A stretch of DNA of 64,000 nt, taken from Dryocola clanedunensis subsp. sulfonylureivorans. GTDB lineage: Bacteria > Pseudomonadota > Gammaproteobacteria > Enterobacterales > Enterobacteriaceae. The stretch is taken from assembly GCF_016756775.1 (NCBI RefSeq), contig NZ_JAERMU010000014.1, positions 1 through 64,000 of the forward strand, given 5' to 3'. This document shows, piece by piece, positions 1-64,000 of the stretch. The translations under genes and the position numbers were made by a program. How positions within the stretch are numbered: position 1 is the stretch's first letter; each line of letters opens with the position of its first letter. The notes below the pieces were generated by a model, which searched no databases, was not told where the DNA came from, and saw only the letters and a program-made list of their open reading frames with translations.

Positions 1-1674
1 GGGAACCAGGCGGGGGGCGCAGACGCGGCCAACCTGCTGAAACCAGCCCTGGCTCGTGGCGAGCTGCGTACTATCGCCGCCACGACCTGGAGCGAATACA
101 AACAGTATTTTGAACGTGATGCGGCCCTTGAGCGCCGTTTCCAGATGGTGAAGGTGGACGAGCCGGACGACGACACCGCCTGCCTGATGCTCAGGGGCCT
201 GAAATCCCGCTACGCCGAACATCATCATGTTCACATTACCGACGACGCGGTACGCGCGGCGGTGACGCTCTCCCGCCGCTACCTCACCGGACGCCAGCTG
301 CCGGACAAAGCCGTTGACCTGCTCGACACCGCCGCCGCCCGCGTGCGGATGAGTCTGGATACCGTGCCGGAAGAGATTGTGCGCCTGAAAGCGCAGCTGA
401 CCGCGCTGGAGCTGGAAGAACAGGCGCTGCTTGAAGATATCGCGGTGGGGGGAAATAAACACAGCGATCGCCTGGCCGTCATCGATCGGCACCGTCAGGA
501 CAAAAACAGTGCGCTAAACCTTCTGCAATCCCGCTTCACCGAAGAAAAAACGATTAGCGAGCAGCTGATGGCCTGCCGCCAGGACATCAGCCGCCAGGCG
601 GAAATCCACGCGTTACAGACCCGGCTGGATGCGCTCCAGCAGAGCAGCGCCCTGATTCAGGTGGACGTGGACACCCGCACCGTCGCCAACGTCATTGCCG
701 ACTGGACCGGCGTGCCGCTCTCCTCGCTGATGAAGGATGAGCAGACCGAACTGCTGAACCTTGAAAACGAAATCGGCAGGCGCGTGGTGGGCCAGGACGT
801 GGCCCTCAACGCTATCGCCCAGCGCCTTCGCGCCGCTAAAACCGGCCTCACGTCAGAGAACGGCCCGCAGGGCGTGTTCCTGCTGGTCGGCCCGAGTGGC
901 ACCGGCAAGACCGAGACCGCGCTGGCGCTGGCGGATGTGCTGTACGGCGGCGAGAAGTCACTCATCACCATCAACCTGTCCGAGTACCAGGAGCCGCACA
1001 CGGTGTCGCAGCTGAAAGGTTCCCCGCCGGGCTATGTCGGTTACGGCCAGGGCGGCATTCTCACCGAAGCCGTGCGCAAGCGCCCTTACAGCGTGGTGCT
1101 GCTGGATGAAGTAGAAAAAGCCCACCGCGACGTGATGAACCTGTTTTATCAGGTCTTCGACCGCGGATTCATGCGCGACGGCGAAGGGCGTGAAATCGAC
1201 TTCCGCAACACCGTCATTCTGATGACCTCCAACCTCGGCAGCGACCACATCATGCAGCTGCTGGATGAACGCCCGGAGGCGAGCGAAGGCGATCTGCATG
1301 AGCTGCTGCGCCCGATCCTGCGCGACCACTTCCAGCCCGCGCTGCTGGCCCGCTTTCAGACCGTGATTTACCGTCCGCTGAGTGAGCCTGCCATGCGCAC
1401 CATCGTGCAGATGAAGCTCGCGCAGGTCAGTAAACGCCTGCATCGCCACTACGGCCTGACAACAAACATCGGCGAGAGCCTGTTTGACGCCCTGACCGCC
1501 GCCTGCCTGCTGCCGGACACAGGCGCACGTAACGTCGACAGCCTGCTGAACCAGCAAATTCTGCCGGTGCTGAGCCAGCAGCTGCTGACCCATATGGCGG
1601 CTAAACAGAAACCCCGCTCACTCACCCTGGGGTGGAGTGAGGAAGAGGGTATCGGGCTGGAATTCAGGGACTAA
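1..1674 (+). CDS. clpV: T6SS AAA+ ATPase ClpV (TssH), 5' end outside window
   Basis: ClpV recognises the contracted TssB/TssC sheath in the cytoplasm and disassembles it with ATP so that the subunits can be reused. The reading frame is open from base 1, so the N-terminal domain and the first Walker A lie to the left; 557 residues are visible. The visible part begins at the end of the first AAA module ([15 protein letters not shown]), continues through a coiled-coil middle region, and then shows the second AAA module with Walker A GPSGTGKT (about base 890) and Walker [12 protein letters not shown] (about base 1095). The C-terminal ClpB small domain ends at 1674. ClpV is separated from ordinary ClpB by the T6SS genes that follow. 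Confidence 0.95.
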
Positions 1675-1688
1675 TCAGGACAGATAAT

Positions 1689-2144
1689 ATGGATACTGTT
1701 GAAGAGCTTAACGGAACCTATTTTTTTGACGGCATGAATAATCTGACCGCCTGGGAGCTGCTTTTTTGGGTGCTGGTAGATGAAACAGAAAAACAATTGG
1801 GTGTACAGGATATCGTTGGCATCGCCGCTTTAATACTGGGTAACAACATCATTGATATACCAGGCAAACCGGAAACGGCAACCAGGGGAACATCTCCAGC
1901 TTCGTTATTTTTTCGCAGGCATATCAGCTATAAATTTCGAAAAAGAGTATTACCTACACTTACGAAGAAGTCATTTTCATTGAAAGGAATAAAGATTTTT
2001 TGGGTTAATAATCTTGGTGCCTTCGTGGGGAGGGCGGTTCCTGTTTTGGGATGGGTGATTCTTGCGCATGACATTTCCGTTATCAGTTATCGAACGGTCA
2101 TGCGCTACAACATCATTGCTCGTGAAGAGGATAAAATCTGGTGA
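1689..2144 (+). CDS. STM2901-family protein of unknown function
   Basis: A 151-residue protein that I relate, from memory, to the Salmonella STM2901 family; no function is established. It has two hydrophobic stretches, one near residues 40-55 (VGIAALILGNNII) and one near 115-135 (AVPVLGWVILAHDIS), with a basic segment between them, so membrane association is plausible. It starts 14 bases after clpV and its stop overlaps the GTG start of the next gene by four bases (GTGA), so the two are probably translated together. Its DNA is clearly more AT-rich than clpV. A small toxin or adaptor carried with VgrG is an inference from position only. Confidence 0.6.
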   Translation: MDTVEELNGTYFFDGMNNLTAWELLFWVLVDETEKQLGVQDIVGIAALILGNNIIDIPGKPETATRGTSPASLFFRRHISYKFRKRVLPTLTKKSFSLKGIKIFWVNNLGAFVGRAVPVLGWVILAHDISVISYRTVMRYNIIAREEDKIW

Positions 2145-2461
2145 ACAGGGTAACTGATGACAAAGTAAGAGATTTTATTCTTCATGACCTCCCTTTGGTC
2201 ACAACTCTTTTTATGAAAAGGGTGGACATAGATGATGATGCCGTATTGCAGGAGCTCTTTGAAGTTGAAGACGTTGCTGAAATGGTCGACGCATTCTTCC
2301 ATCACTTTCATATCACGGCAGATGGTTTTTCCATTAATAATTACTATCCCTGGCAGGGCAAATCTACATTCCTGTGCAAAAAAATAACGCAGAGTAAATC
2401 GCCACTAACGATACGAATGTTTATTGAGTCAGCCAGGGCTGGGCGCTGGTTATATAAATGA
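2141..2461 (+). CDS. DUF1493-family protein
   Basis: A 106-residue soluble-looking acidic protein of the DUF1493 type (recognised from memory), with no signal peptide or membrane segment. It begins with GTG at 2141, overlapping the stop of the preceding gene by four bases. STM2901-like and DUF1493 genes are known to me as recurrent neighbours in enterobacteria, and the pair here sits between clpV and vgrG. The tight overlap, AT-rich composition and VgrG-linked position resemble an effector/immunity or effector/chaperone pair, but nothing in the sequence shows activity. Confidence 0.6.
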   Translation: MNRVTDDKVRDFILHDLPLVTTLFMKRVDIDDDAVLQELFEVEDVAEMVDAFFHHFHITADGFSINNYYPWQGKSTFLCKKITQSKSPLTIRMFIESARAGRWLYK

Positions 2462-2529
2462 TTTGTTTTTTATTACCTCACTTTAACTGGTGGTGACATC
2501 AAACAGATTACCACCACGGAGTTATGACA

Positions 2530-5052
2530 ATGAGTCTGACAGACATGTTACAGAATACCTTTTCGGGTCTGGTTAATACTACTCTCAATCGCTATCAGCT
2601 TAATATTCCCTCCTGTCATTCGTCATTGGATGTCGAAGATTTCTGTGGGACTGAATCGCTGAGCCAGCTCTATCGCTATGACATCAGTTTTACCAGCATA
2701 GATAAAAATATTGATGCCAGCCAGATATTGAGCAAACCGGCAACCCTGACCATGGGAACCGGGATGCTCACTATGCTGACTGGTCAGAAAGTAGTGCATG
2801 GCGTGGTGACGCACTTTGAGCGTATAAGAAGTTCTGCCGACCAGGCCGAATACATGATAACACTTGAACCGTTTATGGCATTGTTGCGTAACCAGTTCCG
2901 TACCCATCGCTTCTTCGTCAATAAGTCGGTACCAGAGGTGGTCACCGAAGTCCTCCAGGAGCATGGCCTGAAAGGCTGGGAGTATGAGTTCACCCTCAAA
3001 ACCGACTATCCAAAGCGTGAGCAGATTAACCAGTATCAGGAAAACGACCTCGCCTTCATTGAACGTCTGTTGGCTGAGGTGGGGATTTTTTACTTCTTCA
3101 CCCTGCAGCCTGACACCCAGACCGAAGTGGTACATTTCGCGGACAAGCAGAGTGCATGGACGTTTGGGAAAAAGCTCCCGCTGAACAGCCCGTCAGGGAC
3201 GAATGACAATGCGGTCGACTCGGTGTGGGACGTGCACGTCCGGCAGAACGTGGTGGAACGTTCCGTTACAGCAAATGATTACAACCACCGGGAAGCCCAG
3301 AACATCCTGATGTCCGTTCCTGCGGACATGACCCGGGGCGACGGCGACGGTGTTACCTACGGGGATGTGTATCACCACCGTCCGCGCCACCTTGAACGTG
3401 GCGACAAAATTAATCCGACAGCTGAAACCGCCAACTTCTGGGCGCGTCTGGAGCATGAGCGCTTCCTGTCCGGGCAGACCACCGTAACCGGCAGCAGCAC
3501 CGACCACACCCTCAGCCCGGCCCAGGTGCTGACCATTACTGAAACGGCCATCCCACCGACTCTTCCCCGTGAAACCGAAAACGGGCTCATCATCATCAGC
3601 GCCGGCTACACCGCCAGCCGTCAGAACGCGCTGAAGGTGGAGTGGGCGGCGATGCCTTACTACGAGAACCGCTGCTGGCGGCCTGTAGCCAAAAAGCGTC
3701 CGGTGGTCAGCGGCACCCTGATGGCGCGCGTGACCAGCGCCAAAGACAACGATATCTACGCCTGGCAGGATGCATCGGGCCTGTACCGGGTAAAATTTGA
3801 TGCCGACCGTGATGACAAACGTCAGGGCATGGAAAGTATGCCGGTGCGCTTTGCCAAGCCTTACGGTGGTGACAAGTACGGCTTCCACTTCCCGCTGATA
3901 CAGGGTACCGAAGTGGCCATCGCTTTCCATGAAGGTGACCCGGACCGGCCGTATATCGCCCACGCGATGCATGACTCCCGCCATGTCGACCACGTCACTG
4001 AAGCCAACAGCACGCGCAACGTTATCCGTACCGCCGGCCTGAATAAGCTGCGGATGGAGGACAAGCGCGGTGAGGAGCACGTTAAGCTCAGCACGGAGTA
4101 CGGGGGGAAAACGCAGCTCAATCTTGGACATAATGTCAATGCAGACAGTGCGTTACGTGGAGAGGGGGCTGAGTTACGAACTGATGAGTGGATCAGTATA
4201 CGTGGTGGCAAAGGTATTATGTTGAGTGCTGACGAGCAACCACTTGCTGAGGGCGGAATGCTCGATATGCAGGCCGCTATTCAGCAGCTTGAGCAAGCAC
4301 TTTCTTTGGCAAGAAGCCTGAGTAAAGCAGCTCAAAGTGCAAAAGCACTCTCAGGAGAAACTGACAGTCAGTCGCAACTAAACCGCTCGTTAAATAAGTT
4401 ACAGAAGGCTGGGATTGTTGCGCATGCACCGCATGGTATTGGGATAGTAAGTCCTGAAGCTGTGCGAGTTTCATCAGGTGGGCAAAGTGTTGGAATCATG
4501 GCAGGCAAAAATGCTGATATTAGCGCAGCTGATTCCGTAACGATGGCTGCGGCCAAATCAGTCAGCTTATTTGCACAAAGTTCAGGGATGAAGTTGTACG
4601 CAGGGCAGGGGCTTATTGATTTGCAGGCGCAAAATGGTGCTTTAAATATTGCAGCCAGTGAGGATATCAAGGTGACAAGCTCTGGTGGAAAAGTTGAGAT
4701 TTGCGCTGCTTCAGAACTTGTACTGAAGAATCTTGACGGCTCGTACATAAAGTTAGCTGGCATAAATATCGAACTTGGTTGCTCTGGCAATATTTTGCAG
4801 AAGGCTGCAAACGTTAACCAGACTGGACCTGCAACGCTCAGCACTCCTCCTGTGACCTTCCCTAAAGGTTACGGTGAAGGTTTCACATTGAAAGATCCAG
4901 AAAGTGGAGAGATAAGTCCGTTTACGCGTTATCACATCACAACTGCCGAAGGTGATGTCTACGAAGGTACTTCTGGGCCTGATGGTAAAACGCTTCCTGT
5001 TTATACGTATTTGCCCTCATCCATGAAAGTTATATTCCCGGACGAAGAATAG
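2530..5052 (+). CDS. vgrG: T6SS spike protein VgrG with C-terminal effector-docking extension
   Basis: VgrG trimers form the puncturing tip of the T6SS needle and carry effectors. The protein (840 residues) shows the gp27-like base, then the gp5-like OB fold (KYGFHFPLIQGTEVAIAFHEGDPDRPYI), a DUF2345-type beta-helix region, and a last part of about 65 residues (PFTRYHITTAEGDVYEGT) that resembles the transthyretin-like extensions that dock lipase effectors. ATG 2530 is preferred over ATG 2524 because GGAG at 2518-2521 is 8 bases from the former and only 2 from the latter. A predicted helical insert lies near residues 580-625. Codon and base use turn AT-rich from about base 4120, which suggests that the effector-specific tail was exchanged together with the lipase gene. 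Confidence 0.93.
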   Translation: MSLTDMLQNTFSGLVNTTLNRYQLNIPSCHSSLDVEDFCGTESLSQLYRYDISFTSIDKNIDASQILSKPATLTMGTGMLTMLTGQKVVHGVVTHFERIRSSADQAEYMITLEPFMALLRNQFRTHRFFVNKSVPEVVTEVLQEHGLKGWEYEFTLKTDYPKREQINQYQENDLAFIERLLAEVGIFYFFTLQPDTQTEVVHFADKQSAWTFGKKLPLNSPSGTNDNAVDSVWDVHVRQNVVERSVTANDYNHREAQNILMSVPADMTRGDGDGVTYGDVYHHRPRHLERGDKINPTAETANFWARLEHERFLSGQTTVTGSSTDHTLSPAQVLTITETAIPPTLPRETENGLIIISAGYTASRQNALKVEWAAMPYYENRCWRPVAKKRPVVSGTLMARVTSAKDNDIYAWQDASGLYRVKFDADRDDKRQGMESMPVRFAKPYGGDKYGFHFPLIQGTEVAIAFHEGDPDRPYIAHAMHDSRHVDHVTEANSTRNVIRTAGLNKLRMEDKRGEEHVKLSTEYGGKTQLNLGHNVNADSALRGEGAELRTDEWISIRGGKGIMLSADEQPLAEGGMLDMQAAIQQLEQALSLARSLSKAAQSAKALSGETDSQSQLNRSLNKLQKAGIVAHAPHGIGIVSPEAVRVSSGGQSVGIMAGKNADISAADSVTMAAAKSVSLFAQSSGMKLYAGQGLIDLQAQNGALNIAASEDIKVTSSGGKVEICAASELVLKNLDGSYIKLAGINIELGCSGNILQKAANVNQTGPATLSTPPVTFPKGYGEGFTLKDPESGEISPFTRYHITTAEGDVYEGTSGPDGKTLPVYTYLPSSMKVIFPDEE

Positions 5053-5071
5053 GATAATAAGGAATAAGATT

Positions 5072-7108
5072 ATGACAGAAGCGGTATCTTCACTTAACCT
5101 TAAGTTTCCTGTTGCTTTAACGGGCAAACAGAAAAAATATTGGTCTGAAATTCAGCTCGTTGATGAGCTTGGTGACCCTGTGGCTGGTATACCATATACA
5201 GTGGAAAATGAAGCCAGCAGAATTAATCACATACCAGTCTATAAAGGTAACAGTGATGCAAATGGTATTATCAGAATAGAGCAGCTTCACTGGCTTGAGC
5301 TTACACTAGTGCTTGATCCTCAAAAGCTCGCAGATGAAATGGAAACACGAGTCCTCGGAGTAAAACGAAATCCCCTTCATCAACCTCAAAGTGCTAAACC
5401 TTTCACCAAACGCAGTGAAGATGCTGCTGAAGATTATAAATCTGATATTCAGGTCAAGGCTGAGTCAGATGGCTTTTTATACCGTTATGTTACGATTGGA
5501 GAACTGTGCGATGAAGCTCCAACCATAAAAGACTGGGATCAGCCTACATTACCGGAGTTTCATTTCCCCCCGCAGCGTTCGCTTAAAGGACATATCATTG
5601 AAAGAGAGTATCTTGATAACCGAGTCGTTATTGAGATATGCCCGTTCCGTGCGTGGGTGCTGGATTTACATGATACCAAGGATTACTCGCTCGCAAATGG
5701 ATTAAACTTGGGGGTTATGGCAGATCTCGCTTATTCAAATGAGAAAAATAGTAACCTAATAGAGAGTTTTTTCCTGAAACAATGTACGGATTTATCCAAC
5801 GTTCCTCAATTTGCTGAATACCCTTCCTTTTATCATACATTGTCTGTAGATGTACCATTCAATCAGCGATATCTAAAGGCAATATATATGAATACGCGCG
5901 AGACAGAGCAACCTGAGGGGGATACCCGGTTGTTTTATGTTGAATGTTCGGCTCATTTGATCGTTGCATGGTGTGGTACTGATAGCCTTTTGAATGGAAT
6001 TACAGATGCATCCTTTGCCCCTAAAAAATGTCCTGGCTCGATTGTCAGTGCCGGAAATGTTCATGGTGGTTTTTTGGATGCATATAATTTAGCAAAAAAT
6101 AAGTTTGGTGATGCGTTCAAGAAAATAGATGTGTCTCTGGATGATACTGGAAATACAAAAAAATTATACATTTGTGGTCACAGTTTAGGAGGGGCTCTGG
6201 CGCTGATCTATGCGGCAGACATGAAAAACTACCAACCAATAATTTATACTTATGGTATGCCGCGAACATTCAGCATGTCTGCAATTCAGAGTATTAATGA
6301 TATTACTCACTATCGTCATGTAAATGATAATGATACCGTCACTCAAATTCCACCGGACGCAGATTTAGATAGCGACTTTTATGAAAAGTTTGGTCCTATA
6401 GGGGAATATTTAGGGTTTAACTGGCTTGCTACGACAGGATTAGGTATCGGAATTGCTATTGAGCAATTAGGAAAGCAATCTTTGGGGCTGCAAACAAAGA
6501 AAGATCCTTATTGGCATCATGGTAATATCGTTATATTTTTCCAAGCACAGCAATGTGTGATGAAGAAAAATCACCAGTATACACCATGGATTGGTGGTGG
6601 GGGGCGTGACAATCCATCGCCTGGTGTGGTGTATTCTTGCGATTATGCATCCGTAAAATTGTATTTAGTCCCCTCGCTGAATGATGAGGCTTTAGCTGCA
6701 TCAGGTAAACATCAAGCCGCATTTGTAGAGTCAATTGGGAAAGCTATGTTGGAGAAGATATTTCCGCGAAATACAAATCCATCATTGGATGGATTACTTT
6801 CCAATCCAGGAAGTCACTCTATGGCCCATAAATATCTGCCTTACATACATAACCAGGTTTTGGAGTTAGCGGATCCTGCTCGCCCAATGGGGCGAAAAGA
6901 AATGCGAGAATCATTTCAGCGTACCATGGAATCAAATGCGAAATCAGGCAGGAGTAACCAAGAAGAGCTACGACGGAATCAGATATTTTTTCAGCTTCAG
7001 GACATGCTTCCATCAAGCTTAAATCTGACACTTAAGGAAGAAACTGGAAAAAATTCACTTATCCGCTATTCGAATATCACGGAGGAAGAGGTTGAACTTT
7101 CTAAATAA
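5072..7108 (+). CDS. VgrG-linked class 3 lipase, candidate T6SS phospholipase effector
   Basis: A 678-residue protein with a class 3 lipase (alpha/beta hydrolase) domain. The nucleophile elbow is GHSLGGA with Ser371; Asp421 (NDNDTVTQIPP) and His483 (YWHHGN) sit where the rest of the triad is expected. This makes it a likely Tle-type effector attacking membrane phospholipids of rival cells. The first 90 or so residues form a separate domain (SEIQLVDELGDPVAGIPYTV) resembling a beta-sandwich adaptor that could bind the VgrG tail. No signal peptide is seen, as expected for needle-delivered cargo. It starts 19 bases after vgrG and overlaps the next gene by 17 bases. Assignment to a particular Tle family was not possible by eye. 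Confidence 0.8.
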   Translation: MTEAVSSLNLKFPVALTGKQKKYWSEIQLVDELGDPVAGIPYTVENEASRINHIPVYKGNSDANGIIRIEQLHWLELTLVLDPQKLADEMETRVLGVKRNPLHQPQSAKPFTKRSEDAAEDYKSDIQVKAESDGFLYRYVTIGELCDEAPTIKDWDQPTLPEFHFPPQRSLKGHIIEREYLDNRVVIEICPFRAWVLDLHDTKDYSLANGLNLGVMADLAYSNEKNSNLIESFFLKQCTDLSNVPQFAEYPSFYHTLSVDVPFNQRYLKAIYMNTRETEQPEGDTRLFYVECSAHLIVAWCGTDSLLNGITDASFAPKKCPGSIVSAGNVHGGFLDAYNLAKNKFGDAFKKIDVSLDDTGNTKKLYICGHSLGGALALIYAADMKNYQPIIYTYGMPRTFSMSAIQSINDITHYRHVNDNDTVTQIPPDADLDSDFYEKFGPIGEYLGFNWLATTGLGIGIAIEQLGKQSLGLQTKKDPYWHHGNIVIFFQAQQCVMKKNHQYTPWIGGGGRDNPSPGVVYSCDYASVKLYLVPSLNDEALAASGKHQAAFVESIGKAMLEKIFPRNTNPSLDGLLSNPGSHSMAHKYLPYIHNQVLELADPARPMGRKEMRESFQRTMESNAKSGRSNQEELRRNQIFFQLQDMLPSSLNLTLKEETGKNSLIRYSNITEEEVELSK

Positions 7109-7862
7109 TAACATAATTCTTTTTATCGTTTTTCTTTCAGTAGCTGGCTGTGGTGATCATACAGATCAAACACTGTCACCAGCAAAAGATGCTCATTGGG
7201 TTACGGTTCTGTTTAAAGTGCCAGATGGGACTATGCTTCAACCAATGCAAGTAATGTATCGTTCGGACATATGTAAGGATACTAGTAAGAATTCAAGTGG
7301 AGAATCGTACGATATTAAGGGCATTAATGGGTTTAAGCAGGCTTTCACTAAGGAAAAGGATGGTAACACTTGGAAAACACAGATTGCCATTGAAGGAGGT
7401 GGTTCCTGCCAATGGATGCTCAATTCAATTAAAATAAGCTTCCATATCAATAATTCCAACCCATTAGTTCACGATAGAAATAATTTATCTACCAACTATA
7501 TCCTCGATTTTGACAAGTATGGTTTTAGCGATGGTTATGGGACAGGTAGCGCTAAAGAATCTCAAGGGGATTTTGTTATAAACACAGACTTCTTCCCTAT
7601 GATTACAACGTTAAGTCGATCTGGTAACGAGTATGTTGAGTTGTTTGGTGGGAATGTCGATTCTAATCAATGGACCAGAAGATTTAATGTTCACCATATA
7701 AATAAAATTTTAATAGAACCTGTTGTGCACATGGATAAAATAGTAGTGCTCAGTAGTGCAAAGGGAAAGCCTTCTGGATTAGAAATAACATATCCAGATG
7801 GCAGTATTGGTCCAGTTCATCAGACTATACCTGATTATGAAAAACTACTTTCAATGAAATAA
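7092..7862 (+). CDS. Lipoprotein, likely immunity protein for the lipase effector
   Basis: A 256-residue predicted lipoprotein: a hydrophobic signal segment followed by the lipobox VAGC, with the Cys at about residue 20. It would therefore sit in the periplasm, where Tle lipase effectors act, and block self-intoxication. The start is TTG 7092, supported by GGAGG at 7081-7085 and by overlap with the 3' end of the lipase gene, which suggests coupled translation. The body (KVPDGTMLQPMQVMYRSD and beyond) matches no family I can name. Base composition is AT-rich like the effector. The immunity role is inferred from order, overlap and localisation. Confidence 0.65.
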   Translation: MNFLNNNIILFIVFLSVAGCGDHTDQTLSPAKDAHWVTVLFKVPDGTMLQPMQVMYRSDICKDTSKNSSGESYDIKGINGFKQAFTKEKDGNTWKTQIAIEGGGSCQWMLNSIKISFHINNSNPLVHDRNNLSTNYILDFDKYGFSDGYGTGSAKESQGDFVINTDFFPMITTLSRSGNEYVELFGGNVDSNQWTRRFNVHHINKILIEPVVHMDKIVVLSSAKGKPSGLEITYPDGSIGPVHQTIPDYEKLLSMK

Positions 7863-7875
7863 ACTTGTGTGAATC

Positions 7876-7983
7876 ATGAAGTATATTATTGGTATGTGTT
7901 TGATCGTTTCTTTTGGCGTCATGGCATTGACTGGTTTGCTAATTTGGCTACTTCTTTCTATTTATTTAAAAGGAAAAGCATAA
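7876..7983 (+). CDS. Tiny membrane peptide, possibly the front half of a frameshifted gene
   Basis: A 35-codon ORF encoding one hydrophobic helix (MALTGLLIWLLLSIYL) between the immunity gene and PAAR. No clear ribosome site precedes it. Directly after its stop, in the +1 frame, an open stretch to 8110 encodes an acidic linker (KHKDDENKDWVCW) and a second hydrophobic helix (FLAIACLVSFILYLLYWAL) with no convincing start of its own. Joining the two gives a two-helix protein of about 77 residues. Either the gene is broken near 7975-7981, or these are two chance peptides. Confidence 0.35.
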   Translation: MKYIIGMCLIVSFGVMALTGLLIWLLLSIYLKGKA

Positions 7984-8129
7984 AGATGACGAAAATAAAG
8001 ACTGGGTGTGCTGGATGTTTTTAGCCATTGCATGCTTGGTGTCGTTTATTTTGTATTTGTTATATTGGGCTCTGCCCGCTCTTATCAATATTAATTCTTA
8101 TAGGCATTAATGTCTGTCAGGGAGTCATT

Positions 8130-8396
8130 ATGACTAAAGGTGTTGTTTTACTTGGTGATAAAACTTCTCACGGCGGAAAAGTAATTTCTGCCTCTGCAAA
8201 TTTTACGGTTAACGGTATCAAGGTTGCTCTTGTTGGTGATTTAGTCAGTTGTCCTGTTGAAGGACATGGAACTAATCCCATTGTTGAGGGATCACCATAT
8301 CGTACAGTTAATGGTCGTGCTGTCGTCGTCGATGGCTGCAAATGTCAGTGCGGTTGTACTGTAATTTCAAGTGCTCAAAACAGCACAGTAGGATAA
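8130..8396 (+). CDS. PAAR-domain spike tip protein
   Basis: PAAR proteins form the sharp cone that caps the VgrG trimer and can carry effectors. The protein (88 residues) is a PAAR domain alone, beginning MTKGVVLLGDKTSHGG and containing the glycine-rich repeats and paired Cys/His residues (DLVSCPVEGHG, CKCQCGC) typical of zinc-binding PAAR domains. ATG 8130 is chosen because GGGAG lies at 8120-8124; the open frame upstream to 8028 adds only a low-complexity hydrophobic stretch without a ribosome site. The next gene starts 3 bases after its stop. Confidence 0.92.
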   Translation: MTKGVVLLGDKTSHGGKVISASANFTVNGIKVALVGDLVSCPVEGHGTNPIVEGSPYRTVNGRAVVVDGCKCQCGCTVISSAQNSTVG

Positions 8397-8399
8397 TCA

Positions 8400-9560
8400 A
8401 TGAGCTGGGAAAGGACGAAAGCAACAACAATGGAGTTGCCTCCTGAGCCATCTTTTACAGGATGGCTGTTGGCAGGAGGTGTTGCCGCGGTTGTGGGTAT
8501 TTTGCTGTTTATCCTGCATGCGTCAGGCACGGTTAAGGTACTGGCTGCATTCAATATCTGGTGGCTGGCATCCAGTCCGGTTCTTGGCTGGTTTTTCCTG
8601 TTTTGTTTACGGGGGTGGTTGTGGGGCAGAACAGTCAATGAACATCAGTTTTTGCAGAAGGAAGCTGAATACGGACAGCAACAGTGGGAAGCCTGGGCTG
8701 GCCGCTATCTGGCCGTGCTTGGAAGCAGCATACTGCTACCTTCTGGAGTGACCTCTGACGCCATTGCTAAATCAGATGCAGCCGATGCGCCGCAATTGTT
8801 TTCACTGACCAGCCATTTTGATGCGATATCAGCGACGTCCACCTCCTTGCTCGAACTGGGTCTGGCCGGTGTACAAAACGCGATCGCGATGTTGCCTGCG
8901 ACAGTGCCATTCAACGTCACCATTGTGAGTGACATAAATTCCTCAGACTTCGAGACCCGGTTTCGCGAATCATGGGGAAGAACTTACCCAGGGCGTGCGC
9001 TGACAGGTTCGATTTCATGTTGTGAAGCCCTTTCTTTTGCCTGGATCGAAGAGCGCCTTAAAAATCCCGTTTTCGACATTGATCTGATCCTGATATTGCA
9101 AAATCAGGCTGCTGAACAGTATTCCGATGCTCTCGCGGTCATGATGCTTACCAGCGATGATATTGCTGAAAAATATCAGCTTCCTCACTCTGCCCGCCTA
9201 TTGCGACCAATGCCGTTGGACATGACAAATTTCAAAGCTGATATGGGATTGTTCCTCGAAACACAAACGATCGCCTGTCAGACATCAAACGTGTTTTGTG
9301 ACTACGGGAACTGGAATGACTGGTTTGCTGAGCTAATGACCGTGTCGCAATCACATCTGACGCCGTGGGTGCCGCAGGAAATTGATGTACTGGAAAAATA
9401 TAACGGTATTCCAGGTGCTGGCAGTGCGTGGCTTTTAGCCATATTACTGGCCGACATCGTGTCCGTCAGCAACAAACCTGTTTTAGGGCTGTTTACCTCA
9501 GGTACTGACCGTTTCGTCAGTACTGTTACCTCAGGGAGTGAAAAAAATGATGCCGGGTAG
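8400..9560 (+). CDS. T6SS-associated inner-membrane protein of unknown function
   Basis: A 386-residue protein with two membrane segments near residues 20-42 (GWLLAGGVAAVVGILLF) and 50-72 (NIWWLASSPVLGWFFLFC), followed by a long, mostly cytoplasmic or periplasmic domain that I do not recognise. It sits between PAAR and tssM and overlaps tssM by 14 bases, so it is almost certainly translated with the membrane-complex gene. I recall similar uncharacterised ORFs upstream of icmF in Klebsiella and Enterobacter T6SS loci. It may be an accessory component of the TssJLM complex, but this is inference from position and topology. Confidence 0.7.
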   Translation: MSWERTKATTMELPPEPSFTGWLLAGGVAAVVGILLFILHASGTVKVLAAFNIWWLASSPVLGWFFLFCLRGWLWGRTVNEHQFLQKEAEYGQQQWEAWAGRYLAVLGSSILLPSGVTSDAIAKSDAADAPQLFSLTSHFDAISATSTSLLELGLAGVQNAIAMLPATVPFNVTIVSDINSSDFETRFRESWGRTYPGRALTGSISCCEALSFAWIEERLKNPVFDIDLILILQNQAAEQYSDALAVMMLTSDDIAEKYQLPHSARLLRPMPLDMTNFKADMGLFLETQTIACQTSNVFCDYGNWNDWFAELMTVSQSHLTPWVPQEIDVLEKYNGIPGAGSAWLLAILLADIVSVSNKPVLGLFTSGTDRFVSTVTSGSEKNDAG

Positions 9561-12500
9561 TTCATGGAGCAGAGGGGGGCTTGTCGGCATAATAGCCTGC
9601 ATCTCAGCGATTACAGGGGCCTTGATCCTTCATTTTGGCCCCTCACATGGCCTTGACACCCGACTTAAGCAAATGTTTGCATTTGCTGCCGTATGGATAG
9701 TCTTGCTTATTTTTTTCTATACGCCGTTTATGTTCCGGTTCATGCGGGAAAAGTATCACCGCTGGCAGGAGCAGAAGAACAATGCGCTGCCTTCTGATGA
9801 ATCAAGAGCTGCCCGGACTCCGCCACGCAATGTCACCGTTGATACCATTCGTGAAGCCATGCGTAACCTCTATGGCCGACGCTGGGGACGTAAAACACGT
9901 ATTTTGCTGATAACAGGTACTGCCTCTGAGGTTGAACAGCTGACCCCCGGTCTTACGGGCCAGCTCTGGCAGGAAGACCGCGGCACGCTGTTGCTGTGGG
10001 GCGGTGACCTCAATACACCAGCAGACAGTGCCTGGCTGACGGCGCTGCGTAAGCTACGTCGCCGACCGGTGGATGGGCTGGTGTGGGTCACCTCGGCCTT
10101 TGACCAGCTCTCAGCACCGGGGCTGGAGCAGCCGCTGCCGGTACCGTCTGAAAGTACTATGGATACGCTTTCCCATGCCATCAGCGACCGCATGGACGTG
10201 CTGGGCTGGAAAATCCCGCTGTATGCCTGGTCCCTGCATCCGCGTGCTGGTAAACCGGAAGGGCGCATTGTGCAGGCGACGGGCTGTCTGCTGCCTGCCG
10301 GGAGTCGTGCGGAAGGGCTGGCAGAGCAGCTCGCTGCTCTGACGCCGGAACTGACCACTCAGGGCCTGCAGCAGACCTGCGGAGAGGTGAAACATAACTT
10401 CCTGCTGACGCTTGCCGACCAGCTTATTCGCGAACCACAGAGCGTGGCCGCACCGCTGTCGGTGATGCTCAATCCGTACCGCCCGCTGCCGCTGGCCGGC
10501 GTGGTGTTCAGTCAGCCGTCTGCCGGTGCTGAACGTGCCGTGAAGCACCACTGGGGGATGGACAAACGCTGGGATGTTCTGCCTGATTCTGTTCGTATGC
10601 TGCCCGTCGCACTGCGGCCGCGCAAGCCGGGCATTCCGTGGCGTAAAGTGATGGCTGCAGCTGTAGCCCTGCTGATGGTCGGCTGGGCTGCCTGGATGGG
10701 GATTGCCTATGTCAGTAACCGCAGTCAGATTGCCGGGGCAGATGTGCAGGCCTCTCTGGCCGCGCGGTCAAATCAGCCGCTGGAACAGCGTCTGCATGCG
10801 CTGTCTGAACTGCAGAAAACGCTGGCCCGTCTGCAGTACCGTTCAGAGCACGGCGTGCCGTGGTATGAACAGGCCGGGCTGAGCCAGAATAACGCCCTGC
10901 TGGCCGCCCTCTGGCCGCGTTATCAGGACAGCGCGCTGCCGCTGTTGCGGGATGCAGCTGCAGACCACCTGCAGAAGCAGGTCAGTGCTTTTAACGCGCT
11001 GCCGCCGGGCAGTCCGCTGCGCGAGCAGATGGCAAAAACCACCTATGACCAGCTCAGGCTCTACCTGATGCTGGCCCGCCCGGAACGTATGGATGCGCGC
11101 TGGTTCAGCGCGACGCTGCTGCATGACTGGCCGAAACGTGATGGTGTGAAAGACAGCGTCTGGCAGGGTATGGCCCCGTCGCTGCTGTCGTTTTATGGCG
11201 CACAGCTGGCGGCCCATCCGCAGTGGACGTTATCTGCGGATGAGAGCATGGTCAGCCAGGCGCGGTCCCTGCTGGTTCGCCTGATGGGCATGCGCAACAG
11301 CGAGTCCTCCCTGTACCAGAAGATGCTCTCCCGGGTCGCACACCTGTATGTCGATATGCGCCTGGAAGACATGACCGGCGACACGGACGCGGCCCGCCTG
11401 TTCAGTTCCGCTGAGGTGGTGCCGGGGATGTTCACCCGTCAGGCCTGGGAGCAGGCGGTGCAGCCTGCCATCGATAAAGTGGTGAAGGCGCGCCGGGATG
11501 AGCTCGACTGGGTGCTCACTGACAGCAAGCGTCAGGCGGTATCACAGGATGAAGCCTCCCCGGAAGCGCTGAAGAAACGCCTGACGGAGCGTTACTTTAC
11601 CGACTTTGGCGGTGCCTGGCTGGAGTTCCTCAACAGCCTGCGCTGGAATCAGGCGGCCACGCTGTCGGACTCGATTGACCAGCTGACCCTGATGGCCGAT
11701 GTACGCCAGTCACCTCTGGTGGCGCTGATGAATACCCTGAACGTGCAGGGACGCACCGGACAAACTGGTGAGGCGATTTCCGATTCTCTGGTGAAGTCGG
11801 CAAAAAATCTGCTGGGTGGGGACAATAAGGATGCGATTGACCAGAGCGCCGGCGTTCACGGCCCGCTGGACGCGACTTTTGGCCCGGTGCTGGCGCTGAT
11901 GGACAAAACCCGCTCCGGCATGCAGGCCCAGAGCCTCCAGTCGTATCTGACCCGTGTCACCCAGGTGCGTCTGCGCCTGCAGCAGGTGACCAACGCGGCC
12001 GACCCGCAGGCCATGACCCAGACCCTTGCGCAGACGGTATTCCAGGGCAAGGCGGTCGATCTGACCGAAACCCGCGACTACGGCAGCCTGATTGCCGCCG
12101 GCCTCGGCCAGGAGTGGAGCGGGTTTGGCCGTACGGTGTTTGTGAACCCGATGGAGCAGGCCTGGCAGCAGGTGCTGACCCCGGCGGCCGACAGCCTCAA
12201 TGCCCAGTGGCAGCAGGCGGTGGTTAACGAATGGAACAGTGCGTTTGGCGGGCGCTATCCGTTCAGCAACAGCAGCAGTGATGTGTCCCTGCCGCTGCTG
12301 GCCAAATATCTCAATGCAGATTCCGGGCGTATCGCACAGTTCCTGCAGACTCGCCTCAAGGGTGTTCTGCATCGCGAGGGGAATCACTGGGTGCCGGACA
12401 GCATTAACGCGCAGGGGCTGACCTTTAACCCGACCTTCCTCAACGCCATCAATACCCTGAGTCATATCTCCGATGTGGCTTTCACCGAAGGCAATGCCGG

Positions 12501-12960
12501 CATGAACTTTGAGCTGCGCCCCGGCACCGCCGCCGGGGTGATGCAGACCGATATGATTATCGACAGCCAGAAGCTGACCTACGTGAACCAGCTCCCGGCG
12601 TGGAAACGCTTCACCTGGCCGGGTGACACGGAAGCCCCCGGGGCGACGTTAAGCTGGATAAGTACCCAGGCAGGCACCCGTCAGTATGCGGACATCCCGG
12701 GCGCCTGGGGCTGGATACGCCTGCTCGATACCGCGTCTGTCAGTGCGTATCCGGGGGTGGGCAGCAGCTACAGCCTGCACTGGAAAGCACAGGACGGACG
12801 CGCGCTGAACTATACCCTGCGCACCGAAGCCGGAGAAGGGCCGCTGGCGCTGCTGAAGCTGCGTAAATTCCGTCTGCCGGAGACCATTTTCAGCACGGGC
12901 GGTGCGGCACCGTCAGGCTCAATAGCCAGCGCCAGCAACAATACCGGGGGGGATTACTGA
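9547..12960 (+). CDS. tssM: T6SS membrane-complex protein TssM (IcmF/VasK)
   Basis: TssM spans the inner membrane and periplasm and links TssL to the outer-membrane lipoprotein TssJ. The protein (1137 residues) has two N-terminal membrane helices (about residues 10-30 and 45-65), a cytoplasmic domain, a third helix near 365-390 (AAAVALLMVGWAAWMGIAYV), and a long periplasmic part with the IcmF-related and C-terminal beta domains. The place where many TssM proteins have a Walker A reads LLITGTASEVEQLTPG, with no GKT/S, so this copy lacks a canonical P-loop. ATG 9547 is preferred because GGGAG is at 9534-9538; GTG 9538 overlaps that site. The stop shares one base with the tssA start (TGATG). Confidence 0.94.
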   Translation: MMPGSSWSRGGLVGIIACISAITGALILHFGPSHGLDTRLKQMFAFAAVWIVLLIFFYTPFMFRFMREKYHRWQEQKNNALPSDESRAARTPPRNVTVDTIREAMRNLYGRRWGRKTRILLITGTASEVEQLTPGLTGQLWQEDRGTLLLWGGDLNTPADSAWLTALRKLRRRPVDGLVWVTSAFDQLSAPGLEQPLPVPSESTMDTLSHAISDRMDVLGWKIPLYAWSLHPRAGKPEGRIVQATGCLLPAGSRAEGLAEQLAALTPELTTQGLQQTCGEVKHNFLLTLADQLIREPQSVAAPLSVMLNPYRPLPLAGVVFSQPSAGAERAVKHHWGMDKRWDVLPDSVRMLPVALRPRKPGIPWRKVMAAAVALLMVGWAAWMGIAYVSNRSQIAGADVQASLAARSNQPLEQRLHALSELQKTLARLQYRSEHGVPWYEQAGLSQNNALLAALWPRYQDSALPLLRDAAADHLQKQVSAFNALPPGSPLREQMAKTTYDQLRLYLMLARPERMDARWFSATLLHDWPKRDGVKDSVWQGMAPSLLSFYGAQLAAHPQWTLSADESMVSQARSLLVRLMGMRNSESSLYQKMLSRVAHLYVDMRLEDMTGDTDAARLFSSAEVVPGMFTRQAWEQAVQPAIDKVVKARRDELDWVLTDSKRQAVSQDEASPEALKKRLTERYFTDFGGAWLEFLNSLRWNQAATLSDSIDQLTLMADVRQSPLVALMNTLNVQGRTGQTGEAISDSLVKSAKNLLGGDNKDAIDQSAGVHGPLDATFGPVLALMDKTRSGMQAQSLQSYLTRVTQVRLRLQQVTNAADPQAMTQTLAQTVFQGKAVDLTETRDYGSLIAAGLGQEWSGFGRTVFVNPMEQAWQQVLTPAADSLNAQWQQAVVNEWNSAFGGRYPFSNSSSDVSLPLLAKYLNADSGRIAQFLQTRLKGVLHREGNHWVPDSINAQGLTFNPTFLNAINTLSHISDVAFTEGNAGMNFELRPGTAAGVMQTDMIIDSQKLTYVNQLPAWKRFTWPGDTEAPGATLSWISTQAGTRQYADIPGAWGWIRLLDTASVSAYPGVGSSYSLHWKAQDGRALNYTLRTEAGEGPLALLKLRKFRLPETIFSTGGAAPSGSIASASNNTGGDY

Positions 12961-14555
12961 TGAGTACCCTGAGTGCATTACTCAGCGCCTGCCAGGCAGA
13001 GGAAGCGACGCTGCTGCAGAGCACCCGTGAACGGGTGGCGCAGTGGGACCGCTGGCTGCAACCGCTGTCAGGGGCGTCCTCCGTCGGGGATGACCCGGGC
13101 TACGACGACGACTTCCAGCAGATGCGGGAGGAGGTTAATAAACTCTCCGGGGCTGACACGGCGCTCATCTGCCAGCTGGCTGAGAAGCTACTCACCGGTA
13201 CGGCCAAAGACATTCGGGTGGCGACGTACTATTGCTGGGCAAAACTGCACCGCGAAGGTGAGCAGGGCCTGGCGGAGGGCCTCGAACTGCTGGCCGGACT
13301 CCTTGAGCGCTTTGGTTCCCGACTGTATCCGCAGCGTGACCGCAGCCGCAAGGCGGCGCTGGAATGGCTGGCTGGTTCGCGAATGACCGACAGCCTGTCG
13401 CTGTACCCGGAAGTGGTCAGGGATGAGGCAGTGCGTACCGCTGGCGCGCTGTTGCTGATAGCTCAGCTGACAGAAAACGAGCCCGATGAAAACCGTCCAC
13501 AGCTTAATGCGCTGTTTGGTGCGCTGGAAAGCCGTCTGCAGAAAGCCGGTGGTGTGGACGCAGTTGTACCGCAGAATGCCAGCAACAGCGAACCGCAATC
13601 AACAATACGTCACGGTGACGCCCCGGTCACAGGACGTATTACCTCTGGCCAGGATTTACTGGCGCAGGCACGTACCTTCGCCGAATATCTGCGTGAACAG
13701 CCTGACGGATGGCTGTCAGCCCATCACCTGATGAAGAGCCTGCGCCACGATACGCTGCATGCCATTCCGGCCCCCGATGCACAGGGTCGCACGCGTATCG
13801 AACCGCCAAGGGCCGACCAGCGGGCGTTACTGAAACGCCTCTATCTGCAGCAGAACTGGAGTGAAATGCTGGAAACGGCGGACAGCACCTTTTCCCGGGG
13901 CGCCAACCATCTGTGGCTGGATTTGCAGTGGTATATCCACCAGGCCCTGATGAAGTCCGGGCAGGAGACGCTGGCCGACATTGTTGCAGCTGACATGAAA
14001 GGACTGCTGGCCCGTCTGTCCGGACTGGAGACACTGGCCTTCAGTGACGGCACGCCGTTTGCCGATGAAGTGACGCTGAACTGGATCCAGCAGAATGTGC
14101 TGGAGTCGACGGGCGGGTGGGGCAATGACACACCCTCCGCACAGATGGCTGCCGGTCATGACGATATCCTTTCCCTGGAGCCGGAAGCCGTGTCCCTGGC
14201 CGACAGTGGCGGCCCGGATGCGGCGCTGACCTGGCTGCAGACCCGTCCCGGCATCACCAGCGCACGCCAGCAGTGGCTGCTACGCCTGCTGATGGGGCGT
14301 ATTGCCGAGCAGTACGGAAAAAATGAGCTGGCGGTGCACCTGTTTGCCGAACTGGGAGAACGGGCCCGTGACGTCACCCTCACCGAATGGGAGCCTGAGC
14401 TGTTATTTGAAGTTCGGGCCCGCCACCTGAAACTCCTGCGCCTGAAAGCCGGTCGCAGTGAGGCCGACAAAGTGCGCCTGACCCCGTTGATGGACAAGTT
14501 GCTGGCCGCGCTGATTACGGTCGATCCCGCCCGTGCTGCCGTGCTTTGCGGTTAA
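12960..14555 (+). CDS. tssA: T6SS assembly protein TssA (ImpA N-terminal domain)
   Basis: TssA proteins prime and coordinate sheath/tube polymerisation between the membrane complex and baseplate. This 531-residue protein has the ImpA-type N-terminal domain (about residues 10-130, including GLELLAGLLERFGSRLYPQR) and a C-terminal region of the VasJ kind. It has no membrane helix, in contrast to the related gene at 18522. The start overlaps the tssM stop by one base, placing it in the same transcription unit, and tssF follows after 21 bases. Confidence 0.88.
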   Translation: MSTLSALLSACQAEEATLLQSTRERVAQWDRWLQPLSGASSVGDDPGYDDDFQQMREEVNKLSGADTALICQLAEKLLTGTAKDIRVATYYCWAKLHREGEQGLAEGLELLAGLLERFGSRLYPQRDRSRKAALEWLAGSRMTDSLSLYPEVVRDEAVRTAGALLLIAQLTENEPDENRPQLNALFGALESRLQKAGGVDAVVPQNASNSEPQSTIRHGDAPVTGRITSGQDLLAQARTFAEYLREQPDGWLSAHHLMKSLRHDTLHAIPAPDAQGRTRIEPPRADQRALLKRLYLQQNWSEMLETADSTFSRGANHLWLDLQWYIHQALMKSGQETLADIVAADMKGLLARLSGLETLAFSDGTPFADEVTLNWIQQNVLESTGGWGNDTPSAQMAAGHDDILSLEPEAVSLADSGGPDAALTWLQTRPGITSARQQWLLRLLMGRIAEQYGKNELAVHLFAELGERARDVTLTEWEPELLFEVRARHLKLLRLKAGRSEADKVRLTPLMDKLLAALITVDPARAAVLCG

Positions 14556-14576
14556 ATCCACAGGAACAGAAATAAA

Positions 14577-16340
14577 ATGGATGACTTAACCCTGCGTTAT
14601 TACGACGCGGAAATGCGCTACCTCCGTGATGCTGCGAAAGAGTTTGCTCAGACCCACCCTGACCGGGCCGCGATGCTGGACCTGGATAAGGCGGGGACAC
14701 CTGACCCGTATGTCGAACGCCTTTTTGAAGGCTTTGCTTTCTCGATGGGGCGGCTGCGTGAAAAGATTGACGACGACCTGCCGGAGCTGACCGAAGGGCT
14801 GGTCAGCATGCTCTGGCCACACTATCTGCGCACCATTCCGTCACTTTCGGTGGTGGCGTTCACGCCCGCGCTTCAGGCCGTGAAAATGGCGGAAGTGATG
14901 CCCGCGGGACTTGAAGTGTACTCCCGCCCGGTGGGGCCGAAGAACACCGTTTGTCGCTACCGTACGACCCGGGATGTGATGCTCAATCCGCTCAGTGTTT
15001 CTGGCGTGACCATGGCCACCGAACCGGACGGTCGTTCGCGGCTCTCGATGCGCTTTGCCTGCAGCACTCAGGCGGACTGGTCTCATGCAGACCTCAGTCA
15101 TCTGAGCCTGTACCTCGGCGCGGATGCGCCCGTCAGCAGCCAGCTGCACCTGATGCTGACGAAACGGCAGGCGGCGCTGTACATGCGTTTACCCGGGCAG
15201 ACTGACCGTATCCGCCTTGACGGGTATTTTTCCCCAGGCGGGTTTGCTGAAGAGGACGGCCTGTGGCCTAAAGGCGATACCGCCTTCAGCGGCTATCAGC
15301 TGCTGCTGGAGTACTTCACCTTCCGCGACAAGTTTATGTTTGTTCACCTTAACGGGCTGGACGGCATCACGCCTCCGCCGGGCGCTGAGTATTTCGACAT
15401 TGAAGTGGTGTTCAGTACGCCCTGGCCCTCAGACCTGCCGGTGAGTGATGACGCCGTACGTCTTCATTGTGTGCCGGTGATTAACCTGTTCACCCTGGAA
15501 GCTGACCCGCTCACCATCACCGGGCTTGAAAGCGAGTATCTGCTGCGACCGAAAAGGTTGCAGGACGGACATACCGAGATTTACTCGGTGGATTCGGTCA
15601 CCGGCTCAAACCGGACCCGTGATGCGGAGTACGTCCCCTTCAGCAGCTTTCGTCATAAAGGGGGCATGATGCGTCGTCATGCCCCGCCACGTTACTACCA
15701 CACCCGAGTGAAACGGAGTGTGACCGGGCTGTATGACACCTGGCTTATTCTCGGCGGTCACCAGTGGGAAGATGACCGCCTGTTTGAGCGTGAAGCCGTC
15801 TCGCTGCAAATCACCGGCACTAACGGTCAGTTACCGCGCCGCGCGCTGCAGAGCACGCTGCTTGACCGTTGTGAACAGGTAGTGCAGGCGCCGTTAACGG
15901 TCAGAAATCTCGTCAAACCTACATTGCCGGTCTACCCCCCTGCCGAAGACCGTTTTCACTGGCGGGTGCTGAGCCATCTTGGCTCCGGCTTCCTTAATAT
16001 GATGAGTACCGCCGAGGTGCTGCGCGGAACGCTGGCGCTGTATAACTGGCAGGAGGATGAACTCAATAATCGCCGGCTGGAAGCCATTCAGCATGTCACT
16101 CATCACCGACTCCAGCGGTTTGAACAGGGGTATCTGCTGCGGGGGCTGGACATCGAAGTCACCCTCGACAGCAACGGTTTCACAGGGGAGGGAGATATTC
16201 ACCTGTTCGGTGAAATGCTCAACCGGTTCTTTGGTCTCTATGCCGATATGAACCAGTTTAACCAGCTCACGCTCATTGTTCAGCCAGAAGGAAAATGCAT
16301 CCGGTGGAAAGAGAATCACAGTCCGCGCCTGCCAGGCTGA
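14577..16340 (+). CDS. tssF: T6SS baseplate subunit TssF
   Basis: TssF is a wedge component of the T6SS baseplate. At 587 residues it has the usual length and the typical start (DDLTLRYYDAEMRYLRDAAK) and VasA-family features, including an N-terminal helix-rich region followed by mixed beta domains. An AGGA motif precedes the ATG. The 3' end overlaps tssG by 46 bases, the conserved tssF-tssG arrangement. Cytoplasmic; partners are TssG, TssE, TssK and VgrG. Confidence 0.94.
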   Translation: MDDLTLRYYDAEMRYLRDAAKEFAQTHPDRAAMLDLDKAGTPDPYVERLFEGFAFSMGRLREKIDDDLPELTEGLVSMLWPHYLRTIPSLSVVAFTPALQAVKMAEVMPAGLEVYSRPVGPKNTVCRYRTTRDVMLNPLSVSGVTMATEPDGRSRLSMRFACSTQADWSHADLSHLSLYLGADAPVSSQLHLMLTKRQAALYMRLPGQTDRIRLDGYFSPGGFAEEDGLWPKGDTAFSGYQLLLEYFTFRDKFMFVHLNGLDGITPPPGAEYFDIEVVFSTPWPSDLPVSDDAVRLHCVPVINLFTLEADPLTITGLESEYLLRPKRLQDGHTEIYSVDSVTGSNRTRDAEYVPFSSFRHKGGMMRRHAPPRYYHTRVKRSVTGLYDTWLILGGHQWEDDRLFEREAVSLQITGTNGQLPRRALQSTLLDRCEQVVQAPLTVRNLVKPTLPVYPPAEDRFHWRVLSHLGSGFLNMMSTAEVLRGTLALYNWQEDELNNRRLEAIQHVTHHRLQRFEQGYLLRGLDIEVTLDSNGFTGEGDIHLFGEMLNRFFGLYADMNQFNQLTLIVQPEGKCIRWKENHSPRLPG

Positions 16341-17398
16341 TTGCGCAGCTTGGTGACCGGCTGCCACACATCAACTTTTATCGCTTCTGCCAGTTACTGG
16401 AACAGAGCCAGCCGGACAGGCCGGTCACCGGCAGCACCTGGCAGGTGCGTCATGAACCGGTACGTTTTCGGCCGCATCCGGGAATGGGGTTTCCCGCCTC
16501 GGAAATTAAAGCACTTGAGCCAGCTGAACATCCGCACCTGCCGCCCACGGTGCGTGTCACTTTCATGGGACTCTACGGTGTCGAATCGCCGCTGCCCACG
16601 CACTATATCGATGACATCACTCAGCGGCGGGAAGGGTATGAGGCGACCGCTGACTTTCTCGATATCTTCAACCACCGGCTGATTGCCCAGTACTATCGCA
16701 TCTGGCGTAAATATTCGTATCCGGCGAGCTTCGAAGCGGGCGGCAGGGACAATATATCGCAGTACCTGCTGGGACTGACGGGACTCGGCATTGATGGGTG
16801 TACGGACAATATTGCGGCCCCGGCCTCACGCTTTCTGGCGCTGTTGCCGGTGATGTTGCTGCCGGGACGTACCGCGGAAGGGATGGCCTCACTGGTGCGG
16901 CTGCTGGCCCCCCATACCCAGGCGAAAATCTGGCATCACGACAAGCGTCGTGTTCCGCTGAAAAAGCCGCTGACCATGAGCGTGCGCCAGCCTGTCACCC
17001 TGGCCAACCGCCCGGTGATGGGCAACTATGCCACCGATGTGAACAGTCAGGTGCTGATGAGACTGACCACCACCGACCCGGAAGAAGTGCAGAGCTGGCT
17101 GCCTGGGGGAGACCTTCATACCGATTTAATGGCACTGCTGCATGTCTATCTCGGATCACGTCTCGATGTGCGGCTGCAGCTGTGCGTGGATCGCAGCCTG
17201 CTTCCCGATGCGACGATGAGCAGCAAACCCAAAGCAGGTGCGGTGCAGCTGGGTCGCACTGCCGTTATGCGGCCGCTGGATCCTGCATGCACCCTTAAAC
17301 ACACCAAAATCATAACCATCAATCTGGGCCGCTATGAGCGCGTTCAGGAACATATTCACCGCAGGGAGACCGATGAAGATGGCGAGTACCGCTGGTAA
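16295..17398 (+). CDS. tssG: T6SS baseplate subunit TssG
   Basis: TssG forms the (TssF)2-TssG wedge of the baseplate and contacts TssK. The 367-residue protein carries the VasB/ImpH signature near its N terminus (LPHINFYRFCQLLEQSQP) and the conserved PVRFRPHPGMGFPASEI region. It starts inside the 3' end of tssF and its own 3' end overlaps the tssJ start by 26 bases, so the baseplate and lipoprotein genes are translationally linked. Confidence 0.93.
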   Translation: MHPVERESQSAPARLIAQLGDRLPHINFYRFCQLLEQSQPDRPVTGSTWQVRHEPVRFRPHPGMGFPASEIKALEPAEHPHLPPTVRVTFMGLYGVESPLPTHYIDDITQRREGYEATADFLDIFNHRLIAQYYRIWRKYSYPASFEAGGRDNISQYLLGLTGLGIDGCTDNIAAPASRFLALLPVMLLPGRTAEGMASLVRLLAPHTQAKIWHHDKRRVPLKKPLTMSVRQPVTLANRPVMGNYATDVNSQVLMRLTTTDPEEVQSWLPGGDLHTDLMALLHVYLGSRLDVRLQLCVDRSLLPDATMSSKPKAGAVQLGRTAVMRPLDPACTLKHTKIITINLGRYERVQEHIHRRETDEDGEYRW

Positions 17399-17915
17399 AT
17401 TCCCCCTGGTGGCACTGGCCGCGAGTATCACACTGATGCTCGCTGGCTGTGGGCTGACCCAGAGCGTCACAGATGGCACCGTCGCCGTGACCAAATCGAT
17501 TTTTTATAAGCAGATAAAGACCCTGCATCTGGATATCAGGGCCCGTGAGGCCGTAAACAGCAACGCTGGCGGCGTGCCGTTGTCCACAGTGGTGCGTATC
17601 TATCAGCTCAAGGACCGTAAAACCTTCGATACGACGGACTACCCGTCACTGTTTAAGACTGACAGTCAGGCCATCAAGGCAGACCTGGTGGCGGAGAAAG
17701 ACATTCGCCTGCAGCCGGGCGGGGCCGTGACGGTCGATATGCCGATGGACGAAAAGGCGCAGTATGTGGCGGTGGCCGGGATGTTTATGTCGCCGGATCA
17801 GACAAACAACACCTGGCGCGTGGTACTGAGCCGGGACGACCTCGATCCGGACAAGGCGAGGGTTATTGAGGCCGGTAACAACCGGTTAACCCTGAAGGCG
17901 CTGAAAGATGAGTGA
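17373..17915 (+). CDS. tssJ: T6SS outer-membrane lipoprotein TssJ
   Basis: TssJ anchors the trans-envelope complex in the outer membrane and binds the C-terminal domain of TssM. ATG 17373 is chosen because GGGAG lies a few bases upstream and the resulting 180-residue protein begins with a proper lipoprotein signal, with lipobox LAGC and Cys26. An earlier in-frame ATG at 17334 would place extra polar residues before the signal. The mature part forms the transthyretin-like fold of the family. It overlaps tssG and, by 8 bases, tssE. Confidence 0.92.
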   Translation: MKMASTAGKFPLVALAASITLMLAGCGLTQSVTDGTVAVTKSIFYKQIKTLHLDIRAREAVNSNAGGVPLSTVVRIYQLKDRKTFDTTDYPSLFKTDSQAIKADLVAEKDIRLQPGGAVTVDMPMDEKAQYVAVAGMFMSPDQTNNTWRVVLSRDDLDPDKARVIEAGNNRLTLKALKDE

Positions 17916-18360
17916 GTCGCCACGCCCGTCGCTGTATGAGACCCTTTTTGGCAACTTCACCGGCGATCTCGATCTTCACCAGGTCAGCGAGCAGAACCAG
18001 GTGATCCTCTCGGTGCTGGATAATATGCAGCGCATCCTCAACTGCCGTGCCGGGACGCTGGCGCACCTGCCGGATTACGGTTTGCCGGATATGACTAAAA
18101 TCCTCCAGGGGTTGCCCGGCACCGCCCATCAGCTGATGGGCACGCTATCCGATGTGCTGCTGAAGTATGAGCCACGGCTGAAAAGCATCAGCGTCGTGAT
18201 GCTGGATCAAACTCTCCCCGGCGAGCTGCGTTACGCCATTGATGCCGAACTAAAAGGCATTGGCCTGGTGCGCTACGGCACGGACTTTATGCCGGAAGGG
18301 CGCGTGCTTATCCGCCACCTCAAACAGCAGCATTTCCTCGATACTCAGACCCGCTTGTAG
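17908..18360 (+). CDS. tssE: T6SS baseplate subunit TssE (gp25-like)
   Basis: TssE resembles phage T4 gp25 and nucleates sheath assembly on the baseplate. The 150-residue protein contains the family core (RAGTLAHLPDYGLPDM) and the C-terminal beta strands. It begins ATGAGTGAG overlapping the last codons of tssJ. The amber stop at 18358-18360 is followed by another 46 open codons in the same frame (to 18498) with a protein-like ending (HAFVEDEFFTLLEHLLPATT), which may be a gene remnant. Confidence 0.93.
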   Translation: MSESPRPSLYETLFGNFTGDLDLHQVSEQNQVILSVLDNMQRILNCRAGTLAHLPDYGLPDMTKILQGLPGTAHQLMGTLSDVLLKYEPRLKSISVVMLDQTLPGELRYAIDAELKGIGLVRYGTDFMPEGRVLIRHLKQQHFLDTQTRL

Positions 18361-18521
18361 GGTGCTCCACTTTCAGGCGATAACTCACAGGGACAGCATG
18401 TCTGCAAAAACGCGATTTCTGGAAAAGCCAGCAGACACGCTTTTGTCGAAGATGAGTTTTTTACCCTGCTTGAACACCTGTTGCCCGCTACTACCTCTTA
18501 ATCTTTATCAGGGAAGTAAAA

Positions 18522-19889
18522 ATGCACGATCCGCAACCCCGCCCGGTACGCACCGGCAGCGATCCCCGTTCGTTACCTGATTTTGCCGCTCTGCGTGAAG
18601 AAATGAGCAAGCTGACCCATCCGGCGCGCCCGGACGTGGACTGGCAGCATGTAGAGACGCTTTCGCTGGTTTTGTTTGAACACAACGGTGTCGAACTGCA
18701 AACGGCGGCCTGGTATACCCTGGCTCGTAGCCACCTTGCGCGCGTTAACGGTATGAACGAAGGGCTGTCCGTGCTTGTGGCGTTGCTTGGACACCAGTGG
18801 ACGCAGCTGTGGCCGCAGCCCACGCATGCCCGGGTGGAGATCATAAACGGTCTGCTTCAGCGGCTGCAAAAAACCTTCCGTACATTCAGCCTGGATCATA
18901 ACGATCTGCCTGCTTTACTGAGTGCAGAAAAATTGCTGACCGCGCTGGATGACATTTTCTCCCGCCAGGCTCTGAAGCATGCCTGTCAGACCGCGGCGTT
19001 ATCACAGCAGGTGCATAATGCATTAATAAGACTGGAAAACAGTACATCTTCGGATGCGCAGACGCCCGCGGTAGCGTTGCCTGCCCAGGCGCTGAAGAGT
19101 GAGGCGGAAGCTGCATCATCCGGCAGTCGTCTGGTGTATGTCATTCGCCCTGAACCGGAGGTGAATGTTGACGTTGCGCATGAAATGCCGCCGTCGCCAA
19201 AGCGCTGGCCGACATTTTTGGCAGGAGCCTGTACCGCCCTGGTCGTTGGGGCTGTTACGGTATGGGGCTGGCACTATCTCCATCGCGTTGATGATGCCTC
19301 GAGAGCATTAACCGCTTCGGTGACGGCTCTGCCGCAGGCCCTGAACCGCGAGCAGCTCCAGCAGGCGCAGGGGCACAAACCTGACCCGGCGACGTGGCTA
19401 AAACGCACGTCCACGCAGCTTGATGCGCTGGCGGCGCTGTCACCTGACTGGACGCAGCACTACGGCAACGCCCTGCTGGATCAGGCGCAGGCGCTGTGGC
19501 CCGAAAGCAAGGAGGTCGCGGCGATGCGCCAGCGGTGGCAGCAGCATCTGGCGGTTAACGCTCTCCCGGCGAACGCGATGAACGGCTGGCACGACGGCAT
19601 GGTGCAGCTGCAGGCGCTGTCGGACAAGCTGGATGCGCTGGACGGACAGAAGGGCAGGTACATTACCGTCAGCGAACTAAAATCGGTAGTTTTCAGGACA
19701 ATATCCAGCTTTCGCCAGACGGTACCGCTTGAGGAGCAGCTGCGTATGCTGAGCGATCCCTCTGCCGCCAGTGCCAGCCTTCATGCACAGTCTGAAAGCC
19801 ATCTGCAGCAGCTTATCAATGCCTGGTCTACGTCAGGCGTCAGGGCAGACGAAAGCAGCCGTCACCAACAGCCAGACACAGTCGGATAA
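18522..19889 (+). CDS. VasL/TagA-like protein with ImpA N-terminal domain and membrane helix
   Basis: A 455-residue relative of TssA: an ImpA-type N-terminal domain (about residues 10-130, LSVLVALLGHQWTQLWPQP), a linker, a single membrane helix near 228-252 (FLAGACTALVVGAVTVWGW), and a C-terminal VasL-like helical region. In E. coli the related TagA caps the distal end of the sheath and holds it extended at the opposite membrane; that role is a plausible transfer here. It starts after a 161-base spacer from tssE with an AGGGAAG ribosome site and closes the recognisable T6SS gene set. Confidence 0.8.
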   Translation: MHDPQPRPVRTGSDPRSLPDFAALREEMSKLTHPARPDVDWQHVETLSLVLFEHNGVELQTAAWYTLARSHLARVNGMNEGLSVLVALLGHQWTQLWPQPTHARVEIINGLLQRLQKTFRTFSLDHNDLPALLSAEKLLTALDDIFSRQALKHACQTAALSQQVHNALIRLENSTSSDAQTPAVALPAQALKSEAEAASSGSRLVYVIRPEPEVNVDVAHEMPPSPKRWPTFLAGACTALVVGAVTVWGWHYLHRVDDASRALTASVTALPQALNREQLQQAQGHKPDPATWLKRTSTQLDALAALSPDWTQHYGNALLDQAQALWPESKEVAAMRQRWQQHLAVNALPANAMNGWHDGMVQLQALSDKLDALDGQKGRYITVSELKSVVFRTISSFRQTVPLEEQLRMLSDPSAASASLHAQSESHLQQLINAWSTSGVRADESSRHQQPDTVG

Positions 19890-20161
19890 CATTCATGTAG
19901 TCACGCAATTTATACAGGAAGTTAAGGAACTTGCCCGTGGGGAGGCAGGGGCTTTTAAATTGAATTATGCGTTATCTGCTAATAAAACGTCTTCCATTAT
20001 GTGCACAACTATCAGAATGTCCTGAAATTGAGGGGGCGCCCTGTATTCCGGATGAAAAATTGTGATACAACGCTGTTTCCATTGAACGATATGGAAAAGT
20101 ACTGTTGCCTGAGCAGCATTTATATTCATGCGGAATAATAGAGTTATCAGGGAGTCCAGGC

Positions 20162-20791
20162 ATGGGGGAAAAGACCCCGAATCCGAATAACAACAGCAGA
20201 TGGACAATTAAGGATTTAAATTTTCTGGAAGAAAATTATCGTAAAATGTCTCTGGTGGAGATATCAATCCGGCTAGGGCGTACCTCGGGAGCCGTCGGAT
20301 TGATGGCGCATAAGCTGGGGTGTCGTCGAAGCAGGCCCTCAGAATGGACTGAAGAAGAAGATGAAATTATCCGTCACTATTATGCTGACGGTGCTGGTTA
20401 TGCGCATATTATGGCTATCCTGCCAGCCAGAAGCGAAAAAGCAATATTCAGCCGGGCTGCGAAAATTGGCGTAACGAGTGGTATTTACTGGCGGGAAGAA
20501 GAGTTGCAGATCCTGAGCGAATATTACCCGACGCTGGGAACAAAATTGAAAGAGCACTTACCTGGCAGAACGTCGGGCGCCATCAAGTTACAGGCAAGTA
20601 AGCTCGGTCTGAAATTTCAGGGATCTGATTCAGGTTTTTGTCCCTGGACTGAAGCTGAATGGGCATTGCTTGAAAAAAATATGCATCTCAGTATTGCTGA
20701 ACAGCAGGCAACACTGTTTCCGCGCAGGTCATTAAGGGCCGTAGAAAAAGCACGTGGGCGATTAATAAAAAGAAATAAACTGAAAAGGTAA
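20162..20791 (+). CDS. Protein of four tandem Myb/SANT-like repeats, putative DNA-binding protein
   Basis: A 209-residue protein built almost wholly from four helix-turn-helix-like repeats. Each opens with a tryptophan (W14, W62, W110, W162; spacing 48, 48, 52) followed by an acidic first helix and ends with a basic third helix; repeats 1 and 3 share the pattern GRTSGA(V/I)xLxAxKLG. This is the layout of Myb/SANT domains, so DNA binding is likely. ATG 20162 follows GGAG at 20151-20154 with 7 bases between; the longer frame from 20105 has no ribosome site. It lies 272 bases after the VasL gene, alone, AT-rich, next to the tRNA-linked repeat. A T6SS regulator or an unrelated passenger are both possible. 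Confidence 0.75.
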   Translation: MGEKTPNPNNNSRWTIKDLNFLEENYRKMSLVEISIRLGRTSGAVGLMAHKLGCRRSRPSEWTEEEDEIIRHYYADGAGYAHIMAILPARSEKAIFSRAAKIGVTSGIYWREEELQILSEYYPTLGTKLKEHLPGRTSGAIKLQASKLGLKFQGSDSGFCPWTEAEWALLEKNMHLSIAEQQATLFPRRSLRAVEKARGRLIKRNKLKR

Positions 20792-21272
20792 TGCAAATCT
20801 TACGCAACATAAGTGGGGCGAGTTTGTTCATCACGGTATCCAGGAATAAAATCTGAACTAACACAAGTTAATTATGGCATGGTTATGATGATTTTCCCTG
20901 GTTGTAATGTGGCTTCATTCGTTTCGAAAGTGATGTTTGCATGCTTTACTTCAATATATTAAACCTATGTGAATATGATTTTGTTATTTAATATAACCCG
21001 CTGTGCAAATTTATTTACTAAATAAATGCCAGTCGCAGGCTGGCATTTTCAGTAAATGTAGCAGTATGGCGCACCCGGATTGTGTATTTTCATCGGACGG
21101 GATCGCCCAATAACGTAATGATATCCTTCGTGACAATACTCACTGCTGACACGATCTCATATGCATCCGTATGATTCGGTTGTTCTGAGGGGCTGGTGAG
21201 TGTTTTGGCGAATACAAAACTAACCACTTTTACCGCCGCTTTCTATTGGTTCACGCTAAACCGTGATGAACC
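20792..21272 (+). other. Gene-free AT-rich stretch between the Myb-like gene and the tRNA repeat
   Basis: About 480 bases with no convincing coding frame. It contains one hairpin with a T-run (listed separately at 21024-21049) that probably ends transcription of the Myb-like gene. The remainder, to the first copy of the tRNA-linked repeat at 21273, shows nothing I can assign. It may be the worn edge of an integrated element. Confidence 0.5.
21024..21049 (+). terminator. Rho-independent terminator after the Myb-like gene
   Basis: AAATGCCAG, a 7-base loop, then CTGGCATTTT: a nine-pair stem followed by Ts. It lies about 230 bases downstream of the Myb-like stop codon, on the same strand. Confidence 0.65.
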
Positions 21273-21299
21273 AAAAAAAGCCCGCATTTGCATGCGAGC
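21273..21299 (-). terminator. Duplicate of the tRNA-Ser terminator
   Basis: On the minus strand GCTCGCAT, loop GCAA, ATGCGGGC, then seven Ts. It is the same hairpin as at 21454-21480 and is carried within the 57-bp repeat. Confidence 0.7.
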
Positions 21300-21329
21300 T
21301 CTTCTTTTAATGTGGCGGTGAGAGAGGGG
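21273..21329. repeat. 57-bp direct repeat, distal copy (tRNA-Ser 3' end plus terminator)
   Basis: These 57 bases are identical to 21454-21510, offset by 181. The copy includes the terminator hairpin and the last 17 bases of the tRNA-Ser gene including its CCA, but the rest of the tRNA is absent: after GAGAGAGGGG the sequence departs from the tRNA. Such a tRNA 3'-end duplicate is the usual footprint of site-specific integration or of a partial tRNA duplication. Confidence 0.85.
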
Positions 21330-21453
21330 CTGATTCGCTACGCTCACCCTGCGGGCGTCATGGCCATATCTGTCCCTGACGTCCAACAGGCTAAAGCCTG
21401 TTGTCGAACCCTGTCGAGGATTCTCACCCTCTCTCGTATGGTGCTACAGGCGA

Positions 21454-21480
21454 AAAAAAAGCCCGCATTTGCATGCGAGC
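21454..21480 (-). terminator. Rho-independent terminator of tRNA-Ser
   Basis: On the minus strand an eight-pair stem GCTCGCAT/ATGCGGGC (one T-G pair) with loop GCAA is followed by eight Ts. It lies 13 bases beyond the CCA end of the tRNA. Confidence 0.85.
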
Positions 21481-21510
21481 TCTTCTTTTAATGTGGCGGT
21501 GAGAGAGGGG
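21454..21510. repeat. 57-bp direct repeat, tRNA-proximal copy
   Basis: Identical to 21273-21329. This copy is continuous with the intact tRNA-Ser gene: its last 17 bases are the tRNA 3' end. The 124 bases between the copies are GC-rich and contain further short tRNA-like fragments (TTCGAACCCT variants), as expected of a decayed duplication. Confidence 0.85.
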
Positions 21511-21581
21511 TTCGAACCCTCGATACGTTGCCGTATACACACTTTCCAGGCGTGCTCCTTCAGCCACTCGGACACCTCACC
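21494..21581 (-). tRNA. serX: tRNA-Ser (anticodon GGA)
   Basis: The 88-base gene on the minus strand begins GGTGAGGTGTCCGAGTGGCT, has the anticodon loop CTGGAAA (anticodon GGA, reading UCC/UCU), the long variable arm of class II serine tRNAs, the T-arm GGGTTCGAACCC, an acceptor stem closing with CTCACC, and an encoded GCCA end. In E. coli the serX gene lies at the same place upstream of ghrA. A strong promoter and a terminator flank it. Confidence 0.97.
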
Positions 21582-21615
21582 GTATTGTTGCTCCAGCGCT
21601 GCTGGAACGGGCGCT

Positions 21616-21644
21616 AATGTAGGGAAAATGACTTATCTCGTCAA
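21616..21644 (-). promoter_or_regulatory. Sigma-70 promoter of tRNA-Ser
   Basis: On the minus strand TTGACG (21644-21639), a 17-base spacer and TACATT (21621-21616), followed by a GC-rich discriminator (AGCGCC) typical of stringently controlled stable-RNA promoters. It lies about 35 bases upstream of the tRNA 5' end. Confidence 0.75.
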
Positions 21645-21789
21645 TGACCTTTTCACCGAATTCCGCTCGTTTAGCCAAACTTCACGCAAGTTGTGCTTTA
21701 AATCAGCAAAGGCCGCTGCTTTTTTATTACATTCAGGACTTGAATTGATTCGCGTTTCGCGTAAGCCTAAGAAAAAAAGAGGAGAAAGC

Positions 21790-22731
21790 GTGGATATCAT
21801 ATTTTATCACCCAACGTTCGATACCCGGTCGTGGCTGACCGGCCTGCAAAACTTACTGCCCAATGCTCGCGTTCGTGAGTGGGCGCCTGGCGATAACGGC
21901 CCTGCGGATTATGCGCTGGTCTGGCACCCACCGGTGGAAATGCTCGCCGGACGTCAACAGCTCAAGGCGGTTTTTGCGCTTGGTGCCGGTGTGGATTCTA
22001 TTCTCAGCCGCCTTCAGGCTCACCCCGATATGCTCCCCGCCGGAGTGCCGCTGTTCCGCCTGGAAGATACCGGGATGGGACTACAGATGCAGGAGTATGC
22101 CGTAAGCCAGGTGCTGCACTGGTTCCGTCGTTTTGATGATTACCAGGCACAAAAGCTTGAGGCGAACTGGCAGCCGCTGGAAGATTACCGTCGCGAAGCG
22201 TTCACTATTGGCCTGCTCGGCGCTGGCGTTCTGGGCAGCAAGGTGGCGGAAAGTCTGCTTGCGTGGGGATTCCCGGTGCGCTGCTGGAGCCGCAGTAAAA
22301 AGGATTATCCAGGCGTCACAAGCTTCGCGGGCGAAGAGCAACTCGGTGAGTTCCTCAGCGATACGCGAGTGCTGATTAATCTGCTACCGAATACTCCGCA
22401 AACCGTGGGTATCATCAATAAGTCTTTGCTGACGCAGCTTGCCGACCAGGCGTATGTGCTTAATCTGGCGCGCGGCGTCCATCTTGTGGAGGCAGACCTG
22501 CTGGCCTCGCTGGAAAACGGCAAGATCAAAGGTGCCATGCTGGACGTCTTCGCGAAAGAGCCTCTACCAGCCGATAACCCATTGTGGAAACATCCTCGCG
22601 TGGCGATAACCCCTCACGTTGCGGCGGTGACACGCCCGGATGAGGCTATGGCTTATATTGCAAAGACGATCGGCCAGATTGAGAAGGGCGATAAGCCGAC
22701 CGGAGAAGTTTCTCTGCAGCACGGCTATTAA
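21790..22731 (+). CDS. ghrA: Glyoxylate/hydroxypyruvate reductase A
   Basis: GhrA reduces glyoxylate to glycolate and hydroxypyruvate to glycerate with NADPH in the cytoplasm. The 313-residue product begins [11 protein letters not shown] as in E. coli (312 residues) and carries the D-isomer 2-hydroxyacid dehydrogenase nucleotide-binding motif ([13 protein letters not shown]) and the conserved LINLLPNTP and HVAAVTRP segments with the catalytic Arg/Glu/His pattern. The start is GTG 21790, preceded by AGAGGAG; the open frame further upstream runs through the tRNA and is not coding. Confidence 0.96.
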
Positions 22732-22812
22732 ACTGCGGCCCGGCGCCGCTGCCGGGCTAAAATTCAACGGCGATAACTGCTATCCTTGGCTTAAAGAGAA
22801 AAGGAGAGAGCC

Positions 22813-23550
22813 ATGTATCCCGTTGACCTGCATATGCATACCGTCGCCAGCACCCACGCCTACAGTACCCTTCATGACTATATTGCCATTGCTAAAAGCA
22901 AAGGCATTAAATTATTTGCCATTACTGACCACGGCCCTGACATGGCTGATGCGCCGCACTACTGGCATTTCGTGAACATGCGTATCTGGCCGCGCCTGGT
23001 AGATGGCGTCGGTATTCTGCGCGGCATTGAGGCGAATATTAAAAATACCCAAGGGGAAATAGACTGCACCGGGCCGATGCTCGATGCTCTGGATCTGATT
23101 ATCGCCGGTTTCCACGAACCTGTTTTCCCCCCGCAGGATAAAGTCACCCACACGGCAGCAATGATCGCGACGATGGCCGCAGGGGATGTGCATATCATCA
23201 GCCATCCTGGCAACCCAAAGTTCCCGGTTGATATTCCTGCTATCGCAGAGGCGGCGGCGAAATATCATGTGGCGCTGGAGCTGAACAACTCCTCCTTCAC
23301 CCATTCGCGCCAGGGGAGCGGCCCTAACTGTCATGAGATTGCGGCTGCCGTCCGTGATGCTGGCGGCTGGCTGGCGCTGGGGTCAGATTCCCATACGGCG
23401 TTTAGCCTGGGGGATTTCACCGAGTGCCGTAAAATTCTTGATGAGGTTGGTTTCCCGGAGGAGCGTATTCTGAACGTCTCTCCGCGCCGTCTGTTAGCTT
23501 TCCTTGAATCACGTGGCATGGCTCCGATAGCTGAGTTTGCCACGCTCTAA
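22813..23550 (+). CDS. ycdX: PHP-family phosphatase YcdX
   Basis: A 245-residue zinc-dependent phosphatase of the PHP fold. The metal-binding histidines and aspartates are visible in the order DLHMHT at the start, ITDHG, GFHEPVF, ISHPG, ELNNSS and GSDSHTA. It acts in the cytoplasm on phosphoester substrates; in E. coli it is linked to swarming and its natural substrate is unsettled. It lies 81 bases after ghrA with an AAGGAGAGAG ribosome site and 25 bases before ycdY. Confidence 0.95.
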
Positions 23551-23575
23551 TCTCCCCCCTTAATGGACTGAAAGC

Positions 23576-24130
23576 ATGAATGAGTTTTCTATTATTTGCC
23601 GTGTACTGGGATCGCTGTTTTACCGCCAGCCGCAGGATCCGCTGCTGGTGCCGCTGCTGACGATGATCCGTGAAGGGAAGCTGGCGGCAAGCTGGCCCCT
23701 TGAGCAGGATGAGCTGCTGGCGAGACTTCAGCAGGGCTGCGATCCTCAGCTGATGGCCGCCGATTATAATGCCCTGTTCGTTGGGGAAGAGTGCAGCGTG
23801 TCGCCTTATCGTTCAGCCTGGGAAGAGGGGAGTCAGGAAGGGGAAGTGCGTGAATTTCTGAAAGCGCGCGGTATGCCGCTTGCCGAAACGCCAGCCGACC
23901 ATTTCGGCACTCTGCTGCTGGCCGCTTCCTGGCTGGAAGACCAGTCTCAGGAAGATGAATACGAAGCTCAGGTTATGCTTTTCGATGAGTACCTGCTGCC
24001 TTGGTGCGGCACATTCCTCGGTAAAGTAGAAGCCCACGCGACAACGTCATTCTACCGGACGCTGGCCGCCGTCAGCCGTGAGGCTATTCAGGCAATGCGT
24101 GATGAGCTGGAAGAATCTGAAGAGGAGTGA
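23576..24130 (+). CDS. ycdY: TorD-like chaperone YcdY
   Basis: A 184-residue helical protein of the TorD/DmsD redox-enzyme chaperone family; in E. coli YcdY assists insertion of zinc into its neighbour YcdX. The family region PYRSAWEEGSQEGEV and the typical helices with LPWCGTFLGKVE are present. Cytoplasmic, no signal. It directly follows ycdX, consistent with acting on that protein. Confidence 0.93.
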   Translation: MNEFSIICRVLGSLFYRQPQDPLLVPLLTMIREGKLAASWPLEQDELLARLQQGCDPQLMAADYNALFVGEECSVSPYRSAWEEGSQEGEVREFLKARGMPLAETPADHFGTLLLAASWLEDQSQEDEYEAQVMLFDEYLLPWCGTFLGKVEAHATTSFYRTLAAVSREAIQAMRDELEESEEE

Positions 24131-24232
24131 TGTGACTGTCATCACATTTAATATGCAATAAATTTTTGTTTCTTTCATAAAACGTGCGGCAGATCGTAGT
24201 GGCGCAGCAAGGCTCTGCTATGATACGCCGCC

Positions 24233-24709
24233 ATGAACATACTCATTTCTCTCGCATTGACCACCGGTATCCTCTCAGGCATTTGGGGTTGGGTAGCGGT
24301 CAGTCTTGGCCTGCTTAGCTGGGCCGGTTTCCTTGGCTGCACGGCCTATTTTGCTTGTCCGCAGGGCGGCCTGAAGGGGCTGTTTATTTCGCTATGCACA
24401 TTGTGTAGCGGAGTTATCTGGGCGGAGGTGATCATTCACGGCAGCGCGCTTGCACCGCAGCTTGAGATCTTCGGCTATGTGGTCACCGGCGTCGTCGCCT
24501 TCCTGATGTGTCTTCAGGCCCGGCACGTTTTGCTCTCTTTTGTGCCCGGTACTTTTATCGGAGCCTGCGCAACGTTCGCCAACCAGGGTGAATGGCGGAT
24601 CGTCGTGCCTTCTTTATTACTTGGCCTGGTATTTGGCTTTGCAATGAAGAACAGTGGGCTTTGGCTTGCGGCCAGAAAAGCAAAACAACTCTCGGCGATG
24701 ACTGAATAA
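24233..24709 (+). CDS. ycdZ: DUF1097 inner-membrane protein YcdZ
   Basis: A 158-residue membrane protein with about five helices, beginning with the same residues as E. coli YcdZ (GILSGIWGWVAVSLGLLSWA). The function is unknown. It has its own 102-base upstream region, which is AT-rich. A bidirectional terminator separates it from csgG on the opposite strand. Confidence 0.93.
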   Translation: MNILISLALTTGILSGIWGWVAVSLGLLSWAGFLGCTAYFACPQGGLKGLFISLCTLCSGVIWAEVIIHGSALAPQLEIFGYVVTGVVAFLMCLQARHVLLSFVPGTFIGACATFANQGEWRIVVPSLLLGLVFGFAMKNSGLWLAARKAKQLSAMTE

Positions 24710-24712
24710 ATA

Positions 24713-24738
24713 AAAAAACCAGCCGCGGCTGGTTTTTT
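24713..24738. terminator. Bidirectional terminator between ycdZ and csgG
   Basis: AAAAAACCAGCC, loop GC, GGCTGGTTTTTT: a perfect twelve-pair palindrome with A/T tails on both sides, placed between the convergent ycdZ and csgG genes. Confidence 0.9.
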
Positions 24739-24753
24739 ATTGTCCGCCGGCGA

Positions 24754-25587
24754 TTACGCTTCCGGAGGAACTGACATCTCTTTGTATTTAACCAGTATTG
24801 GGTTGTTTCTGTCGGAGGGGTTTTTCAGGTCCCACAGCCCGCGATCGATACCGTCATTCACCAGGTAGATAACGCCGGTTTCAATAGCAGACATCAGACA
24901 CATCATCACAGGTTCATTGCTGGTGTAGCCGATCTCACCTTCCAGCAGGCGCTGGTAGTCGATAAAGCGGAATACGCCGGCCTGCACTTCATAAGACAAA
25001 ATAGTTTTGCTGGTGTTGACTGAAGAAAGGACTTCACCGGTGCTGACATTCACCACGCGTAAGTTCACCGCAATCTGATCGAGCTGATATTCCGTATTAG
25101 CGCCGATACCAAAGTAACGCGCACCGACCCCGCCGGATTTCACATTGCTTTCATAGCCAATAATGGAACCTTCAATCATGACGTTTGCCGCCATCAGAGA
25201 TTGCAGAGGCTGCCGGTTATTATCTGCAACGGTGCCGTTTTCCTGGGCGGCGCGGATAATTTTGCGTTCATTAAGCAGGTTTTGTAATCCCTGACGTTCC
25301 AGCGGGATAAACCAGCGGGAGTCCTTCAGCGCGGTGACCAGCATGGCGGTGGCGCTCTGCGGGACAGCGGTGGAGAAGTTACTCGCCGGATAAGGTTTAA
25401 ACTGACCGGTTTCATCCTGAATGTTATAGACCGAGACAAACAGTTTTCCCTGAGCTTCCGGCAAATGGGTTAAATCGCGGTAGCTCTGGGCCCGAGGCAT
25501 CAGAGTAGGTCGTGCAGCTTCTTTAGGTGGCGCGGTTAAACAACCACTTAATAAACACACTGCTACGATAAGAAGTAAGCGCTGCAT
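24754..25587 (-). CDS. csgG: Curli secretion channel lipoprotein CsgG
   Basis: CsgG forms the nonameric outer-membrane pore through which curli subunits leave the cell. The 277-residue product has a lipoprotein signal with lipobox LSGC and the family-conserved core (SIIGYESNVKSGGVGARYFG) that forms the constriction loop and barrel strands. It is the last gene of the csgDEFG operon. Confidence 0.97.
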   Translation of the reverse strand: MQRLLLIVAVCLLSGCLTAPPKEAARPTLMPRAQSYRDLTHLPEAQGKLFVSVYNIQDETGQFKPYPASNFSTAVPQSATAMLVTALKDSRWFIPLERQGLQNLLNERKIIRAAQENGTVADNNRQPLQSLMAANVMIEGSIIGYESNVKSGGVGARYFGIGANTEYQLDQIAVNLRVVNVSTGEVLSSVNTSKTILSYEVQAGVFRFIDYQRLLEGEIGYTSNEPVMMCLMSAIETGVIYLVNDGIDRGLWDLKNPSDRNNPILVKYKEMSVPPEA

Positions 25588-25626
25588 GATGTTTATCCTT
25601 AAATACTTTTTGATTGTTTAAGTCCA

Positions 25627-26043
25627 CTAGAAATCAGTAGAGTTACTTTGTAAGCCAGCAACCTGAATCGTTGATATTTTCCCGGTTTTGCGGTCAGTAA
25701 CGTTAAGCGTGAGCTGGCCATCCGTATTTTTGATATCAACAATAAAGTCGTTAGTGACCATACGACCCGGTTTCCCGGTATTAATATTGGTCAGCAGCCC
25801 CCCGAGAACCTGCGACTGAATAGCCTGAGTAAAATTATCCAGCGCGGAAGGAGTCTCGATACCAAAATCATCGTCGTAACTCGGGTCTTTGTAGGAATTT
25901 TGTGCCTGTGCTTCATTTAACAGGAACGAGCCGTTATTGGGGTTACCGCCAAAATTAGGGTTGGTGAACTGGAAAACCATATTTCCTCCCCAGGCCAGCG
26001 GTGTGACCAGCAGTAACGGTAAAACTGCATGAACTAGACGCAT
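25627..26043 (-). CDS. csgF: Curli assembly protein CsgF
   Basis: CsgF sits on the CsgG pore at the cell surface and couples the nucleator CsgB to subunit polymerisation. The 138-residue protein has a cleavable signal peptide ending near AWG, followed by the conserved mature start ([18 protein letters not shown]) that plugs into the CsgG channel. It lies between csgE and csgG in the operon. Confidence 0.97.
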
Positions 26044-26052
26044 GACAGCCTC

Positions 26053-26442
26053 CTAAAACTCATCGTGGGTTAAATCACCGGTGCTCAACAGAGCCTTATC
26101 TACCTGCCGGCGTTTAATCGCCTCATCGGTTTGAATCAGTGCGACCTCAACGTTGCGGTCAAAGTCACGTTTCGTGGGGAAGAGAAAAGCCTGATAGATC
26201 ACATCCTGATCGATAGTAATAGTTATCCAGCTTCCCCAACGGGCACTGGGTCGCTCATTGATAGTCAGATTCCCGGTAAAACTGCTTTCCCACTTATCGC
26301 TGAAGGCACGGTAAAAATCGTGACCCACAGAAGAAACGGTGTGATCCGTCAGCAGTCCGGGGATTTCCACTTCAACGGCGCGAACGCCGCCCGAAGCGCA
26401 CAGTAATACTGTCGCCAGCAGTAAAGCAGGTTGTCGTTTCAT
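26053..26442 (-). CDS. csgE: Curli secretion specificity factor CsgE
   Basis: CsgE is a periplasmic protein that caps CsgG and selects curli subunits for export. The 129-residue protein has a signal peptide and the conserved mature region ([20 protein letters not shown]). It lies 4 bases downstream of csgD, indicating co-transcription. Confidence 0.97.
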
Positions 26443-26446
26443 GGCC

Positions 26447-27097
26447 TTATCGCCTGAGATTATCGTTTGCCCAGGAGACCGCCTGAGTGCGGTTCTTAAC
26501 GGCTATCTTCTTGAACAGATTATAAAGATGGGTTTTTACCGTGTTTTCACTAATAAATAGCGACTGGGCAATTTCGATATTCGAAGAGCCAATTCGCAAT
26601 TTATTAAGAATTTCCTTCTCACGGTGCGTTAGCAACGAAGACTCAACGTTGTTAAAACGATAGTTTCCGGAGTGATTAATTAAATAGCTGGCTAATTTCT
26701 GTGAAAAGTAACACTCACCCTCCATGACACCGCGAATCCCTTCCACCACGCGTGGCTCTTCCTCCGTTGTATAAAACACGCCATTAATATGGGGCCAGTT
26801 CTCAATGTCACGGAACTGATACTCCTCAGGCGTATTAAGAAGAAGAATTTTGATGCTGTTATGTTTACGGCTTAAGTTATCCTGCCAGTAATTAATAAGT
26901 TTCTTGTCCGCCTCAACCATATCGAATAACACCAGAACATTACCGGCTACCTCTTCAAGAGAGCGTTGAATGTTATGCAGTTTTCCGTTAATGGCTAAAG
27001 TTGACTTTAAATGTTGTAATAAAGCTGTAGCCTGCAGCGAAGGTTTAGTGATCAACAACAATGTGTGACCATTTAATGTATGGACTTCATTAAACAT
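26447..27097 (-). CDS. csgD: LuxR-type master biofilm regulator CsgD
   Basis: CsgD activates csgBAC and genes for cellulose control. The 216-residue protein has a receiver-like N-terminal domain and a C-terminal LuxR helix-turn-helix at about residues 150-210 ([27 protein letters not shown]). It is first in the csgDEFG operon and is read away from the long shared control region. A long untranslated leader is expected from E. coli, where it is a hub for small RNAs. Confidence 0.97.
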
Positions 27098-27872
27098 GAT
27101 GAAACTCCACCCGATTTTAATGCACTAACAGCTGAATTAACAGGAAGTTAATTCACCAGAGGTACTGATTAGTGCGGCACTGCTGTGTTAAATTCCAAAA
27201 CACTCACATGGAGGCGTTTTAAAATACGCTGAGAGTGTTAAATAAAATGATTGCTGCTGATTCCAATCTAGCGGTTACTAATCTTAAAGCAAGTGTTAAA
27301 CGTGTAACTGAATGTAACTGGTGATATTAAAGTGTTTCATTGATAAGTTTTGACTATTTAGTCTTGATACTAAAGTTGTACATATCTATTAATTTGCACA
27401 ATTTAATATATCATACAAATAAAATTATCTTATTGATATATATGGATATTTATCTTGTTATTTTTCATTTGAATAAATTTAACACATGTAAGTGACAGGT
27501 GTCGGTGTTACTTCCCCCGCTTCGCTTAAGGAAACGGTTTCTGGTGACGACGCTACGCAATAATTTGCTGTTCTTCTCCGTGAGGCCCTCAACCATATGG
27601 CAGCGATAGATAAATTGACTATTGCTACATGCGTCATCAGCAGGCGCTAGTTTTTTATATCTAATAAACGCCTTGTTGGTATTGGTTTTTTTTAAATAAC
27701 TCATGCTTTGGGGTGAGCTTATTTATAAAAATACAACGTGCGGGTGAGATATTTTAAATGTTTCGACGGACATACTCATTTCCGTAACGCAGCAATAACT
27801 TCTTACCGCTGGCGTTAACAGGAAATATTTTTGGCTTAATTACCTGGCGGCATCCAGGTCCAGGATGACAAC
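27098..27872. promoter_or_regulatory. Shared csgD-csgB control region
   Basis: This 775-base AT-rich divergent intergenic region carries the csgD promoter and leader on one side and the csgB promoter on the other. In E. coli the equivalent region of about 755 bases binds OmpR, IHF, H-NS, CpxR and CsgD. The sequence just before csgB (CCAGGTCCAGGATGACAAC) is nearly identical to that of E. coli. No other gene is convincing in it. Individual OmpR and IHF sites could not be assigned by eye. Confidence 0.85.
27741..27751 (+). promoter_or_regulatory. CsgD-binding site upstream of csgB
   Basis: CGGGTGAGATA fits the CsgD consensus CGGGKGAGNKA at every position and lies 122 bases upstream of the csgB start, as in E. 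coli. A weaker related site (GGGGTGAGCTT) lies at 27710-27720. Confidence 0.7.
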
Positions 27873-28328
27873 ATGAAAAACAGAACGTTATTTATGGTGT
27901 TAGCATTACTGGGTGTGCCTGGTTATGTACTAGCGGCGGGTCCCGACCTTGCAGCTTCAGAGTATAACTTTGCAGTGAATGAGTTAAGCAAAGCCTCTTT
28001 TAATCAGGCAGCCATTATTGGTCAGTACGGCGGCAGTAATACTGCTGACGTCAACCAAAAAGGATATCGACAGCTGGCGGAAGTCTCCCAAAACGGGAAT
28101 GGCAACCGAGCAAATGTCGATCAATCAGGAACTTACAATCTTGCTTATATTTCGCAGCAGGGCAGTGCTAATGATGCGGACATTAAGCAAACTAATTCTG
28201 GAAACGCAGCCTTTATTATCCAGAAAGGTTCCGGAAATAGAGCAAGCATTGTTCAGAACGGTACGCAAAAAACAGCAGTTGTAGTGCAGAAACAGTCACA
28301 AATGGCGGTTCGTGTTATCCAACGATAA
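27873..28328 (+). CDS. csgB: Curli nucleator CsgB
   Basis: CsgB is the minor curli subunit that is held at the cell surface and templates CsgA polymerisation. The 151-residue protein has a signal peptide ending near VLAA and then five imperfect repeats of the form Q-G-x-N-x-A-x-x-x-Q (for example GQYGGSNTADVNQKG, SQNGNGNRANVDQSG). The last repeat is basic (VVVQKQSQMAVRVIQR), typical of the surface-anchoring part. csgA follows after 48 bases. Confidence 0.97.
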   Translation: MKNRTLFMVLALLGVPGYVLAAGPDLAASEYNFAVNELSKASFNQAAIIGQYGGSNTADVNQKGYRQLAEVSQNGNGNRANVDQSGTYNLAYISQQGSANDADIKQTNSGNAAFIIQKGSGNRASIVQNGTQKTAVVVQKQSQMAVRVIQR

Positions 28329-28376
28329 TACACAAACTATTTGGGCTTATATTCTCAATCCGATGGGGGTTTCACC

Positions 28377-28826
28377 ATGAATCTTTTCAAAGTGGCAGCA
28401 TTAGCAGCGTTGATGGTTTCCGGTAGTGCACTGGCAGCAGGTTTCGGCGGCGGTGGCGGCTATCCTGGTGGCGGTATGCCACAATCAAATGAAAACTCTA
28501 CTCTGAAAATTTACCAGCAGGGTGGCGGTAACAATGCAACGGCGCTGCAATCTGACGCGAAAAACTCCATTACAGATATTAAACAGTCTGGTGGGGGCAA
28601 CGGTGCCGACGTCGGCCAGGGTTCTGATGACAGTTCAGTAGAACTTTCTCAGAACGGCTTTGCTAACAACGCCACTATCGATCAGTGGAACGGCAAACAG
28701 TCTGATATTACCGTCCGTCAATACGGCGGGGGTAACGGTGCTGTTGTTGACCAGACCGCATCTGGCTCACACGTCCAGGTTAATCAGGTTGGCTTCGGTA
28801 ACCATGCGACGGCTTCCCAGTACTAA
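28377..28826 (+). CDS. csgA: Major curli amyloid subunit CsgA
   Basis: CsgA polymerises into extracellular amyloid fibres. ATG 28377 gives a 149-residue protein with a signal peptide ending ALAA, a glycine-rich secretion segment (GFGGGGGYPGGGMPQ), and five amyloid repeats with the Q-x-G-x-x-N-x-A pattern (such as YQQGGGNNATALQ and QYGGGNGAVVDQ). It is followed by the doubled terminator and the 140-bp element that separate it from csgC. Confidence 0.97.
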   Translation: MNLFKVAALAALMVSGSALAAGFGGGGGYPGGGMPQSNENSTLKIYQQGGGNNATALQSDAKNSITDIKQSGGGNGADVGQGSDDSSVELSQNGFANNATIDQWNGKQSDITVRQYGGGNGAVVDQTASGSHVQVNQVGFGNHATASQY

Positions 28827-28848
28827 CTGAGAATCTGCGCTAAAGATA

Positions 28849-28872
28849 AAAACAGGGCCACGGCCCTGTTTT
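28849..28872 (+). terminator. Terminator hairpin after csgA, first of a duplicated pair
   Basis: AAAACAGGGCC, loop AC, GGCCCTGTTTT: an eleven-pair stem ending in Ts, 23 bases after the csgA stop. The 23-bp core recurs exactly at 29013-29035 on the far side of the 140-bp element. Confidence 0.9.
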
Positions 28873-29012
28873 AGATTGCTGACAAAGAAGGAAAAAGCGT
28901 GGTTTTTCCTTCTTTGTGGTAAGCAGGCGAAAATCAATGAATTGATTTTCCTTGTTATTTATTCGGTGAGATCTTTGCGAAATTCGTTCGCTTTAGGTTT
29001 GTCATCAGTCTG
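28873..29012 (+). mobile_element. 140-bp structured repeat inserted in the csgA terminator, copy 1
   Basis: This stretch is nearly identical, as reverse complement, to 60255-60394. It contains three hairpins in order: AAAGAAGGAAAAA/TTTTTCCTTCTTT (13 pairs), GAAAATCAAT/ATTGATTTTC (10 pairs), and GCGAA/TTCGC. The ends are imperfect inverted repeats (GCTGACAAA at the left, TTTGTCATCAG at the right). It encodes no protein and is flanked by direct copies of the csgA terminator hairpin, as if that hairpin were the duplicated target. I do not recognise a named family. Confidence 0.8.
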
Positions 29013-29039
29013 AAACAGGGCCACGGCCCTGTTTTTTTA
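29013..29039 (+). terminator. Terminator hairpin before csgC, second of the duplicated pair
   Basis: AAACAGGGCC, loop AC, GGCCCTGTTT followed by a longer T-run. The first 23 bases match 28850-28872 exactly. The longer T tail suggests this is the original 3' end of the terminator. Confidence 0.9.
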
Positions 29040-29051
29040 TGGGAGAAAAAG

Positions 29052-29381
29052 ATGCATACCTTAATTTTGTTAGCAGCACTCTCTAACCAGCTGTCCTTTA
29101 CGACCCAGCAGCAGGGCAATATTTATACCATCGAGCCTGTTGCGACTTTAACCGCTGACTGTCAGTGTGCGATGAAGCTTGCGGCAACGCGCGCCGGGGC
29201 AGGGGGGAGCAGCACCAGTCATCAGCGCTCAACCGTCTTTATCAGGGCCAATGAGCCCAGCAAGTTAACGACCTTAAGCCTCAATATTGACCCCGGTGAC
29301 ACGGTCTCCATTACGGTGACGCTCAGCGATGGCAAAGACCTTCATTTAGAAAAGCAGTGGGTCATGCCGGGTAAGATATAA
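29052..29381 (+). CDS. csgC: Periplasmic curli inhibitor CsgC
   Basis: CsgC prevents premature CsgA aggregation in the periplasm. The 109-residue protein has a short N-terminal signal and the immunoglobulin-like fold residues of the family, including the C-x-C motif (ADCQCAMKL). Because two terminators and a 140-bp element now separate it from csgA, its expression probably depends on read-through or on a local promoter. Confidence 0.93.
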   Translation: MHTLILLAALSNQLSFTTQQQGNIYTIEPVATLTADCQCAMKLAATRAGAGGSSTSHQRSTVFIRANEPSKLTTLSLNIDPGDTVSITVTLSDGKDLHLEKQWVMPGKI

Positions 29382-29511
29382 CGCAAAGGCCAGTATTTAA
29401 AAATGTAAGATAATTGTGGTGAATGTTTCATTCGTAGACCAATCTTTTACTGTAGCGCCCGTATAGTTTGCCGATAACTCTCCGTATAGATAACGTTGAG
29501 GAGTAAACATC

Positions 29512-29823
29512 ATGGTAAAAGCGACTGTAAAACATTTATGTTGTATTGCTGCACTGGCCAGCCTTTCAGCCTTCACCCATGCCGATGACAGTGGCGGGGT
29601 CATTCACTTCCGCGGCGAGATTGTTGAAGGTGGGTGCGGTCTCTCTCATCAGCAACAAGCGGTGGATATCACTTGCAGCAATAAAGGAAAACCTGTCACG
29701 CACTCCGTTGCTTACTCGGCCCTGAATAACTACACCGTGCATAATGACAGCACTATTCGCACAGATATTCGCTATCTCGATCCGCAGAAAACGCTGGCTA
29801 TCGTCAGCGTTACCTACCAGTGA
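29512..29823 (+). CDS. ymdA: Small exported fimbrial-like protein YmdA
   Basis: A 103-residue exported protein: a signal peptide ending near THAD and a mature part (GGVIHFRGEIVEGGCGLSH) with the start and paired cysteines of type 1 fimbrial-like domains. The length matches E. coli YmdA and the gene is in the expected place after csgC. The function is unknown. It marks the left edge of the accessory block. Confidence 0.85.
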   Translation: MVKATVKHLCCIAALASLSAFTHADDSGGVIHFRGEIVEGGCGLSHQQQAVDITCSNKGKPVTHSVAYSALNNYTVHNDSTIRTDIRYLDPQKTLAIVSVTYQ

Positions 29824-30010
29824 TCCCGCCTGGCCTGGTTGTCCACCGGGTCAGGACTTTTCGTCGATGAGGATTTATTTCCGCGCTGGTTTTGTTACTA
29901 TTCCGCGCCTTCAGAAAAATCCCTGGCAACAAAATAATCTTTTTAAGGATGATCTGAAGGATTGAGAGTTATTCGATAGCCCGCGGCAAAAATAAAAGTT
30001 ACATAAGCGG

Positions 30011-30035
30011 GCAGTAGCAAATGATGATGGTAGCG
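30011..30035 (+). promoter_or_regulatory. Possible ops/JUMPstart-like element at the head of the APE operon
   Basis: GCAGTAGC at 30011-30018 and GGTAGCG at 30029-30035 form a pair of ops-like cores. The second matches the core of the RfaH recruitment sequence GGCGGTAGCGT at GGTAGCG. RfaH acts on long envelope operons, and a 14-kb polyene operon begins exactly here. The match outside the core is partial and a 7-base core is not rare, so this is a suggestion only. Confidence 0.3.
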
Positions 30036-30761
30036 AGAATGAAGTTAGCCTTTAACATTACCGACTGGCAGGCCTGTGCACCCGGTTTGTCCGGGGCCGG
30101 ACAATGGCGCGCATGGGCAGCAGCGACGGCCACGATTGACGCAACGTCGACAATCGCTAAATGTACGCATCTGCCGATGATGACCGCTCGTCGGCTGGCT
30201 TCAGGCAGCAGGCTGGCCGTAGAGGCTGCGCTGGCAATACTTGCCCGCAGTCAGGTTGATGCGCTGGTCTTCGCCAGCCGTCACGGCGAGCTGGAGCGCA
30301 ACTACCGCATTCTTACCGCGCTTGCGGAACAGCAGGCGCTTTCGCCTACTGATTTCGCCATGTCCGTTCATAATGCTGCGGTGGGCAATACCACTATTGC
30401 GGCGAAATCACCCTTTGTCTCTTCTTCTGTGTCCGCCGGCCGGGACACATTCTGCCAGGCAATGGTTGAAGTGGCGGCTTTCCACCATGCCGGCTATCAG
30501 CGCGTCTTGCTGGTGGATTTTGATGGCGCCATCCCCGATTTTTATCAGCCGCACTTCTCCCCTGGTGAAGCAGACTACCCCTTTGCAGTGGGTTTACTTC
30601 TGGAAGCAGGCAATCAGATACAGGCGCAAAGCGTGCCGGTAGCCGCAGATAGCGACTCAACGCTGCCACAAAGCCTGGCTTTCCTGCACGCCTGGCTTAG
30701 CGCAAAAGAAAGCTTTGCCATCACGGGTGAACGCTTATCCTGGCAATGGACCCGGAACTGA
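30021..30761 (+). CDS. apeC: APE chain-length-factor-like ketosynthase partner ApeC
   Basis: A 246-residue half-size ketosynthase-like protein of the Ketoacyl-synt_2 type. The segment where an active ketosynthase has its nucleophilic Cys reads SSSVSAGRDTF, so it is not catalytic and probably pairs with ApeO as a chain length factor, as described for Xenorhabdus ApeO-ApeC. It is first in the operon. Four in-frame ATGs (30021, 30024, 30027, 30039) are possible and none has a strong ribosome site; ATG 30039 would leave the ops-like motif outside the coding region. The 3' end overlaps apeD by 16 bases. Confidence 0.8.
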   Translation: MMMVARMKLAFNITDWQACAPGLSGAGQWRAWAAATATIDATSTIAKCTHLPMMTARRLASGSRLAVEAALAILARSQVDALVFASRHGELERNYRILTALAEQQALSPTDFAMSVHNAAVGNTTIAAKSPFVSSSVSAGRDTFCQAMVEVAAFHHAGYQRVLLVDFDGAIPDFYQPHFSPGEADYPFAVGLLLEAGNQIQAQSVPVAADSDSTLPQSLAFLHAWLSAKESFAITGERLSWQWTRN

Positions 30762-31543
30762 TGTGGCGGCAGGCCCAACGGCGCATCGCATGGGGCTGGC
30801 GCGTCATGATGACGGGGTTCCTGTTCGTGCTGTTCGGCAGCGGCGGCCTTGTCCTGTCGCTGATATGGTTTAACTTGTTGTTGCTGGCTGTACGAAAGCA
30901 GGAAAAACGTCGTCGCATCGCTCGCCGCAGCATCAGCGCGAGTTTCCGCCTGTTTTTACGTATTGGCAGAATGCTTGGCGTATTCGATTATCGGATCCAC
31001 GGCGTGGAGACCCTGCGAGCAGAGCGCGGCAGTCTTGTCGTTGCGAATCATCCTACGCTGCTGGATTATGTTTTTATTGCCTCACAGACCCCGGAAATCG
31101 GCTGTCTGGTGAAAGCGAGCCTGATTAACAACCCCTGTTTTCGGGGCGTTATCCGTGCCGCGGACTATTTAATAAACAGCCAGGGCGAAACCCTGCTGCC
31201 GGAAAGCCAGCGCAGACTTGCCGCGGGGGAGAGCATTTTGATTTTCCCGGAAGGCACGCGGACTCGTGCTGGGGAACCTTTAGCCATTCAGCGGGGAGCG
31301 GCACAGATTGCCGTGCGCAGCGCCTGTTCCCTGCGGCTGGTGCATATTGCTTGTGACCAGCGATATCTCGACAAGCAGAGCCGCTGGTATCAAATCCCGG
31401 CCCGCAAACCGATGATTACGGTATCGGTACGCCAGCGTATCGACAGCCAGGATTTTGTAGAGACCGGCGATGAAGCCCCGGCGTTAGCCGCCCGTCGCCT
31501 GAGCCATTATTTACGTCAGGAACTCGTGCCTGACTCTCGTTAA
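30746..31543 (+). CDS. apeD: APE lysophospholipid-type acyltransferase ApeD
   Basis: A 265-residue PlsC-like acyltransferase with an N-terminal membrane helix (about residues 15-45) and the two catalytic blocks NHPTLLD and FPEGTRTR. In APE clusters such enzymes are thought to help build the lipid anchor for the polyene. It starts inside the end of apeC and is followed by the two carrier proteins. Confidence 0.88.
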   Translation: MDPELMWRQAQRRIAWGWRVMMTGFLFVLFGSGGLVLSLIWFNLLLLAVRKQEKRRRIARRSISASFRLFLRIGRMLGVFDYRIHGVETLRAERGSLVVANHPTLLDYVFIASQTPEIGCLVKASLINNPCFRGVIRAADYLINSQGETLLPESQRRLAAGESILIFPEGTRTRAGEPLAIQRGAAQIAVRSACSLRLVHIACDQRYLDKQSRWYQIPARKPMITVSVRQRIDSQDFVETGDEAPALAARRLSHYLRQELVPDSR

Positions 31544-31558
31544 GACCCGGATGCGAAT

Positions 31559-31831
31559 ATGGAATCCTTACAGAACGATATAAAGCAGTTAATTATCGAC
31601 ACGCTGAATCTTGAAGAGATTAGCCCCGACGATATCGACAGCAGCGCCCCTTTGTTTGGTGACGACGGCTTAGGACTGGACTCTATCGATGCGCTCGAGC
31701 TGGGCCTTGCGGTGAAAAAGCACTATCGCGTTGTGCTTTCAGCCGAAAACGAAGCCATGCGTCAGCATTTTTACTCTGTGGCAACTCTGGCGACCTTTAT
31801 CGCCAGCCAACATCCCGGCCATAGCGCCTGA
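31559..31831 (+). CDS. apeE: APE acyl carrier protein ApeE
   Basis: A 90-residue acyl carrier protein. Ser42 in GLGLDSIDALEL is the phosphopantetheine attachment site. It carries growing polyene or aryl intermediates in the cytoplasm. The start is 15 bases after apeD. The phosphopantetheinyl transferase at the end of the operon is the natural activating enzyme. Confidence 0.92.
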   Translation: MESLQNDIKQLIIDTLNLEEISPDDIDSSAPLFGDDGLGLDSIDALELGLAVKKHYRVVLSAENEAMRQHFYSVATLATFIASQHPGHSA

Positions 31832-31849
31832 TCATTGAATGAGTCAGTT

Positions 31850-32098
31850 ATGAATCAAGAAGCGATTTACCAAGAAGTTACCGAATTACTGGTCAAGCTG
31901 TTTGAACTGGATGCCGATCAAATTAAACCGGAGTCTCGCCTCTATGAAGATTTAGATCTCGACAGCATCGACGCCGTGGACATGGTTGTTCATCTGCAAA
32001 AACGCAGCGGCAAGAAGATCAGGCCAGAAGATTTTAAAGCGGTACGCACCGTACAGGATGTGGTCGACGCTGTAGAACGGCTGTATCAGGGGTCCTGA
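31850..32098 (+). CDS. apeF: APE acyl carrier protein ApeF
   Basis: A second carrier protein, 82 residues from ATG 31850, with Ser39 in the motif DLDLDSIDAVDM. A TTG 15 bases earlier is in frame but would break the usual ACP start. Tandem ACPs are a standard feature of APE clusters; one is thought to carry the aryl starter and the other the extender or chain. The stop shares a base with the apeG start (TGATG). Confidence 0.92.
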   Translation: MNQEAIYQEVTELLVKLFELDADQIKPESRLYEDLDLDSIDAVDMVVHLQKRSGKKIRPEDFKAVRTVQDVVDAVERLYQGS

Positions 32099-32673
32099 TG
32101 CGCGGGCAGGGCGCAAAAGTGTCGGGCGTTGCAGGGGGGCTGGCCGTGGTGGGCTGGCCTTTTGCCGTCTGGCTGGCGCTCACTTACCCGCAGCTGCGCT
32201 GGCTGCTGCCGCTGCTTGCCGTCTGTTTTGTTCTGCGCCTTGCCGCATTACGAGGTAAAACCGGCGCCCTGAGCCGGGCTGCGCAAGGGCTGGCTGTCGT
32301 GGGGGCGATCCTGACCCTTGCGAGTATGGGGCTTCGCGAGGCGCGCCTGCTGATGTGGTATCCCGTGGTGGTGAATGTGGTGATGCTTGCCCTGTTCGGC
32401 GGCTCGCTATTGAGCCGCATGCCTTTAGTTGAGCGCCTGGCAAGATGGCGCGAAGGTGAACTCAGCCCGGCTGCGGTCAGCTATACGAGGCGGGTTACCC
32501 AGGTCTGGTGCGGTTTTTTCATTATCAACGGCACCGTTGCCGTATGGACCTGTCTGCACGGCAATCTTCATCTCTGGACGCTGTGGAACGGTATGCTCAG
32601 CTATCTGTTGATGGGCCTGCTGTTTGCCGTGGAGTGGCTCGTCCGTCAGCGGGTGAAGCGTCGTCATGGATAA
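32098..32673 (+). CDS. apeG: APE inner-membrane protein ApeG
   Basis: A 191-residue membrane protein with about five to six hydrophobic helices (for example VWLALTYPQLRWLLPLLAVC), of the COG4648-like family present in APE clusters. The function is unknown; a role in moving or anchoring the lipid-linked polyene is inferred from its company. It overlaps both apeF and apeH. Confidence 0.8.
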   Translation: MRGQGAKVSGVAGGLAVVGWPFAVWLALTYPQLRWLLPLLAVCFVLRLAALRGKTGALSRAAQGLAVVGAILTLASMGLREARLLMWYPVVVNVVMLALFGGSLLSRMPLVERLARWREGELSPAAVSYTRRVTQVWCGFFIINGTVAVWTCLHGNLHLWTLWNGMLSYLLMGLLFAVEWLVRQRVKRRHG

Positions 32674-33994
32674 GTGTCTGCCGCTGGACCAGTGGCTGGG
32701 GGGCACACGCCGTGATGACCATCTGGTTGCCTTTGAGGGGGAAACGGGTCTGACGCAGGCGAGGCTGCGGTGCGACGTTCAGCGCTTATACGCTGAGCTA
32801 TGCAGCCAGCCAGGCGAGCGCTGGGCGCTCTGCTTCGACAGCAGCTACCGTTTTACTGTTGCGCTGCTGGCGGCGCTTCACGCAGGAAAAACCCCCGTTC
32901 TGCCAGGGCATTGTCGGGAAGCGCAGCTTCGCGAGCAGCACGCTCTGTTTCACGGCGTGGTGACCGATCGGCCGCTACGGCTGAATTGTCCGGTTATCAA
33001 CCCCGACACGCCGATCTCTTCGATAAATGCTTTACCGCCGATTCCCGCCGGCGCGGGTGTGGTGCTGTTTACCTCAGGTTCCACCGGCAGGCCCACCGAG
33101 GTCTTTAAAAGCGTCACGGCGCTGGACCAGGAAAGCGCCTGGCTTGCAGATTTGTGGGGTCGCGAGCTGTCCGGTTGTCGGGTTGTGGCGTCGGTCAGCC
33201 ATCAGCATATGTATGGCCTGACGTTCCGCATTATGCTGCCGATGGCGCTGGGCCTGGCCTGCGATGCTTCGCTTATTCAGTTTCCGGAACAGCTGGCTGC
33301 GCACGCGACCCATCCTCTGCTGTTTATCAGCAGCCCTGCATTTTTGAAACGTCTCGATACCCGGCTTCCTGCGCCGTCCTGCCGCATGACTATTTCTGCC
33401 GCGGGGAAACTGGATGATGACATTGCACGGCGGGCGGGAGAGTGGCTCGGCGTGCCCGTCAGCGAGATATATGGTACGACCGAAACGAGCGTGCTGGCCT
33501 GGCGAAAGCACCTCAGCAGCGGACAGCCCTGGCATCCGTTCCCCGAGGTCCAGTTTGTTGCAGAGGCTGAAGGATGGTCGGTACGTTCGCCATTGGTTGA
33601 AGAGGGTGAATGTCAACTTGATGACCGCCTGGCGTTCAACGAGCAGGGAACGTTCAGCCTGCTGGGCCGCCGCGACCGGATAGTCAAAATAGAAGAGAAG
33701 CGTGTCTCACTAAGTGAAATTGAACGACGTTTGCTGACGCTGCCTGAGATTAAGGATGCCGCGGTGATCACCCTTTCGCGCGGTGGGCGCACGGTGCCTG
33801 GTGCCGTTGTGGTATTGCATCTGCCGCATGAGCCGCTGGTAAAATTAAAAACGCAGTGGCGGGTGTCACTCAGCCAGTGGCTCGAGCCGGTGGCCATTCC
33901 CCGCTACTGGCGTATCGTCGAGAGTATTCCGCTTAACAGCCAGAGCAAGCGGGCATGGACACAACTACAGGAATTATTTGATGAAACCCCTTGA
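32666..33994 (+). CDS. apeH: APE aryl acid-ACP ligase ApeH
   Basis: A 442-residue adenylate-forming ligase. It shows the AMP-binding loop TSGSTGRPTEV, the YGTTETS motif, and a C-terminal Lys (QSKRAW) that would complete adenylation. In the APE pathway the enzyme activates 4-hydroxybenzoate and loads it on a carrier protein as starter. At 442 residues it is shorter than typical acyl-CoA ligases, as is usual for this group. Confidence 0.88.
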   Translation: MDKCLPLDQWLGGTRRDDHLVAFEGETGLTQARLRCDVQRLYAELCSQPGERWALCFDSSYRFTVALLAALHAGKTPVLPGHCREAQLREQHALFHGVVTDRPLRLNCPVINPDTPISSINALPPIPAGAGVVLFTSGSTGRPTEVFKSVTALDQESAWLADLWGRELSGCRVVASVSHQHMYGLTFRIMLPMALGLACDASLIQFPEQLAAHATHPLLFISSPAFLKRLDTRLPAPSCRMTISAAGKLDDDIARRAGEWLGVPVSEIYGTTETSVLAWRKHLSSGQPWHPFPEVQFVAEAEGWSVRSPLVEEGECQLDDRLAFNEQGTFSLLGRRDRIVKIEEKRVSLSEIERRLLTLPEIKDAAVITLSRGGRTVPGAVVVLHLPHEPLVKLKTQWRVSLSQWLEPVAIPRYWRIVESIPLNSQSKRAWTQLQELFDETP

Positions 33995-34331
33995 AGAGCG
34001 CCGCACGCAGCCGGACATGAATCAGCTGTGTCTGCTTCTGAGAGTCCCTGCAGGCCTGATGTGGTTTCAGGGACACTTTCCCGTTCAGCCGCTGCTGCCG
34101 GGCGTCGCGCAGCTTGACTGGGTGATGACCTACGGCGCGGAGCTTGCGCCGGGCATGCGGTTCAGCGCCATCGACAGCGTAAAGTTTCAGCGCCCGGTGC
34201 AGCCCGACAGCCTGCTGGAGCTGACTCTGCGCTGGGATGCCTCCCGCAGCGTGCTGAGCTTTAGCTATCAGCAGGTATCAGACGACGCGCAGCACCCGGT
34301 CAGCAGTGGAAAAATTAAACTATGTCATTAA
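33981..34331 (+). CDS. apeI: APE hot-dog dehydratase ApeI
   Basis: A 116-residue hot-dog fold protein related to FabA/FabZ. The active-site helix reads WFQGHFPVQPLLPG with His32, and the acidic partner is Asp46 (QLDW), FabA-like rather than the FabZ Glu. ApeI pairs with ApeP in the described Xenorhabdus system to dehydrate 3-hydroxyacyl-ACP. ATG 33981 is chosen over the adjoining TTG 33978. It overlaps apeH by 14 bases. Confidence 0.85.
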   Translation: MKPLEERRTQPDMNQLCLLLRVPAGLMWFQGHFPVQPLLPGVAQLDWVMTYGAELAPGMRFSAIDSVKFQRPVQPDSLLELTLRWDASRSVLSFSYQQVSDDAQHPVSSGKIKLCH

Positions 34332-36028
34332 TACAGCCTGACTTCCGCCCCTGCGTGGTGATCCCCTGTTACAACCACGGGGCTGCCATGCCTGGCGTAC
34401 TTGCGCGTCTGGCTCCTTTCATGCTGCCGTGTTTTATCGTTGATGACGGCAGCGAACCGCAGACGGCTTGCCAGCTTGATGCGCTGGTGGCCAGCCATCC
34501 CGCCGTCACGCTGGTCCGCCTGCCGGTCAACGGCGGCAAAGGCCAGGCGGTCATCGCAGGTCTTGAGGCTGCCCGGCAGGCTGGTTTTACCCACGCTATT
34601 CAGCTGGATGCCGACGGGCAACACTGCATCGAAGATATTCCCCGTTTTCTGGAAGCATCCCGCAGCCACCCAGGATCGCTGATTTCCGGGCAGCCGGAGT
34701 ATGACGACTCGGTGCCTAAATCGCGGCTTTACGGACGCTACGTGACCCATGTCTGGGTCTGGATTGAAACGCTTTCGCTGTCGCTGAAAGACAGCATGTG
34801 CGGCTTTCGTGTTTATCCGCTGGCGGCCACGCTTTCGCTGGTTGCACAGCATCCTCCCGGAAAACGGATGGATTTCGATACGGAAATCATGGTGCGGCTT
34901 TACTGGGCTGGCGTGGACAGCCGCTTTTTGCGCACCCGCGTCACCTATCCGCCCGATGGCCTGTCGCATTTTGATGCCCTGCATGACAATCTGCGGATTT
35001 CGTGGATGCACACCCGGCTGTTTTTCGGCATGCTGCCGCGTATTCCGGTGCTACTGATGCGTCGCCGTCAACCTGAGCACTGGGCGCAAATGCCGGAGCG
35101 TAAGGGACTGGCGGGCATGCGCCTGATGCTGCGCATTTATCAGACGCTGGGGCGCAGAGCTTTTACGCTATTGCTGTACCCCGTGGTGGCGTGGATGTGG
35201 CTGACCGGCGGCGTCCAGCGGCGCGCCTCTCAAAACTGGCTGCGGCGCGTGGCGCAGCAGGCGGCAAATAAACGACTGACTTTGCCCGCAGGCCTGAACA
35301 GCTTTCGCCATTTTTTGCGCTTTGGCGATGCCATGCTCAACAAAATCGCCGCCTGGCGAGGCGATATCAAATGGGGTCGGGATATCAGCTTTGCCCCCGG
35401 AAGCCGGGAGGTTTTACAGCCGAAGTCTGGCGGTGGGAAGCTGATCCTTGCCGCCCATCTGGGCGATATCGAAGCCAGCCGTGCGCTGGCTCAGTTTGAT
35501 GCGGGGCTGGTTATCAACGCGCTGGTCTTTACCGACCATGCCCAGCGCTTCAGACAAATTGTCGAAGAGATAGCTCCCCAGGCGGCGGTGAACCTGCTGC
35601 CCGTGACGCATATTGGCCCGGAAACCGCCATGATGCTGCGTGAAAAGCTTGATGCAGGAGAGTGGATTGCTATCGTGGGGGACCGAATTGCGGTTAATCC
35701 GCAGCGCGGCGGCGAGCGGCGCGTATGCTGGAGCCAGTTTATGGGCGCGGCGGCACCTTTCCCCCAGGGGCCATTTATCCTCGCCGCCGCGTTGCGCTGT
35801 CCGGTGATCCTGATGATGGTGCTTCGTGAGCAGGGGAAGTTACGCATTCACGCGGAGCCGTTTGCCGACCCGCTACTTTTACCACGTTCGACGCGCCAGC
35901 TGGCACTCCAGCAGGCGGTAGATCGCTATGCCGAACGGCTGGAAGCCTACGCTTTACGCTCGCCGCTCGACTGGTTTAATTTTTATGATTTCTGGCAGCT
36001 GCCGCCAGAAAAGGAGTCTGCATGTTAA
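34322..36028 (+). CDS. apeJ: APE glycosyltransferase-acyltransferase fusion ApeJ
   Basis: A 568-residue two-domain protein. Residues 1-240 form a GT2 glycosyltransferase (CVVIPCYNHG, IVDDGSE, QLDADGQH), and the C-terminal part (about 320-560) resembles LpxL-type lysophospholipid acyltransferases (AAHLGDIEASRAL, GDRIAVNPQRGG), joined by a basic hydrophobic linker. The fusion is characteristic of APE clusters and probably builds or modifies the glycolipid anchor of the polyene at the inner membrane. Confidence 0.87.
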   Translation: MSLIQPDFRPCVVIPCYNHGAAMPGVLARLAPFMLPCFIVDDGSEPQTACQLDALVASHPAVTLVRLPVNGGKGQAVIAGLEAARQAGFTHAIQLDADGQHCIEDIPRFLEASRSHPGSLISGQPEYDDSVPKSRLYGRYVTHVWVWIETLSLSLKDSMCGFRVYPLAATLSLVAQHPPGKRMDFDTEIMVRLYWAGVDSRFLRTRVTYPPDGLSHFDALHDNLRISWMHTRLFFGMLPRIPVLLMRRRQPEHWAQMPERKGLAGMRLMLRIYQTLGRRAFTLLLYPVVAWMWLTGGVQRRASQNWLRRVAQQAANKRLTLPAGLNSFRHFLRFGDAMLNKIAAWRGDIKWGRDISFAPGSREVLQPKSGGGKLILAAHLGDIEASRALAQFDAGLVINALVFTDHAQRFRQIVEEIAPQAAVNLLPVTHIGPETAMMLREKLDAGEWIAIVGDRIAVNPQRGGERRVCWSQFMGAAAPFPQGPFILAAALRCPVILMMVLREQGKLRIHAEPFADPLLLPRSTRQLALQQAVDRYAERLEAYALRSPLDWFNFYDFWQLPPEKESAC

Positions 36029-36444
36029 GCGATCCTCGCTTTCACGTTGAGGTCAGTATCACCGTGCCGTTTCACGATGTCGATGCGATGGAAGTCGTCT
36101 GGCACGGCAACTATTTCCGCTACTTCGAAATCGCCCGTGAAGCGCTGCTCGACCAGTTTGATTACGGTTATCGCGCCATGAGGGATTCAGGCTACGTCTG
36201 GCCGGTTGTCGATACGCGGGTGAAATATCGCGACGTGGTCACCTTTGGTCAGCAAATCCTGGTCCAGGCAAGCGTGCTCGAATTCGAAAACCGCCTGAAG
36301 ATCGGCTATCAAATCGTCGATGCCGCCAGCGGTAAGCGCAAAACGTCCGGCTATACCATTCAGGTGGCCGTTGACGCCGCGAGCGGGGAGATGTGCTTTG
36401 TCTCGCCGGAGGTGTTATTCGAACGCATGGGGATGAAACCATGA
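36022..36444 (+). CDS. apeK: APE acyl thioesterase ApeK
   Basis: A 140-residue 4-hydroxybenzoyl-CoA thioesterase-type hot-dog protein; the catalytic region FHDVDAMEVVWHGNYFRYFE contains the usual Asp and His. It may proofread or release carrier-bound chains. It overlaps apeJ by 7 bases and apeL by 4. Confidence 0.88.
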   Translation: MLSDPRFHVEVSITVPFHDVDAMEVVWHGNYFRYFEIAREALLDQFDYGYRAMRDSGYVWPVVDTRVKYRDVVTFGQQILVQASVLEFENRLKIGYQIVDAASGKRKTSGYTIQVAVDAASGEMCFVSPEVLFERMGMKP

Positions 36445-37046
36445 AAAAACTGGTACTGACCGCGCTGCTGCTGGTGAGCTATAGCGCCTGCGCCGTCACG
36501 CTTGATGATATTCAACAGCGCTTTGCCGCGCAGCAGGTGGTGCGTGCGGACTTCCAGCAGGAGCGTCAGATAAGCGGCATGGCTCATCCGCTGCATTCCA
36601 GCGGTAAGGTGTTGATTGCAAAAAGCAAAGGGCTATGGTGGCAACAGCAGCATCCGTTCCCGATGACGCTGATTCTTGATGACAGCCATATGGTTCAGGT
36701 GATGGGCAGCCAGGCTCCGCAGGTGATCACCGCCGACAGCAATCCGCAGATGTTCCAGTTCAACCACCTGCTGCGTGCTTTGTTCCAGGCCGATCGTAAG
36801 GTGCTCGATGAGAACTTTTCCAGCCGGTTCTCCGATCTCGACAAAGGGCAATGGCAGCTGGTATTGACGCCGACGACGTCACCGCTCGACAAACTCTTCA
36901 GCACCATCACCCTGAAAGGGGAGAAATACCTCAATGCTATTGAGCTCAATGACACCCAGGGGGATTTCACAGAAATCACCTTCAGCAACCAGCGTCCGGA
37001 GCCACGTAAACTGACGCCAGAAGAGCAGCAGCGTTTTGCCTTCTGA
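36441..37046 (+). CDS. apeL: LolA-like periplasmic carrier ApeL
   Basis: ATG 36441 gives a 201-residue exported protein with a signal peptide ending near SACA and a LolA-type half-barrel (VRADFQQERQISGMAHPLHS). By analogy with LolA it would shuttle the lipid-linked polyene across the periplasm. It overlaps apeK by 4 bases (ATGA) and apeM by 11. Confidence 0.88.
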   Translation: MKKLVLTALLLVSYSACAVTLDDIQQRFAAQQVVRADFQQERQISGMAHPLHSSGKVLIAKSKGLWWQQQHPFPMTLILDDSHMVQVMGSQAPQVITADSNPQMFQFNHLLRALFQADRKVLDENFSSRFSDLDKGQWQLVLTPTTSPLDKLFSTITLKGEKYLNAIELNDTQGDFTEITFSNQRPEPRKLTPEEQQRFAF

Positions 37047-39339
37047 GTGGCCGCGCGGGCTGGCATGGAGCTGGCTTGTCGTCGTTACGCTGCTGGTCGT
37101 GATGCTGTGCGTGCTGTTACCGAAGGCCCGGCTGGACAGCAGCGTCCTGTCGCTGTTGCCGGCCCAGAGCCTGGGCAAGGTGCCGCCCGCGATTGAAGCG
37201 GGCTTCCTGCAACGCCTCGACAAGCAGATGCTCTGGCTGGTCAGCCCGGGCACCAGGCCGGACGCCAGCGTGGCAAAGGCCTGGCAGGCGCAGCTCAACC
37301 AGCAGCCGTTTTTAACCAACGTGCAGGGGCCGATGGATGCCGCAGGCCAGCAGCAGTGGGGCAAGTTTTATTTTGAACACCGCAACGGGCTGGTGGATGC
37401 GCAGACTCGCGCCCGCCTGCAAAAAGGCGGAGATGCCCAGGCCCAGTGGGTGCTGTCGCAGCTTTACTCGGCGTTTTCCGGCGTCAGCGGTAAAGAGCTG
37501 ACCCACGATCCCCTGATGCTGGTCAGAGGGTCTCAGCTGGCGCTACAGCAGAGCGCCAGCCAGTTAAGAATGATCGACGGCTGGCTGGTGGCGCGGGATA
37601 AGCAAGGGCGCTACTGGTATATGCTGCACGGTGAGCTGAAAGACTCTTCCTTTGATATGCAGCGCGGGCGCGAAGCGGTGAGCAAGCTGCGCGCGCTGCA
37701 ACAGCACCTTCAGCAGCAGTTCCCGCAGGCAAAAGTCATGTCCCGCGGGACGCTGTTCTACAGCGACTACGCCAGCCAGCAGGCAAAACACGACGTCTCC
37801 ACGCTGGGGGTCGCTACGGTGGCGGGCGTTTTACTGCTCATTCTGCTGGTGTTCCGCTCGCTACGGCCATTGTTACTGTGCGCGACCTCCGTGACTGTCG
37901 GTGCGCTTGCAGGCACGGCAATAACGCTGCTTTGTTTTGGCCAGCTGCATCTGATGACGCTGGTGATGAGCCTGGGGATTGTTGGCGTATCGGCAGACTA
38001 CACGCTCTATTACCTGACGGAGAGGATGGTGCACGGCGGGCAAAGTTCGCCGCTCGCCAGCCTGCGCAAAGTGCTCCCTGCGCTCCTGCTGGCGCTGGGG
38101 ACAACGGTGCTGGCTTATCTCATCATGTTGTTCGCGCCTTTCCCGGGCATCCGCCAGCTCGCGGTCTTTGCCGCCAGCGGCTTAACCGCCTCCTGCCTCA
38201 CCGTCGTTTGCTGGTATCCCTTTGCGGTGCGGGGGTTGCCGGTGCGGCCTGTTCCATGCCGCCGCTGGATGCTTGCGTGGCTTGCTGCCTGGCAAACGAA
38301 TAAAACCGTGCGCGTGGGCATCCCCTGCACGCTGCTGCTCGTCAGCCTGGCGGGTATCGCTTCGCTGCGCGTGAACGACGATATTGCAAGCTTGCAGGCG
38401 CTGCCTCAGGATCTGCTGCATGAAGAGCAGGCGATGACCGCATTGACCGGACAAGGCATGGATCAGAAATGGTTCATGGTTTACGGGAACAGCGCGGAAG
38501 AGACGCTTCAGCGCCTGGAAAAGCTGGCCCCGGAGCTGGCTTCGCTGCGGACAAGTAAGAAAATCGACGGCTATCGCCTGATCCCTCTTGCTTCTCTTGA
38601 GCGCCAGCAGGCAGATTTGCGCCTGCTGCGTGAGGCCGCACCCGTTTTGCAAAAGCGTCTGGCAGAGACGGGAATCAGCGTGAGCGCGCCGAACTTACAG
38701 CAGATGCCGGTCACCCCGGATATCTGGGCAAAAAGCGTCATCAGCAGCGGCTGGCGTTTATTGTGGCTGTCACTAGCCGACGGCAGGAGCGGGGCGCTGG
38801 TCCCTGTCAGCGGCGTACATGACGCTGCGGCCCTGAGCAGTCTTGCGGCCAAACTGCCGGGCGTCAGCTGGGTAGATCGTAAAGCCACCTTCAACGAGCT
38901 GTTTGGCTTCTATCGCGCGCTGTTAGCCGCTTTACTGGCCGTAGCGGTCGCGGCCATCGCCGTCAGCTATATGCTGCGTCTCGGCGTCAAACGCGGATTG
39001 CTTAACGTGGTGCCCTCGCTGCTTTCCCTGGGCGGTGGCCTTGCGGCGCTGGCCTTCAGCGGCCACGATCTTAATTTGTTCTCGCTGCTGGCGCTGGTGC
39101 TGGTGTTGGGGATCGGTATTAACTACACGCTGTTCTTCAGTAACCCTCGCGGCACGCCGTTAACCTCTATGTTAGCGGTAAGCGTTGCGTTACTGACTAC
39201 GCTGCTGACGCTTGGCATGCTGGTCTTTAGCCAGACTCAGGCTATCTCCAGCTTCGGGATTGTCCTGAGCTGCGGGATCTTCTGCGCGTTTTTGACCGCG
39301 CCGCTGGCCATGCCGGCCTGTGATAAAGGAAAATCATGA
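37036..39339 (+). CDS. apeM: MMPL/RND-type exporter ApeM
   Basis: A 767-residue membrane protein of the MMPL branch of RND transporters: one N-terminal helix, a periplasmic domain, then two groups of about five helices (VAGVLLLILLVFRSLRPL; ALVLVLGIGINYTLFFS) around a second periplasmic domain. It likely hands the finished aryl polyene lipid to ApeL and the outer membrane. The start is TTG 37036, inside the end of apeL; no ATG or GTG in frame gives a full first helix. Confidence 0.88.
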   Translation: MPSEWPRGLAWSWLVVVTLLVVMLCVLLPKARLDSSVLSLLPAQSLGKVPPAIEAGFLQRLDKQMLWLVSPGTRPDASVAKAWQAQLNQQPFLTNVQGPMDAAGQQQWGKFYFEHRNGLVDAQTRARLQKGGDAQAQWVLSQLYSAFSGVSGKELTHDPLMLVRGSQLALQQSASQLRMIDGWLVARDKQGRYWYMLHGELKDSSFDMQRGREAVSKLRALQQHLQQQFPQAKVMSRGTLFYSDYASQQAKHDVSTLGVATVAGVLLLILLVFRSLRPLLLCATSVTVGALAGTAITLLCFGQLHLMTLVMSLGIVGVSADYTLYYLTERMVHGGQSSPLASLRKVLPALLLALGTTVLAYLIMLFAPFPGIRQLAVFAASGLTASCLTVVCWYPFAVRGLPVRPVPCRRWMLAWLAAWQTNKTVRVGIPCTLLLVSLAGIASLRVNDDIASLQALPQDLLHEEQAMTALTGQGMDQKWFMVYGNSAEETLQRLEKLAPELASLRTSKKIDGYRLIPLASLERQQADLRLLREAAPVLQKRLAETGISVSAPNLQQMPVTPDIWAKSVISSGWRLLWLSLADGRSGALVPVSGVHDAAALSSLAAKLPGVSWVDRKATFNELFGFYRALLAALLAVAVAAIAVSYMLRLGVKRGLLNVVPSLLSLGGGLAALAFSGHDLNLFSLLALVLVLGIGINYTLFFSNPRGTPLTSMLAVSVALLTTLLTLGMLVFSQTQAISSFGIVLSCGIFCAFLTAPLAMPACDKGKS

Positions 39340-39974
39340 GCACCATAAAACAAAAAATTTTTGCACCCATAGGGTGGAAAAGCGGTAGCGTCTTCCACCA
39401 TTTTTCCGCTTTCGTTCTGCTTCTGAGCGTATCGCTGCTAAGCGCCTGTAACGCGCCAAAGCAGGATCCGACCCGCCCGCAGGCGTGGCTGAAGCCGGGA
39501 ACGTTGGTCACGCTGCCAGCGCCTTCTGTTACGCCTGCCATTAATAAACAGCAGCTGTTGACCGCCAGCCTCAAAGGGAAAACGCAGTCGCTGATGGTGC
39601 TGCTGAATGCAGACAGCCAGAAAGTGATGCTGGCAGGACTTTCACCGCTGGGCATCCGCTTGTTCCGCCTGACTTACGACAGGACGGGGGTGAAAACCGA
39701 GCAGTCCATCACGCTGCCTGAAATGCCTCCGGCAAGCCAGGTACTTGCCGATATCATGCTGAGCTACTGGCCCGTAAGCGAGTGGCAGCAGCAGCTACCG
39801 AAGGGCTGGACGCTAAAAGACATCGGCGCTAAGCGTGAACTGCGCGATGACACCCACGCACTTATCGAAACGATAACTTACGTTACCCGTGACGGGAGCC
39901 GCCAGCCCGTCAGCATTCAGCACCATCGCTTTGGCTATCTCATTGCGATCCAGAACCTGGATAACCAGTCATGA
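39336..39974 (+). CDS. apeN: DUF3261 lipoprotein ApeN
   Basis: A 212-residue lipoprotein: after an unusually long polar N-terminus the hydrophobic signal ends in the lipobox LSAC at about residue 38. The mature part belongs to DUF3261, an outer-membrane lipoprotein family of APE clusters, and is the likely receiver for the exported polyene, similar to LolB. An ops-like 11-mer with one mismatch lies within its first codons (39381-39391). Confidence 0.83.
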   Translation: MSTIKQKIFAPIGWKSGSVFHHFSAFVLLLSVSLLSACNAPKQDPTRPQAWLKPGTLVTLPAPSVTPAINKQQLLTASLKGKTQSLMVLLNADSQKVMLAGLSPLGIRLFRLTYDRTGVKTEQSITLPEMPPASQVLADIMLSYWPVSEWQQQLPKGWTLKDIGAKRELRDDTHALIETITYVTRDGSRQPVSIQHHRFGYLIAIQNLDNQS

Positions 39975-41128
39975 TCTTCGTCAACGCGGTTGGTATGGTC
40001 AACGCTATGGGCAGTTCTCTGGATGAGATAGCTGCCAGCCTGGTGACAGGACAATCGCCGGGGATGGTGCCGGACACGGACGGCTGGCTGCAGCAGGGCG
40101 AATGCTGGGTAGGACGGGTGAGGGGGGAATTGCCGCCCGTTCCCGCCGAGCTTTCCCGGCACAACAGCCGTAATAATCGCCTGCTGCTGGCCGCGCTGGC
40201 TCAGATCCAGCCGCAGATTGATGACGCCGTGGCGCGTTTCGGACGCGATCGCATTGCCGTGGTGCTGGGAACCAGCACCTCCGGGCTGGATGAGGCGGAT
40301 CGCAAAGTCAGCGGAACAAACGACACTTATCGCTATGCACAGCAGGAGCTGGGCGATCCTTCGCGCTTCGTCAGTGAATACCTGGCGCTGAACGGCCCGG
40401 CCTTTACCGTGTCTACCGCCTGCTCGTCCAGCGCCAGGGCAGCCATCACCGGCAAGCGGCTGATTGAAGCCGGCATGGTGGACGTGGCAATTGTGGGCGG
40501 GGCAGATACGTTGAGCAGGATGCCGATCAACGGGTTTAATAGTCTTGAATCTCTGAGCGAGCGGCGCTGTCGACCGTTTAGCGCCGAGCGAAACGGGATC
40601 ACCATCGGTGAGGCGGCGGCGCTGCTGCTGCTCAGCCGTGATCCCGGCCCGGTAAAGCTGTTGGGCGTAGGGGAGTCTTCCGACGCCTGGCACATGTCGG
40701 CGCCGCATCCGGAAGGTGCCGGGGCCATTCGCGCCATTGAAATGGCGCTGAAAGAGGCAGGGTTAACCGCCGCGGACATCGGCTACATCAACATGCACGG
40801 CACCGCCACGCGTCTGAATGACGACATTGAGGCGAAGGTCATCCACCAGCTGTTTGGCGAAAGCGTGCCGGGCAGCTCCACCAAGCACCTTACCGGACAC
40901 ACGCTTGGGGCGGCAGGGGCCTGTGAGGCGGTGCTCTGCTATCTGATGCTGACCCGCAACTTACCGCTGCCAGCACAGGATTTCAGCGACTGCACGCAGG
41001 ACAGTGAGCTGGCCTCCTGCGGATTATTGACCTCAGCGCGAGCGGAGTATAAACCGGTCATGTTGTCTAACTCTTTTGCCTTTGGCGGTAACAATGCCAC
41101 CCTGATATTTGGAGCGACGCATGACTGA
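39971..41128 (+). CDS. apeO: APE ketosynthase ApeO
   Basis: A 385-residue 3-ketoacyl-ACP synthase with the full triad: Cys151 in VSTACSSSARA, His in MHGTATRLND and His in GHTLGAAGA. It condenses malonyl units onto the growing polyene together with the chain length factor ApeC. It overlaps apeN by 4 bases and apeP by 8. Confidence 0.92.
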   Translation: MIFVNAVGMVNAMGSSLDEIAASLVTGQSPGMVPDTDGWLQQGECWVGRVRGELPPVPAELSRHNSRNNRLLLAALAQIQPQIDDAVARFGRDRIAVVLGTSTSGLDEADRKVSGTNDTYRYAQQELGDPSRFVSEYLALNGPAFTVSTACSSSARAAITGKRLIEAGMVDVAIVGGADTLSRMPINGFNSLESLSERRCRPFSAERNGITIGEAAALLLLSRDPGPVKLLGVGESSDAWHMSAPHPEGAGAIRAIEMALKEAGLTAADIGYINMHGTATRLNDDIEAKVIHQLFGESVPGSSTKHLTGHTLGAAGACEAVLCYLMLTRNLPLPAQDFSDCTQDSELASCGLLTSARAEYKPVMLSNSFAFGGNNATLIFGATHD

Positions 41129-41579
41129 TTATCTGGCCCCGCAGCGCTACTTGCCGCATGAGGCGCCGATGTGCCTGCTGGAAAATGTCATTGAGGTCAC
41201 GGAAACCAGCGCGCATTGCCAGGTGAAGGTCAGCCCTGACGGCGTGCTCGCGCCATTCTTAAATAGCGACGGCGCGCTGCCCGGGTGGTTTGCCATCGAA
41301 ATCATCGCACAGACGGTGGGCGTATGGTCAGGCTGGCACACGATGCGTGCGGGTGAAGCGTCCGTCGGCGTAGGGATGCTCATTGGTGGGCGTGGTCTGC
41401 GGTGCCCCGCAGGGCAGTTCCCGGCGCAGACGCTGCTGGAGTGTAAGGTCACGCTGTTAATGAGTGATGAGAAAATTGGCAGTTTTGAAGGCGAAATCCT
41501 CGCGGATAACCGTGTGATGGCAAGCGGGCGGGTGAATACGTATCAACCAGATAAGAACGAATTAAAACAATTATTTTAA
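41121..41579 (+). CDS. apeP: APE hot-dog dehydratase ApeP
   Basis: A 152-residue hot-dog protein with the catalytic pair His13 (YLPHEAPM) and Glu60 (AIEIIAQTVG), the partner of ApeI. The start is ATG 41121 with GGAG at 41111-41114; the TTG at 41109 would include that ribosome site in the coding region. It introduces the double bonds of the polyene in the cytoplasm. Confidence 0.87.
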   Translation: MTDYLAPQRYLPHEAPMCLLENVIEVTETSAHCQVKVSPDGVLAPFLNSDGALPGWFAIEIIAQTVGVWSGWHTMRAGEASVGVGMLIGGRGLRCPAGQFPAQTLLECKVTLLMSDEKIGSFEGEILADNRVMASGRVNTYQPDKNELKQLF

Positions 41580-41591
41580 CGGGATAGTGGT

Positions 41592-42323
41592 ATGACACGA
41601 ACAGTACTGGTGACCGGTGCCAGCAAGGGCATTGGCAGGGCAATTGCCTGTGGGCTGGCGGAAGACGGTTTTTGCGTGGTGGTGCATTATCACCGCGATT
41701 CAGATGGCGCACAGCAAACGCTAAATCTTATTGAGCAGCAGGGCGGCACGGGCCGCTTGATGCAGTTCGACAGTGCGAATCGGACACAATGCCGGGCTGT
41801 ACTTGAAGCTGATATCGAGGCCCACGGCGCTTACTGGGGCGTGGTGAATAATGCGGGCGTGGCGCGAGACGGCGCCTTTCCGGCGCTGACCGACGAGGAC
41901 TGGGATGGCGTTATCCATACCAACCTCGACAGCTTCTATAACGTCATCCAACCCTGCGTGATGCCAATGATTGGCCTGCGCGACGGCGGGCGAATCATCA
42001 CCCTGTCATCCGTCTCCGGGATCATGGGCAACCGTGGGCAGGTGAACTACAGCGCGGCGAAGGCGGGCATTATTGGTGCGACCAAAGCGCTGGCTATCGA
42101 ACTGGCAAAGCGCAAAATTACCGTCAACTGTATTGCGCCTGGGTTAATTGACACCGGCATGATTGAAATGGAAGACGCCGCGCTTAAAGAAGCGATGCGC
42201 CTTATCCCTTTGCAGCGCATGGGACAATCAGAAGAGGTGGCAGGGCTTGCCCGCTACCTGATGTCGCCGGTGGCAGGCTATGTCACCCGCCAGGTTATCT
42301 CCATTAACGGAGGCATGTTGTGA
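41592..42323 (+). CDS. apeQ: APE 3-ketoacyl-ACP reductase ApeQ
   Basis: A 243-residue FabG-type short-chain dehydrogenase with the NADPH-binding motif TGASKGIG, catalytic Ser in LSSVSG, and YSAAK. It reduces the 3-keto group after each condensation. It lies 12 bases after apeP and overlaps apeR by 4 bases. Confidence 0.93.
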   Translation: MTRTVLVTGASKGIGRAIACGLAEDGFCVVVHYHRDSDGAQQTLNLIEQQGGTGRLMQFDSANRTQCRAVLEADIEAHGAYWGVVNNAGVARDGAFPALTDEDWDGVIHTNLDSFYNVIQPCVMPMIGLRDGGRIITLSSVSGIMGNRGQVNYSAAKAGIIGATKALAIELAKRKITVNCIAPGLIDTGMIEMEDAALKEAMRLIPLQRMGQSEEVAGLARYLMSPVAGYVTRQVISINGGML

Positions 42324-43549
42324 TCCGACGTGTGGTGGTAACCGGCATGGGCGGAGTGACGGCTTTTGGTGAGAGCTGGCAGGCTGTTTCAGACGGGCTG
42401 CGTTCAGGCCAGAATGCGGTAAGACAAATGCCGGAGTGGCAGATTTACGACGGGCTGAACACCATGCTCGGCGCACCTGTTGATAATTTTTCGCTCCCTG
42501 CACATTACACGCGCAAACGCATCCGTGCCATGGGACGAGTTTCCCTTATGGCTACGCGAGCGACGGAGCTGGCGCTTGAACAGGCCGGGTTAATCGATGA
42601 CCCTGTGTTGACCAGCGGTAATACGGGCATTGCCTACGGCTCTTCTACGGGGAGCACCGGGCCGGTGAGTGAATTCGCCACCATGCTGACGGAAAAACAT
42701 ACCCGCAATATCACCGGGACGACCTATGTGCAGATGATGCCGCACACCGCGGCGGTGAACGCCGGGCTATTCTTCGGCCTGCGTGGCCGGGTGATCCCAA
42801 CCTCCAGCGCCTGTACGTCAGGGAGCCAGGCGATTGGCTACGCCTGGGAAGCGATTCGACACGGCTACCAAACCGTCATGGTCGCAGGTGGGGCGGAAGA
42901 GCTCTGCCCATCGGAAGCTGCCGTGTTCGACACCCTGTTTGCCACCAGCCAGCGAAACGATCTGCCGAAGAGCACCCCGGCCCCCTTTGACCAGGCGCGT
43001 GACGGCCTGGTGATTGGCGAAGGCGCAGGCTCGCTCATTCTCGAGGATCTTGAACACGCGCGGGCTCGCGGGGCAACGATCTACGCCGAGATCGTCGGTT
43101 TTCATACCAACTGCGATGCATCGCATATCACGCAGCCGCAAAAAGAGACGATGCAGATTTGTATCGAGCGCGGTCTCGGCTCCGCCGGACTTGCCGCCAG
43201 CGATATCGGTTATATCAGTGCGCACGGTACGGCGACGGATCGTGGTGATATAGCCGAAACGCAGGCCACCGCTGCCGTCTTCGGATCGACAACTCCCATC
43301 TCCTCGCTAAAAAGCTATTTTGGCCACACGCTTGGAGCCTGCGGCTCGCTTGAGGCGTGGATGAGTATCGAAATGATGCGTGAAGGCTGGTTTGCCGAAA
43401 CCCTGAACCTGCGCAATCCGGACGAAGCCTGCGGTGAGCTGGATTACATTATGGGCAGCGCCCGTCGCCTGGACACCGAATTTGTGCAGAGCAACAACTT
43501 TGCGTTCGGGGGGATCAATACCTCGCTGGTGCTTCGCCGTTGGCCGTAA
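42320..43549 (+). CDS. apeR: APE ketosynthase ApeR
   Basis: A 409-residue FabF-like ketosynthase with Cys165 in TSSACTSGSQ, His in SAHGTATDRGD and the SYFGHTLGACGS block. Two active ketosynthases plus a chain length factor are typical of APE systems; ApeR may act in priming or early elongation. The 3' end overlaps the phosphopantetheinyl transferase gene by 10 bases. Confidence 0.92.
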   Translation: MIRRVVVTGMGGVTAFGESWQAVSDGLRSGQNAVRQMPEWQIYDGLNTMLGAPVDNFSLPAHYTRKRIRAMGRVSLMATRATELALEQAGLIDDPVLTSGNTGIAYGSSTGSTGPVSEFATMLTEKHTRNITGTTYVQMMPHTAAVNAGLFFGLRGRVIPTSSACTSGSQAIGYAWEAIRHGYQTVMVAGGAEELCPSEAAVFDTLFATSQRNDLPKSTPAPFDQARDGLVIGEGAGSLILEDLEHARARGATIYAEIVGFHTNCDASHITQPQKETMQICIERGLGSAGLAASDIGYISAHGTATDRGDIAETQATAAVFGSTTPISSLKSYFGHTLGACGSLEAWMSIEMMREGWFAETLNLRNPDEACGELDYIMGSARRLDTEFVQSNNFAFGGINTSLVLRRWP

Positions 43550-44154
43550 CGCCCTACAGGCTGGCGTTTGCTGACATCACGCGTCTGGCAGATGACGCGT
43601 ACGTCAGGCGCTGGCTTTCTCCTGAGCTGGCCGCTGCGGCACCGCCCGGACGTCGCCGATCGGTGTGGCTGGCCGGGCGTATTTTGCTGGCAATGTTGCT
43701 GGGACGGGAGGCGTTGCCGGCGCTGGAGAGAGGGCCAAACGGCAAACCTTTTCACCCGCAGCTGGCGAATTTTAATATCAGTAACAGCGCGACAGGCGTT
43801 GCGGTGCTGGTGGGGGAAGGGGAGGTAGGCTGTGATATAGAGCTGCTGCGGCCCCGTCCTCGATTTATGTCCGTGGCGCGGCACAGCTTTTCAGGCGGGC
43901 TGGTTGACTGGCTTGAAAGGCTACCCCTACAAGAGCAGCTTCCTGCCTTCTGGCGTTTGTGGACCGCGCATGAGGCCGTCCTCAAACAGCAGGGGGGTAC
44001 CGTGTGGCAAATCAGCTCATTAGATCTTCCGCTGGAGACATTAAGCCCTGCGGGCCTTCACCTGAGCCATTTTACCGTCAGCAATACCCTGGTTGCCTGC
44101 TGCGGGCGCGAACCTTTTGCGGCCGGTTTCACGCCCGAGCTAATACTGCTGTAA
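43540..44154 (+). CDS. 4'-phosphopantetheinyl transferase of the APE operon
   Basis: A 204-residue Sfp-type phosphopantetheinyl transferase with the two magnesium-binding blocks GCDIELLRP and WTAHEAVLK. It would activate ApeE and ApeF by attaching phosphopantetheine to their serines. The start TTG 43540 lies within the end of apeR; the absence of any later ATG before the first conserved block supports it. It is the last gene of the operon and its stop is 3 bases from the stop of the opposing channel gene. Confidence 0.85.
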   Translation: MAVTPYRLAFADITRLADDAYVRRWLSPELAAAAPPGRRRSVWLAGRILLAMLLGREALPALERGPNGKPFHPQLANFNISNSATGVAVLVGEGEVGCDIELLRPRPRFMSVARHSFSGGLVDWLERLPLQEQLPAFWRLWTAHEAVLKQQGGTVWQISSLDLPLETLSPAGLHLSHFTVSNTLVACCGREPFAAGFTPELILL

Positions 44155-44157
44155 ACA

Positions 44158-45414
44158 TTACTGCTGCGCTGAACCGGCAAGTGCCGTCAGGTTACGCATA
44201 TCATTGCCCGTTGGGGACTGATAAACGCGCAGACCAAATTCACCCATTACCGCATAAACATGGTCGAAAATATCAGCCTGAATCGCTTCATATTCCAGCC
44301 ACGCGGTGGTGTTGGTAAAAGCGTATATTTCCAGCGGCATCCCTTCAGCGCCCGGCGCTAACTGACGCACCATCAGCGTCATGTCTTTACGAATTTTTGT
44401 GTGGTGCTGTAAATATTCGGCCAGATAAGCGCGGAAGGTGCCGATGTTGGTCATGCCTCGGCAATTAAGCGCATTGCCTTCCTCTTCGTTATATTGCTGA
44501 TTATAACTGTTAATTTCTTCATTACGCGCTTCAATATACGGCTTTAACACTCGTGATTTATTAAGGCGCAGGATCTCATCTTCCGTCAGGAAATGAATGC
44601 TGGTCGCATCAATATTAATACTGCGCTTGATGCGACGGCCGCCGGATTTCGACATGCCGCTCCAGTTTTTAAAGGCATCGGAAACAAGGGCGTAGGTGGG
44701 GATGGTGGTAATCGTATTATCCCAGTTCTGCACTTTTACCGTCGTCAGACCAATATCAATGACCGCGCCGTCCGCGCCAAATTTCGGCATCTCCAGCCAG
44801 TCGCCCAGCATCAGCATGTTGTTAGCGGACAGCTGGATACCGGCAACCAGACCGAGAATCGGGTCTTTAAAGACCAACATCAGTACGGCGGCCATGGCGC
44901 CCAGACCACTGATCAGAATCGCCGGAGACTGATCCAGCATCACGGAAATCATCAAAATGCCGATGATAATCGCGGCGACCAGCTTGATGCCCTGCACGAT
45001 ACCTTTAAGTGGCAGCTGTGAAGCGATAGCAAATCTGTGGGAGATCTTTAGCGCGATATCCAGCAGCGAGAAGAGCGAAAGCAGGGCGAAGAGCATGATC
45101 CACAGCTGCGCGCAGGTAGAGATGATTTCGCTGGCCTGGCCATTTTTATGCAGCCATATCACGGCCTGGAAATTGACGATGATACCCTGCAGCGTAAAGG
45201 CTACACGGTTGAATAATTTATTTTGGGTAATAATCTGCAGCCAGAGTTTTGAGCTGTTGTTCGCGTGCTTCTCAAAAATGCGCAGGACGATACGGTGCAG
45301 AATAAAATGAACAACCACGGCGGTCAGTACAATCACGCTCAGCATAACGACCAAATAAGTGTACTTATTTAATTCCATGCCGTAGCTTTTCAGAAGCAGT
45401 AAAAAATCCTGCAT
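44158..45414 (-). CDS. Mechanosensitive channel of the YbdG/MscM type
   Basis: A 418-residue inner-membrane channel of the MscS superfamily, very similar along its length to E. coli YbdG (415 residues): several N-terminal helices, the pore helix region ([20 protein letters not shown]) and the cytoplasmic domain ([20 protein letters not shown]). Such channels release solutes under hypo-osmotic shock. ATG 45414 follows GGAG; the longer frame from 45471 has no ribosome site. E. coli ybdG lies elsewhere on the chromosome, so this may be a paralog or a moved gene. It converges on the APE operon with a 3-base gap. Confidence 0.9.
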
Positions 45415-45703
45415 GTAGTCTCCGAAGTAAAGGGCGCTATGATGCCAATCTGAGCGACATATATCAATCAAACAAGGAAGAATCTTCTGAATAATTTTTC
45501 TGAATTAAGATATTTCTTGCGAAGAATAAATTAGTTAAATATCTGTATTTCCCGGAAATATCATTTCAAATTATATTACCCATCTTACCTTCATCAGCGA
45601 ATGTTTCCTGTATTCAGGCGCAGGGGCGGCGTAACGCCAGTCCCATGGAAGATATATCCTGAAACGCTGTGTCATTTTTGCTTGCAATTCTTAGCTGGAA
45701 AAC

Positions 45704-45740
45704 GATAATCATGCTCAAAATAAGAAGCATTCTCATTATT
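45704..45740 (+). promoter_or_regulatory. Putative Fur-binding site(s) upstream of the TonB-dependent receptor
   Basis: Two overlapping-quality matches to the 19-bp Fur box: 45704-45722, starting GATAATCAT (13 of 19), and 45722-45740, ending CATTATT (12 of 19). They lie 20-56 bases before the receptor start, where iron repression would act. The rest of the 345-base gap to the channel gene is AT-rich with no gene seen. Confidence 0.55.
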
Positions 45741-45759
45741 ATTTGTCAGGGAAATTGTC

Positions 45760-47955
45760 ATGCCATATCCAGCCTCCTGTCAGCCAGTGCTGCGGCCACG
45801 CCTCCTTGCCGCATTCATTAGCGCCGCTATCACACCAGCTTTCGCCGCCGCGCAGCCCGCGGTGCCTTCCCCAAAAGAGGACACCATCACCGTTACCGCC
45901 GCGCCGGAGGAGACTTTCCGGGCCGGGGGAGATGAGCTGGTTCCTGCTTATCTGGATGGCCAGGTTGCCAACGGCGGGCGTCTGGGGCTGCTTGGCGAGC
46001 AGGAAGCCAAAAACGTCCCGTTTAACATTATCGGCTACACCTCAAAAATGATTGAGGACCAGCAGGCCACTACGCTGACAGATGTGATTCGCAATGACGC
46101 AACGGTGCAGGCGGTACGCGGCTACGGCAACTTTGCCGAGTCATACCGGATCCGTGGCTTCCAGCTCGACGGCGACGATATTGCCTTCGGCGGTTTATAC
46201 GGCGTACTGCCTCGCCAGGTGGTGACGACAAATATCGCCGAACGCGTGGAAATTATTAAAGGCTCCAGTGCGTTTCTTAACGGCGTACCGCCGGGGGGAT
46301 CGGGCGTTGGCGGTTCTATCAACGTGGAGCCGAAGCGTGCAGATAGCATTCCGTTAACCCGCGTGAGCGTGGATTATGGATCTGACTCGCAAATTGGCAC
46401 CTCGCTGGATGCCGGTCGCCGTTTCGGTGACAGCGACCAGTTTGGCGCGCGGGTGAATGTGCTCCATCGCGAAGGTGATACGGCAGTCGATGATGAAAAA
46501 GAGCGTACCACGCTTGCCAGTATGGGCCTGGATTATCAAGGTGAGCGTCTGCGCGGCTCTCTGGACGCAGGCTGGCAGAAATCCACCATTCATAATGGGC
46601 GAATTGGTATAGGCGTGGGGGCTATCACTGAGATGCCTGACGTGCCGGACAACAGCGACAACTACAGCCAGAAGTGGGTCTATTCGGATATGACAACGCG
46701 TTTTGCAGCCCTGCGCGGGGAATATGACGTTGCGAATAACTGGACGTTTTATGGCGGCATCGGCGGTAATAACACCGACGAGCGCGGTGAGTACAGTCTG
46801 CCAAAGCTGCTGGATGATGACGGCAATGCAAGCGTCAGCCGTCTGGGAACACGCTATATCGCCGACAGCTTCTCCGGCATGACCGGCATTCGCGGCAAGT
46901 TCGACACGGGCGTGATAGGGCACAGCGTTAATCTGGGCTACTCCGGCGTGTATCGTAAAACCCGCTCGGCTTACACGCTATCAGGCTCGGGTAACACCAT
47001 TAATATCTACGACCCGACGACCATTGACTACCCGCCGACGCTCTACAGCGGGGGGAGTATGGACGATCCGCACGACCGTAGCCGCACCAGAACGTCAGGT
47101 GTGTCGGTCTCTGATACGCTTTCAGCGCTTGATGACCGCGTGCTGCTGACCGTAGGTGGCCGTCGTCAGGATGTAACGGTACGCAACTATGATTATCAGG
47201 GGGTGGAAACGCCTGCTACCCGCTTTGACGCCTTTAAAGTTACGCCTGTTTATGGCCTGGTGGTGAAGCCGTGGGAGCAGGTTTCCTTCTATGCCAACCA
47301 CATTGAAGCATTGCAGCCAGGGCCAACCGCCAGCAGCAAAGCTGTCAATGCCGGTCAGGTTGTCGGGATCGTACAGTCCAGACAGAACGAAGTTGGCATG
47401 AAGATGGACTTCGGCCGCCTCGGCGGCACGCTCGCGTTGTTTGAAATTAAAAAACCGGTTGGCATGGTTGATGAGCAGAACGTCTACGGCCTTTATGGCG
47501 AACAGCAAAGCCGTGGGATGGAGCTGAACGTCTTCGGCGAGCCGGTATACGGCGTACGTCTGTTGGGCAGCGCGCTGTGGATGAAGCCGGAATTAAGCAA
47601 AACAGCGGGCGGCGTGAACGATGGCAACGACGCCGTGGGCGTACCGCGCTATGCCGTGACCCTGGGAGGTGAGTGGGATCTGCCGTGGACCCAGAATCTG
47701 ACCGCAACCGGCACCGTTACCCGCACCGGCTCACAGTATGCCAACGCCAGCAACACCATTAAGCTGGATGGCTGGACGCGTCTTGATCTGGGCGCACGTT
47801 ACAGCATGAAAGTGAAGGAGCAAACGCTGACGTGGCGTGCGGCGGTGGAAAACGTCACCAATGAGAAATACTGGGCATCGGTAGATGATTCCGGTACCTA
47901 CCTCACCCAGGGGGACCCGCGTATGCTCAAACTCTCCATGTCCGTGGACTTCTGA
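45760..47955 (+). CDS. TonB-dependent siderophore receptor
   Basis: A 731-residue outer-membrane receptor: signal peptide, TonB box-like EDTITVTAA, plug domain (DVIRNDATVQAVRGYGNFAE, YRIRGFQLDG, VEIIKGSSAFLNG) and a 22-strand barrel ending in aromatic F (LSMSVDF). The layout and plug motifs are of the FhuA/FoxA/FhuE hydroxamate-siderophore group; the ligand cannot be told from sequence alone. It stands alone, without transport genes, behind Fur-like sites. Confidence 0.9.
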   Translation: MPYPASCQPVLRPRLLAAFISAAITPAFAAAQPAVPSPKEDTITVTAAPEETFRAGGDELVPAYLDGQVANGGRLGLLGEQEAKNVPFNIIGYTSKMIEDQQATTLTDVIRNDATVQAVRGYGNFAESYRIRGFQLDGDDIAFGGLYGVLPRQVVTTNIAERVEIIKGSSAFLNGVPPGGSGVGGSINVEPKRADSIPLTRVSVDYGSDSQIGTSLDAGRRFGDSDQFGARVNVLHREGDTAVDDEKERTTLASMGLDYQGERLRGSLDAGWQKSTIHNGRIGIGVGAITEMPDVPDNSDNYSQKWVYSDMTTRFAALRGEYDVANNWTFYGGIGGNNTDERGEYSLPKLLDDDGNASVSRLGTRYIADSFSGMTGIRGKFDTGVIGHSVNLGYSGVYRKTRSAYTLSGSGNTINIYDPTTIDYPPTLYSGGSMDDPHDRSRTRTSGVSVSDTLSALDDRVLLTVGGRRQDVTVRNYDYQGVETPATRFDAFKVTPVYGLVVKPWEQVSFYANHIEALQPGPTASSKAVNAGQVVGIVQSRQNEVGMKMDFGRLGGTLALFEIKKPVGMVDEQNVYGLYGEQQSRGMELNVFGEPVYGVRLLGSALWMKPELSKTAGGVNDGNDAVGVPRYAVTLGGEWDLPWTQNLTATGTVTRTGSQYANASNTIKLDGWTRLDLGARYSMKVKEQTLTWRAAVENVTNEKYWASVDDSGTYLTQGDPRMLKLSMSVDF

Positions 47956-47978
47956 TATCACCCTTTTTCTGACCTTTG

Positions 47979-48008
47979 TGGCACGCCTTCGTAAAACCAG
48001 GCGTGCCA
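47979..48008 (+). terminator. Stable hairpin downstream of the receptor gene, possible terminator
   Basis: TGGCACGCCT, 10-base loop, AGGCGTGCCA: a perfect ten-pair stem 24 bases after the receptor stop. No T-run follows, so it may be a transcript-stabilising stem or a Rho-assisted end instead. Confidence 0.4.
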
Positions 48009-48212
48009 GTCGCAGCAACGGTTATTCCTCGCTAACAGCCTTCTTTGTCATCCTGCCGTCATAAGACCAATTAAGATTTTCGGCACGTTTCTGAAATTCA
48101 CAGAGAATAAAGACAGGAAAAACCTGGCCCGCAGGAAAACTCACGGGATGTGGTATACGGCAACAGTTGGCTAAGTTTAGACTATTATCAAAGACTAACT
48201 GGAGGTTTACCC

Positions 48213-48737
48213 ATGAGTGAACGAATGTCGGTAGTTCAGGGCGATATCACTACCGTTGCCGTCGATGTCATTGTTAATGCGGCTAACGCTTCGCTGTTGG
48301 GCGGGGGGGGCGTGGATGGCGCCATTCATAAAGCTGCCGGTCCCGCATTGCTTGAAGCGTGCAAACTCATCGTCCGTCAACAGGGCGAGTGCGCACTGGG
48401 ACATGCGGTGATTACCGAGGCTGGAAATATTCCCGTGAAAGCAATTATCCATGCCGTCGGCCCCGTCTGGCATGGTGGTGACCACCATGAACCGGAGCTG
48501 CTTGAGCTGGCTTACCGCAACTGTCTGGATTTAGCGGCGGCTAACGGGTATCGCACTATTGCGTTTCCGGCCATCAGTACGGGCGTTTATGGCTATCCGA
48601 AAGAGCTGGCTGCACGCATCGCGGTGGATGTAGTTTATAAATATATCGGCATCAGACCGCTGCCTGAAGAGGTGGTTTTTGTCTGTTTTGATGACGAAAA
48701 TACCCGAATCTATCAACACTATCTTTCCCAACTCTGA
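48213..48737 (+). CDS. ymdB: Macrodomain deacetylase YmdB
   Basis: YmdB removes acetyl groups from O-acetyl-ADP-ribose and, in E. coli, restrains RNase III. The 174-residue protein is a single macrodomain with the ADP-ribose-binding segments [18 protein letters not shown] and [13 protein letters not shown] 48213 follows GGAGG. It overlaps clsC by 47 bases, as in E. coli where the two act together in clsC function. Confidence 0.95.
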
Positions 48738-50175
48738 CGTGGACAAAGAACACGCAACCCGCCTGGGGCAGGCGATAACACCGACGACGGCTGAGCACCC
48801 TGGGTTAAGCGGTATCCATACTTTAGCCGACAGTCTGGATGCGTTTGCGGCGCGCTATCTGCTGTGCGGCATGGCCGAAAAATCCCTGGATGTGCAGTAT
48901 TACATCTGGCAGGACGATATGTCAGGCAGGCTGCTGTTCAGCGCGCTGCTGTCCGCGGCCGAGCGGGGTGTCAAGGTGCGGCTGCTGCTTGATGACAACA
49001 ACACCAACGGGCTGGACGACACGCTGCGCCTGCTGAATGCTCATCCCAATATTGAAGTCCGCCTGTTTAATCCCTTCTCGTTTCGCCTGTTCCGCGCGAT
49101 TGGCTACCTGACCGATTTTGCTCGTTTAAACAGACGGATGCACAACAAGAGTTTCACGGTAGACGGCGAAGCGACGATTATTGGCGGGCGCAACGTCGGG
49201 GATGCCTATTTCGGTGCCGGGGAGCAGCCGCTTTTCTCGGATCTGGATGTGCTGGCGGTAGGGCCAGTGGTATCAGAAGTTTGTCAGGATTTTGAACGCT
49301 ACTGGCACTGTCAGTCGGTATCGACGCTGGAAAAAGTGCTGGAAGTAGATGAAGAGAGACTCCATGACCGTGTGACGTTACCGGAGAACTGGAAGAATGA
49401 CCCTATCGCACGGCGTTATCTTGATCGGCTAACGACCAGCCAGTTCGCTACTCATCTGGTATCTCGCACGCTCAGCATGTATTGGGCAAAAACCCGTCTG
49501 CTGAGTGACGACCCGCGTAAAGGGCAGGGGAAGGCGAGAAATAATACGTTATTACCCCAGCGCCTGCTGAACGTCATCGGTCAGCCGAAACAAGAGATCG
49601 ACATTATCTCTGCCTATTTCGTCCCGACGAGGGCGGGTGTGGCACAGATCCTCGGGCTGGTGCGCAAGGGCGTGAAGGTCGCTATCCTGACCAACTCTCT
49701 GGCCGCTAACGACGTTGCTCCGGTACACGCAGGCTACGCCCGCTGGCGTAAAAAACTGCTGCGCCACGGGGTGCAACTTTTTGAGCTGAAGCCAAAGTAC
49801 GACGGACGCTATGTTCCCCATGACCGTGGGCTAACAGGGAATTCAGGCTCCAGTTTGCATGCCAAGACGTTCAGCGTTGATAAGCAGCAGGTGTTTATCG
49901 GCTCGTTCAACTTCGATCCGCGCTCGGCCATGCTGAATACCGAGATGGGGTTTGTCATCGAGAGCGCAAAGCTTGCTGAAGATATCCACTCGCGCTTCAC
50001 CCAAAGCCAGAAAGAGGCCGCCTGGGCACTGCGGCTCGATCGCTGGGGAAGAGTGAACTGGGTGGAGAACAGCGAAGGCAAAGAGATTGTCTGGAAGAAA
50101 GAACCCCACACCCGCTTCTGGCAGCGGGTGCTGGTTCGTCTGGTTTACCGGCTTCCGGTGGAATGGCTGCTCTGA
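48691..50175 (+). CDS. clsC: Cardiolipin synthase C
   Basis: ClsC makes cardiolipin from phosphatidylglycerol and phosphatidylethanolamine at the inner membrane, with YmdB as helper. The 494-residue protein has the two HKD phospholipase-D motifs, [19 protein letters not shown] and [23 protein letters not shown] 48691 is preferred; it gives about 20 more residues at the N terminus than the E. coli protein, in the region overlapping ymdB. The C-terminal end (RLPVEWLL) matches E. coli. Confidence 0.95.
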
Positions 50176-50215
50176 CCTGACTCTTTGCACTTGAGCCAAT
50201 GAATTAGGGGAAACG

Positions 50216-50271
50216 CCGGGATTGGATTCCCGGAGGGACGCCAAATCCGGTGGTCGTCCCGGGTATCCCGG
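50216..50271. repeat. Imperfect palindrome between clsC and mdoC
   Basis: Outer arms CCGGGAT (50216-50222) and ATCCCGG (50265-50271) enclose a second stem GGGACGCCA/TGGTCGTCCC (50235-50243 and 50251-50260). Found between convergent genes, this could end transcription or be a REP-like repeat; no T-run is present. Confidence 0.45.
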
Positions 50272-50288
50272 TCACAAACGTCAGGGCG

Positions 50289-51434
50289 TTATGCTTTAGC
50301 CGCTTTGTTCTGCGGCTTGCCGGAGAACAGGAAGCGCAGCACGGGAATGCGAAGGTGAATTTCATACAGCACGATGGCAATGCCCACCACAAAGACTAAA
50401 CCGGTGAAGAACCCCAGCGCGTTTGACTCAATGTGCGGCGTAATATACGCGCCGAAGAACAGCGTCAGCGGATGGTGTACCAGATAGATAAATAGCGAGG
50501 CGTTAACGAAGTAGGTTACGCGCGGGGAGTGGAAGTTCAACAGCTTGTGGCCCAGCGAGAACACCACATTCACCATCCACAGGCCCATCAGCATGGTAAT
50601 CACGCTTTCCGTTTCGTACATCCATGCGTCGCCGCTACCGTAACGCTGGTTTAGTAAATAGGCCGCAAACGCCAGCGCTGCGCCTACCGCGCACCAGGGT
50701 GAAGGCTTAGTGAACAAATCTTTTAAGCCTGGGCGGGTGAACGCCAGCGCACCGAGCAGGAAGAACGGCAGGTAGAAGAGGGTTTGCATCACCACGAAAT
50801 TGAACAACCCGTCGCTTAATAACGGCGCGTGAATAATAAAAATCGTCCGGCGAAGCGCCCCGTACAAGATGCCGCAGGCCAGGAAAATGAGTGAGAGTGT
50901 TCCTAAAGACCATTGGGCATCACGCTTCTCTTTGTGGCGCGTAATGTATCTGTTCATCTTTTTAAACACAAAAAGACAGACCGTGGTCAGGACGACCATC
51001 ACCAGCAGGAACCATAAGTGTGAGATCAGCTCCCACACCAGCGTATTGTATTTTTCATACGCCGTGAGGTTGTGCCAGTCCGCTCCTTTACCACTGATAT
51101 GCTGCAACATCAGAAACTGAGGCAGCGTCAGTAGCGGTATGGCTGTCAGCATGGGAATGCCTACACGCTCAACGCGCACTTTCCACCAGCGTTTAAGCGG
51201 GTAGCGCAAAAAAAGCATATAAGAAAAGTAACCGGAAATGACAAAAAACACCTGCATACGGAAGGCGTGAATGAAGTCATTAAACAGGGTCAGCCACCAT
51301 GAGGGCAGGGCGCTGTTCACGTGCCACTGGTGGCTGGAGTAGATAAGAGAAATGTGAAAAGGGATACCCAAAAGCATTAACCACGCCCGGATAGAATCCA
51401 GGAAAAACTCGCGTTGAACAGGTACGTTACTCAT
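50289..51434 (-). CDS. mdoC: Periplasmic glucan succinyltransferase MdoC (OpgC)
   Basis: OpgC adds succinyl groups to osmoregulated periplasmic glucans. The 381-residue protein is an acyltransferase-3-type membrane protein with about ten helices, beginning with the family motif [20 protein letters not shown]. It is divergent from mdoGH, with a 274-base region between that holds both promoters. Confidence 0.95.
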
Positions 51435-51708
51435 AATACTCCAGACATTATCGGACTAATCGTCTTATCCTTAAGAACATTATCTATCAGGCTCCAGCAC
51501 TAATAAGATACTTTCCGTGGCAACCCTACACTAACCGTGACATCCTGTCTGTACAGGAGACTCTCAAAGCGTAAGCGGTTGTCTTTTTTTGCTTAAAGCC
51601 TGAGCCGGTATGCTGAACGATGCGGGTAATTGGTTGTCGGAAAGCAGAAGTTTCCATTAAAATGGATTGGATTGATTTAAGCACACAAAGGGGGATGTGC
51701 TGGTTAAT

Positions 51709-53262
51709 ATGAAACATAAACCAAAAATGATGAAAATGTGTGCGCTGGGTGCTGCAGTGATGCTGTCCCTTTATACCACTACGGTTTGGGCCTTCACGAT
51801 CGATGATGTCGCAAAACAAGCGAAAACATTGGCGGGCAAAAGCTATGAGGCACCTAAAACTAACCTGCCATCGCAATTTCGTGACATGAAATATGCGGAC
51901 TATCAGCAGATCCAGTTCAACCACGACAAAGCCTACTGGAGCAAGTTAAAGACCCCGTTTAAGCTTGAATTCTACCATCAGGGTATGTACTTCGACACGC
52001 CAGTGAAAATCAATGAAGTCACGGCAACGGCGGTCCACAAGATTAAGTACAGCCCGGATTACTTTAATTTCGGTAACGTTAAACACGACAAAGATACCGT
52101 CAAAGACCTTGGCTTTGCCGGGTTTAAAGTGCTCTATCCGATCAACAGCAAAGATAAGAACGACGAAATTGTCAGCATGCTCGGGGCGAGTTACTTCCGT
52201 GTGATTGGTTCAGGTCAGGTTTATGGCCTCTCAGCCCGTGGGCTGGCTATCGATACCGCGCTGCCGTCGGGGGAAGAGTTCCCGCGCTTCCGCGAGTACT
52301 GGATTGAACGTCCAAAAGCTAACGATAAAACGCTGACCCTCTATGCGTTGCTGGATTCCCCACGTGCCACCGGTGCTTATCGCTTTGTGATAACCCCTGG
52401 GCGTGACACCGTGGTTAACGTGCAGTCGAAAGTCTATCTGCGCGATAAAGTCGGTAAACTGGGCGTTGCGCCGCTGACCAGTATGTTCCTGTTCGGGCCA
52501 AACCAGCCGTCGCCGGCCACTAACTTCCGTCCTGAACTGCATGACTCCAACGGTCTGTCTATCCACGCCGGTAACGGTGAATGGATTTGGCGTCCGCTCA
52601 ATAACCCGAAACATCTCGCGGTCAGCTCCTTTGCGACTGAAAATCCGGTGGGCTTCGGTCTGCTGCAGCGTGGCCGTCAGTTCTCTCGCTTCGAAGATCT
52701 TGACGATCGTTACGACCAGCGTCCAAGCGCGTGGATAGCCCCGCAGGGTGACTGGGGTAAAGGTCGCGTTGAACTGGTAGAAATTCCAACCAACGACGAA
52801 ACCAACGACAACATCGTTGCCTACTGGACACCGGATCAGCTGCCGGCGCCGGGCAAAGAGATGAACTTCAAGTACACCATTACCTTCAGCCGCGACGAAG
52901 ATAAGATGCATGCGCCGGACAACGCGTACGTCTTGCAGACTCGTCGTTCAACGGGTGATGTGAAGCAGTCTAATCTTATCCGTCAGCCGGACGGTACCAT
53001 TGCCTTTGTGGTGGACTACACCGGTACGGAGATGAAAAAACTGCCGCAGGATACCCCGGTAACCGCGCAGACCAGCATCGGCGACAACGGTGAAATCGTT
53101 GACAGCAAGGTGCAGTACAACCCGGTCACCAAAGGCTGGCGCTTAACGATGCGCCTGAAAGTCAAAGACGACAAGAAGCCGACGGAAATGCGTGCGGCGC
53201 TGGTCAATGGCGATCGGACACTGAGTGAAACCTGGAGCTACCAGTTACCTGCTAATGAATAA
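51709..53262 (+). CDS. mdoG: Periplasmic glucan biosynthesis protein MdoG (OpgG)
   Basis: OpgG works in the periplasm on the glucan backbone made by OpgH and is needed for its branching. ATG 51709 gives 517 residues beginning KHKPKMMKM, like E. coli, with a signal peptide ending WAF and a highly conserved body ([20 protein letters not shown]). The AGGGGGA purine run is 13 bases upstream, rather far; GTG 51697 is too close to it. The 3' end overlaps mdoH by 8 bases. Confidence 0.95.
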
Positions 53263-55786
53263 GTCTACCGAAATTTCGCCTGACTATATTGAGGCACTCC
53301 CCCTTACCGCCGCCGAAAAGGCGGCGCTTCCTGCAAGCGATCTGCAAGCGGTGCACGAAGCGCTGGATGAGCAAAAGCAGCATTTCGACCGTGCGGACGA
53401 CTCCCCACTGGCGTCCGTTAAGGCCCGGCTTAAAGCAAGCTGGCCCGGCTCGCTGGGCGGCAGTCAGCTGATTCAGGATGAGGAAGGGCGTACTCAACTT
53501 CAGGCTATGCCGAAAGCAACCCGCTCCTCGATGTTTCCGGATCCGTGGCGCACCAACCCGATTGGGCGCTTCTGGGACCGTCTGCGAGGCCGCGAGGTTA
53601 ACCCCCGTTACCTGTCTAAAGAAGAGGCGGAAGCCGAGCAGAAATGGCGTACCGTCGGCACCATCCGTCGTTATATCCTGCTGATTCTGACCATTGCACA
53701 GACCGTTGTTGCCACCTGGTATATGAAGACCATTCTGCCTTACCAGGGCTGGGCGCTGATCAACCCTGCTGACATGGTTGGTCAGGATCTGTGGGTCTCC
53801 TTTATGCAGATACTGCCTTACGTCCTGCAAACGGGTATTCTGATCCTCTTCGCCATTCTCTTCTGCTGGGTCTCCGCCGGTTTCTGGACCGCGCTGATGG
53901 GCTTCCTGCAGCTGCTGATGGGCAAAGACAAATACAGTATCTCTGCCTCAACCGTTGGGGATGAGCCTATCAATCCGGAGCACCGCACCGCGTTGATTAT
54001 GCCTATCTGTAACGAAGACGTGGATCGCGTATTTGCCGGCCTGCGGGCGACCTGGGAATCGGTGAAAGCCACCGGTCAGGAGAAACATTTCGATGTTTAC
54101 ATCCTGAGCGACAGCTACAACCCGGACATCTGCGTTGCCGAGCAAAAGGCCTGGATGGAGCTTATCGCCGAAGTGCAGGGCGAAGGGCAGATCTTCTACC
54201 GTCGCCGCCGTCGTCGCGTGAAACGTAAAAGCGGTAACATCGATGACTTCTGCCGTCGCTGGGGCAACCAGTACAGCTACATGGTGGTGCTGGACGCGGA
54301 CTCCGTGATGAGCGGTGACTGTCTGACCAACCTTGTGCGCCTGATGGAAGCCAACCCGAACGCCGGGATCATCCAGTCTTCCCCGAAAGCGTCCGGTATG
54401 GACACGCTGTATGCGCGCTGTCAGCAGTTTGCGACACGCGTTTACGGGCCGCTGTTCACCGCGGGTCTACACTTCTGGCAGCTTGGGGAATCTCACTACT
54501 GGGGTCACAACGCCATTATCCGCGTGAAGCCGTTCATTGAGCACTGCGCGCTTGCGCCGCTGCCGGGTGAAGGTTCCTTCGCGGGCTCCATCCTGTCCCA
54601 CGACTTCGTAGAAGCCGCGCTGATGCGTCGTGCGGGCTGGGGCGTCTGGATTGCCTACGATCTGCCGGGCTCTTATGAAGAGCTGCCGCCGAACCTGCTG
54701 GATGAGCTGAAGCGTGACCGTCGCTGGTGCCACGGTAACCTGATGAACTTCCGCCTGTTCCTGGTGAAAGGCATGCACCCGGTACACCGTGCGGTGTTCC
54801 TGACGGGCGTCATGTCCTATCTGTCCGCGCCGCTGTGGTTTATGTTCCTGGCCTTGTCGACCGCCCTGCAGGTGGTGCATGCGCTGACCGAGCCGCAGTA
54901 CTTCCTGCAGCCGCGTCAGCTTTTCCCGGTGTGGCCACAGTGGCGTCCGGAGCTGGCTATTGCGCTGTTTGCATCCACCATGGTGCTGCTGTTCCTGCCT
55001 AAGCTGCTCAGTATTATTCTGATCTGGTGTAAAGGTTCGAAAGAGTACGGCGGCTTCCTGCGTGTAACACTCTCTCTGCTGCTGGAAGTGCTGTTCTCCG
55101 TGCTGCTGGCACCGGTACGTATGCTGTTCCACACCGTATTCGTGGTCAGCGCGTTCCTGGGCTGGGAGGTGGTGTGGAACTCCCCGCAGCGTGATGATGA
55201 CTCCACCCCATGGGGTGAAGCCTTCATGCGCCACGGATCGCAGCTGCTGCTGGGCCTGGTCTGGGCCGTTGGTATGGCGTGGCTGGATCTGCGCTTCCTG
55301 TTCTGGCTGGCTCCTATCGTGTTCTCGCTGATCCTCTCGCCGTTCGTGTCGGTGATTTCCAGCCGGGCAACGGTGGGGCTGCGGACCAAGCGCTGGAAGC
55401 TGTTCCTGATCCCGGAAGAGTACTCGCCGCCGAAGGTGCTGGTGGATACGGATAACTACCTGAAGCTCAACCGCAGCCGCACGCTGGAAGATGGCTTTAT
55501 GCACGCGGTATTCAACCCGTCGTTTAATGCTCTCACCACGGCGATGGCTACGGCCCGTCACCGTGCGAGCCAGGTGCTGGAAATTGCCCGCGATCGTCAC
55601 GTTGAGCAGGCGCTGAACGAAACGCCGGACAAACTGAACCGCGACCGCCGCCTGGTGCTGCTGAGCGACCCGGTCACCCTGTCGCGCATGCACTACCGCG
55701 TGTGGTCGAATCCGGATCGCTACTCCTCCTGGGTGGACAGCTATAACACGGTTAAGCTCAATCCTGCCGCGCTACAGACGAAATAG
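53255..55786 (+). CDS. mdoH: Glucan glucosyltransferase MdoH (OpgH)
   Basis: OpgH polymerises glucose from UDP-glucose into beta-1,2 glucan at the inner membrane and, in E. coli, also links nutrient state to cell size through FtsZ. The 843-residue protein has about eight helices and a cytoplasmic GT2 domain with VVLDADSVM and the product-binding RRW block ([10 protein letters not shown]). ATG 53255 overlaps the end of mdoG, matching the E. coli start (NKTTEY versus NKSTEI). Confidence 0.96.
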
Positions 55787-55803
55787 CGCGTCCAGAAAAT
55801 GCG

Positions 55804-55833
55804 AAATGCCGACCCCAGGGTCGGCATTTTTTT
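55804..55833 (+). terminator. Rho-independent terminator of mdoGH
   Basis: AAATGCCGACCC, short CA loop, GGGTCGGCATTTTTTT: a strong stem with T-run, 18 bases after the mdoH stop. Confidence 0.92.
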
Positions 55834-55882
55834 GCGCTAATTCTGTGGATCGGTATACTCGGCCTGAAACAGAAGGGAGAAA

Positions 55883-56116
55883 ATGGTGTTGAGATTACTA
55901 ATAGTGGCGTTAGTCGCCTGTCTGCTCAGCGGCTGCGGCAGCATTATCAGCCGCGCTGTACCGGGGCAGGGACATGGCAATCAGTATTACCCCGGCGTGC
56001 AGTGGGCTATGCGTGACAGCGCATGGCGCTATATCACGGTGCTGGATTTACCGCTCTCGCTGGTATTTGACACGCTGCTGTTGCCGATTGACGCCAGCCA
56101 CGGGCCTTACGAGTAA
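55883..56116 (+). CDS. yceK: DUF1375 lipoprotein YceK
   Basis: A 77-residue lipoprotein with lipobox LSGC (Cys18) and the family pattern YYPGVQWAM and PLSLVFDTLLLPID. Outer-membrane location is likely; function unknown. It converges with msyB at a 3-base gap. Confidence 0.93.
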   Translation: MVLRLLIVALVACLLSGCGSIISRAVPGQGHGNQYYPGVQWAMRDSAWRYITVLDLPLSLVFDTLLLPIDASHGPYE

Positions 56117-56119
56117 CGA

Positions 56120-56494
56120 TTACCGTTCATCCCATTCATCTGCGGCGGTCTGCCCCTCTTCGGTATCCAGAGGCGGCTCCAGCTGAAATTCCCCTTCGTC
56201 CCATTCGTGCAGCGTATTCTCTTCAAGCCACTCCTGACGAAGCTCAATCTCTTCGTACTCGCCGTCAAATACGCTTTGTGCGGCCTCACCGCTCAGCATC
56301 GGTAAACATTCACCTTCCTGAATGTCATCGGCGAAAAATTCCGCCTGCCACATGATATCGCCATCCTGGAGGATGTATTTCTGGATATTCAACTGCTGCA
56401 CGCTGGCAGTCTCTTCATCCACATCCGGGTTGTCGGCGAGGAATAATTCTCGTGCGGCATCAATGGCTTCTTCAAGCGTTGCGTACATGCTCAT
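56120..56494 (-). CDS. msyB: Acidic protein MsyB
   Basis: A 124-residue very acidic cytoplasmic protein, found in E. coli as a multicopy suppressor of secY and secA mutations. The start ATG 56494 follows AGGAG and gives the same length as E. coli; the frame extends further but without a ribosome site. The C-terminal half (HEWDEGEFQLEPPLDTEEG) is almost identical to E. coli. Confidence 0.95.
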   Translation of the reverse strand: MSMYATLEEAIDAARELFLADNPDVDEETASVQQLNIQKYILQDGDIMWQAEFFADDIQEGECLPMLSGEAAQSVFDGEYEEIELRQEWLEENTLHEWDEGEFQLEPPLDTEEGQTAADEWDER

Positions 56495-56601
56495 GAAATA
56501 TCTCCTTATGGCAGAGGTCGGGGAGCGGGTGCTCCATAGCAATTTCATGTTAATTGTTGACGCTGTTCGCAAAGTTGCAAGTATGAGATTTATCTCTTTA
56601 C

Positions 56602-57828
56602 TCACTCACCGGGAATCCGTATCCGTTCCGCAGGGCGACGAAGGCTAAACCAGGAGTAAAATGCGTTAAATAACACCACGCTGGCGGTGACCAGGAACAC
56701 CGTTCTGAAACCGTAGTTGGCGGATACGGCTGCGCCTATCAGCGGGCCGGTGACGTTACCGATATCACGGAAAGACTGGTTATAGCTAAAGATACGCCCC
56801 GCAATCTGGTTGCTGGAGTTATACACCAGAAGCGTTTGCACAGCGGGAAGTAGCGCGCCATCGGCGGCACCCAGTAAAAAACGCAGCAGGCCAAGCTGCC
56901 ACGGGTTTTGCACCATCGACATTGGGATCAGCAGTAAGACGGAGATCACCAGCGCACAAATCAGGATTTTTTCAGGGCCTATCCGATCGCCAAGTTTACC
57001 CAGCCGTGGAGCGCTGATCAGCGCTGCAACGCCTGGTACCGAAGCAATCATCCCGCTGATAAAGGCCAGGTTGCTGACGTTACCCGCCAGGTCGCGCACG
57101 TAGAGCGTGAGAATCGGCGCAATTGACCCGGTTGCCACTTGAATGATCATCGTTGTGACGAAAAGGCTGAGAATGAGTTTTGGGTTCTTGAGCGAGGTGA
57201 GTACCTGACGAGCATGGAGCATGTCTTTCTTGGTCACCGGGGTAAATTCTTCACGGATATAGAACAGCGTCAGGATAAAGCAGGCGAACAGCACGGCGGC
57301 GGTAATGAAGAAGACCGGCCTAAGACCGTAACTATCTGCCAGCAGGCCGCCAATCATCGGGCCGAGCAGCGCTCCGCTCACGCCGCCGGTCGAAAGCGTG
57401 CCCAGCGCCCAGCCACTTTTATGGCGTGGCACCTGAGTGGCAATCAGGGCGTTAGCATTGGGAACAAACCCGCCCAGCAAACCCAGCAGGGCGCGAAGGG
57501 CGAGAAACTGCCAGATATTCTGTGCAAAGCCCATCAGCACCATGACGATAGCCATCCCCAGCGCCGAACGCAGCAGCATTATCTTACGCCCCTTGCGGTC
57601 GGCAAGGCCGCCCCAGAAAGGCGAGGCAATGGCGGAAAACAGGAAGGTAATACTGAAGACCAGGCCTGACCACATATTCAGTGCACTGTGTCCGGTTACG
57701 CCTAGCTGCTCGACATACAGTGGCAGGAAGGGCATGACAAGGCTGAAGGCTGCGCCTGTGAGGAAACACCCCAGCCAGGCGACGGTGAGATTGCGTTTCC
57801 AGTTGATACTGCTGTCAGGGGGGGTCAT
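56602..57828 (-). CDS. mdtG: MFS multidrug transporter MdtG
   Basis: A 408-residue major facilitator with twelve predicted helices. The family motif [10 protein letters not shown] lies between helices 2 and 3. In E. coli MdtG gives resistance to fosfomycin and deoxycholate and belongs to the SoxS/MarA regulon; a regulator site was not clear here. The intergenic region upstream carries a REP-like element. Confidence 0.94.
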
Positions 57829-57950
57829 ACCGCTCCGGTAAAATAGCTGGTAACAAGAAAATATTACCCTGCTAAGTATGCGCCTGATAAATGGAAAGTG
57901 GCAAACCGGAAAGCTTTTTTAGCTAAATGATGAGCATAGGGAAGATGCAC

Positions 57951-58016
57951 AGGCCGGGTAAGCATCGCGTCACCCGCCAGAAATGTTGGATGGCGCTTGC
58001 GCTTATTCAACCTATG
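57951..58016. repeat. REP/BIME-like palindromic pair between mdtG and lpxL
   Basis: Two degenerate REP-type units in opposite orientation: 57952-57978 (GGCCGGGTAAGCATCGCGTC followed by ACCCGCC) and 57986-58016 (TTGGATGGCGCTTGCGCTTA followed by TTCAACCTATG). The GGATGGCGCTTGCGCTTA core is that of enterobacterial REP sequences. It is located just past the 3' end of lpxL, the usual REP position. Confidence 0.6.
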
Positions 58017-58029
58017 CCGCAGAACCCGA

Positions 58030-58950
58030 TCAATACCGGGACGGTACACCCTTCGGACGGGTCTTAAAGCGGCGATGCAGCCACATATACTGTTCCGGCG
58101 CCATCATAATGCACTGCTCGACTATCTTGTTCATCCACAGCGCGGTGCCTTCCGGGGTTTCCAGAGGCGGGTCGAACTCGGCGGGCAGAATAATCAGCTC
58201 GTAGCCTTTACCGTCCGGCTTTCTTCGCGGCACCATAGGAACAATGGCCGCACCTGACATTCTTGCCAGCGTATAGGTGCCCGAGGTGGTGGCTGCCTCA
58301 TCAACGCCAAAAAATGGCACAAAGACGCTACCGCGCGGGCCGTAGTCATGGTCCGGGGCGTACCAGATAATCTCACCCTGTTTCAGGGCGCGGATCATGC
58401 CTTTCAGATCCTTGCGGTCAATCATGCTTTTGTTGGAGCGCATACGACCCCAGGTTTGCAGCCAGTCCAGCAGGGCGTTGTCGTTCGGGCGGTAAACGCC
58501 GATGCCCGGTGTGTTCATCCCAAACATGCGCGCGCCCAGCTCCAGCGTCAGGAAGTGGATGCCGATGAGCAGCACGCCACGCTTTGCTTCCTGCACCTTA
58601 TGAATCTCTTCCACGCCCGATACGTCACACCAGCGCTGGATACGCCACAGCGGCCAGAACCAGGCAATGCCCGTTTCCATCAGCCCCAGGCCCACGGACT
58701 CGAAATTTTTAACCAGGATCGCTTCGCGTTCCGCAGGGGATTTTTGCGGGAAGGCCAGCTCAAGATTGCGGCGGGTGATCCTGACGCGGCGCTTCATAAA
58801 CGTCATGGCTAACTGGCCAAGACCTCGGCCAAGGCGATAGATGACCGGGTAGGGTAGCAGGGTCACAACATACAGAAGGCCAATCCCAAACCAGGTACCC
58901 CAGTAGCGGGGGTGGAGCAGTGCGCGCGAGAATTGCGGTAAGTTCGTCAT
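58030..58950 (-). CDS. lpxL: Lipid A lauroyltransferase LpxL
   Basis: LpxL transfers laurate from ACP to Kdo2-lipid IVA at the inner membrane. The 306-residue protein has one N-terminal membrane helix and the catalytic H-x4-E motif ([15 protein letters not shown]). It is highly similar to E. coli LpxL (HtrB) and occupies the same site, divergent from trhO. Confidence 0.96.
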
Positions 58951-59176
58951 GTAAAACCTATTGTGACGGCAAATGCCGGATCTTCGTGATAAGTCTATTG
59001 TGGCATTTTTTGATGCCTGGCCAAAATTAACGGCGGCGGAGTGCCTGATATTTCATCAAAATGTTATTTTATAGGGAGTCGAAGGAAAAAAATGTAGCGT
59101 AAAACACATGGATGTAAATTAACGTTAATTGCTATATGATGCGCACCACTTTTTTGATGACTGCAGAGCGAACACC

Positions 59177-60226
59177 ATGCCAGTGTTACACAACCGCATA
59201 TCGAATGAGGAACTGCGCGTGCGCATGCTTGCTGAAACCGAGCCGCGTACCACTCTCTCATTCTACAAATATTTCACCATTGATGAGCCGCAGAGCACCC
59301 GCGACGCGCTGTATAAAGCCTTTGTTGCGTTGGATGTCTTTGGCCGTGTTTATCTCGCCCGGGAAGGGATTAACGCCCAAATTAGCGTACCTGAGAGCCG
59401 CGTAGAGGCCTTTCGGGAAACCTTGTATGCCTTTCATCCTGCGCTCAATAACCTGCGTCTGAACGTCGCGCTGGACGATGACGGTAAGTCGTTCTGGGTG
59501 CTGCGTATGAAAGTGCGCGATCGTATTGTTGCCGACGGCATTGAAGACCCGGAATTCGATGCCAGCGATGTGGGGGACTATCTTAAAGCCGCTGAAGTTA
59601 ACGCGATGCTGGATGACCCGGAAGCCGTATTCATCGACATGCGCAACCACTACGAATATGAAGTGGGTCATTTCCAGAACGCGATGGAGATCCCGGCTGA
59701 CACTTTCCGCGAGCAGCTGCCAAAGGCTGTCGATATGCTGCAGGACGATAAAGACAAAAAAATTGTCATGTACTGCACCGGCGGGATCCGCTGCGAGAAA
59801 GCGAGCGCGTGGATGCGTTATAACGGTTTCAAAAACGTCTACCACATTGAAGGCGGAATTATCGAATATGCGCGTCGTGCTCGCGAACAGGGGATCCCGG
59901 TGCGCTTCGTAGGCAAAAACTTTGTTTTCGACGAGCGCATGGGGGAACGTATTTCGGAAGATGTGATTGCCCACTGCCATCAGTGCGGTAGCCCTTGCGA
60001 TACGCACACCAACTGTAAGAATGACGGCTGTCATCTGCTCTTTATTCAGTGCCCGGTCTGCGCCGCTAAGTTTGAAGGTTGCTGTAGCGAAGTGTGCCGC
60101 GAAGAGCTGGCGCTTACGCCGGAAGAGCAGCGCCGCCGCCGTGCGGGCCGTGAAAACGGTAATAAGATCTTCAATAAATCTCGCGGTGCGCTGAACACCA
60201 CGCTGGGCATCCCGGATCCTGAGTAA
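59177..60226 (+). CDS. trhO: tRNA uridine-34 hydroxylase TrhO (YceA)
   Basis: TrhO uses oxygen to make 5-hydroxyuridine at position 34 of several tRNAs. The 349-residue protein has a ferredoxin-like N-terminal part, a rhodanese domain with the active Cys in [13 protein letters not shown], and a cysteine-rich C-terminal part ([15 protein letters not shown]). ATG 59177 begins PVLHNRISN as in E. coli; an upstream in-frame TTG has no support. It is followed by the duplicated terminator with the second 140-bp element. Confidence 0.96.
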
Positions 60227-60230
60227 ATTG

Positions 60231-60254
60231 AAGGCCTCCTGATGAAGGAGGCCT
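60231..60254. terminator. Terminator hairpin after trhO, first of a duplicated pair
   Basis: AAGGCCTCCT, loop GATG, AAGGAGGCCT: stem 5 bases after the trhO stop. It recurs with one loop change (GATG to GGTG) at 60395-60418, across the 140-bp element. Confidence 0.85.
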
Positions 60255-60394
60255 CAGACTGATGACAAACCTAAAGCGAATGCGTTTCACAAAGATCTCA
60301 CCGAATAAATAACAAGGAAAATCAATTCATTGATTTTCGCCTGCTTACCACAAAGAAGGAAAAACCATGCTTTTTCCTTCTTTGTCAGCAATCT
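60255..60394 (-). mobile_element. 140-bp structured repeat inserted in the trhO/yceI terminator, copy 2
   Basis: This is the reverse complement of the element at 28873-29012, of the same length (140 bp) and with the same three hairpins. Differences include the loop of the long stem (GCGTGG versus GCATGG) and the small third hairpin (GCGAA-ATTCG-TTCGC versus GTGAA-ACGCA-TTCGC), where the stem change leaves a G-U pair. It is flanked by direct copies of a 24-bp hairpin unrelated in sequence to the one at copy 1. No coding capacity. Confidence 0.8.
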
Positions 60395-60419
60395 AAGGCC
60401 TCCTGGTGAAGGAGGCCTT
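60395..60419. terminator. Terminator hairpin after yceI, second of the duplicated pair
   Basis: AAGGCCTCCT, loop GGTG, AAGGAGGCCTT, 8 bases past the yceI stop on the opposite strand. With its twin at 60231 it leaves each of the convergent genes trhO and yceI its own hairpin. Confidence 0.85.
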
Positions 60420-60426
60420 AACACGT

Positions 60427-60999
60427 TTACTGACGAACGCCTTCCACGGAGATAATCAAATCCACCTCCTGGGAGGCCGGGCCGAGATCCTTGGTGATGT
60501 TAAAATCTTTCAGTTTTATCTTCCCTTCGGCTTCGAACCCGGCGCGCACGCCGCCCCACGGATCGTCACCCTGACCAATCAGTTTTGCCTCCAGAGTGAC
60601 CGGCTTTGTCACGCCGTTGAGCGTAAGATTGCCAGCAATATCCAGTTCATCGCCGTCCTTTTTCACCCCGGTAGAGACAAAGGTCGCCTGAGGGAATTTA
60701 CTCACGTTAAGGAAATCTGCGCTGCGCAGGTGTTTGTCACGCTCGGCGTGGTTGGTATCGACGCTGGTGGTGTTGATGGTCACGTTGACTTTATCGGCGG
60801 CCGGGTTCTTCTCATCGAAGGTAAAGGTGCCGTCAAAATCGCGGAATGTGCCGTACAGCCAGCTATAGCCGAGATGCTGGATACGGAAGTTAACAAAGGC
60901 ATGCTGGCCCTGTTTATCAATTTTATAATCGGCGGCAACGGCCGAACCGGTCGTGAACATCAGGGCACCGACAGCAACGCCCAGCAGGCATTTTTTCAT
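60427..60999 (-). CDS. yceI: Periplasmic lipocalin-like YceI
   Basis: A 190-residue exported protein with a signal peptide ending AVAA and the YceI beta-barrel ([20 protein letters not shown]) that binds long polyprenoid molecules. In E. coli it rises at high pH and under osmotic stress. The third of three nearby ATGs (60999) matches the E. coli start and fits GGAG best. It follows yceJ with overlapping control, as in E. coli. Confidence 0.94.
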
Positions 61000-61016
61000 C
61001 ATCATTCGCTCCATCA

Positions 61017-61571
61017 TTAACGAGAAGATTTCCCAAGCATCCGCCTGAGCGTAACGTCTTTATCAATAAAGTGATGCTTCAGGGCCGCAAGGCCGTGCAG
61101 CACGGAAAGGACCACCACGCCCCAGGCCAGCCAGAGATGCAGCGTTCCAGCCAGGTCTGCCTGAGCGCCATAATCGCTAAGGGTTGCGGATACCTCAAAC
61201 AGGCCAAACACGCTGATGGGTTTGCCATCAGCTGTTGAAATGAGGTAGCCACTAAGAAGGATCGAGAACAATAAAACGTAAAGCAGAATATGGGCTGCCA
61301 CCGCACTGGTGCGGGTTAAGCGCGAATAGCTGGCAAGCGAAGGCGGAGGAGGAGAGATGAATCGCCAAAGTAAGCGAACCAGCATCACCAGCAGGATCAC
61401 CATGCCAATACTTTTATGGAGTTCAGGTGCTTTGTGATACCAGCCATCGTAATAGCCAAGCGTGACCATCCACAGGCCAAGCCCAAACATACCGTAGATG
61501 CTTAGCGCGACGAGCCAATGGATGAGTACTGAAAAATGTCCGTAGCGGTCTGAGCTATTACGCCATTGCAT
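61017..61571 (-). CDS. yceJ: Cytochrome b561-type protein YceJ
   Basis: A 184-residue inner-membrane di-heme cytochrome b561 family protein with four helices and conserved heme-ligand histidines ([36 protein letters not shown]). ATG 61571 with GGAAG matches E. coli; an upstream in-frame ATG at 61706 would add an unrelated stretch. It is probably co-transcribed with yceI, 17 bases downstream. The 298 bases upstream, to yceO, are AT-rich and hold no gene I can see beyond promoters. Confidence 0.93.
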
Positions 61572-61869
61572 AGTTATGCTTCCGGTTATCATCCTGAATA
61601 ATGCAGAACATAAACTGTTCGTTAACGTCGATGCAACATAAAAAGAGTGATTGAAGAATATAATCAAACTAAAACTAAAAATTTGAATAATTAGCACATT
61701 AAACATTCACTGCTTTAGAGTAAAAGGCACGTTGTGAACATTAAAAATCATGCTGAACAGGCAGTTCATAGCGGGGTGTTGTTGACGTGGTTCAACGAAA
61801 AATTTGCATGATTATATATTTATATTCGTTAATTGTCAGTTAGTGTCAATATTATCAGGCGTTATAAAT

Positions 61870-61983
61870 CTAGTAGAAATAAATATAAGCGATATCGATG
61901 AATGCCAGCAGCGCCCATAAAATAAGGTACAACATGAGATGTTCGCGGACATTGTTAATAAGAAAGTGAATCAAACGACGCAT
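61870..61983 (-). CDS. yceO: Small membrane protein YceO
   Basis: A 37-residue ORF (RRLIHFLINNVREHLMLYLI and a second half rich in aromatic residues) that matches the core of E. coli YceO, a 46-residue predicted membrane protein, in the same location between yceJ and solA. GTGGGA precedes the ATG at a suitable distance. The E. coli start lies nine residues earlier; no equivalent start exists here. Function unknown. Confidence 0.75.
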   Translation of the reverse strand: MRRLIHFLINNVREHLMLYLILWALLAFIDIAYIYFY

Positions 61984-62040
61984 AATTATTCCCACCAGAA
62001 GGGGGGGGAACCCACAGCTTACTGTAGGCTCCGCGGCTGG

Positions 62041-63156
62041 TTACTGAAAGCGCTTAAGGGCGAATGGCGTCAGGTCGTACTCCGACGTTTTGCCCTGCGC
62101 AAACAGGCAGGCAATCTCTCCCAGTACGGAAGCGAATTTAAAACCGTGTCCGCTCAGACCGGTTATCACCAGCGTGTTGCTGTGGCCTGGTAGGGTATCA
62201 ATGATGAAGTCTTCATCCGGAGAGTTATCGTAGGTGCAGGCCGCGCCGTGCAGACAGACGCCCACGCCGGGCAGGAATTTGCGCAAAAATCCGAATACTT
62301 CGCTGCCGTCGCTTGCCACGCTGCCGAAAGGTTTTCGCTGCTCGGGAGCGGTAATCGGTTGACCCCCGTTGTGCATGCCGATCTTAAGCTCGTTATCCTG
62401 CGACGGGAAACCGTAATACTGGCTGCCATCTGGCATTTCGCCGGTGAAGGCAGGGAAATGGTTTTCCTCGCTGTAACGTCCGTCTGCCTGATGCCAGGCA
62501 AAAATCTTGCGTACGGGTGTGACAGGTAACTCGGGGAAGAGTCTGGTGACCCAGGTCCCTGCGCTGACCAGCAGCTTGCTTGCGCTGTATTCACCTTCGG
62601 CCGTTTCGACCACCACGCCGTCGTCGGTATGGCGGATGCCGGTAACAGGGCAATTAAAGAGCTGGGCGCAGCCCCCCTGTTTTGCCAGGCGGATATAGGT
62701 GGCGACAGCGAGTTCGCTACGCAGCACGCCGGAATTTGGCTCAAACAGGCCAACGTAACCTTCAGGAACGGTGATGTGGGGCCAGCGCGCCATTACGGCA
62801 TCAGCATCCAGCGTTTCGAGCGGCAGGGAGAACTGCTGCGCACTGCTTTGTACGGTTGAGATAAATGTGGAATCTTTGGGGCCAAGGTTGATGACACCGG
62901 TACGGTGAAACAGTTTTTCACCGCTTATCTCTTCCAGTGCATCCCATAGTTTCTGCGCACGCAGTACCAGCGGAACATACTTCTCACCTTCACCATAGGC
63001 ATGACGCATCAGACGAGTGTCACCATGATGGCTGCCCTGCTGATGGGGCGGATGAGCACTGTCAATCATCAGGACATTCAGCCCTGAATGCGTGGCATAA
63101 CATCCTGCGGCAGCCCCCACCGAGCCGCTGCCGACAATGATAAGGTCGTAATGCAT
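62041..63156 (-). CDS. solA: N-methyl-L-tryptophan oxidase SolA
   Basis: A 371-residue monomeric sarcosine oxidase-type flavoenzyme that oxidatively demethylates N-methyl-tryptophan. The FAD-binding motif [13 protein letters not shown] is at the N terminus, and the Cys that binds flavin covalently lies in [15 protein letters not shown] near residue 308. The length equals that of E. coli (372) within one residue. Confidence 0.95.
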
Positions 63157-63240
63157 GTCGCTTCTTCTCCTCCCGCAAATAGTAGCCAGCAGATTAAATA
63201 ATTCTTAACTGGCAGGCAAATGAACCACGTATAAAAACGG

Positions 63241-63264
63241 AAAAAGGCACCAGTTCGGTGCCTT
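63241..63264 (-). terminator. Rho-independent terminator of bssS
   Basis: On the minus strand AAGGCACC, loop GAACT, GGTGCCTT followed by Ts (TTTTT), about 25 bases after the bssS stop codon. Confidence 0.85.
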
Positions 63265-63288
63265 CGCTTAAAACGTTCACATTATTCG

Positions 63289-63543
63289 TCAATGCTTACG
63301 ATGGTCGTTTACCTGGTACTCACTGGATTCAATTTTTGCAATCCCGGCTTCTAAAATAGAGATAAATTGCCGGGCAACATCCGTGGTCAGCCACAAAGTC
63401 TGGCCAATTTCAGTTTCATCATGCTTTTGTTTATCAGATGTCAGGTAGTGCAGGCGAAGCATCAGCGCATCGTAGCTATCAACGGTGCTGATGTCCCATC
63501 CGACAAGGGGATGGGTCTGGATTACATCACTATTTTTTTCCAT
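63289..63543 (-). CDS. bssS: Biofilm regulator BssS
   Basis: An 84-residue cytoplasmic protein, identical in layout to E. coli BssS (IQTHPLVGWDISTVDSYDAL, TLWLTTDVARQFISILEAGI), which influences biofilm formation through signal secretion. The second of two tandem ATGs (63543) is preferred because AGGGG is 5 bases before it. The mechanism is not known. Confidence 0.94.
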   Translation of the reverse strand: MEKNSDVIQTHPLVGWDISTVDSYDALMLRLHYLTSDKQKHDETEIGQTLWLTTDVARQFISILEAGIAKIESSEYQVNDHRKH

Positions 63544-63845
63544 CATAACCCCTTTTTATGCGTGTGTTTAAGACAACGGCTAGCGAGGTTTAATGCTTGT
63601 TTAATGTGAAGCCAGTTAAGTATATCAATGAATAAGGGATTTCGCGGAAGAAATAAATACCCTGCAACACTTTTTTTATATTATTGAAGCCACTTGAGCA
63701 ATAAAGCGGCAAATAATTCGGATGTTTCCGGGCGTTCAGGTTAGCAATCAGGATATTGCCTGGAAATTAATCGCGGAGAAAAATGGATGTAAAAAAACCG
63801 GATGGCGACACCCGGCAAAAAATAAAACAAGGAGGGATTCTTAAT
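63544..63845. other. bssS-dinI intergenic region
   Basis: 302 AT-rich bases with the bssS promoter region at the left and the dinI terminator at the right (63791-63818). Apart from these I see no gene or repeat. Confidence 0.5.
63791..63818 (-). terminator. Terminator of dinI
   Basis: On the minus strand GCCGGGTGTCGCCATCCGG followed by seven Ts: a short GC-rich stem (CCGG/CCGG) with T-run, about 30 bases past the dinI stop. Confidence 0.7.
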
Positions 63846-64000
63846 TTATTCTGAGTCAAACCAGTCGTCTGCGCTCTCCCAGGTCTCCTGGAGGATTTCG
63901 CTGATGCGATCTTTGTCTTCTTTTGCCCCGCCCATCACCGACAGGTTATTACCCGTGGCGTAGCGCACCTGGACGTGGTTGTCCGTTTCCGGAAAATGCT
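63846..64000 (-). CDS. dinI: DNA damage-inducible protein DinI, 5' part outside window
   Basis: The last 51 codons of dinI are visible on the minus strand: the end HFPETDNHVQVRYATGNNL and ISEILQETWESADDWFDSE matches E. coli DinI (81 residues) closely. DinI stabilises RecA filaments and moderates the SOS response through its acidic C-terminal helix. The start and its LexA box lie to the right of the window. Confidence 0.95.
   Translation of the reverse strand, partial: HFPETDNHVQVRYATGNNLSVMGGAKEDKDRISEILQETWESADDWFDSE

Follow-up and report, generated by a model that had tools for sequence, protein, structure and literature searches.

Introduction

Among the repeated elements that have been described from enterobacteria, the named kind closest to the element reported here is YPAL/RU-2 of Yersinia, which is likewise non-coding, miniature in size and present in many copies. 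According to the passages that deal with it, YPAL is found in Yersinia and Erwinia carotovora and its target duplications are variable in length (3–26 bp), spanning or adjoining regions of dyad symmetry; these passages name no helper, and the mobilisation of YPAL-type elements by a transposase was described in 2007 as being as yet without experimental support (PMC2229807). ERIC/RU-1, which like the present element is an intergenic miniature element of enterobacteria, is described as 127 bp long with TA ends and a TA duplication (PMC2229807, PMC2759123). Additionally, repeats of 142 bp and 154 bp ('Kristensenii 39' and 'Aldovae3') have been listed for Yersinia (PMC2847712), and these, when compared by their description only, resemble the present element in length and copy number. 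As judged from this description, the 142-bp repeat may be a relative of it.

The IS1182 elements are a known, little-studied group of jumping genes. For one member of this family from the staphylococci, IS1272/TnSha1, the relevant passages report that it targets hairpins, several of them terminators, with no sequence preference, and that it deletes all or part of the target hairpin and makes no duplication (PMC4923244, PMC5678879). A duplication of the whole hairpin is drawn only as a possible pathway (pathway b of Fig. 13) beside the IS1272 deletion route (PMC5678879). For an IS1182 element from Paracoccus, the duplication listed is one of 4 bp (PMC3281130), and IS1182 elements are stated to be over-represented between convergent genes (PMC9208149), which fits with terminators as their targets.

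A Duplicated Terminator Hairpin Between csgA and csgC

The whole stretch of DNA that was analysed, which we will refer to as the window, comprises 64,000 nucleotides from a contig of Dryocola clanedunensis subsp. sulfonylureivorans (NZ_JAERMU010000014.1). A preliminary description, made from the letters alone, had indicated that the terminator hairpin of csgA is doubled in this DNA, and this is confirmed by an exact 23-bp direct repeat (AAACAGGGCCACGGCCCTGTTTT) at positions 28850–28872 and 29013–29035, with 140 bp in between. By Pfam, the neighbouring genes code for two curlin-repeat proteins, a csgA-like gene adjoining the element, and for CsgC (Tafi-CsgC). The intervening DNA had been described as a 140-bp element with three hairpins; three stem-loops are indeed predicted for it, but its length is better taken as 141 bp (28872–29012, forward strand), as a comparison with the ends of insertion sequences (IS) makes its first bases TAGATTG. 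By this parse the duplicated csgA terminator hairpin is of 22 bp (AAACAGGGCCACGGCCCTGTTT). The upstream copy, in place of which relatives have a single hairpin, occupies positions 28850–28871, and its exact repeat downstream (29013–29034) is followed by a T-run.

The element itself is non-coding. Its left end (TAGATTGCTGACAAA, 28872–28886), which is of the ACAAAG type, continues into a perfect hairpin, a feature it has in common with the IS1182 elements, and its right end (TTTGTCATCAGTCTG, 28998–29012), located by an end-motif search and the comparison with IS, is an ACAAACC end on the other strand. Fold prediction places hairpins at 28882–28917 (a perfect stem of 15 bp with a 6-nt loop), 28922–28956 and 28965–29006, all under a closing terminal stem, with an energy of −49.2 kcal/mol (z = −5.8 against 200 shuffled sequences). 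When the flanking hairpins are included, the energy is −93.8 kcal/mol (z = −12.5), because the two copies of the palindrome can also pair together. A search of Rfam with the element gave matches only below the gathering scores. A second copy, which had also been indicated earlier, lies in the window at 60255–60395 on the reverse strand, and its flanks consist of a different duplicated hairpin: AGGCCTCCTTCACCAGGAGGCCT on the left in the orientation of the element (60396–60418, reverse strand) and the same sequence with one base changed on the right (60232–60254, reverse strand).

Copies of the Element in the Host Genome

The host genome (G000) contains at least 58 full and three partial copies of this element. 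An initial genome search identified 41 copies with 90–100% identity, a figure that is a lower bound as 40 of the 97 first-look candidates were scored. A search with the right-end motif (up to two mismatches), for which 20 stretches were fetched, added 17 full and the three partial copies, and all 20 of these places proved to be copies or parts of the element. This motif gave three further weak matches in the host besides the element copies and a repeated match in contigs C46 and C47; the latter was rejected, as it sits in a longer repeat (78% identical) and is no element end.

A direct repeat of a hairpin is observed at the flanks of 54 of the 58 full copies, and the hairpin differs at nearly every site. 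In the first set, 40 of 41 copies had a flanking repeat score of at least 26 (range 26–57), and in the further set 14 of the 17 full copies scored at least 24; for 257 random pairs of mismatched flanks taken from different copies, the median score was 11, the 95th percentile 16 and the highest value 44. A clear hairpin repeat was absent at four full copies (C2:273587, L080 with a score of 19, L090 and L092), of which C2:273587 forms a tandem with a second copy. In 37 of the 41 copies, one or more adjacent open frames with a minimum of 100 codons were directed toward the element, although the frame call was crude. No preference of orientation relative to the T-run was seen among 39 copies (21 to the right, 14 to the left, and four ties).

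Tandem arrangements were noted both for the miniature copies (host C2:273587–273894) and for IS1182 elements, where an IS-hairpin-IS order is present at L302 in genome G246. In such arrays, the hairpin of an already inserted element seems to have been hit again. In a separate observation, the flanking hairpins of one host copy (L095, C1:139448) and of an IS1182 element from a Salmonella plasmid (L257, 522–2109 of CP053580) share their stem, with the loop inverted in one of them, which may reflect hairpin or cruciform processing.

Unoccupied Sites in Related Bacteria

To this set of copies can be added a comparison of the same sites in related bacteria. A search for CsgC led to eight named gammaproteobacterial records, viz. 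Dryocola boscaweniae, Enterobacter sp. R1(2018), Buttiauxella agrestis, Cedecea colo, a Buttiauxella MAG, Franconibacter helveticus, Enterobacter pulveris and Phytobacter massiliensis; a ninth locus was a remote match at chance level and was left out. In seven of the eight records the gap between csgA and csgC has one hairpin and no element. The gap is also empty in G004, a genome of the host genus, and when the two flanks of the window copy are joined they align to it along their length. Eight of nine relatives are hence empty at this site, and the ninth has a short remnant. Because G001, G002, G003 and G005 agree at this locus with the Enterobacter sp. R1, Cedecea colo, Dryocola and MAG records, five of the nine relatives belong to the host genus as it is defined in the genome set.

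The remnant is found in the Buttiauxella MAG (L271), which has one hairpin and, just upstream of the csgA terminator, about 30 bp matching the left end of the element in the opposite orientation. Its score is 39, compared with a best value of 22 for 200 shuffled elements, the shuffles having been measured on the other strand (forward). These 30 bp are apparently what is left of an insertion in the opposite orientation, and the csgA terminator site seems to have received two independent insertions, one in each orientation.

Two further sites were compared. At C24:18661, G004 has a single hairpin (GAGAGCCGG...CCGGCTCT) where the host has the hairpin-element-hairpin order; G001, G002, G003 and G005 have diverged there and are uninformative. 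At C13:36279 (L044), a single hairpin is present in G001, G002 and G005, and G003 has diverged. G004 has a copy of its own (C1:2932076–2932214) in a different hairpin (AAATGGCTCC...) behind the same gene as in the host, which indicates that the terminators at this place have been hit repeatedly. The reading of the preliminary description, viz. a miniature mobile element that inserts at terminators and duplicates the whole hairpin, is well supported by these sites and by the hairpin repeats at the copies: the copies do carry duplicated hairpins and the element is not ancestral in all relatives, in both respects the opposite of what would speak against it. The element thus has the size of a miniature inverted-repeat element (MITE) (141 bp, where such elements are below 500 bp), the copies (41 of 90–100% identity, 17 more full and three partial), terminal inverted repeats (TAGATTGCTGACAAA and CAGACTGATGACAAA) with the hairpin repeat as target duplication, and precise empty sites at the three places csgA–csgC, C24:18661 and C13:36279.

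At an E-value of 1e-10 or lower, matches to the element were found in 11 of 60 genomes including the host, representing six of 55 genera, all from one family; all six genomes of the host genus were among them. In the plasmid collection, ten records (nine from Klebsiella and one from Providencia) have relatives of the element with about 79–88% identity, and no DNA similar to it was detected in the phage and E. coli collections.

IS1182 Elements with Similar Ends

The preliminary description had suggested IS1182-type transposases as the family to consider for a helper, and this suggestion has gained support from IS1182 elements whose ends are closely similar and whose target duplications are of the same kind. 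The end motif AGAYTGMTGACAAA, which excludes the bases that follow at the left end of the element, was searched for in 149 genomes from the family and matched in 34 of them, compared with two single matches for a reversed-pattern control. Thirty motif loci were inspected, and seven of them (L107, L110, L113, L119, L122, L125 and L128), including one that is the host's own, have a pair of ends and a hairpin repeat. The remaining loci were single ends, or short pairs that lack a repeat, and several of them apparently lie within genes. No hairpin pair was present at the motif locus L111, next to which is a gene that we take to be IS3-like, and at L124 and L130 the outer flank was not repeated within the stretch examined.

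In viral contigs, two exact 15-mers retrieved 122 stretches, of which six (L192 and L193 among them) contain an element with a hairpin repeat; the others were taken as chance matches. L192 is an element of 1596 bp with the motif at both ends and AGCCACATAGTGGCT on each side. Its protein of 479 aa scores 494 bits against the NCBIfam IS1182 model NF033551 (cut-off 270) and contains the Pfam domains DUF772 and DDE_Tnp_1_6. It is thus a full-length IS with ends closely similar to those of the miniature element, as the earlier description had proposed to look for, though none is found in the host genome. In a second element of the L192 type (L182), the gene is frameshifted.

A tblastn search of plasmids with an IS1182 transposase matched 2864 records. 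Among the best 40 of these, identity was 89–93% for Providencia, 80% for Salmonella and 65–70% for Klebsiella, with Vibrio, Rhizobium and Bacillus lower. Of 12 IS1182 loci from plasmid or phage records, 10 have such ends with a palindromic repeat of 16–28 bp; the ends are more divergent in one of the 10, ISBspe1, and L265, another locus from these records, is broken. Similarly, when the transposase was searched for in 295 genomes of the order (E ≤ 1e-60), it was present in seven genomes with 22 loci, and 11 of these loci (10 distinct copies) have the ends and a palindromic repeat. In ten of the 22 no end pair with a repeat was found; most of these are partial matches, and L288 is an intact, distant transposase (35%). 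The elements L255 (from a Providencia plasmid) and L284 (genome G367) have intact IS1182 ends with two different complete hairpins at their sides, which we read as the probable result of recombination between inserted copies.

Taken together, the IS1182 elements of Providencia, Salmonella, Klebsiella, Vibrio, Rhizobium and others have CAGAYTGMTGACAAA-type ends close to those of the element, and in these elements a palindromic duplication of 15–28 bp corresponds to the target hairpin. Both ends of the element are common to autonomous IS1182 elements, and compared with the nearest of these each 15-bp end has one or two mismatches. In the gammaproteobacterial IS the two ends are unlike, an ACAAAG end that runs into a hairpin and an ACRAACC end with its own hairpin, and this pair is also that of the element; two ACAAACC ends are found in the IS of Rhizobium and Aminobacter and in L284. 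The end hairpin of the element is strong at the ACAAAG end (−22.6 kcal/mol, 60 nt) and weak at the other (−5.1 kcal/mol), weaker than in the IS. The IS1182 elements L192, H16 (Providencia), H21 (Salmonella), and H23 and H25 (Klebsiella) are thus like the element in their end motif, left-end hairpin and palindromic target duplication, whereas they are 1.5–1.6 kb in length and carry a transposase, while the miniature element is without a gene and its right-end hairpin is weaker.

The element and these IS share the rule of palindromic duplications, from which other IS1182 elements differ. A search of 60 genomes with the IS1182 HMM gave two matches above the cut-off (L048 and L049), and neither has an end pair or a flanking hairpin repeat. 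With these and with the Paracoccus and IS1272 elements as exceptions, the hairpin-duplicating rule holds for the group with these ends and not for the whole IS1182 family.

YPAL and Other Elements with Similar Ends

YPAL agrees with the element in its end sequence and in having a dyad-symmetric target. The YPAL end CAGACTGCTGACAAACC matches the right end of the element at 16 of 17 bp, and YPAL has the same ACAAAG/ACRAACC-type end pair. However, at 168 nt it differs in length from the 141-bp element, and beyond the ends no similarity to its sequence is observed. The author of the preliminary description knew no named element with this sequence; YPAL/RU-2 is a named relative that shares an end with it. 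De Gregorio (2006) is said to have found that the targets of YPAL overlap terminators too. A YPAL copy of 98% identity with a palindromic duplication was found at L161. At L193 (368–1904), a YPAL-like element with a palindromic duplication is interrupted by a transposase gene, presumably of the IS110 type.

Other elements with ends of this kind were also observed. L128 (81–1527, genome G166) is an element of 1446 bp with AGATTGCTGAC-type ends, one of them four mismatches from the motif, and a near-exact hairpin repeat of 29 bp; in place of a transposase it codes for an antitoxin resembling YefM and a toxin resembling YoeB, and would thus appear to be a passenger of this machinery. Lastly, L113 (1499–1651, genome G112) and L116 (genome G167) contain an element of 152 bp whose ends are also of this kind, with a hairpin repeat at L113; we take its interior to resemble REP/BIME sequence.

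Target Rule and Proposed Mechanism

To define the target rule, the parse was used in which the element starts at the T of TAGATTG (compare CAGACTG of the IS). The ungapped duplications are 18–32 bp in length for the element (n = 39) and 15–28 bp for the IS (n = 21). The edges of the element duplications lie 1–3 nt outside the outermost G:C pair of the hairpin in 36 of 39 cases on the left and 37 of 39 on the right, and for the IS the left and right edges are equidistant from this pair in 19 of 21 cases. Duplication length is correlated with hairpin span (r = 0.74 and 0.64), a relationship that is partly built in, since the span was measured inside the duplication or adjacent to it.

These features are consistent with a mechanism in which the transposase would bind both ends of the element (the CAGAYTGMTGACAAA-type repeats) and would pick its target by shape at the base of a hairpin, in practice mostly that of an intrinsic terminator. 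The two 3' ends of the transposon would then be joined symmetrically to the outer feet of the target hairpin on opposite strands, and since joining at the outer feet makes the whole hairpin the gap to be filled, the hairpin sequence would be left single-stranded on both sides and fill-in would give the hairpin-element-hairpin order for a hairpin of any length. Cuts at the base of an extruded hairpin or a cruciform would make the duplication track the length of the hairpin instead of being fixed. The cruciform step is a model, and the hairpin could be present as a cruciform, as a hairpin of the lagging strand or in some other form. This is the route sketched as pathway b in PMC5678879, and the present data are many natural products of the duplication outcome. 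As the duplicated hairpin would preserve termination, such insertions would be tolerable, which would help to explain the presence of about 60 copies.

Discussion

The observed duplications and empty sites, the close similarity of the ends and a target rule shared with a set of IS1182 elements lead us to conclude that this element is very probably a MITE moved in trans by a DDE transposase of the IS1182 family, with hairpin shape determining the target. No IS1182 transposase was detected in the draft genome of the host (88 contigs) at E ≤ 0.001 or at E ≤ 1e-60, and the element is therefore probably an orphan here. This result bears on present mobility more than on origin.

It is unlikely, in our assessment, that the transposase of this same element reads a short sequence at the edges of the terminator A-run or T-run and makes a wide staggered cut there with no recognition of structure. 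Such an explanation is favored by the cut edges lying in the base pairs that flank the G:C stem, at the 1–3 nt given above for the element, and by the A-run or T-run present at the cut edges in most targets. However, the duplications range from 15 to 32 bp and are mostly symmetric about the hairpin, no common target sequence is visible when the hairpins are compared by eye, and the six outside bases at C1:93788 and C1:316771, sites that may have decayed, have no A-run or T-run. Recognition of the hairpin by its shape is in better agreement with these observations, and a helper other than IS1182, for instance a Y1 transposase of the REP type or the machinery that moves ERIC, has a still lower likelihood. 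Although short palindromic elements of enterobacteria are often tied to REP-type or ERIC systems, both ends of the present element resemble those of autonomous IS1182 elements that follow the same target rule. Its duplications of 18–32 bp also differ from the TA of ERIC-type elements (PMC2229807, PMC2759123).

Hardly any weight can be given to the explanation that the element is ancestral to the curli operon as a regulatory RNA or an attenuator and merely contains two terminators. The element is structured (z = −5.8) and placed in an operon gap, as would suit such a role, but it occupies about 60 loci that are unrelated to one another, the hairpin differing at nearly all of them, and between csgA and csgC it is missing from eight of nine relatives, with only the oppositely oriented remnant in the ninth. 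In view of the empty sites this explanation is rejected for the origin of the element, whereas single copies may have gained a regulatory role later.

Hairpin targeting by IS1182-type elements (IS1272, with deletion) and whole-hairpin duplication as a hypothetical pathway are already in print. As far as we have searched, the new points are this family of elements, the connection between YPAL-type elements and IS1182, and the rule of the symmetric hairpin, and no paper dealing with YPAL and IS1182 together was present in the literature searched. From the close similarity of the ends and the unusual target rule that is shared, a testable helper family can now be named for the YPAL-type elements. 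The rule that the duplication has the length of the hairpin is seen more than 50 times in one genome and in the IS1182 elements of several bacterial groups. It favors a transposase that reads DNA structure, and it constitutes a duplicating counterpart of the deleting IS1272 route, the target hairpin of the element being retained and doubled and not lost. For the host, insertion of the element explains the double terminator downstream of csgA. More broadly, we incline to the view that enterobacteria harbor a superfamily of miniature elements, including YPAL and forms with passengers such as yefM-yoeB, that would be driven by IS1182 transposases which read extruded hairpins and duplicate them exactly; terminators would in this manner be multiplied without loss of termination, and the duplications would provide fresh targets, giving rise to tandem arrays of the hairpin-element-hairpin-element type.
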